From the NCBI GenBank assembly GCA_022825665.1, contig JAJDWI010000041.1, positions 1 to 64,000 on the forward strand: a stretch of DNA of 64,000 nucleotides, read 5' to 3'. The position numbers and the translations under genes are program-made. The notes beneath the pieces were generated by a model. That model saw only the letters and a program-made list of their open reading frames with translations, made no database searches and was not told where the DNA came from. This stretch comes from Candidatus Poribacteria bacterium. Its GTDB lineage: Bacteria > Poribacteria > WGA-4E > WGA-3G. Positions within the stretch are counted from its first letter, which is position 1. Each line of letters begins with the position of its first letter. Below are positions 1 to 64,000 of the stretch, one piece after another.

Positions 1-146
1 TGGCAGAGGTGAGAACCCTAACCAAGTGCTAATAGCAATAATACCACATTTTGATTAGATTATCAAATTTATTTTCAATAACACCCTTAGCCGTCTACAT
101 CCCACAAGCTAAAGCATGGGGATTTGACGGAGGAGCGTAAACTAAA
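1..146 (+). mobile_element. Possible right end of an IS200/IS605 (TnpB-type) element, cut by the window edge
   Basis: An open frame runs from base 2 to a TAG at 56-58 and ends in GRGENPNQVLIAIIPHFD. It could be the last residues of an upstream gene, but I cannot assign it. About 40 bases later an imperfect hairpin (about 99-123) has arms ATCCCA and TGGGGAT around an AGCTAAAGC core, followed by ATTTGACGGAGGAGCG. Short GC hairpins with an AGCTAAAGC loop followed by GGGGATTT are typical of IS200/IS605 right ends and of the 3' part of TnpB guide RNAs. Seen: the hairpin and the stop. Inferred: the element identity. No transposase domain lies inside the window, so confidence is low. Confidence 0.3.
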
Positions 147-1358
147 TCAGAACCAAAATCGTGACATTAAAATAATCTGATTAGATCCTTCAAGTTGTCT
201 TAACGTCCCTTTATTGAGAATTTCTTCATCAGGTTTTCTATCAGCATTTGGTAGGTTTGCCCAATAGAACAAAGAAATTGCCCCGTTTTCAATAAAGTTG
301 TATTGTGCAATAAATGTTAACCGTTTGCCAGCATCACCTAATACTGTTCTGTCTGGATCGAACAAACCGTAACGTCCGGCTATAGAGAGTTGGGGTAGCA
401 CCCGATACTTTGCCCCGACATAGTATCCTTTTGAATTGATATCATCAGTTGAAAAAGAACTAACTTCTCCGGTATTGCCAAAGTTGAATTCACCTTCTAA
501 ACTTAATCCAGAATAAGAAGCAGTAATAAATGCTCCAACAAGACGTTCCCACTCTTCGTCAGGTTTATCATAGATACAGGAGACACCTGCACGTATTGGA
601 CCGAGTTGTCCTCCAACAGTTCCAAGTACACCGTTGGCTGTTGCGTTATCTGCGTTAAAATATGCAGCGTTGTAAAACACTTTTCCCAAACTACCACCGA
701 GTTCAATACCGACATCGCGTGTGTTAGAACCGAGTTCGTACCCCTGGCGAACAAGGATGTTGTGATCTTTCTGTTTGATTCCAAACGGCAAACGAAATTG
801 TCCTACTTTAGCATAAAGATGTTTTGGAACAGCATCAACAGTCGCAAATGCAGTTATTGTGTTTCTGACAAAGTTATTGGAAAGGGTTAAACGCACGCGA
901 TCTGTTGCTTGAGCGTTGAATGTCACTTCAGCTTGCATAAGGAGAAAACTGTCAACTGATGAATGACATGAAGCACAAGATGCCCCCGTATTTTCTTCTG
1001 TATCTACGTGCATTGGCTTTATAAATGCTGTTTGGAGATCAAGCGAAGTCGTAAGCTGCTTAACTACCTCTTTAGATTCCTCTGTAACTGCGTCCATATC
1101 AAAATCTTCGGGAAACTCAAAATAGTTCTCTTCAAAGATTTCTCCAATTCGGTTTCTTGGACCTCCACCTGCGGGGTCAATGTGGCAAAAATTACAATCT
1201 TTATCTAATTCTGTCGCAAATTCTGGACGTGCTTCTGCGACATTAGTCCAATTGCCACTGATTGTAAAGGTGACAAACAACAATGCAATTATGCTATAAC
1301 GCATCAGATTTTTCATCATGTGAATACATTTGATATAACGATTTTTGTATTTCTTCAA
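147..1358 (-). CDS. Diheme cytochrome c-outer-membrane porin fusion
   Basis: The protein is exported: a signal peptide (hydrophobic stretch SIIALLFVTFTI, cleavage near AEA) precedes a small cytochrome domain with two heme-attachment motifs, CNFCH and CASCH, about 73 residues apart. The rest, about 260 residues, has the alternating pattern of a transmembrane beta-barrel and ends in RFWF, the aromatic C-terminus typical of outer-membrane proteins. Known comparisons are Cyc2-type and related porin-cytochromes, which move electrons across the outer membrane; this role is inferred. Start choice: the reading frame opens at an ATG at 1379, but a perfect AGGAGG (1365-1370) lies 6 bases before an in-frame TTG at 1358, so TTG is preferred; ATGs at 1319/1316 are also possible. 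The next gene upstream on the same strand orientation is intergenic repeat; the neighbour at 1637-2215 is also a heme-type protein. Confidence 0.7.
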   Translation of the reverse strand: MKKYKNRYIKCIHMMKNLMRYSIIALLFVTFTISGNWTNVAEARPEFATELDKDCNFCHIDPAGGGPRNRIGEIFEENYFEFPEDFDMDAVTEESKEVVKQLTTSLDLQTAFIKPMHVDTEENTGASCASCHSSVDSFLLMQAEVTFNAQATDRVRLTLSNNFVRNTITAFATVDAVPKHLYAKVGQFRLPFGIKQKDHNILVRQGYELGSNTRDVGIELGGSLGKVFYNAAYFNADNATANGVLGTVGGQLGPIRAGVSCIYDKPDEEWERLVGAFITASYSGLSLEGEFNFGNTGEVSSFSTDDINSKGYYVGAKYRVLPQLSIAGRYGLFDPDRTVLGDAGKRLTFIAQYNFIENGAISLFYWANLPNADRKPDEEILNKGTLRQLEGSNQIILMSRFWF

Positions 1359-1380
1359 AAGCACCCTCCTATATATCATT

Positions 1381-1424
1381 AAATACAGTATAATATATTT
1401 TCAAATACAGTATAATATATTTTC
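1381..1424. repeat. Perfect 22-bp tandem duplication, upstream of the cytochrome-porin gene
   Basis: Two identical 22-base units (AAATACAGTATAATATATTTT plus C) lie head to tail at 1381-1402 and 1403-1424, just upstream of the minus-strand cytochrome-porin gene. Each unit contains TATAAT on the plus strand and a TATTATACTG block on the minus strand. It may duplicate a promoter or operator, or be simple slippage. No function is shown. Confidence 0.8.
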
Positions 1425-1636
1425 AAAATAGATGATGTTAAAATTAAGAAAGATGCTGAGCCAATTATTATGATGTATTGTAATATGTACCGTATGTCTT
1501 CCTACCTGGATTCTTAGACATGTTTTGGTGTAGTATTGTGAAACTGACTCAGAATCTTTCAAGTGTTTGTATAAAGTAATGAACTTTTTGTATTAATTGA
1601 ACAACAGTATGCATAATCATAGCACGATACTGGAAT

Positions 1637-2215
1637 TCATTCAAGTTCTGTGAAAACATAGTCTATGTCTTCGACTCTGGCATGACATCCCCAACAAATT
1701 CTACCGGATGCAATTACTGCAAATTCTTTATCTGGATCGTTTCGTGTATATTCAATGAATTCCCAATCATTATGGTCCGGATCACTACCAGCTTTTTTTC
1801 GCATTATAGCGATTAATCCGATATAATCCTTATTGGGTCGGGTTGCTTCTTTTACAACGATACTACCATCAGGATATGGAAACACTTGTTCACCGTCCGG
1901 TGCTATGTCATCCTGTGTTTGGTTGACATAGACATTCTTATCACCATTATGTGGATCTCCACCTGGAACTGGTGGAATTGGTTCGGCATTTAGCTTTAGC
2001 CAACTTTCATATCCTGCCACATCATCAGGAAGTCCTGGTAGTGCGACAGCAGGTTCTTCCGTTTCTTGTTCAGGTTGAGCCGGTTCTGTTTGCTGAACAA
2101 TATCGTCCAACTGTTTTTCTTCTACACATGCCGTGAACATCATTAACGGTAATAGCATTACTGCGGTCCAGGCAATTACATTCGTTTTGATTTGTATATG
2201 TCTTTTACTTTTCAT
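1637..2215 (-). CDS. Cytochrome P460-like lipoprotein
   Basis: The 192-residue precursor begins with a lipoprotein signal (hydrophobic stretch, then MMFTAC with the acylated Cys at 30), a Pro/Glu-rich linker (35-60) and a domain with the cytochrome P460 pattern: Y-x-x-W, NGDKNVYVNQ, FPYPDGSIVVKEA, DWEFIEY, and CWGCH at 174-178 followed by DYVF. P460 proteins bind a c-type heme cross-linked to lysine and act on hydroxylamine or related small nitrogen compounds; many homologues have no known substrate. An AGGAGG-type ribosome site precedes the ATG. The gene runs in the same direction as the cytochrome-porin 260 bases downstream, which suggests a shared periplasmic-to-outer-membrane redox role (inferred). 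Confidence 0.75.
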   Translation of the reverse strand: MKSKRHIQIKTNVIAWTAVMLLPLMMFTACVEEKQLDDIVQQTEPAQPEQETEEPAVALPGLPDDVAGYESWLKLNAEPIPPVPGGDPHNGDKNVYVNQTQDDIAPDGEQVFPYPDGSIVVKEATRPNKDYIGLIAIMRKKAGSDPDHNDWEFIEYTRNDPDKEFAVIASGRICWGCHARVEDIDYVFTELE

Positions 2216-2426
2216 TATATTCCTCCTAATTTATTTTACCTTAAGTATACAGCATAAAGGTATTATCGTCATCTTATTTTTAGATATGGACTGACTTAGG
2301 ATGTTAAACGCTAAATACCATTATTATTTTACAGATAGAGGAAAAACAGGTGGAAGTGGGAAGGAAATTATGGTGGATTTTAGAATAAATTATACCTAAC
2401 GTACTATTAAAGTATGTATCAAGGAC

Positions 2427-2443
2427 GGCACACGGAGTGTGCC
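2427..2443. repeat. GTAGG-type palindrome (GGCACAC/GTGTGCC)
   Basis: A perfect 7-bp stem with loop GGA. On the minus strand it reads GTAGGCACACTCCGTGTGCC, matching the frame of the other palindromes in this window. The reading frame across it (2304-2492, minus) is repeat-derived and not a gene. It lies just past the stop codon of aroA. Confidence 0.75.
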
Positions 2444-2463
2444 TACTACATTTAAAGAGGGAA

Positions 2464-3735
2464 TCATGAATAAAGTCCTTCAAGGACCTCAAAATAACTT
2501 GGAAACGTCTTACTCACACATTCTGGATTATTGATCCGAATACCTTGCACCTTTAACCCAATCAGCGAAAACGCCATCGCTACACGGTGATCATTGTATG
2601 TATCAACTACAGCGGGTGTTATTGGTGTCGGTGAGATTTCAAGTCCGTCCTGACGCTCAACTACAGACACACCTAACTTCCGCAGTTCCGTAACCATAGC
2701 GTGAATTCTGTCAGTCTCCTGCCATCGCGTATGTTCAATGTTTCGGATAGCGACTTTGCTGTCAGCAAATGGAGCAATTGCTGCGAGAGTCAACGCAGTA
2801 TCAGATATATCCTTCATATCTACATCTATACCCTTCAACTGATGCGGACCTTTAACCGTAATACCTGAACCAGTTACTGTAACTTTACATCCCATCTGTT
2901 CCAGTACACGAACAAATTGGACATCACCTTGTGCTGAATCGGTATGTAAATGCCTAACGGTAACAGTCCCACCAGTAAGCGCAGCGGCTGCGAAAAAGTA
3001 AGAGGCACTTGAGGCATCTGGTTCTATATGGTAAGAACAGGGTTGATACTGCTGTCCACCTTCAATATGAAAATATCTGTAATCTTTATTTAGAACCTTT
3101 ACTCCGAATGCTTCCATAACAGATATTGTGATGTCAATATAAGGGGTTTTGAGTTCACCGATAACTTCTATCTCCATACCGTTTTTAGCATAGGGAGCGA
3201 TGAGCATCAACGATGTCAAGAACTGACTACTTTTACTTGTATCTAAATGTGTTTTTCCACCTTCAATTCCGTCCGCTTGTACGATAACAGGAAGATGACC
3301 GTTATCATATTTTGAACGTGCCGAAACACCAAGCTGCATCAGTGCGTTTAGCAAATCCGAAATTGGTCTGCCACGACGCATCGGTTCGTCACCATCAATG
3401 ACAAATTCCCCGTGTCCGAGAGCAACATAACTCGCCAACGAACGTGAGGTAGTACCAGAGTTCCCAATATACAACTCTGCACCATCAACAGGAATGTTTC
3501 CACCGTTTCCCGTCACTTGAAAAGTGGATTGACCCCTATCTTCCGAGATATGGATTCCAAGTTTTCTAAGCGCGTTGCACATATAGTGCGTATCATCACT
3601 AAAGAGTGCACCTGTCAACGTGGTATCACCATATGCAAGCGCAGCAACTAACAACGCACGATTGGTATAACTTTTAGATCCGGGAACTTCTATCGTAGCA
3701 TTTGGAGTGGAATGAATCGGTTGTATTTCAATCAT
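2464..3735 (-). CDS. aroA: 3-phosphoshikimate 1-carboxyvinyltransferase (EPSP synthase)
   Basis: It catalyses the sixth step of the shikimate pathway, joining shikimate-3-phosphate and phosphoenolpyruvate in the cytoplasm. The 423 residues are a normal family length. Seen: the N-terminal PGSKSYTNRAL motif with the conserved Lys at 21, the PEP-binding loop GNSGTTSRSL, the GDEPMRRRP-like DGDEPMRRGRPI segment, the DASSASYFFAAAAL segment, and the C-terminal DHRVAMAFSLIGL motif. It lies 5 bases downstream of the aldolase gene at 3741-4640, so the two are probably co-transcribed. No other shikimate gene lies in the window. Confidence 0.96.
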   Translation of the reverse strand: MIEIQPIHSTPNATIEVPGSKSYTNRALLVAALAYGDTTLTGALFSDDTHYMCNALRKLGIHISEDRGQSTFQVTGNGGNIPVDGAELYIGNSGTTSRSLASYVALGHGEFVIDGDEPMRRGRPISDLLNALMQLGVSARSKYDNGHLPVIVQADGIEGGKTHLDTSKSSQFLTSLMLIAPYAKNGMEIEVIGELKTPYIDITISVMEAFGVKVLNKDYRYFHIEGGQQYQPCSYHIEPDASSASYFFAAAALTGGTVTVRHLHTDSAQGDVQFVRVLEQMGCKVTVTGSGITVKGPHQLKGIDVDMKDISDTALTLAAIAPFADSKVAIRNIEHTRWQETDRIHAMVTELRKLGVSVVERQDGLEISPTPITPAVVDTYNDHRVAMAFSLIGLKVQGIRINNPECVSKTFPSYFEVLEGLYS

Positions 3736-3740
3736 TTGGT

Positions 3741-4640
3741 CTATGACGATAACCCTAATTCAGCAAGCAATTCTTTGAGTTCTGTTTTTGCTTTCGCATC
3801 AAGAGGTAATAAAGGACTCGTGGTATATGCTTTGCAAACACCTAAAATCTCTAAGCAGGTTTTCATACCACTTACACCTTGACCATAAGTATATAGTTTG
3901 CTTAGCTTGACCATCCATTTCTGCAGCCTGCCTACCTCATCAATATCGCGTGCTTTTGCAGCATTGTATAGAGCGACAGATTCTTTCGGTGCAACATTCG
4001 ATATGGAGATTACCCCGCCATCTGCACCGAATAACAATGCTGCACCTATGAGAAAATGGGATCCGAGGAATACTGAAAAATCCTCTCGTTCTCCTAAGTT
4101 CGTTAGGAGCTGAAGACTATTTATAAAATCACCTGAACTATCCTTAATCCCTACGATATTGGTACAATCATCAGCCAATTGAACAACCACAGGCGGTTTG
4201 ATCGCTGTTTTAACAGTAGATGGAATATTGTAAATGAGTACCGGTAGATCTGTAGCAGCAGCTATCGCGTGATAGAATTGGATTATATCTGCATCATCTG
4301 TGGAGGGATAATAATAGCAGGGAGTTGCTGCGACTGCATCAACACCAAATTGTTGTGCCGTCTCAATGTTTTGGATTACGCGCTGGGTGCTTGTATCCAT
4401 CACACAGCAAATTATAGGGACGCGTCCTGCGACAGTCTTGGTGGCAATATCCATTGCCCGTTCCCGTTCTGTATTTGTCAACGTCGTGAACTCACCGGAA
4501 GAACCCAATAGATAAATGCCGTGAATACCGTTGTCAATCAATCGATTTATCTGTTTTACAAAACCAAGTTCATCAACGCGTTCTTTTTCATCAAGCGGTG
4601 TAACTGTAGGTGCAAAAATACCTTGATATCGTTTATTCAT
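3741..4640 (-). CDS. Dihydrodipicolinate synthase (DHDPS)/N-acetylneuraminate lyase family aldolase
   Basis: A 299-residue class I aldolase of the DapA superfamily. Seen: the substrate-carboxylate loop GSSGE (46-50), the proton-relay Tyr in YNIPS (137), and the Schiff-base Lys in GIKDSSGD (166). The family makes or breaks carbon bonds next to pyruvate. Members include DapA (lysine pathway), sialic acid lyase and sugar-acid aldolases. True DapA usually carries GTTGE, so the GSSGE loop and the sugar-catabolic neighbourhood make a sugar-acid aldolase as likely as lysine biosynthesis. It probably forms an operon with aroA downstream. Confidence 0.85.
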   Translation of the reverse strand: MNKRYQGIFAPTVTPLDEKERVDELGFVKQINRLIDNGIHGIYLLGSSGEFTTLTNTERERAMDIATKTVAGRVPIICCVMDTSTQRVIQNIETAQQFGVDAVAATPCYYYPSTDDADIIQFYHAIAAATDLPVLIYNIPSTVKTAIKPPVVVQLADDCTNIVGIKDSSGDFINSLQLLTNLGEREDFSVFLGSHFLIGAALLFGADGGVISISNVAPKESVALYNAAKARDIDEVGRLQKWMVKLSKLYTYGQGVSGMKTCLEILGVCKAYTTSPLLPLDAKAKTELKELLAELGLSS

Positions 4641-4769
4641 AGATACCTCTCATGTATTGCTGAATTGTAGCATAATTCCAGTTTAGCAAAGACTATATTT
4701 AATGTCAATTACATCTAAAATGTGTTATGATGATATTCAGAATCAAAGTAAGTTACGGTCATAGATTTT

Positions 4770-6554
4770 ATGAATATTCGGACTCAATTAACTCTTAGTT
4801 ACATAGGAATTGTGTTACTGGTGCTATTTTCTATGGGACTATATCTTGGATCGGCACTAAAGGGAGTTCTTGACAAACGAATAACAAGTGAGTTAGAAGT
4901 TCAGGCATCACTTACCAGAGAATTTCTGATTGAACAACTTCCAGATCAATTTACCTATGAAGAAATAGATAATCTCGTTGATAGACTCGGTGAGGCAGGG
5001 AATGTACGGTTGACATTCATTGGGTCTGATGGAAGAGTTTGGGGTGATTCAGAACGAGATGGAGAGGCGTTAATTGAAATGGACGATCACTCTTCTCGAA
5101 GGGAAGTGCAGGATGCAAAAGACTTTGGTAGTGGAATGATTGATCGTGAGAGTACTACAACAGAGACAGAATATCGCTACTTTGCCCTTCCTGTTGAGAG
5201 AAACCAGAAATTGATCGGTTTTTGCCGTGTAGCACTACCAATGGAAGACATTAATTTCGCACTAAGCCGCCAGCAAAGGATGCTGTTATATGCAAGTATC
5301 GTCGGTTCAATACTCGCTATTTTGTTTGGAATTTTTAGCACAGGAGCTATTGTCAAACCAATTAAGAAGTTGACACAGATAACACAATCCATCGCAGGTG
5401 GAGAAATATCCTCGCGCGTTGAGGTGAAATCTAATAATGAATTGGGGCAACTCTTACAAAACTTCAATCTAATGACAGATAGAGTCCACGAACAGATTGA
5501 TAAGATTTCCATAGAAAAACATCGTTTGGAAACGATTTTGAATAATATGAACGAGGGGGTGTTGCTGGTAAATGGAGCATCTGAAATTACTTATGCAAAT
5601 CCAGCAGCGGTCGAAATGCTGAACCTACCAGATATGTATGTTGGTAGGGCGTTGATCGAAATAAATCGGATTCCAGAGTTACAAGCACTGCTTTTGGAGG
5701 CAGAACAGACTGACACTGTTGCTTATGCTGAAATTCGACTCGGTAATCTCATGGAGTCTGAAGCGGAGGTTACGATTGTACCTGTTGCTGCCGAGAGCGA
5801 ATATGTTATTGTAATCCACGACGTAAGCCATGTCCGAAAGCTGGAGCGAATCCGAGCAGATTTCGTAGCAAATGTCTCACATGAGTTGAAAACACCTTTA
5901 ACAACTATACACGGATATGCCGAAACACTCCTAAACGATAGTTCCACCAAATCTAAAAAACGAAAAGAATTCATCGTTAAGATACTAAAGCATTCTGCAC
6001 GTCTATCTCGTCTGGTTTCAGACTTGCTGGAATTAGCACGTCTTGAATCGGGAGATGTAGAACTGAAACGTTCACAATGCCATCTTAATTCTTTGTACGA
6101 ACCTATTATGGATATATTTGAACCGGTTTTTGATGAATCCGAAGTAATCTTGAAATGGGAGATTCCTGAAAGTCTACCACAGGTGAATGTAGATCATCAG
6201 CTTTTCATGCAGGTCTTTGTGAATCTTATTGACAATGCGGTAAAATATACACCGGATGGTGGTGAGATTGAGGTGTCAGCGGAATTAGGTGGTACAAACT
6301 CTGAGGCTGTCAATGAGGTTATTGTCCATGTAAAAGACACAGGAATCGGCATTCCATTAGAATCACAATCTCGTGTTTTTGAGCGGTTCTATCGTGTTGA
6401 TAAAGGACGCGCAAGAAAGATGGGAGGAACTGGTTTAGGATTAGCAATTGCCAAACATATCCTACTATGTCACGACGGAAGGATATGGTTAGAAAGCGAG
6501 TTGGGACAAGGCACCGTGTTCCACTTTGCATTACCAATTATAGGTCAAGTTTAA
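4770..6554 (+). CDS. PhoR-like membrane sensor histidine kinase
   Basis: A two-component sensor that should autophosphorylate on His and pass the phosphate to a response regulator. Domain order: TM1 (about 8-27), an extracytoplasmic sensor region of about 140 residues, TM2 (about 172-194), HAMP, PAS (about 255-350), HisKA with the phosphoacceptor in SHELKTPL (His371), and HATPase with DTGIGIP (about 522) and GGTGLGLAIAK (about 552). This order matches PhoR/VicK-type kinases. No response regulator gene lies beside it, so it is an orphan here. Its stop overlaps the stop of the convergent tenA by a few bases. Confidence 0.92.
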   Translation: MNIRTQLTLSYIGIVLLVLFSMGLYLGSALKGVLDKRITSELEVQASLTREFLIEQLPDQFTYEEIDNLVDRLGEAGNVRLTFIGSDGRVWGDSERDGEALIEMDDHSSRREVQDAKDFGSGMIDRESTTTETEYRYFALPVERNQKLIGFCRVALPMEDINFALSRQQRMLLYASIVGSILAILFGIFSTGAIVKPIKKLTQITQSIAGGEISSRVEVKSNNELGQLLQNFNLMTDRVHEQIDKISIEKHRLETILNNMNEGVLLVNGASEITYANPAAVEMLNLPDMYVGRALIEINRIPELQALLLEAEQTDTVAYAEIRLGNLMESEAEVTIVPVAAESEYVIVIHDVSHVRKLERIRADFVANVSHELKTPLTTIHGYAETLLNDSSTKSKKRKEFIVKILKHSARLSRLVSDLLELARLESGDVELKRSQCHLNSLYEPIMDIFEPVFDESEVILKWEIPESLPQVNVDHQLFMQVFVNLIDNAVKYTPDGGEIEVSAELGGTNSEAVNEVIVHVKDTGIGIPLESQSRVFERFYRVDKGRARKMGGTGLGLAIAKHILLCHDGRIWLESELGQGTVFHFALPIIGQV

Positions 6555-7228
6555 ATCTGCCACGGTTGTTCTGTCCATGCCATTTCCCAAAACAGGTATT
6601 CATACCGACTGCTGAGCAGAAAATATCTCTGAATCCTTTCTTTTTCCATAGAACTGCTATCATAAGTTATTTCGTTCAGCAGATTCCGCAGCCACTCACC
6701 TAAAGCAAGGAATTCGGGTGAAGCATACATATCTATCCATTCTTGATAGAGTGGTTCTGGTGAACCCCCTTGTTCAGCAAGTGTTGTGCCGATTTCAGCA
6801 TAACCCCATTGACACGGGAGCACACCTGCAATCACATCTGCTAACGTGCCGATTTGTGCCACGTGAAGGATGTGCCGTGTATAAGCATGTGTTGTCGGTG
6901 ACATCTCAGCAGCTTCCATCTCAGCAGCAGAGATACCGAATTTTTCGCAATATCCACGGTGCAGATCCATCTCAGTATTCAATGTTTCGTTGAGCAATTG
7001 TGAGAAGAGTGCCATCGTCGCTTCATCATGTGCTTTAATTACGCCATAAGCAAAAACACGGCTATAATCCAGTAGGAACAAGTAATCTTGGATTAGGTAG
7101 AACTTGAACTTTTCGACAGGTAGACTCCCATCCGCAATTCCTCGGACAAATGGATGCTTGAGATCCGACTCCCAGATAGGCGCAGCGTGTTGTCTCAATT
7201 CATCGGTAAATTTGGAATTATTTGTCAT
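6551..7228 (-). CDS. tenA: Thiaminase II / aminopyrimidine aminohydrolase, TenA family
   Basis: A cytoplasmic helical protein of 225 residues that hydrolyses degraded thiamin pyrimidines for salvage. Seen: the all-helical TenA pattern with FYLIQDYLFLLDYSRVFAYG, the paired acidic segment ETLNTEMDLH, and the catalytic cysteine in GVLPCQWGYAEIG (Cys139). Length is normal. An AAGGAGAC-like ribosome site precedes the ATG. It is transcribed convergently with the sensor kinase and divergently from the TIM-barrel gene at 7304. No thi genes or TPP riboswitch were recognised near it. Confidence 0.92.
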   Translation of the reverse strand: MTNNSKFTDELRQHAAPIWESDLKHPFVRGIADGSLPVEKFKFYLIQDYLFLLDYSRVFAYGVIKAHDEATMALFSQLLNETLNTEMDLHRGYCEKFGISAAEMEAAEMSPTTHAYTRHILHVAQIGTLADVIAGVLPCQWGYAEIGTTLAEQGGSPEPLYQEWIDMYASPEFLALGEWLRNLLNEITYDSSSMEKERIQRYFLLSSRYEYLFWEMAWTEQPWQI

Positions 7229-7303
7229 ATAGTCTCCTTGAATAGTAAGGCAATTTATGAATTACTTGTATATCATACCTTAAACATCGCGAGGTTGTCA
7301 AAA

Positions 7304-8203
7304 ATGTTTGAAAATCTTGGTATTGTTACCAATATTTGGGCAAAAAAGATAGAAAATGGAACCCTTTTTGCAGATTTGATGGTTGAATTTGGTGCAAACG
7401 GTTTTAGAGATATGGAGGTGCGTGAAGGGGATTACCTCCGCAACTCCGAATTCGGTCAACTTATTCAGAACATAGAAACCACTATGCTGGATTACACCAA
7501 TGCTGAATTCAAGATTATCTGTGATTCAGCGTGGAATAGTGCTACAAGTGAATGGATAACCGATACAAAACATCCTACTATGTTTGCTGAGATCGTCAAC
7601 TTTGTCCGAAAAGCATCAGGATTGACTCTAAGTTATGCCATGTCACACCCTTGGCTGTCAGCACCGGATGATATTGAAGACGACAATCATAAGATGGTTA
7701 TGGCAAAGAAATTGGCATATTTGTTATGTCCACAACGAGCAAGATTGCGTCTTGTTGATTTGGAAACGGAAGGAGAGATTGATGAAAATACTGCCATTGC
7801 CAATCTAAAACGATACACTTCGCTTTTGCCAGAATATCCGATAATTTTTGCTGTTGAGAACGCTCGACAGTCAGCAACGTTAACCTTGAAATTGGCTATT
7901 GCAGGTGGTGCGAAACTTACTTATGACGAAACGAACACATACCTTGCTGATGGAACAGCTTTAAATCCACCAAAGGAATTCTGGAACAACGTCAAGATGA
8001 GCGATCTAACATCAGTGCATTTCAAGCAGAAGACAGATGAAGGTGTGTTATCAGAAGTAGGAGACGGATTTGTTGACTTCAAGACAATTGTCCAGCATCT
8101 GAAGTCAAGAAAATACACCGGAGATTTGTTGCTTGAAAATGCACCAACAACACATTCGTTAATTGATGCCTTAAATAGCCGAAAATATCTGCTCGCATTA
8201 TGA
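7304..8203 (+). CDS. TIM-barrel protein of the sugar-phosphate isomerase/epimerase (AP endonuclease 2-like) family
   Basis: The 299-residue protein begins MFENLGIVTNIW. The frame stays open further upstream, but that part overlaps tenA and lacks family features. GAGG at 7291-7294 supports the ATG at 7304. The C-terminal half has the superfamily pattern: FAVENA, then SDLTSVHFKQKT, GDGFVDFKTIVQHLKSRKYTGDLLLENAPT. In characterised relatives these residues bind a metal and a sugar, as in IolE/IolI and tagatose epimerases. The substrate is unknown. A GTAGG-type palindrome follows the stop codon. Confidence 0.7.
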   Translation: MFENLGIVTNIWAKKIENGTLFADLMVEFGANGFRDMEVREGDYLRNSEFGQLIQNIETTMLDYTNAEFKIICDSAWNSATSEWITDTKHPTMFAEIVNFVRKASGLTLSYAMSHPWLSAPDDIEDDNHKMVMAKKLAYLLCPQRARLRLVDLETEGEIDENTAIANLKRYTSLLPEYPIIFAVENARQSATLTLKLAIAGGAKLTYDETNTYLADGTALNPPKEFWNNVKMSDLTSVHFKQKTDEGVLSEVGDGFVDFKTIVQHLKSRKYTGDLLLENAPTTHSLIDALNSRKYLLAL

Positions 8204-8222
8204 TAACAACATTCCTTCGACT

Positions 8223-8243
8223 GGCGCGCTTCCAAAGCGCGCC
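8223..8243. repeat. GTAGG-type palindrome (GGCGCGCTT/AAGCGCGCC)
   Basis: A perfect 9-bp stem (8223-8231 and 8235-8243) with loop CCA, between the convergent TIM-barrel and LamG genes. On the minus strand it is preceded by GTAGG. It could end transcription structurally, but no T-run follows. The same stem core recurs at 37750-37768 and 47942-47960. Confidence 0.85.
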
Positions 8244-8270
8244 TACCGAGGGAACCAAGTAAATTTGGTA

Positions 8271-9065
8271 TTATTGGCGAATTGCCTTGATAGTACCCCA
8301 AGTGGTCGTCAATTTACCAATAGCATCAACAGGTGCGGGTTGTCGTCTCGATTGCTCAAGTTCTTTCTCTGTCAACGGACGATTCCACACCTTCACTTCA
8401 TCAATTAATCCCTTATAGAATCGATTTAGGTGTTCACCAACCCAAATTGACTGTCCACTGTTGATATCCAGAGTTTTGTCATCTACCTCATTAATCAACT
8501 CACCATCCACGTAGAATCGAAGCTTTTTTGTAGTCTGGTCTCGAACACCAGCAAGTACATGCCATTCGTTATCATTTAGGAAGTCTGTAGATCGGACACC
8601 TGCACTATTTGCACGACCTTTATCCCGGAGAGAAAACCCCATCTTTCCTCGTGCTGCCGCATCGTCGCCACTGACAGAGATTATCCATAACGCATCTGTA
8701 CCCGGTCGATAGTTACCGACTATTCCATCGTTTTGTGGGGGTTGATCATCTGTTTTCACCCACACCTGTACAGTTAATGAATCTCCTGTGGAAAAGGTAA
8801 TTGAATCAACCAACGGCACTTCAACAAAGTCATTCGTGCCGTCAAACTCTAATGCTTCACCGAACTTTCCATCTACGGTCTTAGCATCTCCATTAATAAT
8901 TCCATCATTGCCTTCCTCAGATTGATCCTTTACAGTATCACCTTGAATTGTGTTATCATCAAAACTCAGATGTAGTACTAATCCATTCGTTGGGTTAGCA
9001 TTACTTTGTGTAGCAATACTTATGAGTATAACAATCACAGCGATAATTATAAACACATTTTTCAT
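8271..9065 (-). CDS. Secreted LamG / concanavalin A-like domain protein with conserved C-terminal tail
   Basis: After a signal peptide (MKNVFIIIAVIVILI, cleavage near SNA) comes one LamG-type jelly-roll: GLVLHLSFDDN, NDGIINGDAKTVDGKFGEALEFDG, FVEVP, LTVQVWVKTDD, WHVLAGVRDQTTKKLRFYVDGEL, and IDEVKVWNRPLTEKEL. Such domains usually bind glycans. The last residues, VDAIGKLTTTWGTIKAIRQ, match the tails of two other secreted proteins in this window (genes at 17161 and 21169). Start: AGGAG 6 bases upstream supports the ATG at 9065; the longer frame to 9143 lacks a ribosome site. Confidence 0.8.
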   Translation of the reverse strand: MKNVFIIIAVIVILISIATQSNANPTNGLVLHLSFDDNTIQGDTVKDQSEEGNDGIINGDAKTVDGKFGEALEFDGTNDFVEVPLVDSITFSTGDSLTVQVWVKTDDQPPQNDGIVGNYRPGTDALWIISVSGDDAAARGKMGFSLRDKGRANSAGVRSTDFLNDNEWHVLAGVRDQTTKKLRFYVDGELINEVDDKTLDINSGQSIWVGEHLNRFYKGLIDEVKVWNRPLTEKELEQSRRQPAPVDAIGKLTTTWGTIKAIRQ

Positions 9066-9205
9066 GACAAACTCCTTTTGAAAGGTTATACCAATTGTAA
9101 ATAATAACTTTTCATTACAAAAAACGCGTTCGTAGTCGCGCAATTCATTGCGCCTCGGACATTAGGTTTAGTATTATAATAAAATCCAGATTTATTTACT
9201 CACTA

Positions 9206-9237
9206 CGGTAGGTTCGGTTTCCTAACCGAACCTACCG
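9206..9237. repeat. GTAGG-type palindrome with a 14-bp perfect stem
   Basis: CGGTAGGTTCGGTT (9206-9219) and its exact reverse complement (9224-9237) flank loop TCCT. It lies in the 460-base gap between the LamG and ceramidase-like genes. The gap otherwise holds only the micro-ORF at 9346-9423. Confidence 0.9.
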
Positions 9238-9345
9238 GGAGTGTGAACATATTTTTGAATTTCACTATAATCTTCATTAGGGACTAAAAAGTGTATCAAC
9301 CAATGGGAACACTTAGCAATTGTTCTATTTTTGTGAAACAATGCT

Positions 9346-9423
9346 TCACATAAGGCTCTTTAGCACAACTCGTAATATTACAAGAATTCCAATAACAGCG
9401 ATAATGACTAATATTTTTTTCAT
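9346..9423 (-). pseudogene. Micro-ORF (25 codons) resembling a lone signal/anchor segment
   Basis: It encodes MKKILVIIAVIGILVILRVV and five more residues, then TGA. The 17 bases at its start (ribosome site AAAAGGAG, spacer TTTGTC, ATG) are identical to those of the LamG gene downstream, whose protein starts MKNVFIIIAVIVILI. It could be the surviving 5' end of a deleted LamG paralogue, or a true single-span membrane peptide. I favour the remnant, because the ribosome-site block is duplicated and no coding sequence follows the TGA. Confidence 0.4.
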
Positions 9424-9524
9424 GACAAACTCCTTTTTACCACTGTAGATTGGGTTGAGGGATGAAACCTATTCGTGTTGATTTATCGAACTCACGTTAG
9501 ATATGATGTTGACAAAAAATTGGT

Positions 9525-10868
9525 CTAACTCAACAACGAAGCAACAAGCGTTTCCATAGCAGGTGCTGTGCCTACATCAGGAAGGGATGACATTGCAGCC
9601 CATGTCTCGTATCCTCCTTGCTGCGTTAGTGCTTCGTCCGTGCAGATATAACCGATATATCCGTTTGCCAAACTGACAAGAAAAAGAGGTTTCGCAACGG
9701 ATTTTGATTTGATATTCAATCCTGTTTCAACAAACACTTCCCCCGGTAACGCGACAATTGCTGCCTCCCCAAGGCGCAGCACTTGAACCGGGGCAGTCAT
9801 CTGTTCTGGTAACTTGGCTAACCGTTGACATTCAAGTGCATAGATATCAACAAGACTTTTCGGAATCGGTTGTCCTACAACCCAACTAAAAGGACCAGTT
9901 TCATAGCCATCATAAGTACCAGTTTCCACTGATAACACTTTTTCTGCGACCTCAAGATCCTTATCGGTAATCCGTTTTCGCGTAAAATGCAACGTATCAA
10001 GTTTTCCGCTAAGTTGTAGGGTATCATGCATCTCCATGAACTGCATCTCGGTGATGAAATGTCCGGCGAGGACATTTGCCATTTTCACTGCCTGTGTGTG
10101 TCCTCCTGCCGTCCACTTTGTCTTTCCGCTGAAATCTATATTGTTTATTTGTCCTGAAGCTGCATTCCAAAGCAGTGAAATACATGTCTCGCCTAAATAG
10201 TGTTGCATGAGGCGGTCGAAGTGTCCAAAATAATCGGCAGAGAGTGCACTGCCATTGTCTGTGCCAATGTAGTGAAGCGAAAAGTTAGCAACTGCCGAGA
10301 TTGGTGTACCACCTTCTGTTTCAACATACAGCATCGCGAGTTCAGGATCAATTGGACCGGTCGGTTTTACAAGATCAGGATGTTCAATCCCTGGATTCAT
10401 ACGGACAGTGCCGTCTTTCATGTGCCAACGTCGATTGAATGTAATGCGATCTTCAGAAACACTTGCAAACCCAACTCGTGCAGGAACCATCCTCAACAGA
10501 GCGAGTTCAACAGCATCGGCAATTTTCAGCGGCACCCAATCGGTATACGCATTATCCTCATCAACGCCAAGTAGTTCAGCAACTGCAACTGCAGTATGCG
10601 TATGCGTGGCGTTGACCATCACATGTTCTGGGGATATGTCACACCTATCAGCGATACGTTGCTTTGCAAGGTCAACCATTTTCTGTGTGACAGCAATCAA
10701 GTCGCAGGTAACGAGTGCTATTCGTGTTGCATCGTTTTCAATCACGAGTGCTTTTGCGAACAGTTCGTCATCAACGTTTTGCGCGTATCTCGGACGAAAC
10801 CCACCCGGAATTGCTGTTCCGAGAGGAGGTGTGATATTTGATGTTGCGGATCCTGCTCTGAGAGACAT
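9525..10868 (-). CDS. Neutral/alkaline ceramidase-like hydrolase
   Basis: The 447 residues open with SLRAGSATSNITPPLGTAIPGG, the usual N-terminus of the neutral ceramidase N-domain superfamily. They continue with KALVIENDATRIALVTCDLI and VNATHTHT, whose histidines are zinc ligands in the family, followed by LSADYFGHF and ALPGEVFVETGLNIK. Neutral ceramidases cleave the amide bond of ceramide, but many bacterial homologues of about 450 residues have no known substrate. No signal peptide is evident, so it may act in the cytoplasm. It is followed closely by no same-strand gene; upstream lies the gene at 10884, 15 bases away. Confidence 0.75.
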   Translation of the reverse strand: MSLRAGSATSNITPPLGTAIPGGFRPRYAQNVDDELFAKALVIENDATRIALVTCDLIAVTQKMVDLAKQRIADRCDISPEHVMVNATHTHTAVAVAELLGVDEDNAYTDWVPLKIADAVELALLRMVPARVGFASVSEDRITFNRRWHMKDGTVRMNPGIEHPDLVKPTGPIDPELAMLYVETEGGTPISAVANFSLHYIGTDNGSALSADYFGHFDRLMQHYLGETCISLLWNAASGQINNIDFSGKTKWTAGGHTQAVKMANVLAGHFITEMQFMEMHDTLQLSGKLDTLHFTRKRITDKDLEVAEKVLSVETGTYDGYETGPFSWVVGQPIPKSLVDIYALECQRLAKLPEQMTAPVQVLRLGEAAIVALPGEVFVETGLNIKSKSVAKPLFLVSLANGYIGYICTDEALTQQGGYETWAAMSSLPDVGTAPAMETLVASLLS

Positions 10869-10883
10869 TATTTTTCTCGTATG

Positions 10884-11723
10884 CTAAAATTTAGTGGAAT
10901 CGGTTTCTGTTTGCTCAGTTTCTGGTTCATTGTAAGTTTCTGTTTCATCCGATTCATTGACGGTTGGCACTTCACTTTGATCGTTAGCAGTTGCTAATTG
11001 CTTAATCCGTTTACACAACTCTTCAAACAAGTTCGGTGCAGTTTCTGCTGCTTTGAGTTCAGCTGAGAGCAGTGTCCACTGCTGTTCAGACATGTCATTC
11101 CGAGACTCTACGCTATATCTACGTTTGACATAGTTCCAAAAGTTTTCCTTAGTGATGTCGTTTTTATCAAGTTGATCTGATAATTTTTCTGCAATAGCAA
11201 ACGCAGCTTTTTGTGCATTAGTAATGTTATCAGCCGAAGGTTGTGATTTTGGCTGTTGTTGCGTATTCCCTCCTTGCACTTTACGCTGCAAATAAAAATT
11301 CAGTACTTCACGAATTACGGGGACAGGAAGTAATTGTTTGACCGCATTCCGTTGTGCTTTATGGACTGCTTTTGTAAATGCGAATGGGTCGGGACGACCA
11401 CCGGTCATCTTTGGTTGTTCATACGCCCCCCATCGAGATGACCCAGTGACTGTATCCACTGCCTTTACAGTAGCAATCCACGAGTTCTCAAGTTCTTCAT
11501 ATTCCATTTCTTCTACTTGTATTCCACCTCTACGGTTGGCAGCTTCGTTAATTCCAGCCAGAGTCAATCCTTCAACAACGCGTCCACCACGGTTAAACGA
11601 GTAGACATAATCCTGTATCGCTTGCCCGGTCATCAGTTCAACAATTGCTTGATCATCAACTTGGTCAACGACTTCATAGTCAGCATCTACAGGTACAATT
11701 TCATTCTTTTTTTCTTCAGACAT
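10884..11723 (-). CDS. Uncharacterised protein, possibly a Rad52-superfamily single-strand annealing-like fold
   Basis: Not firmly recognised. Residues about 25-140 form a compact domain: GLTLAGINEAANRRGGIQVE, then WIATVKAVDTVTGSSRWGAY, and DPFAFTKAVHKAQRNAVKQLLP. A glycine-rich beta segment followed by a basic helix with A-x-x-K-A-x-x-x-A spacing recalls Erf/Rad52/DdrA-type annealing proteins. Residues 150-165 are Gln-rich, 165-240 look helical, and the last 40 residues are strongly acidic (E/T/D) like an SSB-type tail. The layout suggests a nucleic-acid-binding domain with an acidic tail, but this is inference only. Upstream is a 960-base non-coding, repeat-rich gap. Confidence 0.4.
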   Translation of the reverse strand: MSEEKKNEIVPVDADYEVVDQVDDQAIVELMTGQAIQDYVYSFNRGGRVVEGLTLAGINEAANRRGGIQVEEMEYEELENSWIATVKAVDTVTGSSRWGAYEQPKMTGGRPDPFAFTKAVHKAQRNAVKQLLPVPVIREVLNFYLQRKVQGGNTQQQPKSQPSADNITNAQKAAFAIAEKLSDQLDKNDITKENFWNYVKRRYSVESRNDMSEQQWTLLSAELKAAETAPNLFEELCKRIKQLATANDQSEVPTVNESDETETYNEPETEQTETDSTKF

Positions 11724-11946
11724 GGTATCCCTCGAAAATTAATTTTGGTAATAATACTATCATAACATATTTTTCAATATGTGTCAAGTATATTTTACAT
11801 CCGTTAATATATTATGAAATAATGTATAATATTAAATAGTAATGTATATTCTATATTAACTGTTCAAAAGTATGTTTGTCAAGTAAAGGTCAGAACCATT
11901 CAGTTTTCCAAATCCTATTATTTTCAATATTAAGCCTTCTTTTATT

Positions 11947-12180
11947 GGAGCGATCTCCGAATCGTGACCTCTTATCCTGAAAATCCTGGTTCAAGTAACA
12001 TCGTAGGGGCGAGGTTTCCTCGCCCGTCTTCACGGTATTCGCACATCGGGCGGGGAAACCCCGCCTCTACGAGGAAAACTTCTTCCTTCCGTATCTTCCG
12101 CGATTCAGACAATCCCACACTCACCGCGATTCTGACAACTGAAACTGAAAACTACCCTAAACATACATGAAACATATTGT
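11947..12180 (+). repeat. Composite intergenic repeat (head of module A) with two GTAGG-type palindromes
   Basis: It begins GGAGCGA (11947) and CTTATCCTGAAAATCCTGGTT (11971-11991), and ends ACTGAAAACTA (12144-12154) and CATGAAACATATTG (12166-12179). The same blocks in the same order recur at 55852-55936. Inside are two perfect hairpins absent from the second copy: GGGCGAGG-TTT-CCTCGCCC (12007-12025) and GGCGGGG-AAA-CCCCGCC (12049-12065). Open frames across it are shadows of the repeat. The 220 bases before it (11724-11946) are AT-rich with nothing recognisable. Confidence 0.7.
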
Positions 12181-12236
12181 TCCAATCACCACAATCCCTT
12201 CCACCCACTCTTAACACCGGTTATAATACTATCACT

Positions 12237-12353
12237 ATGAAAAACAAAATCTCACAAAACCCACAACATCAACAAAAATCTCACCCGTTATCCCAAAAAA
12301 TATCTATCCAAGAACTGACCATAACCAAGGAAATAAAAAACGCACAAAAATGA
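12237..12353 (+). CDS. Putative 38-codon leader-like ORF in module A
   Basis: It encodes a Gln/Lys/His-rich peptide (MKNKISQNPQHQQKSHPLSQ, then KISIQELTITKEIKNAQK). TATAAT at 12222-12227 is only 10 bases upstream of the ATG and no clear ribosome site is seen, so a leaderless start would be needed. The stop codon directly abuts the first arm of a 15-bp inverted repeat (12336-12350). Module B (56039-56143) has a small ORF in the equivalent place. Coding status is uncertain. Confidence 0.22.
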   Translation: MKNKISQNPQHQQKSHPLSQKISIQELTITKEIKNAQK

Positions 12354-12461
12354 AAATATCAAAATTTTCGAAATACCCTATAAACCCAGTCTCAAACTGG
12401 TATAACCCCAAATATCAAAACGCACGAATGTGCAAAAAACACCCGTTTTTTGTGCGTTTTT
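12336..12461 (+). promoter_or_regulatory. Alternative-hairpin region of module A (attenuator-like)
   Basis: AAAAACGCACAAAAA (12336-12350) is the exact reverse complement of 12447-12461. The same 3' arm can instead fold locally: AAAACGCA (12417-12424) and CAAAAAAC (12433-12440) pair with GTTTTTTG and TGCGTTTT (12445-12460) around loop ACCC, leaving an 8-base bulge. The local hairpin ends in a T-run like an intrinsic terminator. The two folds exclude each other. An AAGGAG and ATG (12479) follow, then the ABC transporter gene. Structure is seen; regulation is inferred. Confidence 0.4.
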
Positions 12462-12478
12462 AGAAGGAGCAAAAATCG

Positions 12479-12643
12479 ATGTATTTACAAGAAAAGCACA
12501 AAAAATTATCCATCAGATCTTACGCAAAATTCATGACATGTATACAAGTCGCGCAAGTATTCATAGAAGAAGTCCCATGTAGGAACGAGGTTACCTCGTC
12601 TGTCTTATCTGTATTTTCTTTATATAGATATGCAGACCCTTGA
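12479..12643 (+). CDS. Putative 54-codon ORF with good ribosome site, partly repeat-derived
   Basis: It begins MYLQEKHKKLSIRSYAKFMT with AAGGAG 9 bases upstream, and ends ...YRYADP. Codons about 35-41 run across a GTAGG-type palindrome (ACGAGG-TTA-CCTCGT, 12585-12599), so the second half at least is repeat sequence. The segment CTTACGCAAAA near 12520 resembles the terminus of the miniature elements found later in the window. It may be a decayed fragment of a mobile element rather than a gene. It ends 58 bases before the ABC ATPase start. Confidence 0.2.
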   Translation: MYLQEKHKKLSIRSYAKFMTCIQVAQVFIEEVPCRNEVTSSVLSVFSLYRYADP

Positions 12644-12701
12644 ACAGTATACATAATCTTGATATAATAACAAGAATACGGTATTGGAGTATCAGCGAAA
12701 A

Positions 12702-14225
12702 ATGACAACCCCACTTCTCAGCATGCAAGCTATAACTAAAGATTTCCCCGGCGTGCGTGCGTTAAATGACGTGAATTTTGAAGTGCATCTTGGTGAAATT
12801 CATGCACTCTGTGGTGAGAATGGGGCAGGTAAGTCAACGTTGATAAAGATTCTCGGTGCTGTACATCCTTATGGGAGTTACGAAGGACAACTACACATTA
12901 ACGGTGTTGAACAACGTTTCCGCAACGTACGTGATGCAGAACAGACTGGTATTGCAGTTATTCATCAAGAGTTAGCACTGATACCAGAGATGACGGTTGC
13001 GGAGAATATCTATCTTGGCAGAGAACCTTGTAAATTTGGTATAATTGACAAAACACGAATGTCCCAAGATGCTGGACATCTGTTAACGCAGTTTGGATTG
13101 GATATTCCGCTACACGGACAGGTATATAAACTTGGTATTGGGCAGCAACAACTTGTTGAGATAGCAAAGGCTCTATCGCGTGATGCGCGCATGCTTGTGC
13201 TTGATGAACCAACAGCAGCATTGACAAAAAGTGAGGTGGATATCCTCCACAAGATTTTGAAGCAACTCAAAGAAAAAGATGTTGCCTGTATCTATATTAC
13301 ACATAAACTAAAGGAATTATTTCAAATTGCAGATAGGGTAACTGTGCTACGGGATGGGAAAACAGTCGCAACACAATCAATTGATAATTGCACTGAAGAT
13401 AAATTGATTTCGCAGATGGTTGGACGCGAATTGACAGCTTATTTTCCAGATCGTGAAAATGCATCTACAACAGAAGCAGCTGTGGCATTACAAGTGGAAG
13501 AACTAAGCACCTACCCATCAGAACCACCTCAACTTGAGAACATTAGTTTTGAAGTGCGATGTGGAGAAGTACTTGGAATTGCTGGACTGATGGGAGCAGG
13601 TAGAACAGAGTTGATAAATACTATATTTGGTGCATATTCGGGGAATTGGAGTGGGAAAATCTATAGAGATGGAAGACATGTGAAGATTCAATCACCACGT
13701 GATGCAATACGACAAGGAATGGCTTTGGTAAGTGAAGATCGGAAACAGTACGGACTCATCTTGGAAAACGATGTTGTTCGGAACATGACGCTTGCAAGTC
13801 TCAGCATATCCAAAGAGATTACCTCGTATGGTGTGCTCAACAGAAGTGTGGAATACCAAAAAAGCACGCATGCTGTGGATACACTTCGTATTAAAACAAC
13901 TTCGTTAGATGTTCCTGTTCGTCAACTTAGTGGTGGAAACCAGCAAAAAGTTGTGTTAGGAAAATGGTTGATGACTCGTCCGAGTGTACTGTTTCTTGAT
14001 GAACCAACACGTGGGATTGATGTTGGTGCGAAGGCAGAAATCCATGCTTTGACTGCTGAACTTGCGGACGAAGGGGTTGCTATTGTCTTAGTATCCTCAG
14101 AAATACCAGAAATATTGGGAATGAGTAATCGGGTATTAGTTTTACATGAAGGCAAAATAACAGGTGAATTTGTAAACAAAAACCTTACGCAAGAGGATAT
14201 TTTGCGGTGTGCAGCAGGAACATAA
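12702..14225 (+). CDS. Sugar ABC transporter ATP-binding protein (RbsA/MglA/XylG type)
   Basis: The ATPase of a monosaccharide importer. Two ABC domains are fused. The first has Walker A GENGAGKST, the signature IGQQQLVEIAKAL and Walker B MLVLDEPTAAL. The second has a degenerate Walker A (GLMGAGRTELINT), signature LSGGNQQKVVLGKWL and Walker B VLFLDEPTRGIDVG. A degenerate second P-loop is normal for this family, as is the length of about 508. The ATG at 12702 is chosen over a TTG at 12684. No permease or binding-protein gene is adjacent, so its partners must be elsewhere. Its stop overlaps the tsaE start (TAATG), which indicates translational coupling. Confidence 0.9.
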   Translation: MTTPLLSMQAITKDFPGVRALNDVNFEVHLGEIHALCGENGAGKSTLIKILGAVHPYGSYEGQLHINGVEQRFRNVRDAEQTGIAVIHQELALIPEMTVAENIYLGREPCKFGIIDKTRMSQDAGHLLTQFGLDIPLHGQVYKLGIGQQQLVEIAKALSRDARMLVLDEPTAALTKSEVDILHKILKQLKEKDVACIYITHKLKELFQIADRVTVLRDGKTVATQSIDNCTEDKLISQMVGRELTAYFPDRENASTTEAAVALQVEELSTYPSEPPQLENISFEVRCGEVLGIAGLMGAGRTELINTIFGAYSGNWSGKIYRDGRHVKIQSPRDAIRQGMALVSEDRKQYGLILENDVVRNMTLASLSISKEITSYGVLNRSVEYQKSTHAVDTLRIKTTSLDVPVRQLSGGNQQKVVLGKWLMTRPSVLFLDEPTRGIDVGAKAEIHALTAELADEGVAIVLVSSEIPEILGMSNRVLVLHEGKITGEFVNKNLTQEDILRCAAGT

Positions 14226-14656
14226 TGGAAAAGACATTTCGGACAGAGAGTCCAGATGAAACACAAGTTCTCGGTGAGAAACTTGGTAATAGATTGAAAC
14301 CGGGCGACGTTATTGCCTTGATTGGCGATTTGGGAACAGGAAAGACATGCTTAACCCAAGGTATTGCGCGGGGAATAGGTATCGCACCGAATGAGGTGGT
14401 CAGTAGTCCCTCTTATATCCTCATCAACGAATATAACGGAAAAATCCCTATCTACCACATTGATCTATACCGACTTGAAACCGCTGCTGAAATTTCCGAA
14501 CTCGGTTTAGGTGAGTATATTGAAAGTGACGGTATCTGCATAATTGAGTGGGCAGAACGAATGGAAGATGGATTGCCCGAAAACTGTATAACCATTAATA
14601 TTTCTTGGGAAGATGAAAAAACCCGATCAATCAAAATACAACATACTTTATCTTGA
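14225..14656 (+). CDS. tsaE: tRNA threonylcarbamoyladenosine biosynthesis ATPase TsaE
   Basis: It is the small ATPase of the TsaBDE complex that makes t6A37 on ANN-decoding tRNAs. The 143 residues are typical. Seen: Walker A GDLGTGKTCLTQGIARG, SSPSYILINEY, IYHIDLYRLE, and the C-terminal EWAERM motif. The ATG overlaps the ABC gene stop by one base, and its 3' end overlaps the next gene by 44 bases. TsaB and TsaD are not in the window. Confidence 0.94.
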   Translation: MEKTFRTESPDETQVLGEKLGNRLKPGDVIALIGDLGTGKTCLTQGIARGIGIAPNEVVSSPSYILINEYNGKIPIYHIDLYRLETAAEISELGLGEYIESDGICIIEWAERMEDGLPENCITINISWEDEKTRSIKIQHTLS

Positions 14657-15830
14657 TAGCGGTTCCGGTATCGGAGGTGGGCAACGCAGTCTCCTGCTCC
14701 TACTGAAGATGTTGGACAAAGAACGTTGGACACCTTATGTTGGATGTCTTGGTGAAAGTCCATTTGCCATGGAAGTGAAAAAAACGGATACACATGTTGT
14801 ACCGTTGTCACTCCCAGAAGCACATAACAAGACCGATAAAGTGAAACGATTTTCAATCCAAGATCTATTGAATGACTTCCGTCAACTCCGTGTTATCGGA
14901 CAACTCCATAAAGTCGTCAAACAACATGATATATCACTAATTCACGCCAATTCTCTATCGGTAGCACTACTTGGAGGTGTTGTAGCAAAATGGAACCGAA
15001 TTCCTATTTTAATGCACAAACGCTATGCAACTTCTTACGGTATTCTTGATAAGATATGTGAGAAACTTCTCCAACGGGTAATTTTGGTATCAGAGGCAAC
15101 ACGATGGGATTTTGCACCAGAGAAGAAACAAACCCTAATCTATAACGGTGTGGATTTAGATGCTTTTCAAGCAACCCAAGCAGAAGTGGATAACCTCCGA
15201 ACCGAACTCTTTCCAAAAAATGATAAGACTGAGTATGGAGGAGAGGATTCAAAGTCTCCTATAGTTGTAGGTGTTGTAACTCGGATAACCCCAGAAAAAG
15301 GCATCCACTTCCTTATTAGAGCAATGGCTGAGTTAAAAGATACTGTTCTCAAAAACTCAGTTGATGTCACATTGCTGATTGTCGGTGGTCCCTATTTCCA
15401 GAAAGACCAAGAATATATGGCTTCTCTAAAACAAGAAGTAGCCGATTTAGATGTTGCGGATTCGGTTATTTTCACTGGATTTCTATCCGATACGCGCGTG
15501 GTTACAACACTACTTGACATCGTGTTGGTGCCATCTATAATTCCAGAGGCATGTCCACGGACAATCATAGAGGCGATGGCAGTAGGTAAGCCTGTAATTG
15601 CCACCCCGCTTGGTGGGAATAAAGAGTTGGTTACACCTGAAACTGGCATCTTGGTGCAACCTGAAAATGCTGAGGAGATTGCATCGGCGATCACTGAACT
15701 TGCTTCTAACCAAGAAAAGTTATGTGAAATGGGTAAGGCAGCACGACAACGTGCTGAACAGTTATTTAGTTGTGAAAAGAATACGTCCCTGACTGAGGCT
15801 GTTTATAGAGAACTATTGACAGCTTATTGA
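14613..15830 (+). CDS. Glycosyltransferase family 4 protein
   Basis: A 405-residue GT-B enzyme that would transfer a sugar from a nucleotide donor, probably to a surface glycan or lipid. Seen: the N-terminal acceptor loop GSGIGGGQRSLL, the middle IHANSLSVALLG, VVTRITPEKGIHFLIRAM at the start of the C-terminal Rossmann fold, and the donor site PSIIPEACPRTIIEAMAVGKPVIATPLGGNKELV with the E-x7-E motif. It starts inside the tsaE 3' end; the family's N-terminal strand (YNILYLDSG) requires a start this early. Acceptor and linkage cannot be told. Confidence 0.88.
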   Translation: MKKPDQSKYNILYLDSGSGIGGGQRSLLLLLKMLDKERWTPYVGCLGESPFAMEVKKTDTHVVPLSLPEAHNKTDKVKRFSIQDLLNDFRQLRVIGQLHKVVKQHDISLIHANSLSVALLGGVVAKWNRIPILMHKRYATSYGILDKICEKLLQRVILVSEATRWDFAPEKKQTLIYNGVDLDAFQATQAEVDNLRTELFPKNDKTEYGGEDSKSPIVVGVVTRITPEKGIHFLIRAMAELKDTVLKNSVDVTLLIVGGPYFQKDQEYMASLKQEVADLDVADSVIFTGFLSDTRVVTTLLDIVLVPSIIPEACPRTIIEAMAVGKPVIATPLGGNKELVTPETGILVQPENAEEIASAITELASNQEKLCEMGKAARQRAEQLFSCEKNTSLTEAVYRELLTAY

Positions 15831-15870
15831 AAATCAGTTTACAGGTCAATTATTGTGTGAAGGAATCATA

Positions 15871-16929
15871 ATGGATAACCAAAGAGGAAAACTGGGTAAT
15901 CCAGCACAGGATGCAGAGGTAGGTCAAGGCAGACTCAATCAGGTTTCTGAGTTCATAGGTGAGGAAACAAGTGATACAGCTAACTGGGTTGGGATTTACC
16001 GGACCAACGATGAATGGGAAATCAAGCTTATTCAAGCGACTTTAGGTGCACAACAGATTCGCTGCCGTCCAGTGCAAATCAAAAAGGAACGTCAAACGGC
16101 GTTATTTGTTGCACCAGAGCATGAAGTTACAGCACTTGAATTGGTAAGCCGCATTGGCGTTGCCATTGCGAACACTGAGTTAGAAACACAATCTGAAGAA
16201 AAAGCAGCAGCACTCAAACAGCGCGATATGACAGTTGCCACACAGGAGGACCAACAATTGCTGACGACTGATTCTGGGGAAACGTTACTTGCACAACGAG
16301 AAGATATCGGCAGTGTGGTCTATGTTGATGGACAAGGTTTTGAAATCCGTGTTGGACCGGAACCTTACACAACGATAGCCGAAAAGGATTGGGAAGAATT
16401 CACGGATTACAGCGCGCAGCGACAAGAGTTTATTATCCTCCTTCGGCACGAATACCCAACGCTATTTGAATGGATCCAGCAGGAAAAACTGTTAGCAGAA
16501 TTCATCAGACTCATAGAAATGACCTATCAAGATGGTTCACCTGTTCCTGTTCCAAAACCTCAATACATTGAGGATCCTGAAGTCGAAGAAACAGATACAA
16601 CACCCTATAATTCTTGTGCATTACTGAGTATGACAACAGCAGTCATCTCGCTGATTACAGTCCTATTTAGCGTTCCTTGGCAGGTAAATCTTGTGTTGGC
16701 TATGGTGGCGGTATTATCTGGTGTTATTGCACTTTTCAGAATTCGTATGCAAGCGGAACGTATTGCAGATGGTGAGAAAACGGTAGGTAGTCCGATGGCA
16801 GTTATTGCGATTGTGTTAGCGTGTCTGATAGTAGTGTTTGCGTGGTGGTTGGATCAACGTCCTGTACCCGAAACACCGGTGACTCCGCCTTTACGTGAAC
16901 ATGTGCATGATCATGATGGGGATCGGTAG
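15871..16929 (+). CDS. Membrane protein with DUF2007-like N-terminal domain
   Basis: The 352 residues start MDNQRGKLG with AAGGA 6 bases upstream; a TTG frame extends to 15853. Residues about 35-95 (WVGIYRTNDEWEIKLIQATLGAQQI, then FVAPEHEVTALELVSRI) resemble the DUF2007 putative signal-transducing domain, which senses or binds an unknown ligand. A Glu/Gln-rich linker and a second soluble region follow, then three hydrophobic spans (about 250-265, 272-290, 310-327) and a His/Asp-rich tail (EHVHDHDGDR) that could bind metal. The function is unknown. It ends the plus-strand group that begins with the ABC ATPase. Confidence 0.6.
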   Translation: MDNQRGKLGNPAQDAEVGQGRLNQVSEFIGEETSDTANWVGIYRTNDEWEIKLIQATLGAQQIRCRPVQIKKERQTALFVAPEHEVTALELVSRIGVAIANTELETQSEEKAAALKQRDMTVATQEDQQLLTTDSGETLLAQREDIGSVVYVDGQGFEIRVGPEPYTTIAEKDWEEFTDYSAQRQEFIILLRHEYPTLFEWIQQEKLLAEFIRLIEMTYQDGSPVPVPKPQYIEDPEVEETDTTPYNSCALLSMTTAVISLITVLFSVPWQVNLVLAMVAVLSGVIALFRIRMQAERIADGEKTVGSPMAVIAIVLACLIVVFAWWLDQRPVPETPVTPPLREHVHDHDGDR

Positions 16930-17103
16930 TAGTAATTCAGTCAGAAAAGATTTTGAATATATCTACCTAAATTGATAAATCCAACTGAGAGTTAGAAATT
17001 TTACCGATGTCTGAGGTAAGGAAGGTTGTCGTTGAGATTGAGGCGAAAGATTCTCTTAAATTTCGATCTACAGACACGATTTTTAGCTTAAGTAAAACGA
17101 ACT

Positions 17104-17143
17104 AAAAGAGGCAGCACCATCTTGCAATAGTGCTGCCTCTTTT
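17104..17143. terminator. Strong bidirectional intrinsic terminator
   Basis: AAAAGAGGCAGCAC (17104-17117) and its exact reverse complement (17130-17143) form a 14-bp stem with a 12-base loop, flanked by A- and T-runs on both strands. It sits between the convergent genes at 15871-16929 (+) and 17161-17886 (-), so it can end both transcripts. Confidence 0.92.
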
Positions 17144-17160
17144 GTTTGAGATACTCAGTC

Positions 17161-17886
17161 TTATCTGCCAGCTTTGATGAAACCCCATGCCGTTGCGATT
17201 TTGCCTTTTGGGTCAACGGGTAAGGGACCGCCAGGACCATAGACGAGAACATCCTCATATTTTGCGGTGGTATGCCACGTACCGAGACCGATTCGTCCCA
17301 CACCATCCATGTCAGCATCGGCAATTTCGTGGACCTCTTCATCGTCAAGGATAAGTGTGTAACTGGTTGGTGTATTTACGATCTTGATACTATACCATTT
17401 ATTGGACTCAAAGGTATGATTACTATCGGCAGCCTGTTTATATGCGTTACCGTTCCAAGCTTCAATTCTCGAAAGAGAATTACCCCAACCACCAAGATTC
17501 CACCAATACTCAAACAGTGGTTTGCCTTTCATTCTGTCAGGAAGTTCTGCAAGATCCTTATCTCGGGAATTTATTTCACCTTGGCAGCGGAACATGATTA
17601 GGAAGGCTTCTGCACCATCAATCTTGTTTGCGCGCACTTCATAGGTGTATTCATTCCAATCGTCATCCCAATAGTCATCTGCAACAATAGTGATGCAGTT
17701 GGCATCGTTTAGGAGTTGCTGGTATTCATTATCATTAAATTCCCAGGTACCCCATAAGGGAACCCATTTATCTTCTGATTTGTTTGGATTATCAAAATTA
17801 TCCTCAAAGTATAGTTGGGACATAGCAACATTTGTGATGCTAAGAATCAAACAACATAAGAGGAGAAATATACCGTATCTTTTCAT
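17161..17886 (-). CDS. Secreted DUF1080/concanavalin-like domain protein with conserved C-terminal tail
   Basis: A signal peptide (MKRYGIFLLLCCLILSITNVAMS) precedes a jelly-roll domain: YFEDNFDNPN, WGTWEFNDNEYQQ, NEYTYEVRANKIDGAEAFLIMFRC, NKWYSIKIVNTPTSYTLILDDEEV, and GRIGLGTWHTTAKYEDVLVY. This is the pattern of DUF1080 (3-keto-disaccharide hydrolase-like) and related glycan-binding folds. It ends VDPKGKIATAWGFIKAGR, the tail also seen in the genes at 8271 and 21169. An AAGGAGC ribosome site precedes the ATG. Downstream is the two-way terminator. Confidence 0.72.
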   Translation of the reverse strand: MKRYGIFLLLCCLILSITNVAMSQLYFEDNFDNPNKSEDKWVPLWGTWEFNDNEYQQLLNDANCITIVADDYWDDDWNEYTYEVRANKIDGAEAFLIMFRCQGEINSRDKDLAELPDRMKGKPLFEYWWNLGGWGNSLSRIEAWNGNAYKQAADSNHTFESNKWYSIKIVNTPTSYTLILDDEEVHEIADADMDGVGRIGLGTWHTTAKYEDVLVYGPGGPLPVDPKGKIATAWGFIKAGR

Positions 17887-17940
17887 ATAACAATGCTCCT
17901 TTTATAATTCGGTGCGCCTGTTGACGACCGCTACTTTCGT

Positions 17941-19605
17941 CTAATGGTTAAACGAGAATTCTGCTGAATTCAGTAGGACCCAATATAGGTCTTCATAAGC
18001 CAAAGACTTTTGCGTGTAATTACTACGATCTATGTATCGTTGGAAAAAGGTTTGTTCTCTACTTGTCGGTTTTCGTGAAAGGACAGTGAGATACATATAT
18101 TCTACACGTTCACTGGTATCACGCCAATTATCAAGGACATAATTCATGAAAGTTCCGCGCTTTTTGTAATCAGCACTATCATTCACCATATTTCCATTTA
18201 TCATCATGAGAGCTTGCGGGACAGTGCCGTTGAATGCCTCAATTTCTTCCATCTCACCGTTGTCAAGTAGGAAGAGGAATTTTTTGAGATGTTCGCGTTT
18301 TTTATTTTCAAGTTCTCCGAGCATGTGCTCTCTATCTTCGCCTCCACTTCTTGCCATACTATCCATATTAATCTTCCATAGTCTTTCAAAGGCTGTTGCT
18401 TGCAGCATAGAATAGAAGAACTGTTCTGCACTCAAAGGTTTCATATATGCGTGTGAATAATAGATTTCATCGTCCTTGTTGCTATCATTCGTCTCAGAAC
18501 TTCTCTGATATGCTTTAGAATTGAGGATTGTCCGCATTAGATGTTGTAAGTCAAACCCATGCATAATGAAATCTTCTGCTAACCATTCCAATAGTGCAGG
18601 GTTAGTTGGACTATTCTCAGCACCAAATCCGTCAAGAGGTTCAACAAAACCGCGTCCCATAAAATGTTTCCATATCCGATTTACGATTGCTTTGCTAAAG
18701 TATGGGTTCGTTGGTGCGGTCATCCATTCTGCGAGAGCTTCACGTTTCTTGGTGAGTTCGCCTGTATATTCAGTTTTATCAAGAAAACGTGGTGGTACAG
18801 ATTCCTTCATACTATCAACATAAATTGCACGATTCTGTTTTGGCGTATTTTTAATGAGATAATTTTCTATCATTGTCTCATTACCGTACATATCCATAGT
18901 ATTGAACTCGCCCTTCTCCTCGCTCTCAATTCCGGTAAAGAAAGCAGCAACACCGTAAAAATCCTCTTGTAACCAGTCTTCTGTTTTATGATCGTGACAT
19001 TCAGCACACTGCATCGGTAAACCAAGGAATAGACGTGAGGTATGTGAAGTCAAATAGACAGGAGATCTTTCATACCGTAGCACATAGTTACCTGCAGCAT
19101 TGTTCTTTATTTCCCCATCCGCAGCGACCAGTTCACTAACAAATTGGTCGTAAGGTCTGTTCGTGTCAAGTGCTTCGCGCACCCAACCTGTTAGTCCGAT
19201 ACGGCGGTCATCTCCATCGTCGCGTCTCCCTATTAACCAATTTACCCACAATAGAGTCCAATACTCAATTGATTCATTGCTGCCGATCAACTCATCAATT
19301 TTTTTGGATCGTTTATTTTTTGAACCATCGTTGATAAAGTCAAGTACTTCTTCTGGTGTTGGAATTTTACCAGTCATATCTAAATGGATGCGCCGTAAAA
19401 ATTCCGTATCGGATGTCTGTTTTGATGGTTCAAGCCCTTCCCGGTTCAAGACAGAATCGATGTGTCTATCCAAGTGTTTGGTACTAGATGGGACATTTAA
19501 ATCGGTAACAGTCACAGTAGTAACGGTGGCGCAACTTGCTGCCAATAATGCAAAGGCAAGCAGCGTAATCCAACCTTTACCTCTCATCCAAGATGTTGGT
19601 TTCAT
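17941..19605 (-). CDS. DUF1549/DUF1553 domain lipoprotein with CxxCH motif
   Basis: A lipoprotein signal (LLAASC, Cys25) precedes DUF1549 (about 45-240: RHIDSVLNREGLEP, FLRRIHLDMTGKIPTPEEV, CAECHDHKTEDW at 200-211) and DUF1553 (about 285-550: REALAEWMTAPTNPYFSKAIVNRIWKHFMGRGFVEPLDGF, RTILNSKAYQRSS, PLSAEQFFYSML, VLSRKPTSREQ, WVLLNSAEFSFNH). The pair is typical of planctomycetes and relatives, usually next to DUF1501 sulfatase-like genes and linked to polysaccharide breakdown, though the reaction is unknown. The CAECH could hold a c-type heme. At 554 residues it is shorter than many fusions because it lacks an N-terminal cytochrome domain and DUF1501 partner. Confidence 0.85.
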   Translation of the reverse strand: MKPTSWMRGKGWITLLAFALLAASCATVTTVTVTDLNVPSSTKHLDRHIDSVLNREGLEPSKQTSDTEFLRRIHLDMTGKIPTPEEVLDFINDGSKNKRSKKIDELIGSNESIEYWTLLWVNWLIGRRDDGDDRRIGLTGWVREALDTNRPYDQFVSELVAADGEIKNNAAGNYVLRYERSPVYLTSHTSRLFLGLPMQCAECHDHKTEDWLQEDFYGVAAFFTGIESEEKGEFNTMDMYGNETMIENYLIKNTPKQNRAIYVDSMKESVPPRFLDKTEYTGELTKKREALAEWMTAPTNPYFSKAIVNRIWKHFMGRGFVEPLDGFGAENSPTNPALLEWLAEDFIMHGFDLQHLMRTILNSKAYQRSSETNDSNKDDEIYYSHAYMKPLSAEQFFYSMLQATAFERLWKINMDSMARSGGEDREHMLGELENKKREHLKKFLFLLDNGEMEEIEAFNGTVPQALMMINGNMVNDSADYKKRGTFMNYVLDNWRDTSERVEYMYLTVLSRKPTSREQTFFQRYIDRSNYTQKSLAYEDLYWVLLNSAEFSFNH

Positions 19606-19702
19606 CAGCGTTTCTCCTCATATACTGAAATACAAAAGCCTTATATTTATTCTATAATTTTAAGTTTACACTATCTTTTTCTGATTTTCAAGAAAATAAA
19701 CA

Positions 19703-20755
19703 TTAATCCCAACGAACACCTGTTGGAATGATGCCGACATCTTCCCCCCGTTTCATTGCTTCCGCAGCATCAAGAATACTTGCGATGTCATGTTCCGGTT
19801 CATAACCAAGTAAAGACTTGATTTTACTTAAATCAAACTCAAAATAGTTTGAGTTCGGTAGTTTTATATCAGCGTAATCCATCTTATAACGTTCACACAA
19901 ATAAGGAATAACTTCTTCAAAATTAAAGATACCTTTCCCTCCAAGCGTGAATTCTTCACCAACTGCAGCATCCTTTTCTAATCCTAAAACTAATCCCTGA
20001 ACTATATCACGAATATCGGCAAAATGCTCTTTGTAAGGACGACCATCGGGGTTACGTTTGAGTATAAACTTTTCCTTTCCGTTCCACGCTTTCATCACAG
20101 CTTCTGCAGTCTCTAATTCAGCAGGATCGTTGCCTTTATAATTTTTGTATCGGTTATAGATGGTGCTAAAGACGAATAGTTTTGGTAATCCATCGTCATT
20201 GAGAAATTCACTCGGTTCTATAACAGTGGCAAAGCGAAACACTGTGGAAGGTACGTTGTATTGATGGTAATACGTCATGCAGAGTTCTTCACCTATCCAT
20301 TTTGTGAGAAAGTAGGGCATGTGATGATATTTAGCAACCATATCCTCTGTGATGAGTTCATTGAATAATCTGCCTTTTTCATCTAACTTCCAATATATAG
20401 CCTCAGTGCAGGCATAGACAAATCTACGAATGTCTTTATTGAACTCGCGGACACATTCTAAAATATTTAGTGTACCCATTCCATTGATAGCAAGATATTC
20501 TCGGTTGTTAAATGGTCCACCGAATGCTGCTGCAATATGATAAATAGCGTCTACACCTTCAACCGCTTTTTTCACATCTTCATATTCGCGCAGGTCACCG
20601 AGGAACGTCTCAACCTTGTCATTACCTTTCCATCTGTCTACACGATTGGCATCACCGGGATAGGTAAAACATCGGATTTCGTGTCCTTTTTCTAATAGTT
20701 TTTTGGTTAGATTTGACCCAATGCGTCCTGTGCCACCAGTAACTAATATCTTCAT
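19703..20755 (-). CDS. NAD(P)-dependent epimerase/dehydratase (extended SDR)
   Basis: A 350-residue extended short-chain dehydrogenase. The Rossmann NAD site is VTGGTGRIGSNLTKKLLEKG at the N-terminus, DLREYEDVKKAVEGVDAIYHIAA follows, and the catalytic pair is YFLTKWIGEE (Tyr-x3-Lys). Family members rearrange nucleotide sugars or reduce carbonyls; the C-terminal ADIRDIVQGLVLGLE and GGKGIFNFEEVI segments are typical of UDP-glucose epimerase-like members. The substrate is unknown. The gene stands alone, with about 100 bases to the DUF1549 gene and a 410-base gap upstream. Confidence 0.85.
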   Translation of the reverse strand: MKILVTGGTGRIGSNLTKKLLEKGHEIRCFTYPGDANRVDRWKGNDKVETFLGDLREYEDVKKAVEGVDAIYHIAAAFGGPFNNREYLAINGMGTLNILECVREFNKDIRRFVYACTEAIYWKLDEKGRLFNELITEDMVAKYHHMPYFLTKWIGEELCMTYYHQYNVPSTVFRFATVIEPSEFLNDDGLPKLFVFSTIYNRYKNYKGNDPAELETAEAVMKAWNGKEKFILKRNPDGRPYKEHFADIRDIVQGLVLGLEKDAAVGEEFTLGGKGIFNFEEVIPYLCERYKMDYADIKLPNSNYFEFDLSKIKSLLGYEPEHDIASILDAAEAMKRGEDVGIIPTGVRWD

Positions 20756-20951
20756 TTGTTCTCCTAAAAGCCAATCTATATTACTAATTATAAAACGGCA
20801 TTAAGTCTGTAACGATTATCTTGCGAGGGCATACGCGTTTATCATTTAGTGGTAATGTAGTATAACGTAAATTCGGAATAAGTAACTTTTGAAATCGACT
20901 GAATCTACATCCTAAATTCCGTTAGTATTGCTCTCGGTAAAAGAATCCGAA

Positions 20952-21062
20952 TTTTCAGAGTCATTCTTGACAAAATAGGTCATAATAACCCTGTAAAACC
21001 ATACTGAATATGGGTTATTGGCACATGATAAAATTGTGAAAATTTCCTTCTGACTCTGAAAA
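20952..21062. repeat. Nested inverted repeat in a 410-base non-coding gap
   Basis: TTTTCAGAGTCA (20952-20963) is the exact reverse complement of 21051-21062. Inside it, AATAACCC (20984-20991) pairs with GGGTTATT (21012-21019). The 111-base unit has no open frame. It could be a structured RNA, a miniature element without flanking duplications, or chance nesting. The rest of the gap (20756-21168) shows nothing recognisable. Confidence 0.5.
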
Positions 21063-21168
21063 CTCTGAATCTTTAGAACGTCAGTAATGTAAATGTCAGC
21101 ATATCAAAGACATCTCCTTCTGACACACAATACTATTCATTAATCAAACTCACGTTAGTATATCAAAT

Positions 21169-22011
21169 CTATTGTAAGGCTTTTATTCCAGCCCATGTTA
21201 TTGTTAATTTTTCTCTGGGTTCTATATCAAATGCAGTGCTTATGAGTTTGATGTTATCTATCGCCCACCACCAATCATTCCGAGCATTAAGGAGACCGAA
21301 GCTAATAACCATTTCAGTGGCATCCGCAGGATTGTCAATCGGAATTTCTAATGTTTCGTTTACCTGTTCTAAATCGTTTACTTTTTCCTCATTTTTCTTT
21401 AGAGTAGGAATAGTAACAAGGGTCTGGGCACCAGAACTCTCAAATAATAAAATACTTTCTTCCTTACCACCGTCAAAACTTACTGTTATCTCACCTTTTT
21501 GTGGGTCATCAGGTCTCCAACTGGAATCAAATATTAAAACAAGCGATTCCGCAGCTGCCCCTTTGATTTTAATAGGGGGTGTAATTAAGTGACCGTTCCA
21601 GGCACTTTTACCATCGGGGTCCCCGTTTACTTCCCAATCGTCCCACTCATCAGGGTCTGAAACTGCGCCATTCCCTATACCTTTACCGTCCTTCTGTTTC
21701 ATAGTGAACTGACTGCGTTCTTGGTCACCAGCGGTCTGTCTCCACCACTCAAGGTTAACAATTGCCCACGTTCGCCATTCGGGCATACCAAGGTCGTTGG
21801 GGTTTTCGTTTGTAATTTCCCAACCATCAGGTGGTATATTTGACCACACTTTAACACCTTTAACCGCTTCTTCTATGCTATCTTCAAGTTTTACCCCCTC
21901 AAAATCTTCTTCAAAAAGGACAGTATCAATACCCCAAACCGTTGCTACTGTAAGACATAAAGTAATCACAATAAATGTGTTTGTAAGTAGTGTTATTAAG
22001 GTTTTTTTCAT
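21169..22011 (-). CDS. Secreted protein, probable jelly-roll fold, with conserved C-terminal tail
   Basis: Not a family I recognise by name. A signal peptide (ITLLTNTFIVITLCLTVATVWG) precedes a segment LFEEDFEGVKLEDSIEEAV, GWEITNENPNDLGMPEWRTW, SAWNGHLITPPIKIKGAAAESLVLIFDSSWRPDDPQKGEITVSFDGGKEESILLF, and MVISFGLLNARNDWWWAIDNIKL. W-A-I-D-N-I after beta-rich sequence is typical of MAM/carbohydrate-binding-like secreted domains. It ends IEPREKLTITWAGIKALQ, related to the tails of the genes at 8271 and 17161. Confidence 0.6.
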   Translation of the reverse strand: MKKTLITLLTNTFIVITLCLTVATVWGIDTVLFEEDFEGVKLEDSIEEAVKGVKVWSNIPPDGWEITNENPNDLGMPEWRTWAIVNLEWWRQTAGDQERSQFTMKQKDGKGIGNGAVSDPDEWDDWEVNGDPDGKSAWNGHLITPPIKIKGAAAESLVLIFDSSWRPDDPQKGEITVSFDGGKEESILLFESSGAQTLVTIPTLKKNEEKVNDLEQVNETLEIPIDNPADATEMVISFGLLNARNDWWWAIDNIKLISTAFDIEPREKLTITWAGIKALQ

Positions 22012-22080
22012 AATCCACCTCCATGGTTAATAGTGAAATTCATTAATATGTGGACATCTCTATTTCTTGATGTCATGTCC

Positions 22081-23709
22081 TTAAAATGTAACAGCATACC
22101 CATCAGTTCTTGGATCAGACCCTCCGATGAGTGCACCTGATTCAGGATGAACCTTGATCATCTGGGCACTACCTGGTCCGCCCCAATCTCCAACAATTTG
22201 GAGTTCATGACCTTTCTCTGCTAAACCTTCTTGGGTATCTGAAGAAAATCGTGACTCTAACTGTAGGTGATTAGAACAGGTATGTGGAATTGTGGATTCC
22301 ATCGGGTTCTGAAGGCTACGCCAACGCGGAGCGGAAACTGCCTCTTGTGGTGTCATACCGAAATCAAGCACATGGGTAACTAACTGCAGATTCGTCTGTA
22401 CTTGTGTATCTGCACCTGGTGTTCCGCACGCTAACACAGGTTTCCCATCTTTTGTGACGATGACAGGATTCATTGTGTGACGAACACGTTTCCCCGGTAT
22501 CAGACAGTTTGGATGGTCCTCTTCCAGATGCCAATAGGTCATTCGGTTGTTTAATAGTATGCCAGTATCTCCTGCTACTAAACTGGAACCGAAACCTGAT
22601 TGAATGCTCTGTAAAACACAAACAAGGTTTCCTGCGCGGTCTGCAGTGCAGAAGCATGTAGTATCTTCATGTGCTTCTGGTCCACCCGCCGGCACATCTA
22701 CGGCAGCTTTCTCCAGATCAATCCGCTTTGCTTGTTCAGCTGCGTAGGATTTGGACAACATACCTTCTATTGGAACATCCACCCAATTTGGATCTGCCAT
22801 GTATTTCTCTCTATCTGCAAAAGCGAGTTTTTTCGCTTCTACCATCAAATGCACGCTTTCTGCAGTATTACATCCCAACGTATTTAAATCAAACAACTCA
22901 ACAACGTTTAATTCCTGTAATAAGATGTGACCGCTTGAGTTAGGAGGCATTTCATAGACTTCGTATCCGTGGTAGTTTACGTGTATCGGATCATCCCAAT
23001 GGGCATGGAAATTTGCAAGGTCTTCCGATGTTAATAGTCCATCATAAGCACGGCTAAATTCGGCAATAGTTTTAGCGATTTCTCCCTTATAGAATGCATC
23101 TCTACCGTCCTTTGCGATTTTTTGTAAGGTCTTACCGAGATTGGGATTTGTGAGGAGTTCCCCTGCTGGGATCGGTTCGCCATCGTTTGTGAAGATAGCA
23201 CGGCTGTCTAGTTCGGCAGCGAAACGTGTGTTTTCACCTCTCAGACCACCTGCGAGTCTATGACTCACAGGAAATCCTTCCTCACAGAGAGAGATTGTAG
23301 GTGCGAAAACTTCTTCTAACCCGAGCACACCGTATCGATCATGTGCAAGCAGCCAAGCGTCAACAAGTCCTGGTACAGAAACGCTCCGCATGCCTTTCAT
23401 TGGAATGCCGCCGTTTTTGAGATAGGTTTCTCGTGTTGCGGCACGTGGTGCGGGTCCTGTACCATTTACTGCGGTGACCTCTCCTGTTTCTGCCCAATAG
23501 ATAAGGATAAATCCATCTCCACCAAGACCAGAACCGGCAGGTTCCACGACACCGAGCGCAGCAGCAGTTGCAATGGCAGCGTCAACAGCATTACCTCCTG
23601 CCATCATCGTTTGTATACCAGCTTGTGAGGCGAGTACGTGCCCTGATGTCACCATGCCGTTACTACCCATTACAGATGGACGAAATGCTGTACCGTGTGG
23701 AGATTGCAT
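22081..23709 (-). CDS. ggt: Gamma-glutamyltransferase family protein
   Basis: A 542-residue N-terminal-nucleophile hydrolase of the GGT family, which cleaves gamma-glutamyl bonds in glutathione and related compounds after self-cleavage. Seen: NAVDAAIATAAALGVVEPAGSGLGGDGF at the N-terminus, HEDTTCFCTADRAGNLV with the likely nucleophile Thr after Asp, SIQSGFGSSLV, and GTPGADTQVQTNLQLV. A His usually follows the DTT motif; here it is Cys. No signal peptide is seen, so it may be cytoplasmic. GGAGG 6 bases upstream supports the ATG. Together with the Gfo/Idh gene 14 bases upstream it forms a likely operon. The substrate may not be glutathione. Confidence 0.88.
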   Translation of the reverse strand: MQSPHGTAFRPSVMGSNGMVTSGHVLASQAGIQTMMAGGNAVDAAIATAAALGVVEPAGSGLGGDGFILIYWAETGEVTAVNGTGPAPRAATRETYLKNGGIPMKGMRSVSVPGLVDAWLLAHDRYGVLGLEEVFAPTISLCEEGFPVSHRLAGGLRGENTRFAAELDSRAIFTNDGEPIPAGELLTNPNLGKTLQKIAKDGRDAFYKGEIAKTIAEFSRAYDGLLTSEDLANFHAHWDDPIHVNYHGYEVYEMPPNSSGHILLQELNVVELFDLNTLGCNTAESVHLMVEAKKLAFADREKYMADPNWVDVPIEGMLSKSYAAEQAKRIDLEKAAVDVPAGGPEAHEDTTCFCTADRAGNLVCVLQSIQSGFGSSLVAGDTGILLNNRMTYWHLEEDHPNCLIPGKRVRHTMNPVIVTKDGKPVLACGTPGADTQVQTNLQLVTHVLDFGMTPQEAVSAPRWRSLQNPMESTIPHTCSNHLQLESRFSSDTQEGLAEKGHELQIVGDWGGPGSAQMIKVHPESGALIGGSDPRTDGYAVTF

Positions 23710-23723
23710 GTAAAACCTCCGTA

Positions 23724-24791
23724 CTAAGCTAACATCTTCGCGGCAAATGCTTCCACATCAACGCGTTCGTTTGTGCGTGCAGATTCGTTGCATGCTTCCA
23801 TCAGTATCCATGTGCCGAGTGTGGTATCTTGAATCCACTCACGGTCTTTGCCAGTAGTGATAGCATCAGCAAAAGCATCAAACTGAAGTCTGTCGTCTTC
23901 AATCAAACCACCGTGAAGGTCTTGGAGTGTGAGATTTTCAATCTCTTGTCCTGTTCGGAAAAGTTGGAGGTGTCCTCCGTCTCTGCGTAAGTCCCCTTCT
24001 TCACCGTGGAATGTCCAACTACCGCTCCATCCGTAAGCCCCCATGTGTCCTGCACGTGTGCCAGCATAGGTGAAAGGTGCACCGTTAGCGTATTCCATCA
24101 GTGCGTTTCCACCTGCAGTACCCCATGCGTCTATCTGTCCTAATGCCGGATCACGACGGTTGTGAACTTGTGCAGTAACATATTTTGGTAGTCCTTTTGC
24201 AGCAACAAGTTGGTCGAGTTGGTGGCTGCATCCAGCATGGAAGTAAAGTCCGTCAACATAAGCATCGGGCTGTCTTGAATCGGGTCCGGTGAATAGATTT
24301 TGACGTATCCAGAATCGACATTCTCCACCTAACATTTCACCGATACCACCATCTTCGCGTAGCCATTCACGCATTTTCGCAGCAGCAGGATTCCATCGTT
24401 TGTTTTGTCCTTGTACCAACAAAGTACCAGGGTTCGCTTTGTGTGCTTGAATGATATCGCGAAATTCTGCCTGGGTTGTGGCAATCGGTTTAACACAGAT
24501 TGTATGCATACCGAGATTTAGACTTTCAACGATGAGTTCTGCGTGAACAGTCGTTGAAGCATAGATAAGACATGCTACTGCATCGTGTTTCTCTTTTGCC
24601 TCAGTTATTGTCGTGTAGATACGTTCTGATAAGCCTTCTGGGGCACCGTTTATTGATTCAACACCTCTTTTTGCTGCCTCAAGGTTAATATCTACACACG
24701 CAACAGGATTCAATCCGTTTGTGTTGACTTGTGCTTGTAACCGTCCGTGAGCAAAATGTGTGCACCCAACGTGAATAGTTGGTATTGCCAT
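23724..24791 (-). CDS. Gfo/Idh/MocA family oxidoreductase
   Basis: The 355 residues follow the family plan: an N-terminal NAD-binding half (TIHVGCTHFAHGRLQAQVN, NPVACVDINLEAAKRGVESI, YASTTVHAELIVESLNLGMHTICVKPIATT, with the EKP motif seen as VKP), then a C-terminal alpha/beta domain with YFHAGCSHQLDQLVAA. Such enzymes oxidise or reduce sugars, inositols or their derivatives. The usual EKP lysine is kept. A GGAGATG ribosome site precedes the ATG. Neighbours are GGT downstream and DUF6807 upstream, all suggesting small-carbohydrate catabolism. Confidence 0.88.
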   Translation of the reverse strand: MAIPTIHVGCTHFAHGRLQAQVNTNGLNPVACVDINLEAAKRGVESINGAPEGLSERIYTTITEAKEKHDAVACLIYASTTVHAELIVESLNLGMHTICVKPIATTQAEFRDIIQAHKANPGTLLVQGQNKRWNPAAAKMREWLREDGGIGEMLGGECRFWIRQNLFTGPDSRQPDAYVDGLYFHAGCSHQLDQLVAAKGLPKYVTAQVHNRRDPALGQIDAWGTAGGNALMEYANGAPFTYAGTRAGHMGAYGWSGSWTFHGEEGDLRRDGGHLQLFRTGQEIENLTLQDLHGGLIEDDRLQFDAFADAITTGKDREWIQDTTLGTWILMEACNESARTNERVDVEAFAAKMLA

Positions 24792-24854
24792 ATATCATCT
24801 CCTTTGTAAAGAAATTACTGTTCAACTGCTGCAGCTATATAAAATGCTTGTCTA

Positions 24855-26012
24855 TTATTCTGCCATCTCAACAGTCGGAGGATTGATAAAATCGTGATAC
24901 TTCTGTGCGACCTTACCCTGAGTAGCATCACCTGCGTGAATAAGTACACGGAATTGGAAGTTCATCTCTTCACCCTCTTTGAGAATATATGAACCATCTT
25001 TGGATTTGTCTCGTTCAAAGGTCCCGCTTCCAAAGATGTTGCTTCCCATTAGTCCGTAGTTTCTGACATGCCAATAGGTTGGATACCGTGGATTTACAAT
25101 GTGATCATACACAACAATTCCTACGGGTGTCCCTTCAACAATACCGGAATAGTCGCACCAATTTGCACGTTTTCCCCAAGTTTCACCTTCGTTGATACCA
25201 CCGAAAGCGTTTTCAATCTTTCCGCCATCTGATGCGTTCATTGACGGATGTACACGAACGCACATGATACCACCCTCTTTGGTGTCACCAAAATGGACAT
25301 CACCCGCTGATGCAATAAAACTTAAATCAAGGTCAATGATAGTTCTATCTTCAGGTAAATTATAGATGCGGAAGTTCTGCTTATCTGTCATCAAGACTTC
25401 ACCATCTTTGGTTTCCCAATTGTTGTCAGTATATATTGTTCCGACAACTGCACCACCGTGTTTTTGCGTAAAGTTTTGATGTACAACTCTTCCGCAATTA
25501 CTGCCTTCTCCCCATAAGTCGACATCATTGACTTCACCATAGGCAACGTAGAGTGACCGGTGATGCACATGGTCTTTTGAGATATCGCTTGTCTCACCGC
25601 GCGTCACTTCACGTCCATTTGGTCCCAATACAGGGAAGAAATAGGGTCGGTACTGCGTTTTACTATAGCGAAACGTAGTAAATTCTCGTCCGTTTAGTGT
25701 GATGTCAATAGTATCAGAATCTTCATTAAACTGAACACCTGTTTCATCAACAGTACCCTCTGTAAGGGTATAGGTGCGGGAAGCACCGGCAGGAAGACCA
25801 TTGAGTATCCATGCTAAAGATATGGTATCAGTATCCGCATTTGTGATGCATTGAGCAGAGATCTCCTCTCTGCTCTCTGTATCTGTTAGGATAACATCTT
25901 GATTGGAAAATTTACTAATATCAGGATGGTCAACATCAATGACAACGGGACATCCATCTCGGTCGTGGAAGCCTGCATTGACAGTTAGTGTTAGGCAATT
26001 TTGTTCTGCCAT
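24855..26012 (-). CDS. DUF6807 (PmoA-like) family protein
   Basis: Recognised by the family core RPYFFPVLGPNGREVTRG, then DHVHHRSLYVAYGEVNDVDLWGE, followed by GRVVHQNF and GGIMCVRVHPSMNASDGG, in 385 residues. The many His residues look like a metal or sugar site. The family is common in planctomycete- and poribacteria-like genomes beside Gfo/Idh oxidoreductases and sugar isomerases; the reaction is unknown. GAGGAGA before the ATG supports the start. A signal peptide is absent. Confidence 0.82.
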   Translation of the reverse strand: MAEQNCLTLTVNAGFHDRDGCPVVIDVDHPDISKFSNQDVILTDTESREEISAQCITNADTDTISLAWILNGLPAGASRTYTLTEGTVDETGVQFNEDSDTIDITLNGREFTTFRYSKTQYRPYFFPVLGPNGREVTRGETSDISKDHVHHRSLYVAYGEVNDVDLWGEGSNCGRVVHQNFTQKHGGAVVGTIYTDNNWETKDGEVLMTDKQNFRIYNLPEDRTIIDLDLSFIASAGDVHFGDTKEGGIMCVRVHPSMNASDGGKIENAFGGINEGETWGKRANWCDYSGIVEGTPVGIVVYDHIVNPRYPTYWHVRNYGLMGSNIFGSGTFERDKSKDGSYILKEGEEMNFQFRVLIHAGDATQGKVAQKYHDFINPPTVEMAE

Positions 26013-26111
26013 AAATCTCCTCAGTTTCGTTCAATCGTGATGATAGTACAAAAATATGCTGAAATAATCAGTCTTAGCTGAACATAACATAAATAACGTG
26101 ATACATGACAA

Positions 26112-26462
26112 CTATTTGTCTGCATTGAGTTCAAGGATTGCTTCCTCTTCACTATCGTAATTTTCAAAAACAGTTGCTAATCTTCCAAGAACAAGAAGGT
26201 TTCTGATATGAGCACCTGCGTTGACGAGTGCAGTACGTCCACCTTTACGTGTGATAGTTACATGGACTGAAACGAGTGTACCTAAGCCACTACTATCCAT
26301 TCTTGTAACTTCCTCAAGATTAAAGATAACCTTTGGTGAATCGAAGTGCTCCTCAAGCTCTTCATGTATCTGCTGCCTTATTTCAACATTTGCTGCACCG
26401 ATCATGCGACCAGTAGGACGGATAATAATAACACCTTCTCTGTGACGTATTTCTGCTAACAT
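26112..26462 (-). CDS. STAS-domain anti-sigma factor antagonist
   Basis: A 116-residue single STAS domain. Seen: GVIIIRPTGRMIGAANVEIRQQI, the helix, and KVIFNLEEVTRMDSSGLGTLVSVH, where the Ser of MDSSG is the usual phosphorylation site. These proteins bind partner-switching kinases, releasing sigma factors or controlling other targets. No RsbW/SpoIIAB-like kinase is adjacent, so the partner is unknown. A GGGAG ribosome site precedes the ATG. Confidence 0.9.
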   Translation of the reverse strand: MLAEIRHREGVIIIRPTGRMIGAANVEIRQQIHEELEEHFDSPKVIFNLEEVTRMDSSGLGTLVSVHVTITRKGGRTALVNAGAHIRNLLVLGRLATVFENYDSEEEAILELNADK

Positions 26463-26598
26463 ATTTCTCCCTCTCAGTTATTCCACATTTTAATGTGGAT
26501 GGTTATGATAAAAGTTAGTGTAACGAATTTTTGCTGATTTGTCAAGGATGTATGGTTAATGTTCATTAAGAAAATTTCCAAGAAGTTCCACTAATTCT

Positions 26599-28362
26599 TC
26601 ACCTTTGATCTACTTCTTCTGTGGTGTACGGACGGTACTCTATCAATACCGATCTGCCGAAAATAGCAACAATGCACACGAATAATTCTGTTCCGTAAGC
26701 ATCAGTAAGATGTAAATCGTCGCCCAATACAAAATGAACAGGCTGTGGTTTTCCTTCATTAATGGCGATATTTGAAGCATATAAATAGGTCCGGTCACGA
26801 GTATCACGTTTAGGATTCAAATGTCCGGATAAACCTGGAATTTTACCCGTTGCTTCGGGGAAAATTACTGAGCCACCATTTGGAAGTCTCTGCATATCAA
26901 GTTTAAGCCCTCCTTCCGCTGGCACCCAGTCATTTGCAAGAAGTGCAGCATAACCTGGAGCCGCTGCGAATACCTTCATCGGAAGGTGCGTTGTATGCAT
27001 ATCTATATGTGCTTCCCCATTTTCATCGGTTGTTGCACGTTTCCAAGTTTTATTTGGAAACAGTACCAACAACTCAATTCCTGATAAGACAGAACTGTTG
27101 TGGTGGCAGAGGATAACCGCAGTTGATGGTGTTACATTTGTGTCTGCTGCCGGAATCGTGAGAACAAGGTCTGAACCATCAACGAGTTCGTACTTGGGTA
27201 ATTTCCCACTCAACGCTTCTGTTTCGCGTCTGATAATTGGTACTCCGTCTCCACGTCTCTCCATAAAAAATTGTCGATCCCCTGAGCCGTGTATATTTTC
27301 TACAGACATTCTTCCAAGCATTGAAGTAAGTGCTTCGTTTCGTGTTGATTGACGGATATACATGCTATCAATTGTTAGGTTGTTTGGTAGACCACCAGGT
27401 GATATTATTTCAATCCGATCTGAGAACATTGAAAGTCTTATCTTACTTCCCTGAATTGAGTAGTCACGATGTGCAACGGCGTTGACGATAGCTTCAAACA
27501 GAGCTTTTTCACTGTATTGTGGTAAATCAGTACGAGCAGGATTCTTGTATGCACCGACACGCATGTTGCGGACAACAAAAGCAACTGCGTCAGCGATTTG
27601 TCGGTTCAACGGACCTGTAATAGTTTGTGCATCTATCTGTCCAGTTGCGCGGTCTATTCCTTGATAATAAGTTGCAGCAATGCAGGCATTGGGCAACCAC
27701 TCTTCTGGAGAACGGGTGCATAAAAGGACACCTGCCACCGTTGCCCGTTTCACAGCATTCTCATCGTTAGTTAGAAGTCCCATTTTCTCAAGTGCTAACT
27801 CAGGATCGGCAGCACCTTCAGCACTCAACAGTGGTTCCCAAAGAGATTTATCTAAGGACCCATAACCTGTACTAGGGACCGATTGTTTATCATACCAGAG
27901 GAAACGCGATTGACCACGTCGTTGTGCCAGACGAAGACGTTCATCACTTGTCATTTTGCGTTTTGAGCTGCCAACTCGATGGTAGCTGCCTCCAGAACTA
28001 TCATGTAATGCATGACCCTGTGACACTTCAACAAGTAGGAAAGGTTTTCCTTCTTCTATTTCTTTACGGAGAATGTTGGGACGGATTGCTGGTTTTATTT
28101 TGTCGGTGCAAACCTCGGTCAAGAGTTTTTCCAATTCATCCATTTGTTCACGAGACATGCCTTGCACTTCACCACTATCGGTTACACCACACAATATTAC
28201 ACCACCATCTGTGTTGGCAAAGGCGGCAAGTTCGTCTGCAAGATCATCTCGGTTCGGACTCTTAGGTTTGTTACCTGCAAACACAATTTCCTTGAATTCC
28301 CAGTGGCTGTCTTCACCTAAACGTATGTGCCGTTTGATTTCTTCATCACTGAAATTCATCAC
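26599..28362 (-). CDS. AlbA_2 / Schlafen-like DNA-binding regulator with HATPase_c_4 region and a C-terminal extension
   Basis: The 587 residues hold an N-terminal AlbA_2 (Schlafen AAA_4) domain (about 10-140: EFKEIVFAGNK, DDLADELAAFANTDGGVILCGVTDSGEV, YHRVGSSKRKMTSDE) and a GHKL-like helper region (about 280-350: ALFEAIVNAVAHRDYSIQGSKIRLSMFSDRIEIISPGGLP, RNEALTSMLGRM). A beta-rich carboxypeptidase-regulatory-like extension (about 400-570: GIELLVLFPNKTWKRATTDENGEAHIDM) is unusual for this family. Family members act as transcriptional regulators or, in Schlafen, as nucleases or tRNA-related effectors. Role here is unknown. Confidence 0.75.
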   Translation of the reverse strand: MMNFSDEEIKRHIRLGEDSHWEFKEIVFAGNKPKSPNRDDLADELAAFANTDGGVILCGVTDSGEVQGMSREQMDELEKLLTEVCTDKIKPAIRPNILRKEIEEGKPFLLVEVSQGHALHDSSGGSYHRVGSSKRKMTSDERLRLAQRRGQSRFLWYDKQSVPSTGYGSLDKSLWEPLLSAEGAADPELALEKMGLLTNDENAVKRATVAGVLLCTRSPEEWLPNACIAATYYQGIDRATGQIDAQTITGPLNRQIADAVAFVVRNMRVGAYKNPARTDLPQYSEKALFEAIVNAVAHRDYSIQGSKIRLSMFSDRIEIISPGGLPNNLTIDSMYIRQSTRNEALTSMLGRMSVENIHGSGDRQFFMERRGDGVPIIRRETEALSGKLPKYELVDGSDLVLTIPAADTNVTPSTAVILCHHNSSVLSGIELLVLFPNKTWKRATTDENGEAHIDMHTTHLPMKVFAAAPGYAALLANDWVPAEGGLKLDMQRLPNGGSVIFPEATGKIPGLSGHLNPKRDTRDRTYLYASNIAINEGKPQPVHFVLGDDLHLTDAYGTELFVCIVAIFGRSVLIEYRPYTTEEVDQR

Positions 28363-28434
28363 TTATCTCCATAAGCAAATGCGTGACATTTTTTGGTACT
28401 CTTTACAAAATAATACCACATTTAGTCAGGACAT

Positions 28435-29892
28435 TCAACGTCCAGTAGATGGAGATTGAGGCCAGTGAAGTCCACGCTGTCCAGATAGACTTCGGTTTGC
28501 AGACAGATGATATTCTTTATCAGGTAAACCAACAAGTTTCCCATCTTGCACCCATTTCTCATCTCCGCCATAAAGTTCACCTATCAGATGGTTCGTTAAC
28601 CGTTCAAGAATTTCAGCATGTTCAGGTGAATCGGACAGGTCATTTAGTTCTTTCGGATCCTCTTCCAAATCAAAGAGTTGTCTATAGTTACCCATAGCAT
28701 AGTAGATGAGTTTGAAACGTCCTTCATGAATCATTCGGGTAGCACTGCTACCGGAACCGACTTCTCCGTATAGCCATTCACGTTTATTGTCACCTACCAT
28801 TGGCATACCATCCACTGTATCTGGTATACCAACACCAGCAAGATGTAGCAGCGTCGGCATAACATCCTGCCAGCCTACAAGTCGCTCGTCAACTCTGTGA
28901 TGTCCCACTCTGTCGTCACCTGCAGTCCCGACGAGAATCATTGGCACATTAGCAGAATCTTCATAATAGACACGTTTTGCCCACATTCTATGATTACCAA
29001 GCATATCACCGTGATCGGAAGTAAAGAGTATGATAGTATTGTTTAACAAACCTTCTTCGCGCAGTGTTCCGATAACGAGACGTAGTTGATGGTCAATTTG
29101 TGTACATAGGGCATAGAATGCTTGTCGTGCTGAGCGGATTAGATTTTCATTGTATCGTGCATCCTGTGCTTGCCGTGATTTTAGTGGTAATGGCAATTTT
29201 TCTGAGTCCTTAGACCATTCACCGTGATATGGCATACCTATATCAATATCTCTATACATATCCATATAACACTGAAGTGGTGCTAATGGTGGATGTGGAT
29301 GGCAGTAGGATAGGAACCAGAATCCCGGTCGGGTTGGGTCACGGCGTTTAATCATCCGAACCATCTGTTGTGTGCTCCAGTTCGTTACATGACAATCTTC
29401 TGGCAAATGCCAAGGTCTGTTGAGATAATCGTTATTACACATACCGTGCGCGAACTGCTGCCCTGCATATCCTCTATCACCCAGAAAGAGTTCATAATCG
29501 TCAATAACACCGTATTGCAGTCTTCCCTCTTCACCTAAAATCACATCGTCAAATCCGATGCGGTCACGTTGCGGGTAGACATGTAACTTACCGACTGCAT
29601 ACGCCTGATATCCTGCGTCACGAAACGTCTGTGCGATTGTCGGAAGTCCGTCTATACCTTGCTTGTCATTGAAAACTCTGTCTTTATGTGTGCGTGTTGT
29701 TGTTCCTGTCATCAAGGTTTTTCGTGCGGGAACACAGACAGGACATTCGCTGTATCCATTCGTAAATCTGGTGCCAGCGCGAGCGAGAGAGTCAAGTGTC
29801 GGTGTTTGGATATCTGGATGTCCATTGACTCCGAGTAGTGAGTTGGGCCAATGATCAGTTGAGATGAGAAGCACGTGTGGTTTGTCAGCCAT
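28435..29892 (-). CDS. Sulfatase (formylglycine-dependent, cysteine type)
   Basis: A 485-residue arylsulfatase-family enzyme. Seen: HVLLISTDHWPN with the metal-binding Asp, the activation motif CVPAR followed by KTLMTG (Cys53, converted to formylglycine by a sulfatase-modifying enzyme), HPHPP, and TIILFTSDHGDMLGNHRMWAK. The ending EWLYGEV and LFDLEEDPKELNDL is typical. No signal peptide is seen. The enzyme would remove sulfate from a carbohydrate. It lies 10 bases from the bicupin gene upstream, so both may share an operon. Confidence 0.92.
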   Translation of the reverse strand: MADKPHVLLISTDHWPNSLLGVNGHPDIQTPTLDSLARAGTRFTNGYSECPVCVPARKTLMTGTTTRTHKDRVFNDKQGIDGLPTIAQTFRDAGYQAYAVGKLHVYPQRDRIGFDDVILGEEGRLQYGVIDDYELFLGDRGYAGQQFAHGMCNNDYLNRPWHLPEDCHVTNWSTQQMVRMIKRRDPTRPGFWFLSYCHPHPPLAPLQCYMDMYRDIDIGMPYHGEWSKDSEKLPLPLKSRQAQDARYNENLIRSARQAFYALCTQIDHQLRLVIGTLREEGLLNNTIILFTSDHGDMLGNHRMWAKRVYYEDSANVPMILVGTAGDDRVGHHRVDERLVGWQDVMPTLLHLAGVGIPDTVDGMPMVGDNKREWLYGEVGSGSSATRMIHEGRFKLIYYAMGNYRQLFDLEEDPKELNDLSDSPEHAEILERLTNHLIGELYGGDEKWVQDGKLVGLPDKEYHLSANRSLSGQRGLHWPQSPSTGR

Positions 29893-29902
29893 ACTTTATC
29901 CT

Positions 29903-30631
29903 TTACCGGTTATACCGAGCGAAATAGAAGGTTATTAAAGGTTCTTCTGTGTCATTGATTAAACTATGCCCTGGTTCTGATGGTGCAACTGAGACAGCAT
30001 CACCGGGCATCTGACGATACACATTCCTACTGACAATGTGAATACCATTTCCTTTTAGCATATACCATACTTCGTCCATATCCGGACCGTGTCCATGTGT
30101 GTCAGGCGTTTGCATTGCCTCAATCCGTACAACCAACACAGAATGGAGCACCACTAAACCGTCATCTTGACCGAAAATTGGATGGACGAGATGGGTCCAA
30201 TGTCCTTGACTTAAAGGTCGTTCACGGTAGTTTCTAATGAGCACGTCTTTACGTGATACCTCAACACCTTCAGGAATAATCTCTTCTAATATCAGGAATT
30301 CTAATGGGGTGTTTTCCGGGTTATTTAGAACATGGGACAATCCGGGAGGAATTAGGATTGCATCACCTTCTGAAACTTGTTGTTTTACATCTCCTGCTTC
30401 AAATATACCTGAACCGTCAACGATATAAATGATAAGTTGTCTATCATCTAATGAAGTCGGGACTGAAGCAATTCGCGGTTCAAGGTAACAGCGCGAAAAA
30501 CTGTCCACATACCTGAGAATCGCGCCTTCTTTTTTAGAATTATCTTCTGTCTGCTTACAAAAGATTTCACGTTTAATGATATTTCCGTGTGTAAGGCTTG
30601 AAGGACTTTGTAACCAATGCCGCATATACAT
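29903..30631 (-). CDS. Bicupin protein
   Basis: The 242 residues contain two cupin barrels. The first has QLIIYIVDGSGIFEAGDVKQQVSEGDAILIPPGLSHVL (residues about 85-120) and the second TPDTHGHGPDMDEVWYMLKGNGIHIV...MPGDAVSVAPSEPGHSLIN (about 170-225). The His-x-His-x-x-x-x-x-E pattern in the second domain fits a metal site; the first lacks the first histidine pair. Substrate unknown. It starts just upstream of the sulfatase and may be part of the same sugar or small-molecule catabolic unit. Confidence 0.8.
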   Translation of the reverse strand: MYMRHWLQSPSSLTHGNIIKREIFCKQTEDNSKKEGAILRYVDSFSRCYLEPRIASVPTSLDDRQLIIYIVDGSGIFEAGDVKQQVSEGDAILIPPGLSHVLNNPENTPLEFLILEEIIPEGVEVSRKDVLIRNYRERPLSQGHWTHLVHPIFGQDDGLVVLHSVLVVRIEAMQTPDTHGHGPDMDEVWYMLKGNGIHIVSRNVYRQMPGDAVSVAPSEPGHSLINDTEEPLITFYFARYNR

Positions 30632-30756
30632 TTTAAATGCCTCCTATGTATCTGTACAAGGTAGACACCGAGTGGTAATCAATTGACATCATAATATCAA
30701 AAGATGTGGCAATTGGCAAGAAAAAAGGTATCTATTTTTCTATTCGTGTATTTTGA

Positions 30757-31887
30757 TTATATCTGCATCACGGCAGTGTTTGTGAGATATGGGGATTCAA
30801 ACTGTGTGATGTCACCTGCTTTGAGTCCGGGAACAGGAAAAAGACGGACAGATAAAGGTTTATTGAGTTGGATTGAGAGGGTAGCAACATCTGTCAAAAT
30901 AGCAGTGATTTGCGTTGTAGTAGCATCACCAGGGATAGGAATGGTGTCCAGACCAGTGCCACAAACAGTAGAATAGAGTAAAAGACTGTCCAAATTGAAA
31001 TAACATTCTTCGCTCCTTTTACCCAATCCAACATCTTCAAGTACAGGTAGCATTAAGCCTGAGTATCCACACAGTGGTAGAGAAAGTGCCCGGAGTATTC
31101 GTGTTATACCAGCGGCGACTGTCAAAGTGCCACTATCTCCAAAACATCCCGGAAGTTGCTGTTCCATTGCATAAGCGATACTTTCATCACCCATTGGTGC
31201 TGGTGATACATCAATACCAACAAACTTTATTCCCCACTCCTTTGCCATTGTTTCAGCAAGCGTGACAATCCTTTGTCCCTCTTCTTCCATGATGTTTTTT
31301 AATTGCTGTAGAGCAGTATCTAAATCTGGGGAATTAGTAAAAGTATCTTGGACAAGATCGGATGCTTGCCAACCTATACCGAAGTTTGTTCTGGTGTCGT
31401 GCCAGTATGCTGCAGGGAAGAATGGTGTATTCGGTGGGCAGTTCATCAATGCTGCAAAACGTAAGTTTCCGTAACCAACATCGGTTTGGTGTGCTATCTG
31501 TTGAATAATTTCAGCAGTACTTTTTGTTGCATCTTTGGAAATTTGTCCTGATTGTGTTGTGAGTGTAGTCGTCGCAAAGAGAATCTCACTCTGCACAATG
31601 ACATCTGCAACAATAGCGAGATGTGATTTTGTATAATGCTTCTCTGGAAAAATAGTACCCAAGTTAAAAAACTCAATTCCTAATTCTTTTGCTTCGGATT
31701 CTAACGTAAGGATTGAATCTATATCTCGTGCCTCATCCCAGATTTGACTACTTACTCGTGTTGTTTGTACTTCAAATCCGTTCGCTTCAAAACAGGATTG
31801 ACAAGCATTATTAAATCTTGCTGCACGTTGAAGTTGGAATGGAGAGAAAGGGTATGGGATGCCAGTGGTAATGGTTCGGATCTTCAT
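30757..31887 (-). CDS. DUF711 (PFL) family protein
   Basis: A 376-residue protein with the DUF711 features: KIRTITTGIPYPF at the N-terminus, RFAALMNCPPNTPFFPAAYW, IKFVGIDVSPAPMGDESIAYAMEQ, and GYSGLMLPVLEDVGLGKR. Function is unknown; the fold resembles glycyl radical-linked PFL-like proteins in name only. Its start codon overlaps the stop of accA by 4 bases, so the two are translationally coupled. Confidence 0.82.
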   Translation of the reverse strand: MKIRTITTGIPYPFSPFQLQRAARFNNACQSCFEANGFEVQTTRVSSQIWDEARDIDSILTLESEAKELGIEFFNLGTIFPEKHYTKSHLAIVADVIVQSEILFATTTLTTQSGQISKDATKSTAEIIQQIAHQTDVGYGNLRFAALMNCPPNTPFFPAAYWHDTRTNFGIGWQASDLVQDTFTNSPDLDTALQQLKNIMEEEGQRIVTLAETMAKEWGIKFVGIDVSPAPMGDESIAYAMEQQLPGCFGDSGTLTVAAGITRILRALSLPLCGYSGLMLPVLEDVGLGKRSEECYFNLDSLLLYSTVCGTGLDTIPIPGDATTTQITAILTDVATLSIQLNKPLSVRLFPVPGLKAGDITQFESPYLTNTAVMQI

Positions 31888-32864
31888 GGGCAGTTATTGT
31901 CATCTTCTCCATAAAGTCCGAGATTTCGATAGCGTTCATAACGTTGTTGAATTAGTTGTTCCTCAGTCATATCTATTAATTCATTTAGGTGCTTCTTTAT
32001 TGCACGTTTGACGTTGCGGACAGCAGCTTCTGGATCCCTATGAGCACCACCAAGTGGTTCCTTAATCATTTGGTCAATGATGCCTATCTTCAGCAAGTCT
32101 GGAGCAGTGGGTTTATAACCTTCGGTTGCTTCAGGTGCATGTTCACCTTTATCTTTCCATACGATGCCACTACATGCTTCGGGGGGTGCAACACAGTAGA
32201 CTGCATATTCCATCATTAGAACACGATTACCAACTGCAATTGCCAATGCACCGCCACTTCCGCCTTCACCAATAATAATGACGAGAATGGGAACACGCAT
32301 TTGCATCATTTCCGCAAGGTTATCTGCGATTGCAGACGCTTGTCCGTATTCTTCAGAACGGAGATCAAAATGTGCGCCAGGTGTATCAACAAAACAGATC
32401 AAGGGACGGTTGAATTTGTTTGCTAACCGCATCAGACGTCTGGCTTTTCTGTAACCTTCTGGATGTGTATAACCAAAGTTCATCTCCTGCCGTTCTACAA
32501 GATTAGTACCTTTCTGTTGTGCAAGGTAGACAATAGGCTGCTCATCAAACCATGCTAAACCCCCGATGAGTGCTCGGTCATCACCGTATAGCTTATCACT
32601 ACGGAGTTCAACGGGATCATCAAGAAGAGAGTCAATGTATAAAGGAGCTTGCGGACGTTGTGGATGTCTGGCTAACCGCACTTTATCCCATCGACTCAGT
32701 TTTTGGAAGGTCTGTTTTGTGAGTGAGTCAGCGTTCTGTTTGAGTGCTGCAAGACCTTCTGTAAGATCTAAATCTGGATGTTCTTCCGTGAAAGCGTCAA
32801 GTTGTATAAGATGACGTTCCAATTCAATTAGAGGTCTTTCAAAATCTAATTCAGTTGAATTCAC
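31884..32864 (-). CDS. accA: Acetyl-CoA carboxylase carboxyltransferase subunit alpha
   Basis: It forms, with AccD, the carboxyltransferase that moves CO2 from biotin to acetyl-CoA, the first committed step of fatty acid synthesis. Seen in 326 residues: the coiled N-terminal ELERHLIQLDAFTEEH, DRALIGGLAWFD, MNFGYTHPEGYRKARRLMRLANKFNRPLICFVDTPGA, GEGGSGGALAIAVGNRVLMMEYAVYCVAPPEACSGIVWKD and the oxyanion-type EGGSGG. AccB, AccC and AccD are not in the window. It is followed by DUF711 with a 4-base overlap and preceded by dprA. Confidence 0.95.
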   Translation of the reverse strand: MNSTELDFERPLIELERHLIQLDAFTEEHPDLDLTEGLAALKQNADSLTKQTFQKLSRWDKVRLARHPQRPQAPLYIDSLLDDPVELRSDKLYGDDRALIGGLAWFDEQPIVYLAQQKGTNLVERQEMNFGYTHPEGYRKARRLMRLANKFNRPLICFVDTPGAHFDLRSEEYGQASAIADNLAEMMQMRVPILVIIIGEGGSGGALAIAVGNRVLMMEYAVYCVAPPEACSGIVWKDKGEHAPEATEGYKPTAPDLLKIGIIDQMIKEPLGGAHRDPEAAVRNVKRAIKKHLNELIDMTEEQLIQQRYERYRNLGLYGEDDNNCP

Positions 32865-32876
32865 TTATTATACCTC

Positions 32877-34079
32877 TCAAATAGCTTTGGTAAACAACTT
32901 ACCGGGTAACTGCTGAATTGCACCTTTGAGTTCCAACATCAATAGAACACTCGAAACTTGGTTAATCGGTAGCTGCGTTGATCTGACGATGGTATCAATA
33001 TGGGACGATGGAATTTCAATAGCATTAAATATCTTTGATTCATCATCAGTTAAATCTGGTGGTGGACTTACAGGTAAAACTTCATCTTGTGCAGCAGTTG
33101 TTGCGGTTCTGCTGTCAATTAACGGTGTTTCAGGAATATCTCTGTTCTTATCTGTCGCTATAGATGGTGTATTAGCAGATATTTGTCGTAATGCATGTTG
33201 CGGTAGAGCTTCTAACAAATCATCTACGGTACTAATAAGTTTAGCACCGTTATCGATTAACCTATGCGTACCAGTTGATAGTTCAGAAAAAATCTCACCT
33301 GGAACTGCGAATACCTCTCTTCCCTGTTCAGTTGCGAGACGGGCAGTAATAAGGGCACCACTTCGGTTTGATGCCTCAACCACAACGGTTCCAAGAGTTA
33401 ATCCACTGATGATTCTGTTTCGTCTTGGAAAATTCTCAGACCTCGGTTTCATACCCATGGGAAACTCAGAGATTAATGCCCCTGACTCAATAACTTTATC
33501 CACCAAATCACGATTGGATGCAGGATAGATTAAACTAAGTCCATTTCCCATAACAGCAACAGTTCTACCACCAGCCTCCAAAGCACCTCGATGAGCACAA
33601 GCATCTATACCTTTAGCAAACCCACTTGTCACCGTAAGACCACAGTTAACGAGTTGATGTGCCAATTGATAACTGACGCGTCGTCCATAATCTTTTGCAT
33701 CTCTGGAACCTACTATTGCTATGCTGAGTCCGTCTTCTGGTTTCAACTCTCCTCTAACATAAAGTAGTAAAGGAGGGGTGTCAATTTCCTTCAACAGTGT
33801 TGGATATGCTGCATCATAATAAGTAATTATCTGACACTCATATTCTTGGATCAATTCCAATTCGCGTTCTAAAGGACATCCAAGTTTTTTATTGATCAGA
33901 GATTCGCGTGCTGAATTAGAAAGTTCAGTGATTTTTTCCAGTTCTTGAGTAGTAGCATTAATCACTTTTCCCGCACTACCAAAAATATCAACCAAGAATT
34001 GGACGGTTTTTGGTCCTATACCTTGGATCAAACTGAGATGGAGAAGGTTTATTGATTCCTGAGATAGCATTTCCGACAA
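32877..34079 (-). CDS. dprA: DNA processing protein DprA (Smf)
   Basis: It protects incoming single-stranded DNA and loads RecA during transformation. The 400 residues have an N-terminal SAM-like helix region, the Rossmann-like core YVRGELKPEDGLSIAIVGSRDAKDYGRR, SGFAKGIDACAHRGALEAGGRTVAVMGNGL, FPRRNRIISGLTLGTVVVEASNRSGALITARLATEQGREVFAVPGEI, and a short C-terminal winged-helix-like domain (about 340-400). Competence genes are not otherwise seen. It lies upstream of accA with 12 bases between them. Confidence 0.95.
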   Translation of the reverse strand: MSEMLSQESINLLHLSLIQGIGPKTVQFLVDIFGSAGKVINATTQELEKITELSNSARESLINKKLGCPLERELELIQEYECQIITYYDAAYPTLLKEIDTPPLLLYVRGELKPEDGLSIAIVGSRDAKDYGRRVSYQLAHQLVNCGLTVTSGFAKGIDACAHRGALEAGGRTVAVMGNGLSLIYPASNRDLVDKVIESGALISEFPMGMKPRSENFPRRNRIISGLTLGTVVVEASNRSGALITARLATEQGREVFAVPGEIFSELSTGTHRLIDNGAKLISTVDDLLEALPQHALRQISANTPSIATDKNRDIPETPLIDSRTATTAAQDEVLPVSPPPDLTDDESKIFNAIEIPSSHIDTIVRSTQLPINQVSSVLLMLELKGAIQQLPGKLFTKAI

Positions 34080-34145
34080 TATATATATTCTCCTAAATTC
34101 AAATGACCTATGTGGTATTAGTACTCTGAACTAAAAGTAATTCTA

Positions 34146-34733
34146 TTATTGCATTGGTGAGACATCTGTATCTGATGTTGGAATGGCATAATAGATTTCA
34201 ATTTCCTGAATTTTCCTATATTCTGCAGCAGTTGGTGCCCCAGTTTCAGAACGTTTATAACGGCTTTGACCTCCAACGCGTCGTGAATCCCACCTACGTG
34301 GTACTTTCAGTCGAAACTTGGATGTAACAACAGGTTCCCTAAATGTATATTTATAAATGGGACGCATGTTGTCGCTAACTTTTTTAACTGTAACCCACTT
34401 TTCGTCTTCATTCATATACTGAATTTCAAAGAATTCAAGCTGTCCTTCTTGTGCTTTGATGACGATGTGTTGTATCGTCTGCGGGACATTCCATGTTAAC
34501 ACTGCTTCTGTGAAGTTGTCTGCTTCATCTTGTGAAGCTTTGTCCTTTTCACTTTCACGAATACTGGATGTTTCTCCAACGGTATATAGATTGTCATCAT
34601 GGAACTTAGGGTCGCTTCCTGATGCCATGATAGCAATGTTTTTACCCCAGTTAAGAGATGGGGTAGAAGAAAGGATACATCCAGCCAACCCAATTATCAC
34701 ACAGAAAATCACACACAATAAACCTAAACGCAT
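34146..34733 (-). CDS. Lipoprotein with a discoidin-like beta-sandwich domain
   Basis: A lipoprotein signal (MRLGLLCVIFCVIIGLAGC, Cys19) precedes a region with the discoidin/F5-F8-C pattern: DNLYTVGETSS, TWNVPQTIQHIVIKAQEGQLEFFEIQYMNEDEKWVTVKKV, FREPVVTSKFRLKVPRRW, and a closing IQEIEIYY. Such domains bind sugars or anchor proteins on surfaces. It is a distant paralogue of the neighbour at 34839-35459: both have the lipobox, a time-series of the same strands, and a closing Q-E-I-E-[IL]-Y motif. Not named otherwise. Confidence 0.6.
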   Translation of the reverse strand: MRLGLLCVIFCVIIGLAGCILSSTPSLNWGKNIAIMASGSDPKFHDDNLYTVGETSSIRESEKDKASQDEADNFTEAVLTWNVPQTIQHIVIKAQEGQLEFFEIQYMNEDEKWVTVKKVSDNMRPIYKYTFREPVVTSKFRLKVPRRWDSRRVGGQSRYKRSETGAPTAAEYRKIQEIEIYYAIPTSDTDVSPMQ

Positions 34734-34838
34734 GTATTACCTCCTACTCACGAGGAACGGAATATAAACCGTTCCATAGTATAAAGAAAAGGCGGTGTTA
34801 TAATAACATCCACCATGAACCATGTCTTGATGTTATTC

Positions 34839-35459
34839 TTAGTTAAGCAAGTCATCAAGTTCTTGTTCGCGCTTATCAGTTTCTTGTTCTACCTCAACTT
34901 GTTCAGAGGTTTTATATCCGTATAATTCTATTTCTTGGAACCTTCCAACGGAACGGCGATTCGATGCCCTTATAAAACCAGGATTTCGTGAGGTAAACTC
35001 TCGACTCTTTGCTGCATCGTCACTGGTTTTTATTACCCTTAGACGAACTCGATCAGTAGGATAAGGCACTAATACTGAAACAGTGGTAGGATTGATTCTT
35101 GCATTCTTTATTTCTTTAATCAATGTCCAGTTTCTGTCTGTTGAGATGCTGTCTTTTGCCACAAATACATCAAATTCTATTACATTATCCGAATACACAA
35201 CAATGCGACGAATTTTCTTTTTGTCTGGCAACGTAATTACTACTTCCGATGCAGGACTCATGCCTACTACGTTACCGGGAAAGACTGCCTCTCCTATAGT
35301 GTTTAAGTTACCATCAATCGCCTGTGGTGTTGTTGATTGTGTGCCATCCATTAGTGAGTAATTTTCGCTCCACTCTTGACTAGAAAAAAGTGCAGCACAC
35401 CCAATAAATGCAGCAGAAAGACAAAGTAATGAAACGAGACCTATTGCTTTCAGATTCAT
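34839..35459 (-). CDS. Lipoprotein with a discoidin-like beta-sandwich domain, paralogue of the neighbour
   Basis: The signal ends LSAAFIGC (Cys21). The domain reads DGTQSTTPQAIDGNLNTIGEA, VVITLPDKKKIRRIVVYSDNVIEFDVFVAKD, WTLIKEIKNARINPTTVSVLVPYPTDRVRLRVIK, RSVGRFQEIELYGY, and a charged Glu/Gln-rich tail follows. The fold is probably an F5/F8 C-like sandwich. Function unknown. It is read in the same direction as its paralogue 105 bases downstream. Upstream is the cysS gene. Confidence 0.6.
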   Translation of the reverse strand: MNLKAIGLVSLLCLSAAFIGCAALFSSQEWSENYSLMDGTQSTTPQAIDGNLNTIGEAVFPGNVVGMSPASEVVITLPDKKKIRRIVVYSDNVIEFDVFVAKDSISTDRNWTLIKEIKNARINPTTVSVLVPYPTDRVRLRVIKTSDDAAKSREFTSRNPGFIRASNRRSVGRFQEIELYGYKTSEQVEVEQETDKREQELDDLLN

Positions 35460-35622
35460 TTGTAACTCCTTTGTACACGCTAATGTAGCGTTTATATATT
35501 AAACGGCAGAATGCCGAAGTGTTTTTCCATTTTCATGAATATTGCAAACGAGATTTCAGTGCATTATAGTGACATAAAGTGAAAGGTCCTGACACTAAGA
35601 AATTCGCTCTACATTGTTCGGT

Positions 35623-37080
35623 TTAAGAAACAAATTTCCAAGTAGATCCATCATGAGTATCTTTTATTTCAATGTTGAGTTGTTTAAGTCGGTCGCGAAT
35701 CTTGTCGGATGTATCCCAATCTTTCTGATCTCGCGCACCTTGTCTTATTTCTAATAGAAGTTCAATCAGGGCATCATAATTTTCTGCGGTGGTATCTGTG
35801 TTATCTTCATTTATTTTATAGATCCCGAGTACTTGACAAATTTCGGTTAATTTTCTGTATGCACTTGCGAAGGTATCAGGAAAGACTCCGTTTGAAGATC
35901 CAATCGCTTTATTGACTTGACTCACAAGTGAAAATATTGATCCGACTGCTTGTGCGGAATTGAAATCAGCATCCATCGCGTCGGTAAACCGAGACTGCAT
36001 GGTGTCTATCGCAGATAGCAGATTCATGTTGGTCTCAGATACATTAGATGGTGTGGCGTTGTCAATTTCAGCTACAACAGGTATCTCTTCATGATATTTT
36101 TGCAATGTTTCTAAACAGTTATTCAACCGTTTTAATGCTGATTCCGATTTCTGCAAACTCTCTAAACTGTAATCAAGCGGATGTCGGTAATGAGCAGAAA
36201 TGAGGAAATGACGAATCACTTCTGCTGGATATCTGTCTAATGCTTCTCTTAAGAATATAAAATTTTCTTCAGATTTACCCATCCGTCTACCATCTATTTT
36301 GAGAAAAGCGACATGAACCCAATATCTTGCAAAAGGCTTACCTGTTGCCAGTTCACTCTGTGCGATTTCGTTTTCGTGATGCGGAAACAGTAGGTCTTCA
36401 CCACCAGCATGGATATCAATTGTCTCACCAAGATGTTTCATAGCCATAGATGAGCATTCAATGTGCCATCCAGGTCTTCCAGGTCCCCATGGACTATCCC
36501 AAGAGGGTTCGCCAGGTTTTGCTGCCTTCCACATATCAAAATCCCTTGGGTCTTCTTTACGTTCATCAACTTCAACGCGCGCCCCAGCTAACAAATCCTC
36601 CGGTTTTCGGCGTGACAACTTACCGTATTCATTGAATGAATTCACACGGTAATATACACTGCCATCAATGACGTAGGCGGCTCCTTTGTCAATAAGCATC
36701 TGAATAAGCTCAATCATCTCAGGGATATGTTCTGTTGCTTTCGGATGAACATCAGCGGGTTGAATTCCCAACCGTTGTGTGTCTTCAAAATATGCCTTAC
36801 CGTTGGTCTGTGCCAGTTGTCCAGAACTGATACCGAGTGTTTTCGCTCGAGCAATAATTTTGTCATCAATATCTGTCAAATTTTGAACTAATTTGACAGC
36901 ATATCCTCTGTATTCAAGATACCTGCGTATTATATCAGTAATGAGTGCTGTCCGAGCATTCCCGATGTGGATATAGTCGTAGACGGTGGGACCGCAACTG
37001 TACATCGAGACGTGTCCATCCATCAAAGGCGAAAATTCTTCAAGTTGCCGACTTAGGGAATTATATATTTTCAATCCCAT
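35623..37080 (-). CDS. cysS: Cysteine-tRNA ligase
   Basis: It charges tRNA-Cys. The 485 residues are normal. Seen: the zinc Cys in MYSCGPTVYDYIHIGNART (Cys29; HIGN at 38-41), the GWHIECSSMAMKHLG zinc region, HAGGEDLLFPHHENEIAQSE, and MGKSEENF in the KMSKS position. The C-terminal helical anticodon domain ends RLKQLNIEIKDTHDGSTWKFV. It follows ispF by 25 bases on the same strand, so it is probably in the isp operon. Confidence 0.97.
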   Translation of the reverse strand: MGLKIYNSLSRQLEEFSPLMDGHVSMYSCGPTVYDYIHIGNARTALITDIIRRYLEYRGYAVKLVQNLTDIDDKIIARAKTLGISSGQLAQTNGKAYFEDTQRLGIQPADVHPKATEHIPEMIELIQMLIDKGAAYVIDGSVYYRVNSFNEYGKLSRRKPEDLLAGARVEVDERKEDPRDFDMWKAAKPGEPSWDSPWGPGRPGWHIECSSMAMKHLGETIDIHAGGEDLLFPHHENEIAQSELATGKPFARYWVHVAFLKIDGRRMGKSEENFIFLREALDRYPAEVIRHFLISAHYRHPLDYSLESLQKSESALKRLNNCLETLQKYHEEIPVVAEIDNATPSNVSETNMNLLSAIDTMQSRFTDAMDADFNSAQAVGSIFSLVSQVNKAIGSSNGVFPDTFASAYRKLTEICQVLGIYKINEDNTDTTAENYDALIELLLEIRQGARDQKDWDTSDKIRDRLKQLNIEIKDTHDGSTWKFVS

Positions 37081-37105
37081 TTACTATCCCTTCGCTTGAT
37101 TATGC

Positions 37106-37594
37106 TTACAACCCTATGGAATGAGATTTAGTTAGACATGCAATTGCTTGAGCAACAATAGCCTTTTCCTCACCAACAATACCTAAACCTTCTGCAGTTG
37201 TGGCTTTGACACTAATCTGCGTTACTGAGACATCCAATGTTTTTGCAAGAACGTTACGCATTTGTGAGATATACGGTGCCAACTTTGGTTGTTGTGCAAT
37301 CACTGTGCTATCAACATTTCCAATCGTATAACCTAACTCCTTAACCTTTTTTGCGATAGCACGGAGGAAAAATTGACTATCTACTCCTTCGTACTTGGGG
37401 TCAGTATCTGGAAAGTGTGTTCCAATATCACCCAGTGATGCTGCACCTAAAATCGCATCACAAATAGCGTGTGTTAACACGTCCGCATCTGAGTGCCCCA
37501 ATAAACCCAAGTGATAAGGTATGTCTATACCACCCAAGATTAACTTTCTATTCTCAATTAGTTGATGAACATCGTAACCTATCCCAATTCGCAT
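37106..37594 (-). CDS. ispF: 2-C-methyl-D-erythritol 2,4-cyclodiphosphate synthase
   Basis: The fifth step of the MEP isoprenoid pathway, closing the cyclodiphosphate. Seen in 162 residues: MRIGIGYDVHQL with metal ligands Asp8 and His10, GLLGHSDADVLTHAICDAILGAASLGDIGTHFPDTDPKYEG, VDSTVIAQQPKLAPYI, and VKATTAEGLGIVGEEKAIVAQAI. It normally adjoins ispD; here a miniature element (37613-37845) splits the pair. Confidence 0.97.
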   Translation of the reverse strand: MRIGIGYDVHQLIENRKLILGGIDIPYHLGLLGHSDADVLTHAICDAILGAASLGDIGTHFPDTDPKYEGVDSQFFLRAIAKKVKELGYTIGNVDSTVIAQQPKLAPYISQMRNVLAKTLDVSVTQISVKATTAEGLGIVGEEKAIVAQAIACLTKSHSIGL

Positions 37595-37612
37595 TTATTA
37601 TCCAAATTAATT

Positions 37613-37845
37613 ACAGAACTTACGCAAAGTGGTAGGCGCGCTTTGATGAAGATTAAAAAATAGATTCGGTAATTTATTATTGAAGTCCAGCGCGCTTACA
37701 TGAAGATTAATTTATTCTTTCGGTAATTTTAATTTCCCAATACCTGTAGGCGCGCTTTGTAAGCGCGCTGGAAACTCGGAATTCTACTGAAAACACACCG
37801 TTTTAGTCATTATTATTGAAAAATCGTGAAAAGTGCGTAAGTTCT
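37613..37845. mobile_element. Miniature inverted-repeat element (copy 1) between ispD and ispF
   Basis: ACAGAACTTACGCA at the left (37613-37626) and TGCGTAAGTTCT at the right (37834-37845) form a 12-bp perfect terminal inverted repeat. ATTAATT flanks both ends (37606-37612 and 37846-37852), a 7-bp target-site duplication. No ORF lies inside. It contains a GTAGG-type palindrome (GCGCGCTT/AAGCGCGC, 37750-37768) and two copies of an ATGAAGATTAA...TCGGTAATTT block about 60 bases apart. Its right duplication ends 5 bases from the ispD stop codon. The internal hairpin may affect ispD-ispF read-through. Confidence 0.75.
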
Positions 37846-37857
37846 ATTAATTATATC

Positions 37858-38571
37858 TTATAACTTTTTATAAAGCAAAGTTTCAGCGAACCGTAAATCT
37901 TCCTGCGTTGTAAGTTTCAAGTTCTGATAACTTCCCATTACCAACTTTACAGGTAGACCCAGTTCTTCTACTAATGCTGCGTCATCTGGTGCGCTAATAT
38001 CATTTTGGATCGCATTCTCGTGTGCTTCAATAAGTATAGATTTACGAAACACTTGCGGTGTTTGTACACGCCATAACTTATCTCGTTGAGGAGTATGATC
38101 AATGAATAGATTTGCGTCTGAAACTTTAATTGTTTCTTTCACAGGGACTGCCGAGATAGCTGCCCCAAATTCTTCAGTTGCCTCAAGACATCTGAATATA
38201 ATATCGTCATCTATAAATGGGCGGACACCGTCATGAACAACAACAAAATCAACATCATCTGAAAGTGCACCCAGACCTTTGAACACAGATTCTTGCCGAG
38301 TCTCGCCACCAGGAACCAGTCCACCAATCTTCCTATAACGAAAGGGTTTTATCACTTCATCGTGACATATCTGAAAATCCGACTCGTCAACTATAACATG
38401 TATTTCATCAACAACGGTGTTTTGTTCAAACCTATCTATTGTATGTGATAAAATCGGTTTTTCACCTAACATTAAATAGGGTTTTTTAATCGAGGATTTC
38501 ATCCTCTTACCATGACCTGCAGCAGGGATCAGGACGGAAATTTTGCTATTCATCTGCTGCCATCTCATCAA
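37858..38571 (-). CDS. ispD: 2-C-methyl-D-erythritol 4-phosphate cytidylyltransferase
   Basis: The third MEP pathway step, joining CTP to methylerythritol phosphate. Seen: VLIPAAGHGKRMKSSIKKPYLMLGEKPIL at the N-terminus, VPGGETRQESVFKGLGAL, VVHDGVRPFIDDDII, ISAVPVKETIKV, and WRVQTPQVFRKSIL. The start ATG overlaps the stop of the upstream PIN/TRAM gene (ATGA), and GAAAGG 6 bases upstream supports it over the ATG at 38553. Length 237 is normal. Confidence 0.97.
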   Translation of the reverse strand: MMRWQQMNSKISVLIPAAGHGKRMKSSIKKPYLMLGEKPILSHTIDRFEQNTVVDEIHVIVDESDFQICHDEVIKPFRYRKIGGLVPGGETRQESVFKGLGALSDDVDFVVVHDGVRPFIDDDIIFRCLEATEEFGAAISAVPVKETIKVSDANLFIDHTPQRDKLWRVQTPQVFRKSILIEAHENAIQNDISAPDDAALVEELGLPVKLVMGSYQNLKLTTQEDLRFAETLLYKKL

Positions 38572-39599
38572 TAACCTTTCTCAGATGAAGACTCGTCCAC
38601 ATTTCTTCCAAAAATCATCTGACCCGTACTCGTTCGCAACATCTGTGTAACCACAACATCAAGCGTATGTCCGATATACTGTTTGCCATCTTCAACGATT
38701 ACCATCGTACCATCATCAAGATAACCAACGCCTTGATTTGGTTCTTTCCCGATTTTCTGTAGATGAACTTGAATAATCTCTCCTGCAACGACAATTGGAC
38801 GGATAGCATTGGCTAATTCGTTGATATTTAGGACAGTGACTCCCTGCAGTTCTGCAACTTTGTTGAGGTTTAGATCATTTGTAATAATCTTTGCGAAATG
38901 TTTGCGAGCGAGATGTACGAGTTTCGCGTCAACTTCGTCAAGGTGCGGAACATCTTCTTCAATGATTTCCACGGCAATTGATGGACTATTCTGAAGTGAC
39001 CGCAAAATATCAAACCCACGCCTTCCCTTGTTTCTGCGCAATAATTCGGTTGAATCCGCAATATGTTGCAATTCGTTCAGAACAAACCGAGGTATTAGCA
39101 GTGTCCCATCAATGAATTGCGTCTCACAGATTTCAAGGATACGACCATCAATAATCACACTTGTATCCAATATCTTAAATCCGTTAGAATCGTTTGTTGC
39201 GAATGGCATTCCCATTTGGGTATAACGATACGAATTGAACAACCGGACGACAGGTAGACTCTCGGAAATATAGTATCCACAGACCATCCCTATATAACCG
39301 AATCCAAGTACAACTACAATATTTAGCATTTTGAACAACCATTCGCCATCTTGAGTAAATGTTAAGTCAGATGGATTGAGGAAATTCCATCCCGCCCATG
39401 ATATTATCAGTCCGAATATAAGTCCAAAGATACTTGCGACATACCTACGTACTTTAGACTTATGGAGCAGTACTTCACCCCCAACGAGGATACCAGCAAC
39501 AACTAACCCAATCCAAAGACTATTTAAGTCTTTTGTTAGTAGATAGCAGCCGATAGCACTTAGAAGAATAAAAAGAGTACGAATTACCCAAATTTGCAT
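38568..39599 (-). CDS. PIN/TRAM domain membrane protein (YacL-like)
   Basis: The 343 residues have about four N-terminal membrane spans (about 5-130), a PIN nuclease domain (about 145-265: ILDTSVIIDGRILEICETQFIDGTLLIPRFVLNELQ, GRRGFDILRSLQ, VDAKLVHLARKHFAKIITNDLNLNKVAELQGVTVLNINELANAI), and a TRAM domain (about 270-330: GEIIQVHLQKIGKEPNQGVGYLDDGTMVIVEDGKQYIGHTLDVVVTQML). The conserved acidic residues of PIN are present. The role is uncertain: RNA-linked, as in YacL-type proteins that sit next to ispD in many bacteria. Here it is coupled to ispD by a 4-base overlap. Confidence 0.92.
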   Translation of the reverse strand: MQIWVIRTLFILLSAIGCYLLTKDLNSLWIGLVVAGILVGGEVLLHKSKVRRYVASIFGLIFGLIISWAGWNFLNPSDLTFTQDGEWLFKMLNIVVVLGFGYIGMVCGYYISESLPVVRLFNSYRYTQMGMPFATNDSNGFKILDTSVIIDGRILEICETQFIDGTLLIPRFVLNELQHIADSTELLRRNKGRRGFDILRSLQNSPSIAVEIIEEDVPHLDEVDAKLVHLARKHFAKIITNDLNLNKVAELQGVTVLNINELANAIRPIVVAGEIIQVHLQKIGKEPNQGVGYLDDGTMVIVEDGKQYIGHTLDVVVTQMLRTSTGQMIFGRNVDESSSEKGY

Positions 39600-39727
39600 A
39601 GTTCTTTACCGCATTGATTGTAGCGTTGAAACTCTCTTCATCGTTAATATGAACTCTGTTTTGCAGATAATTATTGACACTCCCAAAAAATAACCTTATA
39701 GAAGTATAGCACGTCCAAAAACATTAT

Positions 39728-41086
39728 TTATAATAAAACACTTAAACTGTCATATATATTCTTCACGCCAATGAGTTCAATTGTCTCATTGATATCTACC
39801 CCTTTCTTATGATAATCAGGAAAAATTGCTCGTTTAAACCCAAGTTTTGCGGCTTCTCTGATACGTATTTCAAGATGTGGTACTGGTCTTATTTCTCCTC
39901 CTAATCCAACTTCACCAATTACGACTGTTCGCGAGTCAATCGGAATGTTACGGTGATTGGAAACAATTGCCATCAACACACCAAGGTCTATTCCAGGTTC
40001 ATCAACCCGTAAGCCTCCAGTAATGTTAACAAACACATCCGAGTCGCCTATGTCTAAACCGAGTCGTTTGTTCAAAACAGCAATCAACAAAGCGACACGG
40101 TTTCTGTCAATTCCAGTTGCTGTATTGCGCGGCGTTCCGTAGTGCGTTTGAACGACTAAAGCCTGTACCTCTAACAACAAGGGACGAGTTCCTTCCATGC
40201 TTGATACAACAACAGAACCAGATATTTCTTCCTTTCTTTCACTAAGAAATAGTTGTGATGGATTTTTGACATCTACAAGTCCACTGTTCTGCATCTCAAA
40301 GATACCGAGTTCATTTGTCGATCCGAATCTATTTTTATTTGCCCGTAAGACTCGGTATATATGATGTCGTTCTCCTTCAAAATATAACACTGTATCAACT
40401 ATGTGCTCCAAAACACGCGGTCCTGCTAATGTGCCTTCTTTTGTTACATGTCCTACAAGAAATATCGGTATATTCTTATTTTTAGCACAAATCAGAAGCT
40501 GCGCAGCACATTCACGTATCTGAGTGATACTACCAGGTGCAGATTGGAATTCAGACAAATATACTGCTTGAATAGAGTCAATCACAACAGACTTGGGTTG
40601 CAATTTATCAATATGTTTTTCAATCTGTTCTAAGTTATTTTCGCACAATACATATAGATTTTCAGATGTCACACCGAGACGAGTTGAACGGAGTTTTGTC
40701 TGGTTAATGGATTCTTCACCAGTAACATAGAGGACATCGCCGTACTTACGACTTAAGGTATGACTTGCTTGTAGTAATAGTGTTGATTTACCTATTCCTG
40801 GATCTCCTCCGATTAAGATTACGGAACCAGGAACTATACCACCTCCCAAAACTCTATCAAACTCAGGCATATCTGTTAACAGACGTTCAACATCTGTGGT
40901 TGATACCTCTGAAATTTTCTCTGGTTGATTTGTATGTTGACCGATAACTCGGTGTAAAGGAGAAGTCGTGACAATTTCGGTTTCTTCAATAAAACTGTCC
41001 CAAGCTTGACAACTTGGACATTTTCCGAGTCCTCTCGGTGTCGTATACCCACATTCTTGACAGACAAATTTGTTTTTAGATTTCAC
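39728..41086 (-). CDS. radA: DNA repair protein RadA
   Basis: A RecA-like ATPase that helps branch migration in recombination. Seen in 452 residues: the N-terminal zinc finger with Cys9, Cys12, Cys23 and Cys26 (CQECGYTTPRGLGKCPSC), Walker A GGDPGIGKSTLLLQ, the VLRANKNRFGSTNELGIFEM motif, and a C-terminal Lon-protease-like domain lacking peptidase activity (ATGIDRNRVALLIAVLNKRLGLDIGDSDVFVNITGGLRV). It lies between the Mla genes upstream and the PIN/TRAM gene downstream on the same strand. Confidence 0.97.
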   Translation of the reverse strand: MKSKNKFVCQECGYTTPRGLGKCPSCQAWDSFIEETEIVTTSPLHRVIGQHTNQPEKISEVSTTDVERLLTDMPEFDRVLGGGIVPGSVILIGGDPGIGKSTLLLQASHTLSRKYGDVLYVTGEESINQTKLRSTRLGVTSENLYVLCENNLEQIEKHIDKLQPKSVVIDSIQAVYLSEFQSAPGSITQIRECAAQLLICAKNKNIPIFLVGHVTKEGTLAGPRVLEHIVDTVLYFEGERHHIYRVLRANKNRFGSTNELGIFEMQNSGLVDVKNPSQLFLSERKEEISGSVVVSSMEGTRPLLLEVQALVVQTHYGTPRNTATGIDRNRVALLIAVLNKRLGLDIGDSDVFVNITGGLRVDEPGIDLGVLMAIVSNHRNIPIDSRTVVIGEVGLGGEIRPVPHLEIRIREAAKLGFKRAIFPDYHKKGVDINETIELIGVKNIYDSLSVLL

Positions 41087-41188
41087 AATGACAATCCGTA
41101 TTACATAAAAACTAAGTATTCACTCCCAAAATCAACACAGTTTCATCAATTTCTAAGCTTGAATGATTTTAACTGATATTTTAAACTG

Positions 41189-42760
41189 TTACCATTCGCT
41201 TGTAATTAGTTTCAGTCCTGTTGTCCAACGTCTATCTTCACTCCGCCAATTTTCGACACCACCGACTATGTGGAAACCACGGAAAAACCGCAAACTCATC
41301 TCCGCATTCAATTCTGGTTTATCACTTGTTAAGCCAACACTTTCTATTCCTATACCCAATCGATGAGGTATAAACCAAACATCAACACCTGCTCCAACTT
41401 TGGAACGTATGAATCCGAGTCTACCTTGTAGATAGTCGTTAAAATTATATGTATATTGAAATTCGGCACCTATTATCTCATCCCGAATACCGAGTCCAAA
41501 ACGATACTGGCTCTTTGCTGGCGGTACAGGTATCAGTGAAAATCCAAATTCTGTATGTAAATTTTCTTCCAGACTTAGATATCTAAGTTCTGTATCCCAA
41601 GAAAAATCAGGTAGTTTAAAGCCCTTTAATTGTTCATCTGTCTGCTGGTATAGATCCTTAAAGCCTATTAGGACCTCATTTAAGTTATTTAAGGTTTCCT
41701 TTGCATCTGATAACGGTTCAGGATTATTTAGAAGTTGGGCGACCGTGCCTTTACCATGTTGTATAGTGTTTAATAGTTCATTGATATTTTTCTCTAATGA
41801 AGTCGCAGCAGACGTGGCTATCTTAAGGTTTTCTATAATTGGATCAATATCTTTACTACCCTTTTCAATGAATGTGCTCCCTTGTGAAATAAGACCAGAA
41901 ATTTCGGTTTTCAATTCACTTGAATCATTCCGGAATTGCATCGCTAACCTTTGAAAATCGGATGTACCCTGCTGTAAATCAGATAGAATTCTATTTACTT
42001 TAGGAAAATTCCGGTCAACAAGTGTCAACATTGAACGGCTAACATCACTAATTTGACTACTAAGGATTAAAGAATCATTGCCAAGTTGAGTCAATAATTG
42101 GTTGAAATTAGTAAGAGTTTGTTCAAAACGTTGATCATTTTTCGCTGCCAGTTGCATCAGTGTACTGACAGTTTCATCCATGTTTTTATTGAATTTTTTA
42201 AGTGTGTCACTTGTTGATGCAACTAATTCGCGTGTTTCCTTGATTCCTTGTTGAATTGATTCCTGATTTGCTTGAAGCAGTTCGTTCGCTGCAGAGGTTA
42301 AATCAATAGCTTCACTCAATCCGGAACTGGTTTGTTCAAGTAATTCCAACGGATTCACTGGATCAATCCCTATGATTGGAAGATCGGATGGTTGAAGTGG
42401 TGGATTGCCAACGTCACCGTTATTTAGTGCTATATATGTCTCCCCCACGAATCCGCTCATAGAAATTCGCGCATCGGTACCCTGTCTTAGCCACTTAAAA
42501 GCGTTTTTGACTCGCGCGCGAATTTCAACAGTATTTGTTTCAGGTCTAAGTATAATATTCGTCACCTTGCCTATAGATACCCCAGAAAGATATACTCCTG
42601 CACCAACATAAAGTCCATTCACCGCCTGAAATTTAAAATCTATATCATCCCCTCTTGTTCCCCAAGGTAGATTTGATGCGTTGGTGAGAAGAATCGCAAG
42701 TAGAATAGTAGCAACAACAACCATCAATCCCACTTTTACAGATGCACTCCAAAACTTCAT
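41189..42760 (-). CDS. mlaD: MCE-domain lipid-transport protein (MlaD-like)
   Basis: It is the periplasmic substrate-carrying part of an Mla/ABC lipid transporter. The 523 residues have an N-terminal membrane span (about 8-26), an MCE domain (about 38-115: YVGAGVYLSGVSIGKVTNIIL, SGFVGETYIALNNG), a long helical coiled region (about 150-400) and a beta-rich C-terminal region (about 410-520: FGFSLIPVPP, LQGRLGFIRSKVGAGVDVWF). The last part resembles a small barrel and is longer than in E. coli MlaD. It overlaps mlaF by 4 bases. Confidence 0.85.
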   Translation of the reverse strand: MKFWSASVKVGLMVVVATILLAILLTNASNLPWGTRGDDIDFKFQAVNGLYVGAGVYLSGVSIGKVTNIILRPETNTVEIRARVKNAFKWLRQGTDARISMSGFVGETYIALNNGDVGNPPLQPSDLPIIGIDPVNPLELLEQTSSGLSEAIDLTSAANELLQANQESIQQGIKETRELVASTSDTLKKFNKNMDETVSTLMQLAAKNDQRFEQTLTNFNQLLTQLGNDSLILSSQISDVSRSMLTLVDRNFPKVNRILSDLQQGTSDFQRLAMQFRNDSSELKTEISGLISQGSTFIEKGSKDIDPIIENLKIATSAATSLEKNINELLNTIQHGKGTVAQLLNNPEPLSDAKETLNNLNEVLIGFKDLYQQTDEQLKGFKLPDFSWDTELRYLSLEENLHTEFGFSLIPVPPAKSQYRFGLGIRDEIIGAEFQYTYNFNDYLQGRLGFIRSKVGAGVDVWFIPHRLGIGIESVGLTSDKPELNAEMSLRFFRGFHIVGGVENWRSEDRRWTTGLKLITSEW

Positions 42761-43545
42761 TCAGTACTTCTCCCTGTGTATTTTTTTAAAGTTGGTTCGT
42801 CAATATTAAGTATTTGGTCCGGTGCCCCCAAAAGTATGAATTGTTGCAGAATCGGGTTATCTTCATTTATCATAGATTCAGGAGTGCCATAAGCAAGTTT
42901 CTTACCTTCATGGAGCATTACCATAAGAGTCCCAACGCTGAATGCACTGTGCATATCGTGTGTCACCACCACAGAGGTTACTTGCAACTTCTTATTTAAG
43001 TCGCGAATAAGTTCGTTAATTTCATTGCAGGTAACAGGATCAAGTCCGGTAGTAGGTTCATCATATAATATGATTTCAGGATTAAAGGCAAGTGCCCGAG
43101 CAAGACCTACACGTTTTCGCATCCCACCACTAAGTTGTGCAGGACGCAATTCTTGTACACCGTCTAAATCAACTAATTTTAACTTTTCATCAACAACCTT
43201 ACGCATCTCTTGTTGGGTTAAATCTGTATGTTGATCAAGCATGAAGGCAATGTTTTCAGCTACACTCATCGAATCAAATAACGCTGCGGATTGAAAAAGC
43301 ATACCAATTTTTCTACGGATTTGATTCATCTGTTTCCGTTTAAGCTTTGTAATTTCTGTGCCATCAACCCATACCTCCCCACCATCTATGGAGAGTAGCC
43401 CAGCAATTATCTTAAGCAAAACGCTTTTACCGCATCCACTTCGTCCTAAAATGACGAGTGTCTCACCAAGTGGCACCTCAAGGTCTATACCGTTTAAAAC
43501 CTGTTTTTCATCAAATGATTTTCTGACGTTCCTAATTGAAATCAT
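42757..43545 (-). CDS. mlaF: Mla-type ABC transporter ATP-binding protein
   Basis: It powers lipid movement between the inner and outer membrane. From MISIRNVRKSFDEKQVLNG the protein has Walker A GRSGCGKSVLLKIIAG, Q-loop LFQSAALFDSMSVAENIAF, signature LSGGMRKRVGLARALAFNP, and Walker B EIILYDEPTTGLDP. The ATG at 43545 is chosen: a TTG-free longer frame begins at 43575 but has no clear ribosome site. It is between mlaE and mlaD, the usual order. Confidence 0.92.
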   Translation of the reverse strand: MISIRNVRKSFDEKQVLNGIDLEVPLGETLVILGRSGCGKSVLLKIIAGLLSIDGGEVWVDGTEITKLKRKQMNQIRRKIGMLFQSAALFDSMSVAENIAFMLDQHTDLTQQEMRKVVDEKLKLVDLDGVQELRPAQLSGGMRKRVGLARALAFNPEIILYDEPTTGLDPVTCNEINELIRDLNKKLQVTSVVVTHDMHSAFSVGTLMVMLHEGKKLAYGTPESMINEDNPILQQFILLGAPDQILNIDEPTLKKYTGRSTE

Positions 43546-43605
43546 AAGGTTCTTTTGAAACTCAATCCAGTTCACATTCTACTATTGTTAGAATGTGTTT
43601 CGTAG

Positions 43606-44430
43606 TTAGGACAATCCTAATAAATTAAATAGAATATGGTTTAGGACAAAGTCTAACACCAAGATAGTAATCAGAGATATAACTGCAGAACCTGTTGTCG
43701 CTGTCCCGACACCTTCTGCCCCGCCTGCGGAAGAAATACTGAATCCTTTATAGCATCCAACCGCAGCAATTGCCATACCAAATGAAGTTGCTTTGACTAA
43801 ACTAATAAACACACTTCCAATAAATAAGTGTTGCTGAACTTGTAAGATGTAAAAATCACCATTGAAACCGAACAGGGTTACGACTGCAACATAACCCCCG
43901 AAAATACCCGCAAATGTTGAAAAAATAGTTAACGTCGGGAGCATAAATGAACATGCCAGAAAACGTGGGACAACCAGATATTTTACAGGATTCGTTCCCA
44001 TCACTTCTAAAGCGTCAATTTGCTCAGTGACCTTCATCGTTGAAAGTTCTGCTGTAATAGATGCACCAATACGTCCAGAGAGTACAAATGCGGTTATCAT
44101 CGGTCCCAGTTCTTTAACCACAGAAACACTGACAAATTGTGCGACAGATCCTTCAACTGCATAAGGTTTCAACTGAACATAACCTTGAACACCCAATACC
44201 ATTCCTGTAAAAAAACCCGATACTAAAACAACTGATAAAGAGTTAAACCCAATGAAAAGCAATTGCTTCATTAACAGATCAAATTGCAACGGTGGTCTAA
44301 AAATTTGGAAGATTGTCTCGGCAAGTAGCCGAAAAGCATCACCTACTTCTGACAGGGTATGGTATAAACGATTTTTTAGTAAAAACGCCAACCCATTTGA
44401 AGGTGCTGGCGTAGAAGAAGGAGAATTCAT
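43606..44430 (-). CDS. mlaE: Mla-type ABC transporter permease (MlaE family)
   Basis: An inner-membrane permease of a lipid ABC transporter. The protein has about five hydrophobic spans, the family motif GFFTGMVLGVQGYVQLKPYAVEGSVAQFVSVSVVKELGPMITAFVLSGRIGASITAELSTMKVTEQIDALEVMGTNPVKYLVVPR, and a C-terminal GGAEGVGTATTGSAV. The ATG at 44430 is preferred; a TTG at 44445 opens the same frame. It is read with mlaF and mlaD; dnaB ends 14 bases upstream. Confidence 0.93.
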   Translation of the reverse strand: MNSPSSTPAPSNGLAFLLKNRLYHTLSEVGDAFRLLAETIFQIFRPPLQFDLLMKQLLFIGFNSLSVVLVSGFFTGMVLGVQGYVQLKPYAVEGSVAQFVSVSVVKELGPMITAFVLSGRIGASITAELSTMKVTEQIDALEVMGTNPVKYLVVPRFLACSFMLPTLTIFSTFAGIFGGYVAVVTLFGFNGDFYILQVQQHLFIGSVFISLVKATSFGMAIAAVGCYKGFSISSAGGAEGVGTATTGSAVISLITILVLDFVLNHILFNLLGLS

Positions 44431-44459
44431 ACAATAATATTCCAACCAGAGTATTTTAA

Positions 44460-45797
44460 TTAACTTGGATCTACAAAACGCATTTGCTTCTGGTAGAAAT
44501 GTATCGGGACATCACCAGTTGGTCCGTTACGCTGCTTTCTAATTAATAGATATGATTCCACCATTTCATCAGCGAAATCAACTTCATCGTCGTTATAGTT
44601 CTCACGGTGTAGAAATGCAACCAAGTCCGCATCTTGTTCAATCGCTCCAGATTCGCGTAAATCAGAAAGTTGTGGCTTTCTGTTGGGACGACGTTCAATT
44701 TCCCTATTGAGCTGTGAACAAGCAAGAACCGGGACATTCAATTCCGATGCAAGGATTTTCAAACCCCGTGAAATCTCAGAAATTTCTTGTTCACGACCAT
44801 TATAACGTCCCGTTCCTCGCAACAACTGTAGATAGTCAACAATAATCAAAGCAAGATTCCTATGTTCTTCTTTTAACCGCCTTGCTTCAGCGCGAAGTCC
44901 TTGGACTGTCATCGCACTATTATCATTTATCAAGATAGTAGCTTCACAGAGACGTTCTGCACTTTGCACCAATGGTGCCCAATATTCGTTACTCAATTTC
45001 CCTATACGTAAACGTTTAAAATCAATCTGTGACTCAGCAGAGAGCATACGCATTGTAATATCTTGTGCTGGCATTTCAAGACTAAAAATTGCTACAGGCA
45101 ATTTTTGTTCAATCGCAATATTTTGTGCAATATTCAGCACTAAGGAAGATTTTCCCATACTCGGACGTGCGGCGATGATAATAAACGTTCCAGGTTGTAA
45201 CCCAGAGGTCAGGTCATCAAAATGTATGAAGCCTGTTGGAACACCTAAGTAACTTTGTTTCTTGTGAAAGAGTTTTTCTATTGTATCAATATTTTGTTTG
45301 AGTAATTTACGAATATGTTCAAAACTTCGTTTACTACCAGATTGACCGAGTTCAAAAACAACTTCCTGTGATTGATCTAATACTTCGCTGATTTCAATGC
45401 TTTCATCATAAGCAAGTTCGTGAATTTGAGTAGATGCACGGCTTAAATGTCTTCGAGTCGCCTTTTCTCGCAATATGTCAGCGTAAAACTCTGAACTTTC
45501 TGTTTCAACAATTGGAGCTTGGAGTTCATACAAATAGTCTGAACCACCAACTCTATTCAATTGCTCAGTCCTGTTCAGTTCATTCGCAACAAGAATCGGA
45601 TCAGCATCATTGACACGATTATAAACGGCAAGAATCGCTGCGTAAATAAGTTGGTGATCTGTCGTAAAAAAAGCATCTGATGTAGACCCGAGCAATGCCT
45701 CTATACGAGGAATTATAGACTTTTCGGTCATCATTGCTCCGAGGACAGCTTGTTCAGCTTCTCTATCCATGAGGGAGTCAACTGCTTGCATTTGCAT
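44460..45797 (-). CDS. dnaB: Replicative DNA helicase
   Basis: The hexameric helicase that unwinds the replication fork. Seen in 445 residues: the N-terminal helical domain (DREAEQAVLGAMM), a linker, then the RecA-like domain with Walker A ARPSMGKSSLVLN, LEMPAQDITMRMLSAES, LALIIVDYLQLLRG, and LACSQLNREIERRPNRKPQLSDLRESGAIEQDADLVAFLHRE. GAGGA 9 bases before the ATG supports the start. It is the last gene of the rpsF-ssb-rpsR-rplI-dnaB set. Confidence 0.97.
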   Translation of the reverse strand: MQMQAVDSLMDREAEQAVLGAMMTEKSIIPRIEALLGSTSDAFFTTDHQLIYAAILAVYNRVNDADPILVANELNRTEQLNRVGGSDYLYELQAPIVETESSEFYADILREKATRRHLSRASTQIHELAYDESIEISEVLDQSQEVVFELGQSGSKRSFEHIRKLLKQNIDTIEKLFHKKQSYLGVPTGFIHFDDLTSGLQPGTFIIIAARPSMGKSSLVLNIAQNIAIEQKLPVAIFSLEMPAQDITMRMLSAESQIDFKRLRIGKLSNEYWAPLVQSAERLCEATILINDNSAMTVQGLRAEARRLKEEHRNLALIIVDYLQLLRGTGRYNGREQEISEISRGLKILASELNVPVLACSQLNREIERRPNRKPQLSDLRESGAIEQDADLVAFLHRENYNDDEVDFADEMVESYLLIRKQRNGPTGDVPIHFYQKQMRFVDPS

Positions 45798-45850
45798 GTA
45801 TACGCTTCCTCGGATGATGCATCAACTCAATGTCATTACCGAAATGTCTA

Positions 45851-46300
45851 TTATTCTTCTCTTTCAACAACGACGCGTAACTCCGCTATCACATCTGCAT
45901 GGAGTTTTACTGAAACAGTAAAAGCACCAAGTTCACGAATCGGTTCAGTCAGTTCTATAACGCGCCTATCAAGTTCTATGTTTTCAGATACGCGAAGTGA
46001 TTCTACTATGTCCGCAGGGGTTACGGAACCGAAAAGTCGGTCATTTTCACCTGCACGTCTTGTAAGATGGCACGTGACATCAACAATTTGTGCTGCAATT
46101 TCACGAGCGAGTTCTCTATCCTTCGATTCCTGCTGGTCAATCACACGTATCTGATGCTCAAGAAAACGCCGATTTCGCTCTGTCGCATGCACTGCTAACT
46201 GCATTGGTAAAAGATAGTTACGTGCATAACCATCGGCAACTTTTAAGACATCCCCAGGGGATCCGAGTCCATCAATGCTTTTTTTGAGTATAACTTCCAT
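45851..46300 (-). CDS. rplI: 50S ribosomal protein L9
   Basis: A large-subunit protein with two RNA-binding domains joined by a long helix. The start at 46300 gives MEVILKKSIDGLGSPGDVLKVADGYARNYLLPMQLAVHAT, the classic L9 N-terminus; an ATG three codons earlier (46309) is possible. The C-terminal domain is about 80-150 (DRLFGSVTPADIVESL...VSVKLHADVIAELRVVV). Length 149 is normal. Confidence 0.96.
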   Translation of the reverse strand: MEVILKKSIDGLGSPGDVLKVADGYARNYLLPMQLAVHATERNRRFLEHQIRVIDQQESKDRELAREIAAQIVDVTCHLTRRAGENDRLFGSVTPADIVESLRVSENIELDRRVIELTEPIRELGAFTVSVKLHADVIAELRVVVEREE

Positions 46301-46391
46301 AATTTCCATCCAAATAATATATAATACTATAGTCTATTTACTATGATTTCTTAAGAGAAAAACACTACAGTGTTAATTACTTTTCTAATAC

Positions 46392-46592
46392 CTACCTTGT
46401 AAAAGGTAATAATGCCATATTCCTGGCACGTTTTATCGCACGGGTTACCATTCTTTGCTGTTTTGCAGAAAGTCCAGAAACTCGTCGACTCACAATCTTC
46501 CCACGCTCGTTTACAAACTTTCTCAGCGTATCAACATCTTTATAATCTACATACTCCAACTTACTAAAACGAGATCTCCGACGATATGCCAT
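46392..46592 (-). CDS. rpsR: 30S ribosomal protein S18
   Basis: A 66-residue small-subunit protein that binds S6. Seen: [52 protein letters not shown], the full family core, with a short basic N-terminus ([13 protein letters not shown]). AAAGGAG precedes the ATG. It is between ssb and rplI. Confidence 0.97.
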
Positions 46593-46610
46593 TTTATTAT
46601 AACTCCTTTA

Positions 46611-47084
46611 TTAGAAAGGGATATCATCATCTGTTGATGTATCGCTTCCACCAGCTGATGCATTGGATACTTGATCGCTTTGTCCTTCCATCGGCGTGGA
46701 ATCTGGTGGTGTGGCTTGCGTGTAACCGCTTCCTACTTCATCACCATCCTGTCTGCCACCAATAAATTGGAATCTTAATAGTCTTACCTTGAGCTTGCTC
46801 CGTTTTTCTCCCTCAGGAGTTTCCCAGGAATCAAACCTGAGTGACCCTTCAAGGAAAATAGGGCTACCCTTGCTAAAATATTCATTGACAATTTCAGCTT
46901 GCCTGTCCCACGCCTCAACATCAACAAAACAAACATTTTCTTTCTGTTCTCCAGTTTGTCTGTCAGTATAACGTTCGTTCATAGCGATTCCAAAATTCGC
47001 AATAGCAGTTCCACTTGGCAGATACTTCATTTCGGGGTCCCGTGTGAGATTACCCATCAAAATCACCTTGTTATAACTTGCCAT
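46611..47084 (-). CDS. ssb: Single-stranded DNA-binding protein
   Basis: An OB-fold protein of 157 residues: SYNKVILMGNLTRDPEMKYLPSGTAIANFGIAMNERY at the N-terminus, FVDVEAWDRQAEIVNEYFSKGSPIFLEGSLRFDSWE, a Gly/Ser/Gln-rich tail, and the acidic tip DDDIPF that recruits partner proteins. AAGGAGC precedes the ATG. It lies between rpsF and rpsR, as in many bacteria. Confidence 0.97.
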   Translation of the reverse strand: MASYNKVILMGNLTRDPEMKYLPSGTAIANFGIAMNERYTDRQTGEQKENVCFVDVEAWDRQAEIVNEYFSKGSPIFLEGSLRFDSWETPEGEKRSKLKVRLLRFQFIGGRQDGDEVGSGYTQATPPDSTPMEGQSDQVSNASAGGSDTSTDDDIPF

Positions 47085-47152
47085 GATTTGCTCCTTTATT
47101 CACTTCAGTATCTCGTAGTATTATCTCGTGATACTTGTATTAGTAGTGTGTA

Positions 47153-47590
47153 TTAAACTGATTCCGCAGTATTTTCTTCAGCGTTATCTATCACTTCACC
47201 AGATTCAGATGTGTCCTCTCCAGATTCAGTTATGTCTTCGGTAGCATCACCATCCGTACTTTCAGATGCTGCTGCTTCTTCTTGTGATGTTTTCAACTTT
47301 TCTATATCGTCATCATAGAGCACAATCATGTGTCGCAAAATTGCTTCATTGACGCGAAGTGTTTGACTCAACTGAGCAATGAAACTTGACTCGCTCTCAA
47401 AAACATAAACTACATAATAACCTTCTGTACGTTTCCGTATCGGATACGCTAAACGTCTCTTTCCCCAAACATCAACATTGATAAGATTTCCGCCACCTTC
47501 AATAATACCCTTGACGTTTTCAATGAGTGCTTCCGCCTCATTCTCCTCATGGTCAGGGGTAATGATATACATAAGTTCGTATAGTTTCAA
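47153..47590 (-). CDS. rpsF: 30S ribosomal protein S6
   Basis: It pairs with S18 on the small subunit. Seen: MKLYELMYIITPDHEENEAEALIENVKGIIEGGGNLINVDVWGKRRLAYPIRKRTEGYYVVYVFE, the S6 fold, then an acidic Glu/Ser/Thr-rich tail of about 40 residues that is longer than in E. coli. The start codon is TTG at 47590, supported by AGAGAGG 8 bases upstream. It is the first gene of the ribosomal-replication run. Confidence 0.95.
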   Translation of the reverse strand: MKLYELMYIITPDHEENEAEALIENVKGIIEGGGNLINVDVWGKRRLAYPIRKRTEGYYVVYVFESESSFIAQLSQTLRVNEAILRHMIVLYDDDIEKLKTSQEEAAASESTDGDATEDITESGEDTSESGEVIDNAEENTAESV

Positions 47591-47605
47591 TTTATATCCT
47601 CTCTA

Positions 47606-47621
47606 TGGACTCACGGCTCCA
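47606..47621 (-). promoter_or_regulatory. Hairpin with CCG loop in the rpsF leader (possible S6:S18 binding motif)
   Basis: On the minus strand TGGA-GCCGTGAG-TCCA lies directly upstream of the rpsF ribosome site. In many bacteria an S6:S18 complex binds a leader stem with a conserved CCG to repress its own operon. The stem here is only 4 bp, so this is a candidate, not a call. The rest of the gap to 47916 shows nothing recognisable. Confidence 0.3.
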
Positions 47622-47916
47622 CTGAATAAACAGGAAGCAGAGATTAGTTTTTATATATTTCTATATCTCAAAAAGCCTATAACTAAATTGTTAAATGTCA
47701 TATAATTATAACACATTTCGCTATGTTTATCAAATTTTAAACCTTAATTGTTACAGATGTATGGCTGTTGATGTTTGTTGAATATACTCTAACATACTTA
47801 ACAGTTTCTGTCCCGTCATTTTCATTGACATTTCACTACTCTTGATGTATTATAGGATTACAATGTTTCCAGTAATCTAAATCAAGCAAAACGAAAACAA
47901 AGTTTGAGTAACAGAG

Positions 47917-48039
47917 ACAGGACTTTCACATAAAACGGTAGGCGTGCTTTGCAAGCGCGCTCAGAAACCCACAATACTCTTGAAAATTATAACATTTTAG
48001 ACATAATTTTTGAGAAAACTTGAAAATTACACAAGTCCT
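47917..48039. mobile_element. Miniature inverted-repeat element (copy 2) upstream of the aminotransferase gene
   Basis: ACAGGACTT at the left (47917-47925) and AAGTCCT at the right (48033-48039) match the termini of copy 1 (37613-37845). AACAGAG flanks both ends (47910-47916 and 48040-48046), again a 7-bp duplication. It is 123 bases with a GCGTGCTT/AAGCGCGC palindrome (47942-47960) inside. The right-hand duplication supplies the AGAGGA ribosome site of the gene starting at 48054. Confidence 0.7.
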
Positions 48040-48053
48040 AACAGAGGATTATA

Positions 48054-49412
48054 ATGTCCACAATTTTGGAAAGGTATCATAAAACCTTCGCAAAAGACAG
48101 AGAGTTAGCACAGGCAGCAAACCAACTCTTTCCTGATGGTGTTACACACGATAGCCGGTATATGTCTCCGTTTCCAATTTACGTTACTCGGGCAGATGGT
48201 TCGATTAAATGGGGACTGGAAGGCACAGAATTCATTGACTATTGGGCAGGACACGGGGCATTGCTGCTGGGTCATAATCCTCCCGAAATTGTAGAAGCAG
48301 TAACTGCACAGATGCATCGTGGGACGCATTATGGAGCATGCCATCCGCTTGAATTAGAATGGGCTAATCTCGTAACCCAACTCGTGCCTTCTGCGGAACG
48401 TGTTAGATTTGTTAGTTCTGGCACCGAAGCAACGCTTATGGCAATTCGACTTGCACGAACATATACCAACAAGAACAAGGTACTGAAGTTTGCTGGTCAT
48501 TTTCACGGTTGGCATGACAGTCTTATCTTCGGAGCATATCCTCCCTTTGATATGTCAGTTCCGGGTATACCACAGGAGGTCCGCGATACAACTCTTCTTT
48601 GTCCTCCCAACGATATTGATGCTGTTGAAAGGTATCTGAAAACAGACAAAGATATTGCTTGTGTGATCCTTGAACCGACAGGGGCATCCTTCGGTATTGT
48701 CCCAACCGACGGTGAGTTTTTACAGCAACTTCGTGAACTTACTCATGAACACGGTGTTCTCCTCATTTTTGATGAAGTTATCACAGGATTTCGCGTTGCA
48801 TCCGGCGGTGCACAAGCACACTATGACGTTATCCCCGATCTAACGACACTTGCAAAAATATTGGCAGGAGGTCTTCCCGGCGGTGCACTCGTTGGTAAAA
48901 AAGAGATACTTGACTTAATTTCTGTGCAGGCTGAAGAAGCAGGATTAAAGATGCCACATCCCGGCACATTTAATGCTAACCCACTCTCAGCATCTGCAGG
49001 AATTGCGATGCTTAAAATTGTCAAAACTGGCAAACCGCATGAACAGGCAAATCATATCGCACAAAAACTCCGCGATGAACTCAACAAAGTCATTGATATC
49101 TACAGGTTAGATTGGGTAGTTTACGGAGAGTTTTCTGGAATCAAACTTCTGATAGGGCACGGTGAAAAGGACATGCGTGCAACCGATTTTGACCCTTACG
49201 CATGGGATTACAGAAAACTCAAAGGTGGTAACGACGAAGAACTGCTAAAACATCTACGATGTGGTTTGCTGCTAAATGGAATTGACCTTGCTACCAACGG
49301 AGGTATGACAACTTCCGCACACACAGAAACGGACATCACAAAAACAGTACATGCATTCGAACAGACAATTGAATGGATGAAGGCAGATGGGTTAATCTTG
49401 AAGTCAAATTGA
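48054..49412 (+). CDS. Class III (HemL-like) aminotransferase
   Basis: A 452-residue pyridoxal-phosphate enzyme of the glutamate-1-semialdehyde aminomutase/transaminase fold. Seen: VTHDSRYMSPFPIYVTRADG, SSGTEATLMAIRLARTYT (PLP phosphate loop), FAGHFHGWHD, LEPTGASFGIVPTDGEFLQQL, LLIFDEVITGFRVASGGAQAHYDVIPDLTTLAKILAGG (PLP Lys in LAKIL), and MPHPGTFNANPLSASAG. Whether it makes aminolevulinate is unclear because it has a different tail and no hem genes nearby, so a general transaminase is as likely. It is followed by the beta-helix gene. Confidence 0.85.
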   Translation: MSTILERYHKTFAKDRELAQAANQLFPDGVTHDSRYMSPFPIYVTRADGSIKWGLEGTEFIDYWAGHGALLLGHNPPEIVEAVTAQMHRGTHYGACHPLELEWANLVTQLVPSAERVRFVSSGTEATLMAIRLARTYTNKNKVLKFAGHFHGWHDSLIFGAYPPFDMSVPGIPQEVRDTTLLCPPNDIDAVERYLKTDKDIACVILEPTGASFGIVPTDGEFLQQLRELTHEHGVLLIFDEVITGFRVASGGAQAHYDVIPDLTTLAKILAGGLPGGALVGKKEILDLISVQAEEAGLKMPHPGTFNANPLSASAGIAMLKIVKTGKPHEQANHIAQKLRDELNKVIDIYRLDWVVYGEFSGIKLLIGHGEKDMRATDFDPYAWDYRKLKGGNDEELLKHLRCGLLLNGIDLATNGGMTTSAHTETDITKTVHAFEQTIEWMKADGLILKSN

Positions 49413-49448
49413 TCAAAAGAAAGTGTTCCTACCGTTTTACCTGCTGTA

Positions 49449-50699
49449 ATGGATTACTATATAAGCCTATTCGGAGATGATACAAATTCAGGAAGATCCC
49501 ATATAGAACCTTGGCAGAGCATTAATCGGGTAAATGTAACCAAACTGCAACCGAATGATTCCGTATGGTTTGAAGCTAATCAAATCTTTAAAGGAAATTT
49601 GTATCTTACTGGTACGGATATTGAAGCTAAAGATGAGCTTATAACATTCGGTTCATACGGAGATGGTAGAGCGACTATTGATGCAGGAACAGGTTACGGT
49701 TTTTTCGCAAAAAACCGAGCTGCCGTGCGGATAGGTAATCTCAACTTTGTAGGTTCATTGGGAAATACGTGCTCAGGTATCTGGTTCGTTAATACATTGC
49801 CAGAACATAGAAAGTTGTCACATATCCATATTGATAATGTTGACGTAAGTGGGTTTAAGCACGTTGGAATTGGTGTTGCAGCGCATCCAAGTGATAACAG
49901 TTGGTCTGGGTTCAAAGATGTTATAATTACACGAGCGAATGTTCATGATAATGGGGATGCCGGGATAAGTTCGGTAGGTGTATGGATGCCTGAAAAAAAC
50001 GGGTATTCACACAACGACATCAATGTTAGTAACTGCTGTGTCTATAGAAATATAGGTATTCCCGGGAAAGGGCATCATTCAGGAAACGGTATAGTCCTTG
50101 GTCAGGTAGAATATGCCACTATTGAATATTGTGAAGCATACGAGAATGGGATGATGAATGATTACGAATACGGTGGTCCAGTGGGAATCTGGACATGGGA
50201 TTCAAATTGTGTTGTCATTCAGTACAATGAATCGCATCACAACCGTACTGGTAGTCCTAAAGATGGAGGAGGTTTTGATCTGGATGGAGGAGTGCAGAAC
50301 TCAATTGTCCAGTACAATTACTCACATAATAATGACGGTGCTGGGTATCTATTAGCACAATTTGAGGGTGCCAAACCTTTCCACAACAACATTATCCGCT
50401 ATAATCTCAGTGAAAATGATGGACGAAAAAACAGTTATGGTGGTATACATCTCTGGTCTAAAGGTTCTAATGGCGGAATCAGAGACACATCAATCTACCA
50501 GAATACTATTTCCACCTCTAAATCTGATAGTGGAAATCCCGTCGCAGTTGACTGTATAACAGAGGGAATTCACAACATCAGCATTTACAACAATACATTT
50601 AAAACCGATGGAGATGCATTGTTAATTCGTGGAAAGAATAATACTGAAGTATCTTTTAAAAACAATACATGCACGACTATTGATTTACAATCTGACTGA
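49449..50699 (+). CDS. Right-handed parallel beta-helix repeat protein
   Basis: The 416 residues start MDYYISLFGDDTNSGRSHIEPWQSINRV, a common N-terminus of secreted or surface right-handed beta-helix proteins, and continue as imperfect N-rich rungs (NVHDNGDAGISSVGVW, VYRNIGIPGKGHHSGNGIVLGQVEYATIEYCEAYENG, VVIQYNESHHNRTG, NNIIRYNLSENDGRKNSYGGIHLW, TSIYQNTISTSKSD). No signal peptide is visible, which is unusual for this fold. It probably binds or cleaves a polysaccharide. It lies 36 bases after the aminotransferase. Confidence 0.75.
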   Translation: MDYYISLFGDDTNSGRSHIEPWQSINRVNVTKLQPNDSVWFEANQIFKGNLYLTGTDIEAKDELITFGSYGDGRATIDAGTGYGFFAKNRAAVRIGNLNFVGSLGNTCSGIWFVNTLPEHRKLSHIHIDNVDVSGFKHVGIGVAAHPSDNSWSGFKDVIITRANVHDNGDAGISSVGVWMPEKNGYSHNDINVSNCCVYRNIGIPGKGHHSGNGIVLGQVEYATIEYCEAYENGMMNDYEYGGPVGIWTWDSNCVVIQYNESHHNRTGSPKDGGGFDLDGGVQNSIVQYNYSHNNDGAGYLLAQFEGAKPFHNNIIRYNLSENDGRKNSYGGIHLWSKGSNGGIRDTSIYQNTISTSKSDSGNPVAVDCITEGIHNISIYNNTFKTDGDALLIRGKNNTEVSFKNNTCTTIDLQSD

Positions 50700-50744
50700 T
50701 ATATTTCTATTGATGACAATTCACTTTCGCAATAAGGATAAAGA

Positions 50745-52337
50745 ATGAGACGTTTTGGAACTCAAGGACGTGTATATCCTGACAGACATTATGTTGTCCC
50801 ACGCACTGAAGAAATAGCTGACTTCAACATGCGCGTGAAGGAGGGACGTTATGTCGTTCTGTTTGCCCCACGCCAAACTGGCAAAACCACCTTCTTCCGT
50901 ATGGCAATTGATGTCCTTACTTCAGAAGATCCAACCTATTTCCCAATTCAGTTGGATTTTCAGGTAATGCGAAATGGCTCTACTCCCATTTTTTACGATA
51001 GACTCTCTCAAATGATGTGTAGGAATATAGAGTTTGTTTTACAAAAAAATGAAATGAGACCAAGCGAAGAATTAACACAATTCTTGAAAAACACACACTT
51101 AAGCGATCATTTTTCAATGTTAGCATTCTTTGAGGAATTAGAGAGTTTACTTGATAATAAAAGAATCGTACTGCTAATTGATGAATTTGATGGCATTCCA
51201 CAAAATATAGTGAGTGATTTTCTGTATACACTCCGGCACATTTATCTATCTGATGAATTACAATGTCCACACAGCGTTGGTATTGTTGGTGTCAAGAGCA
51301 TCAGCCAACTTAACTATGACCGATCTGTTTCACCATTTAATGTCCAGGACGAGTTCCGTTTGAATAATTTCACTTTACCACAAGTCCAAGATTTGTTTGG
51401 TCAGTATACTGACGAAGTTGGTCAAACCTTCGCTCCTGAAGTTGTAAAGTCTCTCCACACACAGACAGGTGGTCAACCTTTCTTAGTTAACCGGTTCGCG
51501 CAAATTATCACTGAAGAGTTAAACATCCCTAAGTCCGAAACAGTCAGAATGTCACATTTTGCCGCTGCACATGCGCTGCTCCTTGATGAACGAAATACTA
51601 ATATTGAACATCTACTTACCAATATCCGCAAAAACCGTCGATTTGAAACTCTACTGATGCAAATCGCTTCTTATGATAAAGGTCTACCTTTTAATATTAA
51701 TGATAACATCATCAATGAATTGGCGACGTATGGTGTCATCGCCAGAAGTTCTGATGGTATGTGCGAAATAGTAAATCCTATATATCAGCATCGTATCATA
51801 AGAGCGTTTAAACCTTTATTGAACGGATTAGAGAATGATTATATCCCTGAAGAAACCGGTGGTGACTTTGTTGACTATATTACCCCTACAGGACAGATTG
51901 ACATGGTCCCTCTGCTTGATAACTTCCGAGATTTTATAATCCGTGTTGGATTCAGAATCTTACAAGTACCAGATACGCCAAAGGAATATGTTGGTCAACA
52001 TCTACTTTATGCATATCTTGATCAGTTTGTACGCAACGTGGGTGGAAGTATGTATTTAGAAGTGCAAACTGGACGTGGTAGAATGGATCTTCTTCTAATC
52101 CATAACCAACGAAAGTACATTGTTGAAACCAAGATAAGGGAAGGGACAAATCGTTTTGCTTCTGGCAAGAAACAACTCGCAACCTATATGGAATTAGAAG
52201 GAACCTTGGAGGGATATTATGTCGTGTTTGATCATAGAGAAAATCCGGAACCACAAGTTGAAACAAAGACAGTTAACGGTGTGACAATACGAAGTTATGT
52301 TATTCCTATTGTGCAAGAACGTCCATCGTCAGTTTAG
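50745..52337 (+). CDS. AAA ATPase with C-terminal PD-(D/E)XK nuclease domain
   Basis: The 530 residues have an N-terminal AAA-type ATPase (about 1-290: VVLFAPRQTGKTTFFRMAI with a Walker A, and VLLIDEFDGIPQNIV with Walker B), a helical region (about 290-370) and a C-terminal PD-(D/E)XK nuclease (about 420-510: GRMDLLLIHNQRKYIVETKIREG, with Asp, Glu and Lys correctly spaced). This combination is common in proteins sometimes called AAA-like/DUF1703. Function is unknown; the genes are often found near mobile or defence elements, but no such element is evident here beyond the upstream intergenic repeats. Confidence 0.8.
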   Translation: MRRFGTQGRVYPDRHYVVPRTEEIADFNMRVKEGRYVVLFAPRQTGKTTFFRMAIDVLTSEDPTYFPIQLDFQVMRNGSTPIFYDRLSQMMCRNIEFVLQKNEMRPSEELTQFLKNTHLSDHFSMLAFFEELESLLDNKRIVLLIDEFDGIPQNIVSDFLYTLRHIYLSDELQCPHSVGIVGVKSISQLNYDRSVSPFNVQDEFRLNNFTLPQVQDLFGQYTDEVGQTFAPEVVKSLHTQTGGQPFLVNRFAQIITEELNIPKSETVRMSHFAAAHALLLDERNTNIEHLLTNIRKNRRFETLLMQIASYDKGLPFNINDNIINELATYGVIARSSDGMCEIVNPIYQHRIIRAFKPLLNGLENDYIPEETGGDFVDYITPTGQIDMVPLLDNFRDFIIRVGFRILQVPDTPKEYVGQHLLYAYLDQFVRNVGGSMYLEVQTGRGRMDLLLIHNQRKYIVETKIREGTNRFASGKKQLATYMELEGTLEGYYVVFDHRENPEPQVETKTVNGVTIRSYVIPIVQERPSSV

Positions 52338-52405
52338 ACACAATATTAGAGGTAGGAAACACCTGCGATAATAGAAAATTGAATCGAAATCGAAAGGAAT
52401 AAACA

Positions 52406-53389
52406 ATGAGATCAATTACCTATCGTGACGCTCTAAAAGAGGCACTGATAGAAGAAATGGAACGTGACGAAGCTGTCTTTCTCATGGGAGAAGATATTGC
52501 TGAATATGGCGGGGCATACAAGGTTACAGACGGTCTATTTAAGCAATTTGGCAAGGATCGTATCCGAAACACCCCTATTTCTGAAGCCGCCATCATCGGC
52601 ACAGCACTTGGTGCTGCAGTAACAGGGATGCGTCCCGTCGCAGAACTGATGTACATTGACTTCACTGCAGTCGGAATGGACCAGATCGTCAATCAAGTAG
52701 CAAAAATACGATACATGGTCGGTGGACAATTAGATGTACCACTTGTTATTCGCACACAAGGTGGCGCAGGTCGTTCATCTGCTGCGCAACACGCACAAAG
52801 TCTTGAGGCATGGTTTGTACATATTCCAGGTCTCCTTGTGGTGATGCCATCTACCCCTTATGATGCAAAAGGGTTGCTGAAAACAGCTATACGAAGTGAC
52901 AACCCGATTATGTTTATTGAACATAAACTACTATATACTGAAGAGGGTGAGATACCCGATGACGAGTATACAATTCCGTTAGGGGAAGCAGAAGTTAAAC
53001 GTGAAGGAGAAGACATAACTATATTAGCGACATCACGCATGGTATTGAAAGCACTTGCTGCTGCAGATGAACTCGCTGATGAAGGTATATCAGCAGAAAT
53101 TGTTGATCCGAGAACATTGATGCCGCTTGATAAAGATACTATTTACAACTCTGTGAAGAAAACCAATCGACTGCTAATTGCACATGAAGCGGTCGGTAGA
53201 GCCGGATTTGGTGCAGAGATTGCTGCGCTCGTTGTTCGCGAAGCATTTGACTATCTTGACGCACCAATTGAACGGGTCGCTGCTGCCCCCGTACCTGTTC
53301 CTTTTGCCCCAGTAATGGAGAACTTTGTTATTCCTGATACACCACAGATTGTGGAAGCGGCTCGAAAGTTAGTTAGATATGAAATCTAA
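52406..53389 (+). CDS. pdhB: Pyruvate (2-oxoacid) dehydrogenase E1 component, beta subunit
   Basis: A thiamin-diphosphate enzyme subunit of 327 residues: SITYRDALKEALIEEMERDEAVFLMGEDIAEYGGAYKVT, RIRNTPISEAAIIGTALGAAVTGMRPVAELMYIDF, IRTQGGAGRSSAAQHAQSLEAWFVHIPGL, VVDPRTL-like EIVDPRTLMPLD, and HEAVGRAGFGAEIAALV. It would pair with an alpha subunit; none is adjacent, so the substrate (pyruvate, 2-oxobutyrate or acetoin) is uncertain. AAGGAATAAACA before the ATG is a usable ribosome site. hflK follows 32 bases later. Confidence 0.9.
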   Translation: MRSITYRDALKEALIEEMERDEAVFLMGEDIAEYGGAYKVTDGLFKQFGKDRIRNTPISEAAIIGTALGAAVTGMRPVAELMYIDFTAVGMDQIVNQVAKIRYMVGGQLDVPLVIRTQGGAGRSSAAQHAQSLEAWFVHIPGLLVVMPSTPYDAKGLLKTAIRSDNPIMFIEHKLLYTEEGEIPDDEYTIPLGEAEVKREGEDITILATSRMVLKALAAADELADEGISAEIVDPRTLMPLDKDTIYNSVKKTNRLLIAHEAVGRAGFGAEIAALVVREAFDYLDAPIERVAAAPVPVPFAPVMENFVIPDTPQIVEAARKLVRYEI

Positions 53390-53421
53390 AGAAATCATTA
53401 GAAACAGAAAGGAGAAATAAT

Positions 53422-54369
53422 ATGGAAATGTACGAATACATGAATCTTGTTACCCCCAAACGCATCTTGTTTGTGATTTTGGGTGTGTTAGTCCTGGTAT
53501 GCTTAGCAACAAGCTTTTATACTGTTGAAGCAGACGAAATCGCTGTTGTCCTTATGTTTGGTAAATCTGTCCGACAAACAGATCCGGGATTGCACTTCAA
53601 ACTTCCTCTCGGTATTGAGAATGCAATAAATATTCCCGTGCGAAAAGTGTTTAAAGAAGAATTTGGATTTCGAACTGTCAGAGCCGGTATCCGTACGACA
53701 TATGATGCCAGGGACTTCGGAGAGGAATCCTTACTCCTCACAGGAGACCTAAACATCGCCGACGTTGAATGGGTCGTCCAATATAAAATCAAAGACCCAA
53801 AAAAGTACCTGTTTTCTGTCCGAGATCCACGACGGGCTTTACGTGACCTTTCAGAATCCGTGATGAGTCGTGTTATTGGAGACAGGACTGTCACAGAAGT
53901 GTTGACCGTTGGTCGTATTGAAATCGCTGCCGAAGTTAAACAACATTTGCAGACACTTCTCGATTTATACGAAACCGGATTAGATGTAGCTAACGTAACA
54001 CTTCAGGATGTAAATCCACCTGAAAAAGTGAAAGCAGCATTTAATGCCGTTAACGAGGCAAAACAAGAAAAAGACCGTTTAATAAACGATGCATGGCGTG
54101 ATTACAACCAATCAGTTCCGAAATCAAAAGGCTTGGCACAACAACAAATATCAGAAGCAGAGGGGTACGCACTGAAGCGAGTTAACCAAGCACAAGGCGA
54201 TGCAGATAAATTCAATGCAATACGCACAGAATACCAGAATGCGAAAGAGGTAACCAGACAGAGACTATATCTCGAAGCAATGCAGGACATCCTGCCGCAA
54301 GTCAAAGAGATTTATATCATTGACGATAAAGCCAACACACCGATACCTATCTTGCAACTAAAGGAATAG
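53422..54369 (+). CDS. hflK: HflK-like SPFH membrane protein
   Basis: A 315-residue inner-membrane SPFH protein. Seen: one N-terminal span (about 13-33: RILFVILGVLVLVCLATSFY), the band 7 domain (about 33-210: EIAVVLMFGKSVRQTDPGLHFKLPLG, DLNIADVEWVVQYKIKDPKKYLFSVRDPRRALRDLSESVMSRVIGDRTV), and a helical tail. HflK and HflC form a ring around FtsH and temper its proteolysis. hflC follows 45 bases later with AAGGAG before its ATG. Confidence 0.92.
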   Translation: MEMYEYMNLVTPKRILFVILGVLVLVCLATSFYTVEADEIAVVLMFGKSVRQTDPGLHFKLPLGIENAINIPVRKVFKEEFGFRTVRAGIRTTYDARDFGEESLLLTGDLNIADVEWVVQYKIKDPKKYLFSVRDPRRALRDLSESVMSRVIGDRTVTEVLTVGRIEIAAEVKQHLQTLLDLYETGLDVANVTLQDVNPPEKVKAAFNAVNEAKQEKDRLINDAWRDYNQSVPKSKGLAQQQISEAEGYALKRVNQAQGDADKFNAIRTEYQNAKEVTRQRLYLEAMQDILPQVKEIYIIDDKANTPIPILQLKE

Positions 54370-54414
54370 GTAATTCTGTGCTTATTATAAAAAACATCGT
54401 AAAGGAGAACACGA

Positions 54415-55374
54415 ATGAAGTTGAAAATACTGATACCCGTAATTATCATACTTATTATATCAATTCCGTTAGCCTCTAGTACATTCTATATTGTAAATGA
54501 AGCTGAACAGGTTGTTATTACTGAATTTGGAAAACCTATTGGACAACCAATCGTAAATGCGGGATTAAAAATAAAAACACCGTTTATTCAGCAGGTACAT
54601 CGCTTTGAGAAACGCATCCTTGAGTGGGACGGTTCTCCCAACCAAATTCCAACGAAGGACAAAAAATTTATATGGCTTGATACAACTGCACGGTGGCGTA
54701 TCAAAGATGCCCTTCAATTCTATCAAGCATTAGGGACAGAAATACTTGCGCAATCCCGATTGGATGACATCATTGATTCTGCAGCACGTGATTTGGTAAC
54801 AGCACAATTTTTAATTGAAGTTGTACGAGATTCCAACCGAGTCCTTACTCTTGATATAGAAATTCTTGAAGAGGATGAGGGACAATTAGGCGATCCTTTA
54901 GAAGAGATTAAGATCGGTAGAGAAAAAATTACACAGATGATGCATGAAAAAGTCCAGCAAACTGTTCCACAATACGGTATTGAACTTATTGATGTTCAAA
55001 TTAAGCGTATCAACTACGTTGACGAAGTTCGTGAGAAAGTCTTTACACGGATGATTTCGGAACGTGAACGTATTTCCGAGAAATACAAATCTGAAGGTGA
55101 GGGTGAAGCGGCGAATATCAGTGGACAGAAACAAAAAGAATTAGAACGTATCCAATCAGAGGCATACAAGGAAGCGGAACAGATTAAAGGTGCTGCAGAT
55201 GCACAAGCTATCCAAATTTATGCCGATGCACATGGCAAAGACCCAGAGTTTTTCGCTTTTCTCCAAACTCTTGAAACCTATCGTAAATCTACGAATGCCA
55301 GCACAAAACTCATTTTGACAACAGATAGCGAACTCTATAAGTATCTGAAAAACAGTCAATTAATTAGACGTTAA
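54415..55374 (+). CDS. hflC: HflC-like SPFH membrane protein
   Basis: Partner of the preceding gene. Seen in 319 residues: a signal-anchor (about 3-23), the band 7 domain (about 24-220: VVITEFGKPIGQPIVNAGLKIKTPFIQQVHRFEKRILEWDG, KKFIWLDTTARWRIKDALQFYQAL, ELIDVQIKRINYVDEVREKVFTRMISERERISEKYKSEGEGEA) and a helical tail ending KLILTTDSELYKYL. These features fit HflC. It ends TAAGTG, directly joined to the next small gene. Confidence 0.93.
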   Translation: MKLKILIPVIIILIISIPLASSTFYIVNEAEQVVITEFGKPIGQPIVNAGLKIKTPFIQQVHRFEKRILEWDGSPNQIPTKDKKFIWLDTTARWRIKDALQFYQALGTEILAQSRLDDIIDSAARDLVTAQFLIEVVRDSNRVLTLDIEILEEDEGQLGDPLEEIKIGREKITQMMHEKVQQTVPQYGIELIDVQIKRINYVDEVREKVFTRMISERERISEKYKSEGEGEAANISGQKQKELERIQSEAYKEAEQIKGAADAQAIQIYADAHGKDPEFFAFLQTLETYRKSTNASTKLILTTDSELYKYLKNSQLIRR

Positions 55375-55791
55375 GTGTCTGGAAACTTGCTTGGGATAAA
55401 CTTAGAACAATGGGTACAAGAATGCATTGATGCAACAATTGCCACTCCTGTCAATCAACGGACGCAGGCGGATTTACTTTATGGAATCTACCTTTTTGGT
55501 GGGATAGTGTATGATTCTGAGTTGTTTAGACGACTTATACCGGAGGAACTTATGCGAGAGTCTAAAACTTATCAATACCAAGTAGAAAAAATTACTCAAG
55601 AGACTACCATCAAACACATCTTAACACTATTGAAGTCGGAATTCCAGACTGAAGCGGTGAATGCTCTAACACCATCACTTCAGAACATTACCGATTTGCA
55701 CCGACTTGAACAGCTGCATCTTGCTGCAGCGAAGGCACAAAACCTTGATGCCTTTGCCCAAATGCTAAGCGAACAGGAACAACCTGACTAA
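55375..55791 (+). CDS. Small hypothetical protein, DUF4351/Rpn-tail-like
   Basis: Starts at GTG immediately after the hflC stop, with no clear ribosome site, so translational coupling is likely. The 138 residues have a helical pattern ending IKHILTLLKSEFQTEAVNALTPSLQNITDLHRLEQLHLAAAKAQNLDAFAQML, which resembles the DUF4351/Rpn-type C-terminal helices that follow PD-(D/E)XK nucleases of the Rpn family. It lacks the nuclease part. It is probably a gene fragment or a short adaptor. Confidence 0.5.
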   Translation: MSGNLLGINLEQWVQECIDATIATPVNQRTQADLLYGIYLFGGIVYDSELFRRLIPEELMRESKTYQYQVEKITQETTIKHILTLLKSEFQTEAVNALTPSLQNITDLHRLEQLHLAAAKAQNLDAFAQMLSEQEQPD

Positions 55792-55851
55792 AGTTTATGA
55801 CGCGCTAACCGAATAGCAGTTAAAATTACTGATGGCAATCTTTCTTCTATA

Positions 55852-56290
55852 GGAGCGACCCTTTATCCCGAAAATCCCGGTTTAGTCAATACTGAAAACT
55901 AAACCAAAAAACTGAAACGGACATCAAACATATTGGATATATATTGTTATCAAAATCAATAACACTACAAAAACGAACGACCATCAAGTATAATATAACC
56001 TAACATCCAACACACAACTTACAAAATAGAGGAACCCAATGACAATCAGCCAAATCCAAAAACGAAATCTTCAAATAAATCACACAATACTTCTGCAATG
56101 CAATGACAACATATCAAAACACAAAAACCGAAAAAGCGGCTAAAAAAAACTTGCTGTTAGTTGTTTTTTTTAATTTTCGCCAACAATAAAAGTCGGCTTA
56201 AACCCATACTACTACAGGATCGAGGACACTAATCCAAAAATATAAAAAAAACAACTAAAAAACAACTAAAAACAACTAAAAACAACTAAA
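55852..56290 (+). repeat. Module B: conserved head plus variable cargo with alternative hairpins
   Basis: The head (GGAGCGACC, CTTTATCCCGAAAATCCCGGTT, ACTGAAAACTA, ATCAAACATATTG; 55852-55935) matches module A at 11947-12179 without its two palindromes. The cargo carries TATAAT (55989-55994), the small ORF at 56039-56143, and an arm TTAGTTGTTTTTTTT (56157-56171). That arm pairs either locally with TAAAAAAAAC (56141-56150) or distally with AAAAAAAACAACTAA (56244-56258). Four ACAACTAAA units follow at 56251, 56262, 56272 and 56282. Structure is seen; function is inferred. Confidence 0.55.
56039..56143 (+). CDS. Putative 34-codon leader-like ORF in module B
   Basis: It encodes MTISQIQKRNLQINHTILLQ, then CNDNISKHKNRKSG. 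AGAGGA 5 bases before the ATG is a good ribosome site, and TATAAT lies 45 bases upstream. Its stop codon lies inside the local hairpin stem (56141-56150). It sits in the same place relative to the hairpins as the small ORF of module A, although the peptides do not align. Confidence 0.28.
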   Translation: MTISQIQKRNLQINHTILLQCNDNISKHKNRKSG

Positions 56291-56359
56291 TGAAGATAAA
56301 GTTATTAAATCGGTAATTCCAATTTTCATTAGGTTCGGCTACTTATTACATTATCGAAG

Positions 56360-56378
56360 GGGTGAGGTTTCCTCACCC
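56360..56378. repeat. GTAGG-frame palindrome (GGGTGAGG/CCTCACCC)
   Basis: A perfect 8-bp stem with loop TTT, same architecture as 12007-12025 but with a different arm sequence. It is preceded by a copy of the ATGAAGAT...TCGGTAATT block (56291-56317) also found twice in miniature element copy 1. Confidence 0.8.
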
Positions 56379-56445
56379 GCATGTTCACATAAAGTCTGGT
56401 AGGTAGGAGTGAGAGAAGGGACCTACAACATGTTGTCTGAACTAG

Positions 56446-56586
56446 GATTTAGCTGCTTCGTGTTATAAAAAAGTAGGTGATCCGAGTAGAGCAGTGGACT
56501 TTTATCGTGCAGCACTTGCAGGTCCATTGCGAGACGATACGCGCCAGGAAGTGGAGAATATGCTAAGTGTTGTCTCGTTGCCCTGA
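56446..56586 (+). pseudogene. TPR-like gene remnant
   Basis: A 46-codon open stretch following a TAG, without a start codon, reads DLAASCYKKVGDPSRAVDFY, RAALAGPLRDDTRQEVENML, SVVSLP and a stop. The AxxCYxxxGDxxRAVDFYxxAL pattern is that of a tetratricopeptide repeat at the C-terminus of a protein. The 5' part of the gene is missing. It ends 24 bases before the next remnant. Confidence 0.6.
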
Positions 56587-56610
56587 ACCCATAATCAACA
56601 GACATTTTAA

Positions 56611-57195
56611 TTGTCAACCTGTTGGTTAATGATGAATTTGCATATCAAGTGGTCTCTTTCGGTTACTGCAGATAACTGGAACGGAGGTGTGCAGCCACAA
56701 GGTGGTGACTCACATATTATAGGATTAAAACTTGACAAACCCTTTGACGCAATACCGATTAACCAGCAAACTGCTGAAGAGGCATATCATGCAATACTTG
56801 AGATTGTTGGTGCTTCATTGTCCATACGCGATGCAATTGATGCACGGATTGTAGACGAAGTCCGGAACGGCTATGCAACTTATGAAGGGAAAACGTATAA
56901 AGAAAAAGCACACCTACCCGATAAATCAAAAAAAAGCGGTATTATTGACTCTCAGGATGACGTGGGTGGATGGACCGAACTAAACAACATACCAGCACCT
57001 CTCGACAGCGATAGGGACGGCATGCCAGACGTATGGGAAAAGAAGTACGGTTTTGACCCAAATGACGCTTCCGATACATCAAAGGACAAAGACAACGATG
57101 GATATACCAACATTGAGGAATACCTCAACAACACTGATCCTACAAAGTACGTAAACTACACAAAACCCGAAAATAACATCAACACGTTAAAGTAA
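56611..57195 (+). pseudogene. C-terminal fragment of a secreted polysaccharide lyase (pectate lyase-like)
   Basis: It carries TADNWNGGVQPQGGDSHI, then AGASLSIRDAIDARIVDEV as GASLSIRDAIDARIVDEVRNG, GIIDSQDDVGGW and a closing DSDRDGMPDVWEKKYGFDPNDASD with DKDNDGYTNIEEYLN, the standard C-terminus of planctomycete-type pectate lyases with calcium-binding DxDxDG repeats. The N-terminal catalytic beta-helix and signal peptide are absent; the frame opens at a TTG (56611) in unrelated sequence. It is a truncated gene, with possible residual coding. Confidence 0.65.
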
Positions 57196-57200
57196 CCAAT

Positions 57201-57830
57201 CTAAAATTTCCACTGCAACAACGTCACACGATTATGCCAAACAAGCACTCCCATCGTTGTACCTATGGCTGCACCTACCAATACATCCGAAGTATAATGC
57301 CTTCCAAGATATATTCGAGAAAATCCTACCAGTCCCGCACCAATATAAAAAGGAATTCTCCACTTCGGATATTGGTACCCAAGAATTGTTGCAGCACTAA
57401 ACGCTAATGAAGCATGTCCAGACGGCATAGACGGATTCCCAAGCATATCATCAAGCGGTCTTTTCCGTCGAACTAACTGCTTTACTCCGTAAGTTAAAAC
57501 ACCTGTGCTTATATATGCCGAGGACAACAACCTTCCTGTGTTCTGACGATCCTCATTCCCATACGCCATCAGTAAAATAGAAAATCCCATTATTGACCTG
57601 TAATGTCCAAATTCCGTACCTACCTCCATCACTGTCCACATGGGTTCACTACGAGGCGGTGCATCGTAGAATCGATCAAAAAGTTGCTGATCCCACCGAG
57701 TTATGAAATTATCAGCATTCGCATCAATAACTAATGTAAACAAAGAAAAATACAGAATACAAATGAGTGCCGCCTGTATTAAACATAACGATCTAAATTG
57801 TTCTGGAATTAACTTTTGTTTATATTTCAA
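57201..57830 (-). CDS. PAP2-superfamily membrane phosphatase
   Basis: A 209-residue membrane phosphatase: an N-terminal span, a phosphatase motif 1 in KQLVRRKRPLDD, motif 2 PSMPSGHASL, and motif 3 SRIYLGRHYTSDVLVG, all catalytic residues present. Family members dephosphorylate undecaprenyl diphosphate or lipid phosphates in the membrane. Start: the ATG at 57830 gives a short soluble N-terminus before the first span. The sulfatase gene upstream ends 40 bases away. Confidence 0.93.
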   Translation of the reverse strand: MKYKQKLIPEQFRSLCLIQAALICILYFSLFTLVIDANADNFITRWDQQLFDRFYDAPPRSEPMWTVMEVGTEFGHYRSIMGFSILLMAYGNEDRQNTGRLLSSAYISTGVLTYGVKQLVRRKRPLDDMLGNPSMPSGHASLAFSAATILGYQYPKWRIPFYIGAGLVGFSRIYLGRHYTSDVLVGAAIGTTMGVLVWHNRVTLLQWKF

Positions 57831-57870
57831 ATTACTAACCGATTATTTACTTAACTGCAATCTCTGTTTT

Positions 57871-59319
57871 TTACCAAGGGGCTTGACGTTCAGGCAAAGG
57901 ATCCACTGTCCATGCCATACGATGGATTAGACGTTCTTGCATTTCCAGTTTAACATCCTTATAATCCGAATGTTCCCATAAGTTATGTGTTTCTTTCGGA
58001 TCATTTTCCAAGTCATAAAGTTCACCACTACCCGTACCGTGTGCTGCTACTAACTTGTACCGTTGACTCCGTACCATAGTCGCATTCGCAGCAGGTTCAC
58101 TATGCCACGGCATAGCATTGTAATACTCACAGTAGACATCTTCACGATGTGAATCCAGTTTATTTTTCCCAGTTAACATCGGTAGCAGACTTTCACCTTG
58201 CATACCTGCGTAATGCTCTACACCACTCGTTTCCATAATTGTCGGTGCTAAATCCACCAATTCCACAAGTGCCTCTGAACGCGTACCGTTGTTCAACATA
58301 CCCGGTCCTGAGATAATCAATGGCACACGAATAGCAGGTTCATAGAAATAAGGTCCCTTCAGATATATTCCGTGGTCACCAAGCATCTCTCCATGGTCCG
58401 ATGTGAATATAACAATCGTATTCTCTCGTTGTCCTGTTTCTTCCAAATAGTCAAGTAATCTACCGACCTGTGTATCAATTACATCAACCATTGCCCAATA
58501 TGCAGCAGTCACCCAACGGTGATCAGATTCACTCATTTCTGAGTAAGGATATCCAGATTTGCCGCCATACGCACCACCATGGTCAATTTGTTGCCAGATC
58601 GGTTTATTCTCAAGTTCTCCTTCAACATAGTTCGGTAACGGAATATCATCTAACATATCTCGATACCGTTCTAATGCTGCGACTGGTGGATCAAACGCAT
58701 GATGCGGATCGAACATATTCACCGAAAATAGCCATGGTTGATTAAATCTTGACGCTGTGTTGATGAACGACATCGTCCGTTCAACACTCCACGTCGTTTG
58801 ACTATGTTCCTCTGAAGGAATGACTCGGACATATTTTGAATCTGCAAAAGACGCGCTATTCCTCTGTAATCCATTATCTGATAGCCATTGAATATAGTCG
58901 TGCGTTGCCCATGCATCTGCGGGATCATGTGACCAAAAGAATTGGTCATATCCATCGTCAATCCGCTGTTCTGTTCCTTTACAAACACGTGGATTACAAG
59001 GGGCAAGGTGCAGTTTACCTGCCAATCCACAGACGTAACCGGCATCTTGGAGCAGTTTCGTCACCAAAACTTCATCTGGTGGGATTGCTTGTCCATTTTG
59101 CCGACATCTTGTTGTGCGAGGATAACGTCCAGTCAGGAAACTGGATCTACTCGGTGTACAAACTGGACTTTGTGAGTAAGCATGTTCAAACAGCACACCG
59201 TCGCGGGCAAGCTTGTCTAAATTGGGGGTTTGGACAAACGTGTTCCCGTAGCAACCTAAGGTATCAAATCGTTGTTGGTCAGTACATATCCAGAGAATAT
59301 TGGGAGGGTTTTCACGCAT
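57871..59319 (-). CDS. Sulfatase (formylglycine-dependent, cysteine type)
   Basis: A 482-residue sulfatase: NILWICTDQQRFDTLGCYGN, the activation motif CTPSRSSFLTGRYP (Cys54), the substrate segment FSVNMFDPHHAFDPP, and TIVIFTSDHGEMLGDHGIYLKGPYFYE. It would remove sulfate esters from a carbohydrate, again with no signal peptide visible. It overlaps the upstream caspase-like gene by 8 bases, so both are translated together. It is only distantly like the sulfatase at 28435. Confidence 0.92.
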   Translation of the reverse strand: MRENPPNILWICTDQQRFDTLGCYGNTFVQTPNLDKLARDGVLFEHAYSQSPVCTPSRSSFLTGRYPRTTRCRQNGQAIPPDEVLVTKLLQDAGYVCGLAGKLHLAPCNPRVCKGTEQRIDDGYDQFFWSHDPADAWATHDYIQWLSDNGLQRNSASFADSKYVRVIPSEEHSQTTWSVERTMSFINTASRFNQPWLFSVNMFDPHHAFDPPVAALERYRDMLDDIPLPNYVEGELENKPIWQQIDHGGAYGGKSGYPYSEMSESDHRWVTAAYWAMVDVIDTQVGRLLDYLEETGQRENTIVIFTSDHGEMLGDHGIYLKGPYFYEPAIRVPLIISGPGMLNNGTRSEALVELVDLAPTIMETSGVEHYAGMQGESLLPMLTGKNKLDSHREDVYCEYYNAMPWHSEPAANATMVRSQRYKLVAAHGTGSGELYDLENDPKETHNLWEHSDYKDVKLEMQERLIHRMAWTVDPLPERQAPW

Positions 59320-60955
59320 CTATTTCTGACTCGGTTTGCTTAGATTTTCGGTATCTTAAAAAAGTCCATACACCAGAGGCAAGTATGAGAATCAACACAC
59401 AGACAATACCGATATTGAGTATGTTACGCCAACGATTCATCTGCCAAAGCCATCGACCTGCTAATTTCGCTTCAGGAGAACCTTTTACAGCATTCAATTT
59501 TACCAGTGTCCAATACTTTTTAGCAACGTCCGGCTGCTGGTATGCCTCCGCTAATTTTGCGGTAACTACCATATAATTCACATCCTTAATCTCTCCCCTA
59601 TCAATCGCATTAGCAAAGGTACTCAGCAGCATAACAGTCAATTCTGATGACATCTCAGGAAAATCTGTGGTTTCTTCAATTCCATTTTGAAATGCTTCTA
59701 CAGCCTTTTGATGGTCATCACGACTAAATTCAAACTCAGCAATCTCAAACCATGTCTTTTTGATCAACTTGATAGGTTGCTCTATTCCAACATAACCATC
59801 ATACGTAAAATTTGCGGAACCGTGGTAAAAATCACCTTGTTTTGCGTAGAGTGTATAATCTGTTCCCGCTGTTAGCAAAGCAGAAATTTTCCAGTCTTGA
59901 AAAGAGTAAGAACCATCATCTCCGACAATCTCAACATATTCAGTACCGTCTATTGATACATTTGTCCCAACAACCGACATATCCGACGGTCCAGTCACAG
60001 TACCAAACACCGAAATCGGTTTGAGTGCCCACCCCAACTTAATTACCTCACCTTGGGTTAACTTCAAGTCAGCGGTTTTTAACTCTGGACTACTATACCC
60101 TGCTTTTCTAACAGAAACAGTATAGGTTCCCTGTTGTAAGTTCTCAGTGAAAAGTTTCGGAGTCAATCCACTCGCCTCTTCGTTTAGAAGTATCTCCGCA
60201 CCTTCTGGAAAGGTAGTAACATGAATAGCAGGACTGAGTTTCATAACAGTTTTATCAACTTCACCGGTTGGTGCAAAAATAGCATCTTCAAAAGGATTAT
60301 CGGTCTGTATCCGTTGATATAATTCAATTATACTAATATGTCTGTTATCGTCTGAATCTATAGTTTCTGTGGACAAGGCATCAGTGAAAGCTTGAAGAAA
60401 GGAATTCTTACCTGATGCTTCCGTAATTTCTGCAGGGTGAATCACATTTAGCGCAGCGGTTCCAAGTGTTTCTCTGTTAGCATAATAGACTGTAAGACTC
60501 TCATCGTATGCGTAACCGTCAATAATAACAATCACGAGTCCAACACCTGTATTTTTGAACCACTGATTTAAAACAGAATCTTTGATAGTCTCGTCAGATT
60601 GTGTAGAAAGGTGCATTGCATTCTCGCGCGGTGGCTTAGAAACCTCACCATGGTAGAGAAATATAATTGACTCCAACTTATCTGAACTATTTGCTGTATT
60701 TATCAGTGTATTCTCTATTTTATCTTTCGTTGCTTGACTTCCTTCAATCGTGTTTATATTGTCCTTACTAACCTTTCCCTTTTCAATTAACAAATCGCTC
60801 AAAGACTTGAAATGTGAACGCACCGCAGCATCCGGAGAAGCATCAACCATCAGCCAATACGTACCTGAGTCAACAGGTTCAGCCGAGACGTGCCAAATTG
60901 CCACTACAGATAAACAAACAATAAGTATGATTGTAATGATTTTTTGCGTAGACAT
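59312..60955 (-). CDS. Membrane-anchored protein: degenerate caspase-like domain, PEGA repeat, C-terminal span
   Basis: A signal peptide (about 1-25) precedes a caspase-fold region (about 30-235): IIFLYHGE (His102), the usual Asp-x-Cys position as VIVIIDGYAYDES (Asp146, no Cys), SFLQAFTDALS, and HISIIELYQRIQTDNPFEDAIF. A PEGA domain (about 243-315: VTTFPEGAEILLNEEASGLTPK, QGTYTVSVRKAGYSS) and a carboxypeptidase-regulatory-like domain (about 315-400: GTVTGPSDMSVVGTNVSIDG) follow, then TPR-like helices (about 405-505) and a C-terminal span (about 512-531). It is probably an inactive caspase-like protein. It overlaps the sulfatase by 8 bases. Confidence 0.75.
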   Translation of the reverse strand: MSTQKIITIILIVCLSVVAIWHVSAEPVDSGTYWLMVDASPDAAVRSHFKSLSDLLIEKGKVSKDNINTIEGSQATKDKIENTLINTANSSDKLESIIFLYHGEVSKPPRENAMHLSTQSDETIKDSVLNQWFKNTGVGLVIVIIDGYAYDESLTVYYANRETLGTAALNVIHPAEITEASGKNSFLQAFTDALSTETIDSDDNRHISIIELYQRIQTDNPFEDAIFAPTGEVDKTVMKLSPAIHVTTFPEGAEILLNEEASGLTPKLFTENLQQGTYTVSVRKAGYSSPELKTADLKLTQGEVIKLGWALKPISVFGTVTGPSDMSVVGTNVSIDGTEYVEIVGDDGSYSFQDWKISALLTAGTDYTLYAKQGDFYHGSANFTYDGYVGIEQPIKLIKKTWFEIAEFEFSRDDHQKAVEAFQNGIEETTDFPEMSSELTVMLLSTFANAIDRGEIKDVNYMVVTAKLAEAYQQPDVAKKYWTLVKLNAVKGSPEAKLAGRWLWQMNRWRNILNIGIVCVLILILASGVWTFLRYRKSKQTESEIDA

Positions 60956-61136
60956 TTGTATTTACCAAAGTAGAAATCCGATATCAAATTAGCATAATCG
61001 TTTCAGCGTATGTTATCAGAAATTGAACAAAAATGCAAAAATATTCGGTAAAGTGCAAAAGGCATTCACTTGAAATATTAACAGAAATAAGATAAACTAA
61101 CATACATCAACGAGTTAACATACAAGCGAGGACACA

Positions 61137-62015
61137 ATGCAAGAACATAATAATTTAGTACCAGAAAATAATAATCAAGAAACTTCAACACCATTACAAC
61201 CTTTGAGTCTCACGGATATATTAGATGGAATGTTTACAATCTATCGGAATCATTTCCATCTATTCTTTAAAATCTCTCTCGTTTATTTTGTGATCGGTTA
61301 TTTAATAGACATAATATCAACAAGTTTCCTTATTACCAGTCGTCCTTCCGATTTGCCTCTCATAGGGTTTTACACTTTATTCCCGTCACTACTATTATCA
61401 CTATTCGTCGTAGGTGGTTTTTCGTATTCCAGTGCCTATGTGTTTTTAGGTAGAAACATCACTGCGGGGGAAGCATTTCGACAAACATTTCGACGTTATT
61501 TACCATATCTCGGTTGCTTCATTATCTATTTACTTGCTGTGTTTGGGATGTTCATTACATGCATAGGGATACCTTTTGCGATCTATTTCGGAATTCGCTG
61601 GGGACTATACGGTTTACCTGTTTTGTTTGAGGAAACTTCAGCAACGGTTGCGCTACGGAGGAGTACCGAATTGGTCAAGGGAACTTGGTGGAGAGTATGT
61701 GGAATCATGTTGGCACTTATTCTAATCTATTACATGATATTGTCAATCATCTCAACCTCTGTCTCCATTTGTTTTTTTCTCATACCAGGAGCCGTCCAAA
61801 TCCCACAAGACGCTACCATACTTGAATCTATGTCCTTTATTTTTGCGCCAACACCTCGCGATATCGGTTGGACACTCTATATGATACGCTCCTTTATTAC
61901 AATAGGAATTACTGCACTTGCATTACCGATCGGATCAATCGGATCAACCCTACTCTATTTTGATCTACGTATACGAAAAGAGGCTTATGATATTGAAATG
62001 CAGGCAACGAATTAA
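61137..62015 (+). CDS. Multi-span membrane protein
   Basis: The 292 residues have about six hydrophobic spans (about 45-70, 78-102, 123-150, 186-212 and 242-275, with one weaker). Starts at ATG with GAGG 5 bases before. The sequence PLSLTDILDGMFTIYRNHFHLFF near the N-terminus and the final LLYFDLRIRKEAYDIEMQA are typical of glycerophosphoryl diester phosphodiesterase membrane-domain-like/DUF975-type proteins found beside DUF4129 and DUF4350. It opens the plus-strand cluster that runs to the window edge. Confidence 0.72.
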   Translation: MQEHNNLVPENNNQETSTPLQPLSLTDILDGMFTIYRNHFHLFFKISLVYFVIGYLIDIISTSFLITSRPSDLPLIGFYTLFPSLLLSLFVVGGFSYSSAYVFLGRNITAGEAFRQTFRRYLPYLGCFIIYLLAVFGMFITCIGIPFAIYFGIRWGLYGLPVLFEETSATVALRRSTELVKGTWWRVCGIMLALILIYYMILSIISTSVSICFFLIPGAVQIPQDATILESMSFIFAPTPRDIGWTLYMIRSFITIGITALALPIGSIGSTLLYFDLRIRKEAYDIEMQATN

Positions 62016-62053
62016 ACCTTTTGTCTGGAACGTATCTCATAAACCACTTGTAG

Positions 62054-62069
62054 GGCGGGTCTCCCCGCC
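62054..62069. repeat. GTAGG-type palindrome (GGCGGG/CCCGCC)
   Basis: A 6-bp stem with loop TCTC, preceded by GTAGG, between the multi-span membrane gene and the DUF4129 gene. It lies within the gap of about 150 bases that would otherwise join these two genes. Confidence 0.7.
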
Positions 62070-62164
62070 GTTGTTTCAATCTATAAGAACTATCGCGGGG
62101 CAAAGTATTCACCATTTAAATGATTAATGGGATACTCTCTACCATAAATATTAGGTATGATAAA

Positions 62165-62794
62165 GTGAATAAAAGAATTTACATCTGTATTATAGTGTTT
62201 TTTCTCAATTTTACTACAATTTCCACATTAGTTTCACAAGAACAAACCTTTCGAGAGGATCTGGAGAAAAATCAATCCGAAATAGAACTTTCTTATGAAC
62301 AATATCAAAAGGAATTAGCAAAACTGTTAGAACCTAAAGAAGTATGGGATTTTAATCTAAATTTTATAATTTTTCCACTTGGAGTCATAGCATTTGGAAT
62401 TGTAATAATCTTCTTTGTGAAACAAATCCGTATTAACCTGATTAGCGAAGCCAACAACGAGGAATCCGAGATGGAAGTAGATCAGGTGAAAACAGAGAGA
62501 GCTGCACTGGCACACGCTGACACAGCAGAAGCATCAAACGATTTCCGTGGTGCACTTCGTTATCTGTACCTCTCCGCTATTTTACATCTACAGGAACGTG
62601 GAATCCTTCCTTACGACAAAAGTCTTACAAATCGTGAGTATCTTCACCAAGCACAAGTAGATACTGACATTCAAAAAACGCTTGGACCAGCTATTAATGT
62701 ATTTGATGAAGTTTGGTACGGATACAAACCTTGTAACGCTGAAACTGTAGCAAATTATCGAGATCTATTACAGAAAATCTATGTGAGAAATTAA
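62165..62794 (+). CDS. DUF4129 domain membrane protein
   Basis: From the GTG at 62165 (MNKRIYICIIVFFLNFTTISTLVSQ, a signal-like segment; AGG 9 bases upstream), a second span (about 72-93: LNFIIFPLGVIAFGIVIIFFVKQ) precedes the DUF4129 domain (about 125-205): TAEASNDFRGALRYLYLSAILHLQERGILPYDKSLTNREYL and DEVWYGYKPCNAETV. The family is linked to transglutaminase-like or MoxR-type clusters with unknown function. An ATG at 62120 gives a longer frame inside repeat sequence and is less likely. Confidence 0.75.
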   Translation: MNKRIYICIIVFFLNFTTISTLVSQEQTFREDLEKNQSEIELSYEQYQKELAKLLEPKEVWDFNLNFIIFPLGVIAFGIVIIFFVKQIRINLISEANNEESEMEVDQVKTERAALAHADTAEASNDFRGALRYLYLSAILHLQERGILPYDKSLTNREYLHQAQVDTDIQKTLGPAINVFDEVWYGYKPCNAETVANYRDLLQKIYVRN

Positions 62795-62834
62795 CTTATG
62801 TCTCACGAGACAATGGTTTCCAAATATATAATCT

Positions 62835-63974
62835 ATGACAAAATTCAGATTTCTCCGTTCACCTTTTTATATTTTCATTCTTCTTGTCCTAATTTGTTCA
62901 CAATTTTCTTGTGATACATTAGAAGAGGGTAGTGTATTATATCGCATTTTGCGTAAGTTAAAGTTTCGCGTCACAAATATATCGGCTGAATATCCTTCCC
63001 GACTAAATAGATACCACGCACTTTTCCTACAGGACCTAAACAAAATGCCAACCGAAACAGAGATGAAGAAAATACAAGATTTCGTCAAAAGTGGTGGCAC
63101 GCTAATCGTAAGTGGTGGCAACCATAAAACTATGGAACAACTTATCATATTGTACGGATTGAAATTGCGTAATCTATCAAAAAGAATGGAATACGTTAAA
63201 AGAATTAGCGAGGATCCGTTTTTTCCAACGCATGCTGTAGACATAATCCACCCACGAACATATTATGTAATTGATACTTCTGAACGAGATGTAGTGACCC
63301 TTTATGGAACTGAAAACGATGCAGTTGTTGTAACGCTGCGTGATGGCGAAGGTCGTGTGTTTCTTACCACATCCGCATATCTATTTCAGGACAACGGATT
63401 GCGTCATGACGATAACGCTAAGCTGCTCTACAACCTGATGTCCACATTACCCCGTAACGCAAGAATTGGACTTGCTGAGGAAACTTATTACACACAGGAG
63501 ACCGCACCAAAAAACACGTTCATAGCATTCATCTTCAAAACTCCAGTAGGTTTGTCTGCTGTTTATTTATGTCTAATTCTTTTCATTTTTATAACACTAA
63601 AAGGTAGAAGGTTCGGTGAACCATTGGATATTCAAGAAAGAAATAGACGCTTAAGCACTGAATACGTACACGCTATGACCGCGCTATACCAAAAAGGAAA
63701 CACACGTAATGTTATTCTACGACATATACGTGATAAATTCAGAACAGATTTAGGGGCACGTTGGCGTGTCAATCCCAATTTAGATACAAAAACTTATATA
63801 GATGAATTAATACAACGTGGGGCAGTTGATGAAGATTTGGAACTCACGAATCTTATCCAGGACTTAGAATATTCTGGTGAAATATCTGAAGCAAAACTTG
63901 TTGAATTGGCAAAAAGAGTCGAAGCATACCGAGAAAAATCAAAAATTCGGAGAACAAGAAGTCAGTCATTCTAA
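62835..63974 (+). CDS. DUF4350 domain membrane protein
   Basis: An N-terminal signal-anchor (about 8-26: SPFYIFILLVLICSQFSC) is followed by DUF4350 (about 40-200): YHALFLQDLNKMPTETEMKKIQDFVKSGGTLIVSGG, DVVTLYGTENDAVVVTLRDGEGRVFLTTSAYLF, NAKLLYNLM. A membrane span (about 235-256: TPVGLSAVYLCLILFIFITL) separates it from a helical cytoplasmic tail. These proteins sit in clusters with DUF4129, DUF58 and MoxR-type AAA genes; the next genes may lie past the window end. It is the last complete gene. Confidence 0.8.
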   Translation: MTKFRFLRSPFYIFILLVLICSQFSCDTLEEGSVLYRILRKLKFRVTNISAEYPSRLNRYHALFLQDLNKMPTETEMKKIQDFVKSGGTLIVSGGNHKTMEQLIILYGLKLRNLSKRMEYVKRISEDPFFPTHAVDIIHPRTYYVIDTSERDVVTLYGTENDAVVVTLRDGEGRVFLTTSAYLFQDNGLRHDDNAKLLYNLMSTLPRNARIGLAEETYYTQETAPKNTFIAFIFKTPVGLSAVYLCLILFIFITLKGRRFGEPLDIQERNRRLSTEYVHAMTALYQKGNTRNVILRHIRDKFRTDLGARWRVNPNLDTKTYIDELIQRGAVDEDLELTNLIQDLEYSGEISEAKLVELAKRVEAYREKSKIRRTRSQSF

Positions 63975-64000
63975 ATATATCCTGAAAACGTCAATTTTAG

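Follow-up and report, generated by a model that had tools for sequence, protein, structure and literature searches.

Poribacteria encode a predicted outer-membrane protein that may serve as a very small conduit for electrons. The window analysed here, a stretch of 64,000 nucleotides of poribacterial DNA, carries on its minus strand (147..1358) a TTG-initiated gene for a diheme porin-cytochrome fusion of 403 aa, as judged from its translation and its relatives. Computation establishes the gene, its conservation, its predicted 16-strand topology and its linkage to a gene for a P460-family cytochrome. We propose, with a probability only slightly above one half (roughly 0.55), that the two-heme barrel would act as a minimal trans-outer-membrane electron conduit joined to a periplasmic P460-family cytochrome. 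This reading is based on the invariance of both CxxCH motifs, the porin topology, the P460 linkage, the series of genes found in one genus and the presence of cytochrome assembly and oxidase genes.

The sequence features described in the initial annotation are all present. The product contains the heme motifs CNFCH and CASCH and ends in RFWF, and a Shine-Dalgarno-like AGGAGG (1365..1370, minus strand) lies 6 nt ahead of the TTG start codon (1358-1356). The proposed TTG start is credible because the Shine-Dalgarno-like sequence and the start position are kept in relatives: both this sequence and TTG occur at the same place in L002, L004-L008, L092, L093 and L097, and ATG replaces TTG at the same position in L003, L010 and L083. 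On the same grounds, initiation at ATG 1379, an in-frame codon upstream of the TTG, or at 1319 is less likely. A predicted signal peptide with a long n-region (1230..1358, minus strand) was read by eye, with cleavage between AEA and RPEF, and residues are numbered here in the mature protein from the R of RPEF. When the mature sequence was shuffled 20,000 times, one CxxCH appeared in 0.06% of the shuffles and two never did. In the gap that separates the P460 gene from the barrel gene, immediately before the Shine-Dalgarno sequence, a 22-bp A+T-rich unit is repeated in 2.6 tandem copies (1371-1427) and is possibly a regulator site.

The C-terminal barrel had been set beforehand as a test of the annotation, and it passes: AlphaFold2, run on a 64-row alignment, folds mature residues 59-360 (150..1055, minus strand), up to the terminal RFWF, into a 16-stranded beta-barrel with a mean pLDDT of 66. 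Like all models discussed here, it represents the polypeptide alone, without heme. The modelled strands have one hydrophobic and one polar face, and a Foldseek search with the model retrieves solved porins, the best match being OmpM1 of Veillonella (E 4.4e-12), with OmpF and OprP also found. Profile matches to porin families that lack heme are weak: Porin_4 (PF13609) scores 18.3 bits, below its gathering cut-off of 27, and Porin_O_P (PF07396) matches few members, at best with an E of 0.0014, which is likewise below the curated cut-off. In porins the long connections between strands are extracellular loops, the short ones are periplasmic turns, and both termini are periplasmic. The connections in the model follow this pattern, with 22, 4, 24, 8, 6, 10, 9 and 24 residues in the odd positions and 4, 3, 2, 2, 2, 2 and 2 in the even ones; loop L1 would thus lie outside the cell and both termini in the periplasm.

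The two heme motifs occupy different parts of this structure. Motif 1 (CNFCH, C12-H16; 1182..1196, minus strand) is located in the N-terminal segment that precedes strand 1 (residues 59-72), on the predicted periplasmic side, and motif 2 (CASCH, C85-H89; 963..977, minus strand) follows strand 1 and precedes strand 2 (95-107), within the predicted extracellular loop L1 (residues 73-94, 22 residues; 948..1013, minus strand). The model suggests one heme motif per predicted membrane face, with heme 1 periplasmic and heme 2 on extracellular loop L1. The gene had been described as a diheme N-terminus fused to a barrel; the two conserved motifs and the barrel bear this out, but the second motif comes after strand 1, in L1, and not in the N-terminal segment. 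A motif on each predicted face agrees with the further proposal that the layout would suit electron transfer across the outer membrane. An arrangement with both hemes in one N-terminal domain was considered and rejected, since the modelled strand 1 comes between the two motifs, and a one-heme relative has its own well-supported strand 1 at the aligned position. This relative, L088, was modelled separately, also with 16 strands; its strand 1 reaches a pLDDT of about 72-79, its L1 comprises 10 residues without a CxxCH between well-supported strands, and its model matches porins including OprP and OprO in Foldseek. In another one-heme protein (L178:6006-7193, genome G009) the loop-1 region, DAESDAHFDNNNDGNGHDHDHDHETPH, is rich in Asp and His where the two-heme form has heme 2, and from its composition looks metal-binding.

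In the two-heme model the pLDDT falls below 50 at residues 1-45 and 79-92, the stretches that hold both heme motifs. This low confidence leaves room for both hemes inside the pore, and hence for a porin that takes up solutes, with hemes that have a structural or channel-gating part and pass no electrons across the membrane. The porin fold, the weak Porin_4 and Porin_O_P matches and a predicted L3-type loop all speak for such a protein, yet a plain porin would not be expected to keep both CxxCH motifs invariant or to be linked to cytochrome genes, and we consider this explanation quite unlikely.

The gene is close to universal among Poribacteria. Matches were found in 75 of 85 poribacterial genomes, almost always as a single copy, and in 53 of the 56 with a completeness of 90% or more; every relative that the genome collection yielded is titled Poribacteria. 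Searches of plasmids by tblastn with the two-heme and one-heme forms as queries gave no match, a PDB sequence search with the protein and its profile returned no real relative, and nothing came close to a cut-off in NCBIfam. Two CxxCH motifs are present in 61 of 66 distinct near-full-length relatives and a single one in the other five. The 59 aligned two-heme rows keep C12, C15, H16, C85, C88 and H89 without exception, and of 91 ORFs, counted without de-duplication, 87 have the two motifs spaced 73 residues apart. Conservation of the second CxxCH, on which the annotation had hinged, therefore extends to every aligned two-heme sequence, and only five distant relatives keep the first motif and lack the second.

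The five one-heme proteins are L088-L091 of family f7 and L087 of family f4, and L178, a further f7 protein, also has one motif. C12, C15, H16 and the pair D155-H156 are invariant in two-heme and one-heme forms alike. Heme 2 may have been either gained or lost, since the branch leading to the one-heme clade is long and the tree is uncertainly rooted. L087 (6023-7069, genome G024) is fast-evolving and groups weakly with the two-heme proteins of f4, possibly reflecting a secondary loss of heme 2. In L086:769-2030 (genome G012) a two-heme gene is seemingly split over two frames, because of an error in the assembly or because the gene itself is broken.

Besides H16 and H89, H156 is the only invariant histidine in the two-heme set; the pair D155-H156, like M98, remains invariant in the one-heme proteins. 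Alignment and model place H156 in loop L3 (residues 147-170; 720..791, minus strand). In classical porins L3 constricts the pore, and by virtue of this position H156 is probably the distal ligand of heme 1. Two further residues, H137 (56/59) and M355 (58/59), are near-invariant among the two-heme proteins but not in the one-heme forms. The 59-row alignment offers no clear invariant distal ligand for heme 2, save perhaps M98, which faces outward by hydropathy.

A search of the relatives for matching gene pairs, as the initial annotation had advised, identifies a recurrent neighbour. Directly upstream of the barrel gene in the window lies a gene for a P460-family c-type cytochrome (1637..2215, minus strand) with a lipoprotein-like N-terminus and one C-terminal CxxCH (CWGCH); its PF16694 score of 48.4 bits (E 1.5e-12) against a cut-off of 27, together with this motif, places it in the P460 family. 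A P460 gene is found on the same strand just upstream of the barrel gene in 43 of the 49 loci with enough flank, and the pairing is shared by f1 and f3, two families in which the barrel locus otherwise has different flanks. Studied members of the P460 family bind NO or oxidise hydroxylamine. At the outer membrane, the hemes of the fusion could hence take part in gas or redox chemistry instead of exchanging electrons with an outside substrate; together with a P460 or cytochrome c'-beta-like partner, the protein would bind or detoxify NO, hydroxylamine or peroxide, or sense redox conditions. The conserved pairing favours this idea, as do the solved structures closest to the partner, which are cytochrome c and P460 chains (9htv, 6hih, 7ead, 6hiu); however, periplasmic detoxification does not call for a barrel with heme motifs on both predicted faces, and f4, f6 and f8 have the barrel gene but no P460, so that we regard the idea as unlikely, if still to be reckoned with.

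A third component appears in genus g9 of family f3, in which the P460 gene and the barrel gene are followed, after a gap of about 40 nt, by a gene for a membrane protein (L092:9017-10108) with N-terminal hydrophobic segments, a weak match to DUF6529 and two c-heme motifs; the three genes apparently form an operon. Close homologues of this membrane diheme protein are encoded in 69 of the 85 genomes, and the gene is unlinked in f1 (e.g. G000:C71:27990-29042). The f4 and f8 genomes that have a two-heme gene contain no close homologue of either the P460 or the membrane diheme protein. The arrangement in g9 recalls, in its layout, Cytbc, a protein with a b561-type membrane domain and a diheme c part that He et al. 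describe next to an mto operon (PMC5566968). In f1 the barrel gene is followed by a bacterial alpha-2-macroglobulin gene (L031:2872-7377, G000:C163:612-5105), which was set aside as a functional partner because it is not kept in f3. In the assembly of the window this gene is on another contig, and the left edge of the window is thus a contig break inside a conserved neighbourhood.

The genome of the window encodes cytochrome c assembly proteins, which, with the conserved CxxCH and the predicted export of the two-heme protein, marks that protein as a putative c-type cytochrome, and it encodes one heme-copper oxidase. A second P460-family gene is present in the same genome (G000:C93:48398-48748, L134), no match to Cytochrome_C7 was found there, and another genome (G078) has 12 P460-family matches.

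From these data we infer heme loading at both sites and an electron path for the proposed conduit. On the periplasmic side, the N-terminal segment would plug the 16-stranded barrel or reach into it and hold heme 1, for which His156 of L3 is the probable second ligand; heme 2 would be borne by loop L1 outside the cell. The path would link in series an extracellular donor or acceptor, heme 2, heme 1 and the periplasmic P460-family cytochrome of the neighbouring gene, and in many genomes it would extend from this cytochrome to the inner membrane through the membrane protein with two c-type heme motifs. Inward flow, in which the protein would oxidise an extracellular donor as Cyc2 does and so supply the heme-copper oxidase, seems by analogy slightly more likely than outward flow. 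Several points count against a conduit: with a pLDDT below 50 around both motifs the distance between the hemes could exceed the tunnelling range, heme 2 has no clear invariant distal ligand, f4 and f8 lack close homologues of P460 and the membrane diheme protein, the gene for the latter is unlinked in f1, and no substrate is indicated.

If a conduit does span the outer membrane across this whole uncultured, sponge-associated phylum, it would point to an exchange of electrons with the surroundings that was not known for Poribacteria before. The near-universal gene raises a specific physiological question about sponge symbionts that is testable in a heterologous host. The literature searched, which lay mostly outside subscription papers, yielded no report of electron exchange or extracellular electron transfer in Poribacteria, nor of a porin loop that carries a heme. 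That the protein is the smallest known self-contained trans-outer-membrane electron conduit, with a heme per side and a core respiratory function throughout the phylum, is a more ambitious claim that we put forward tentatively, as a possibility with the odds somewhat against it.

Among known systems, MtrAB, MtoAB and PioAB share with the proposed conduit the principle of crossing the outer membrane by way of hemes and a barrel. They rely on a separate decaheme protein and a 26-stranded barrel, whereas the poribacterial protein is a single chain, and the MtrB/PioB family (PF11854) is absent from the genome of the window. Cyc572 of Leptospirillum (PMC10654088) is likewise a cytochrome-porin fusion with a predicted 16-stranded barrel; compared by its description only, it differs in that a second heme in loop 1 is not described. 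Closer to hand, the one-heme relatives of f7 (L088-L091, L178) have a homologous barrel and heme 1 segment and the invariant D-H in the loop equivalent to L3, but their loop 1 is without a heme motif.

The closest parallel is Cyc2, which is defined by AXPXFAR[Q/K][T/Y], CXXCH, PXL, one heme and a 16-stranded OprP-like porin (Keffer et al. 2021, PMC8406198). Both proteins have a signal peptide, a short N-terminal CxxCH segment at the periplasmic mouth, an OprP/OprO-related 16-stranded porin and a similar length; with 403 aa and 16 strands C-terminal to the cytochrome segment, the poribacterial protein falls within the Cyc2 porin definition (at least 365 aa). This order of parts, OprP and OprO among the fold matches and a partial AxPxFA, shared 12 residues before the first Cys by 65 of 66 members, would fit a true Cyc2 iron oxidase to which a second heme has been added. 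Such an origin is nonetheless highly improbable, and the Cyc2-type membership of the initial annotation is not supported by the motifs: neither the full AXPXFAR[Q/K][T/Y] upstream of CXXCH, of which only AxPxF[A/S] is shared, nor PXL downstream of it occurs in any of the 66 relatives, and 61 of them have two heme motifs instead of one. The single periplasmic-side heme of Cyc2 poses a puzzle, in that soluble Fe2+ would be forced into the pore (Keffer et al., PMC8406198). A second heme on an extracellular loop, if true, would lift this limit and show how little a conduit needs. With a heme c motif and a modelled outer-membrane barrel in one chain, the poribacterial protein has a Cyc2-like layout, yet it stands outside Cyc2 by its published motifs and is a variant of the porin-cytochrome fusion with its second heme motif in loop 1.
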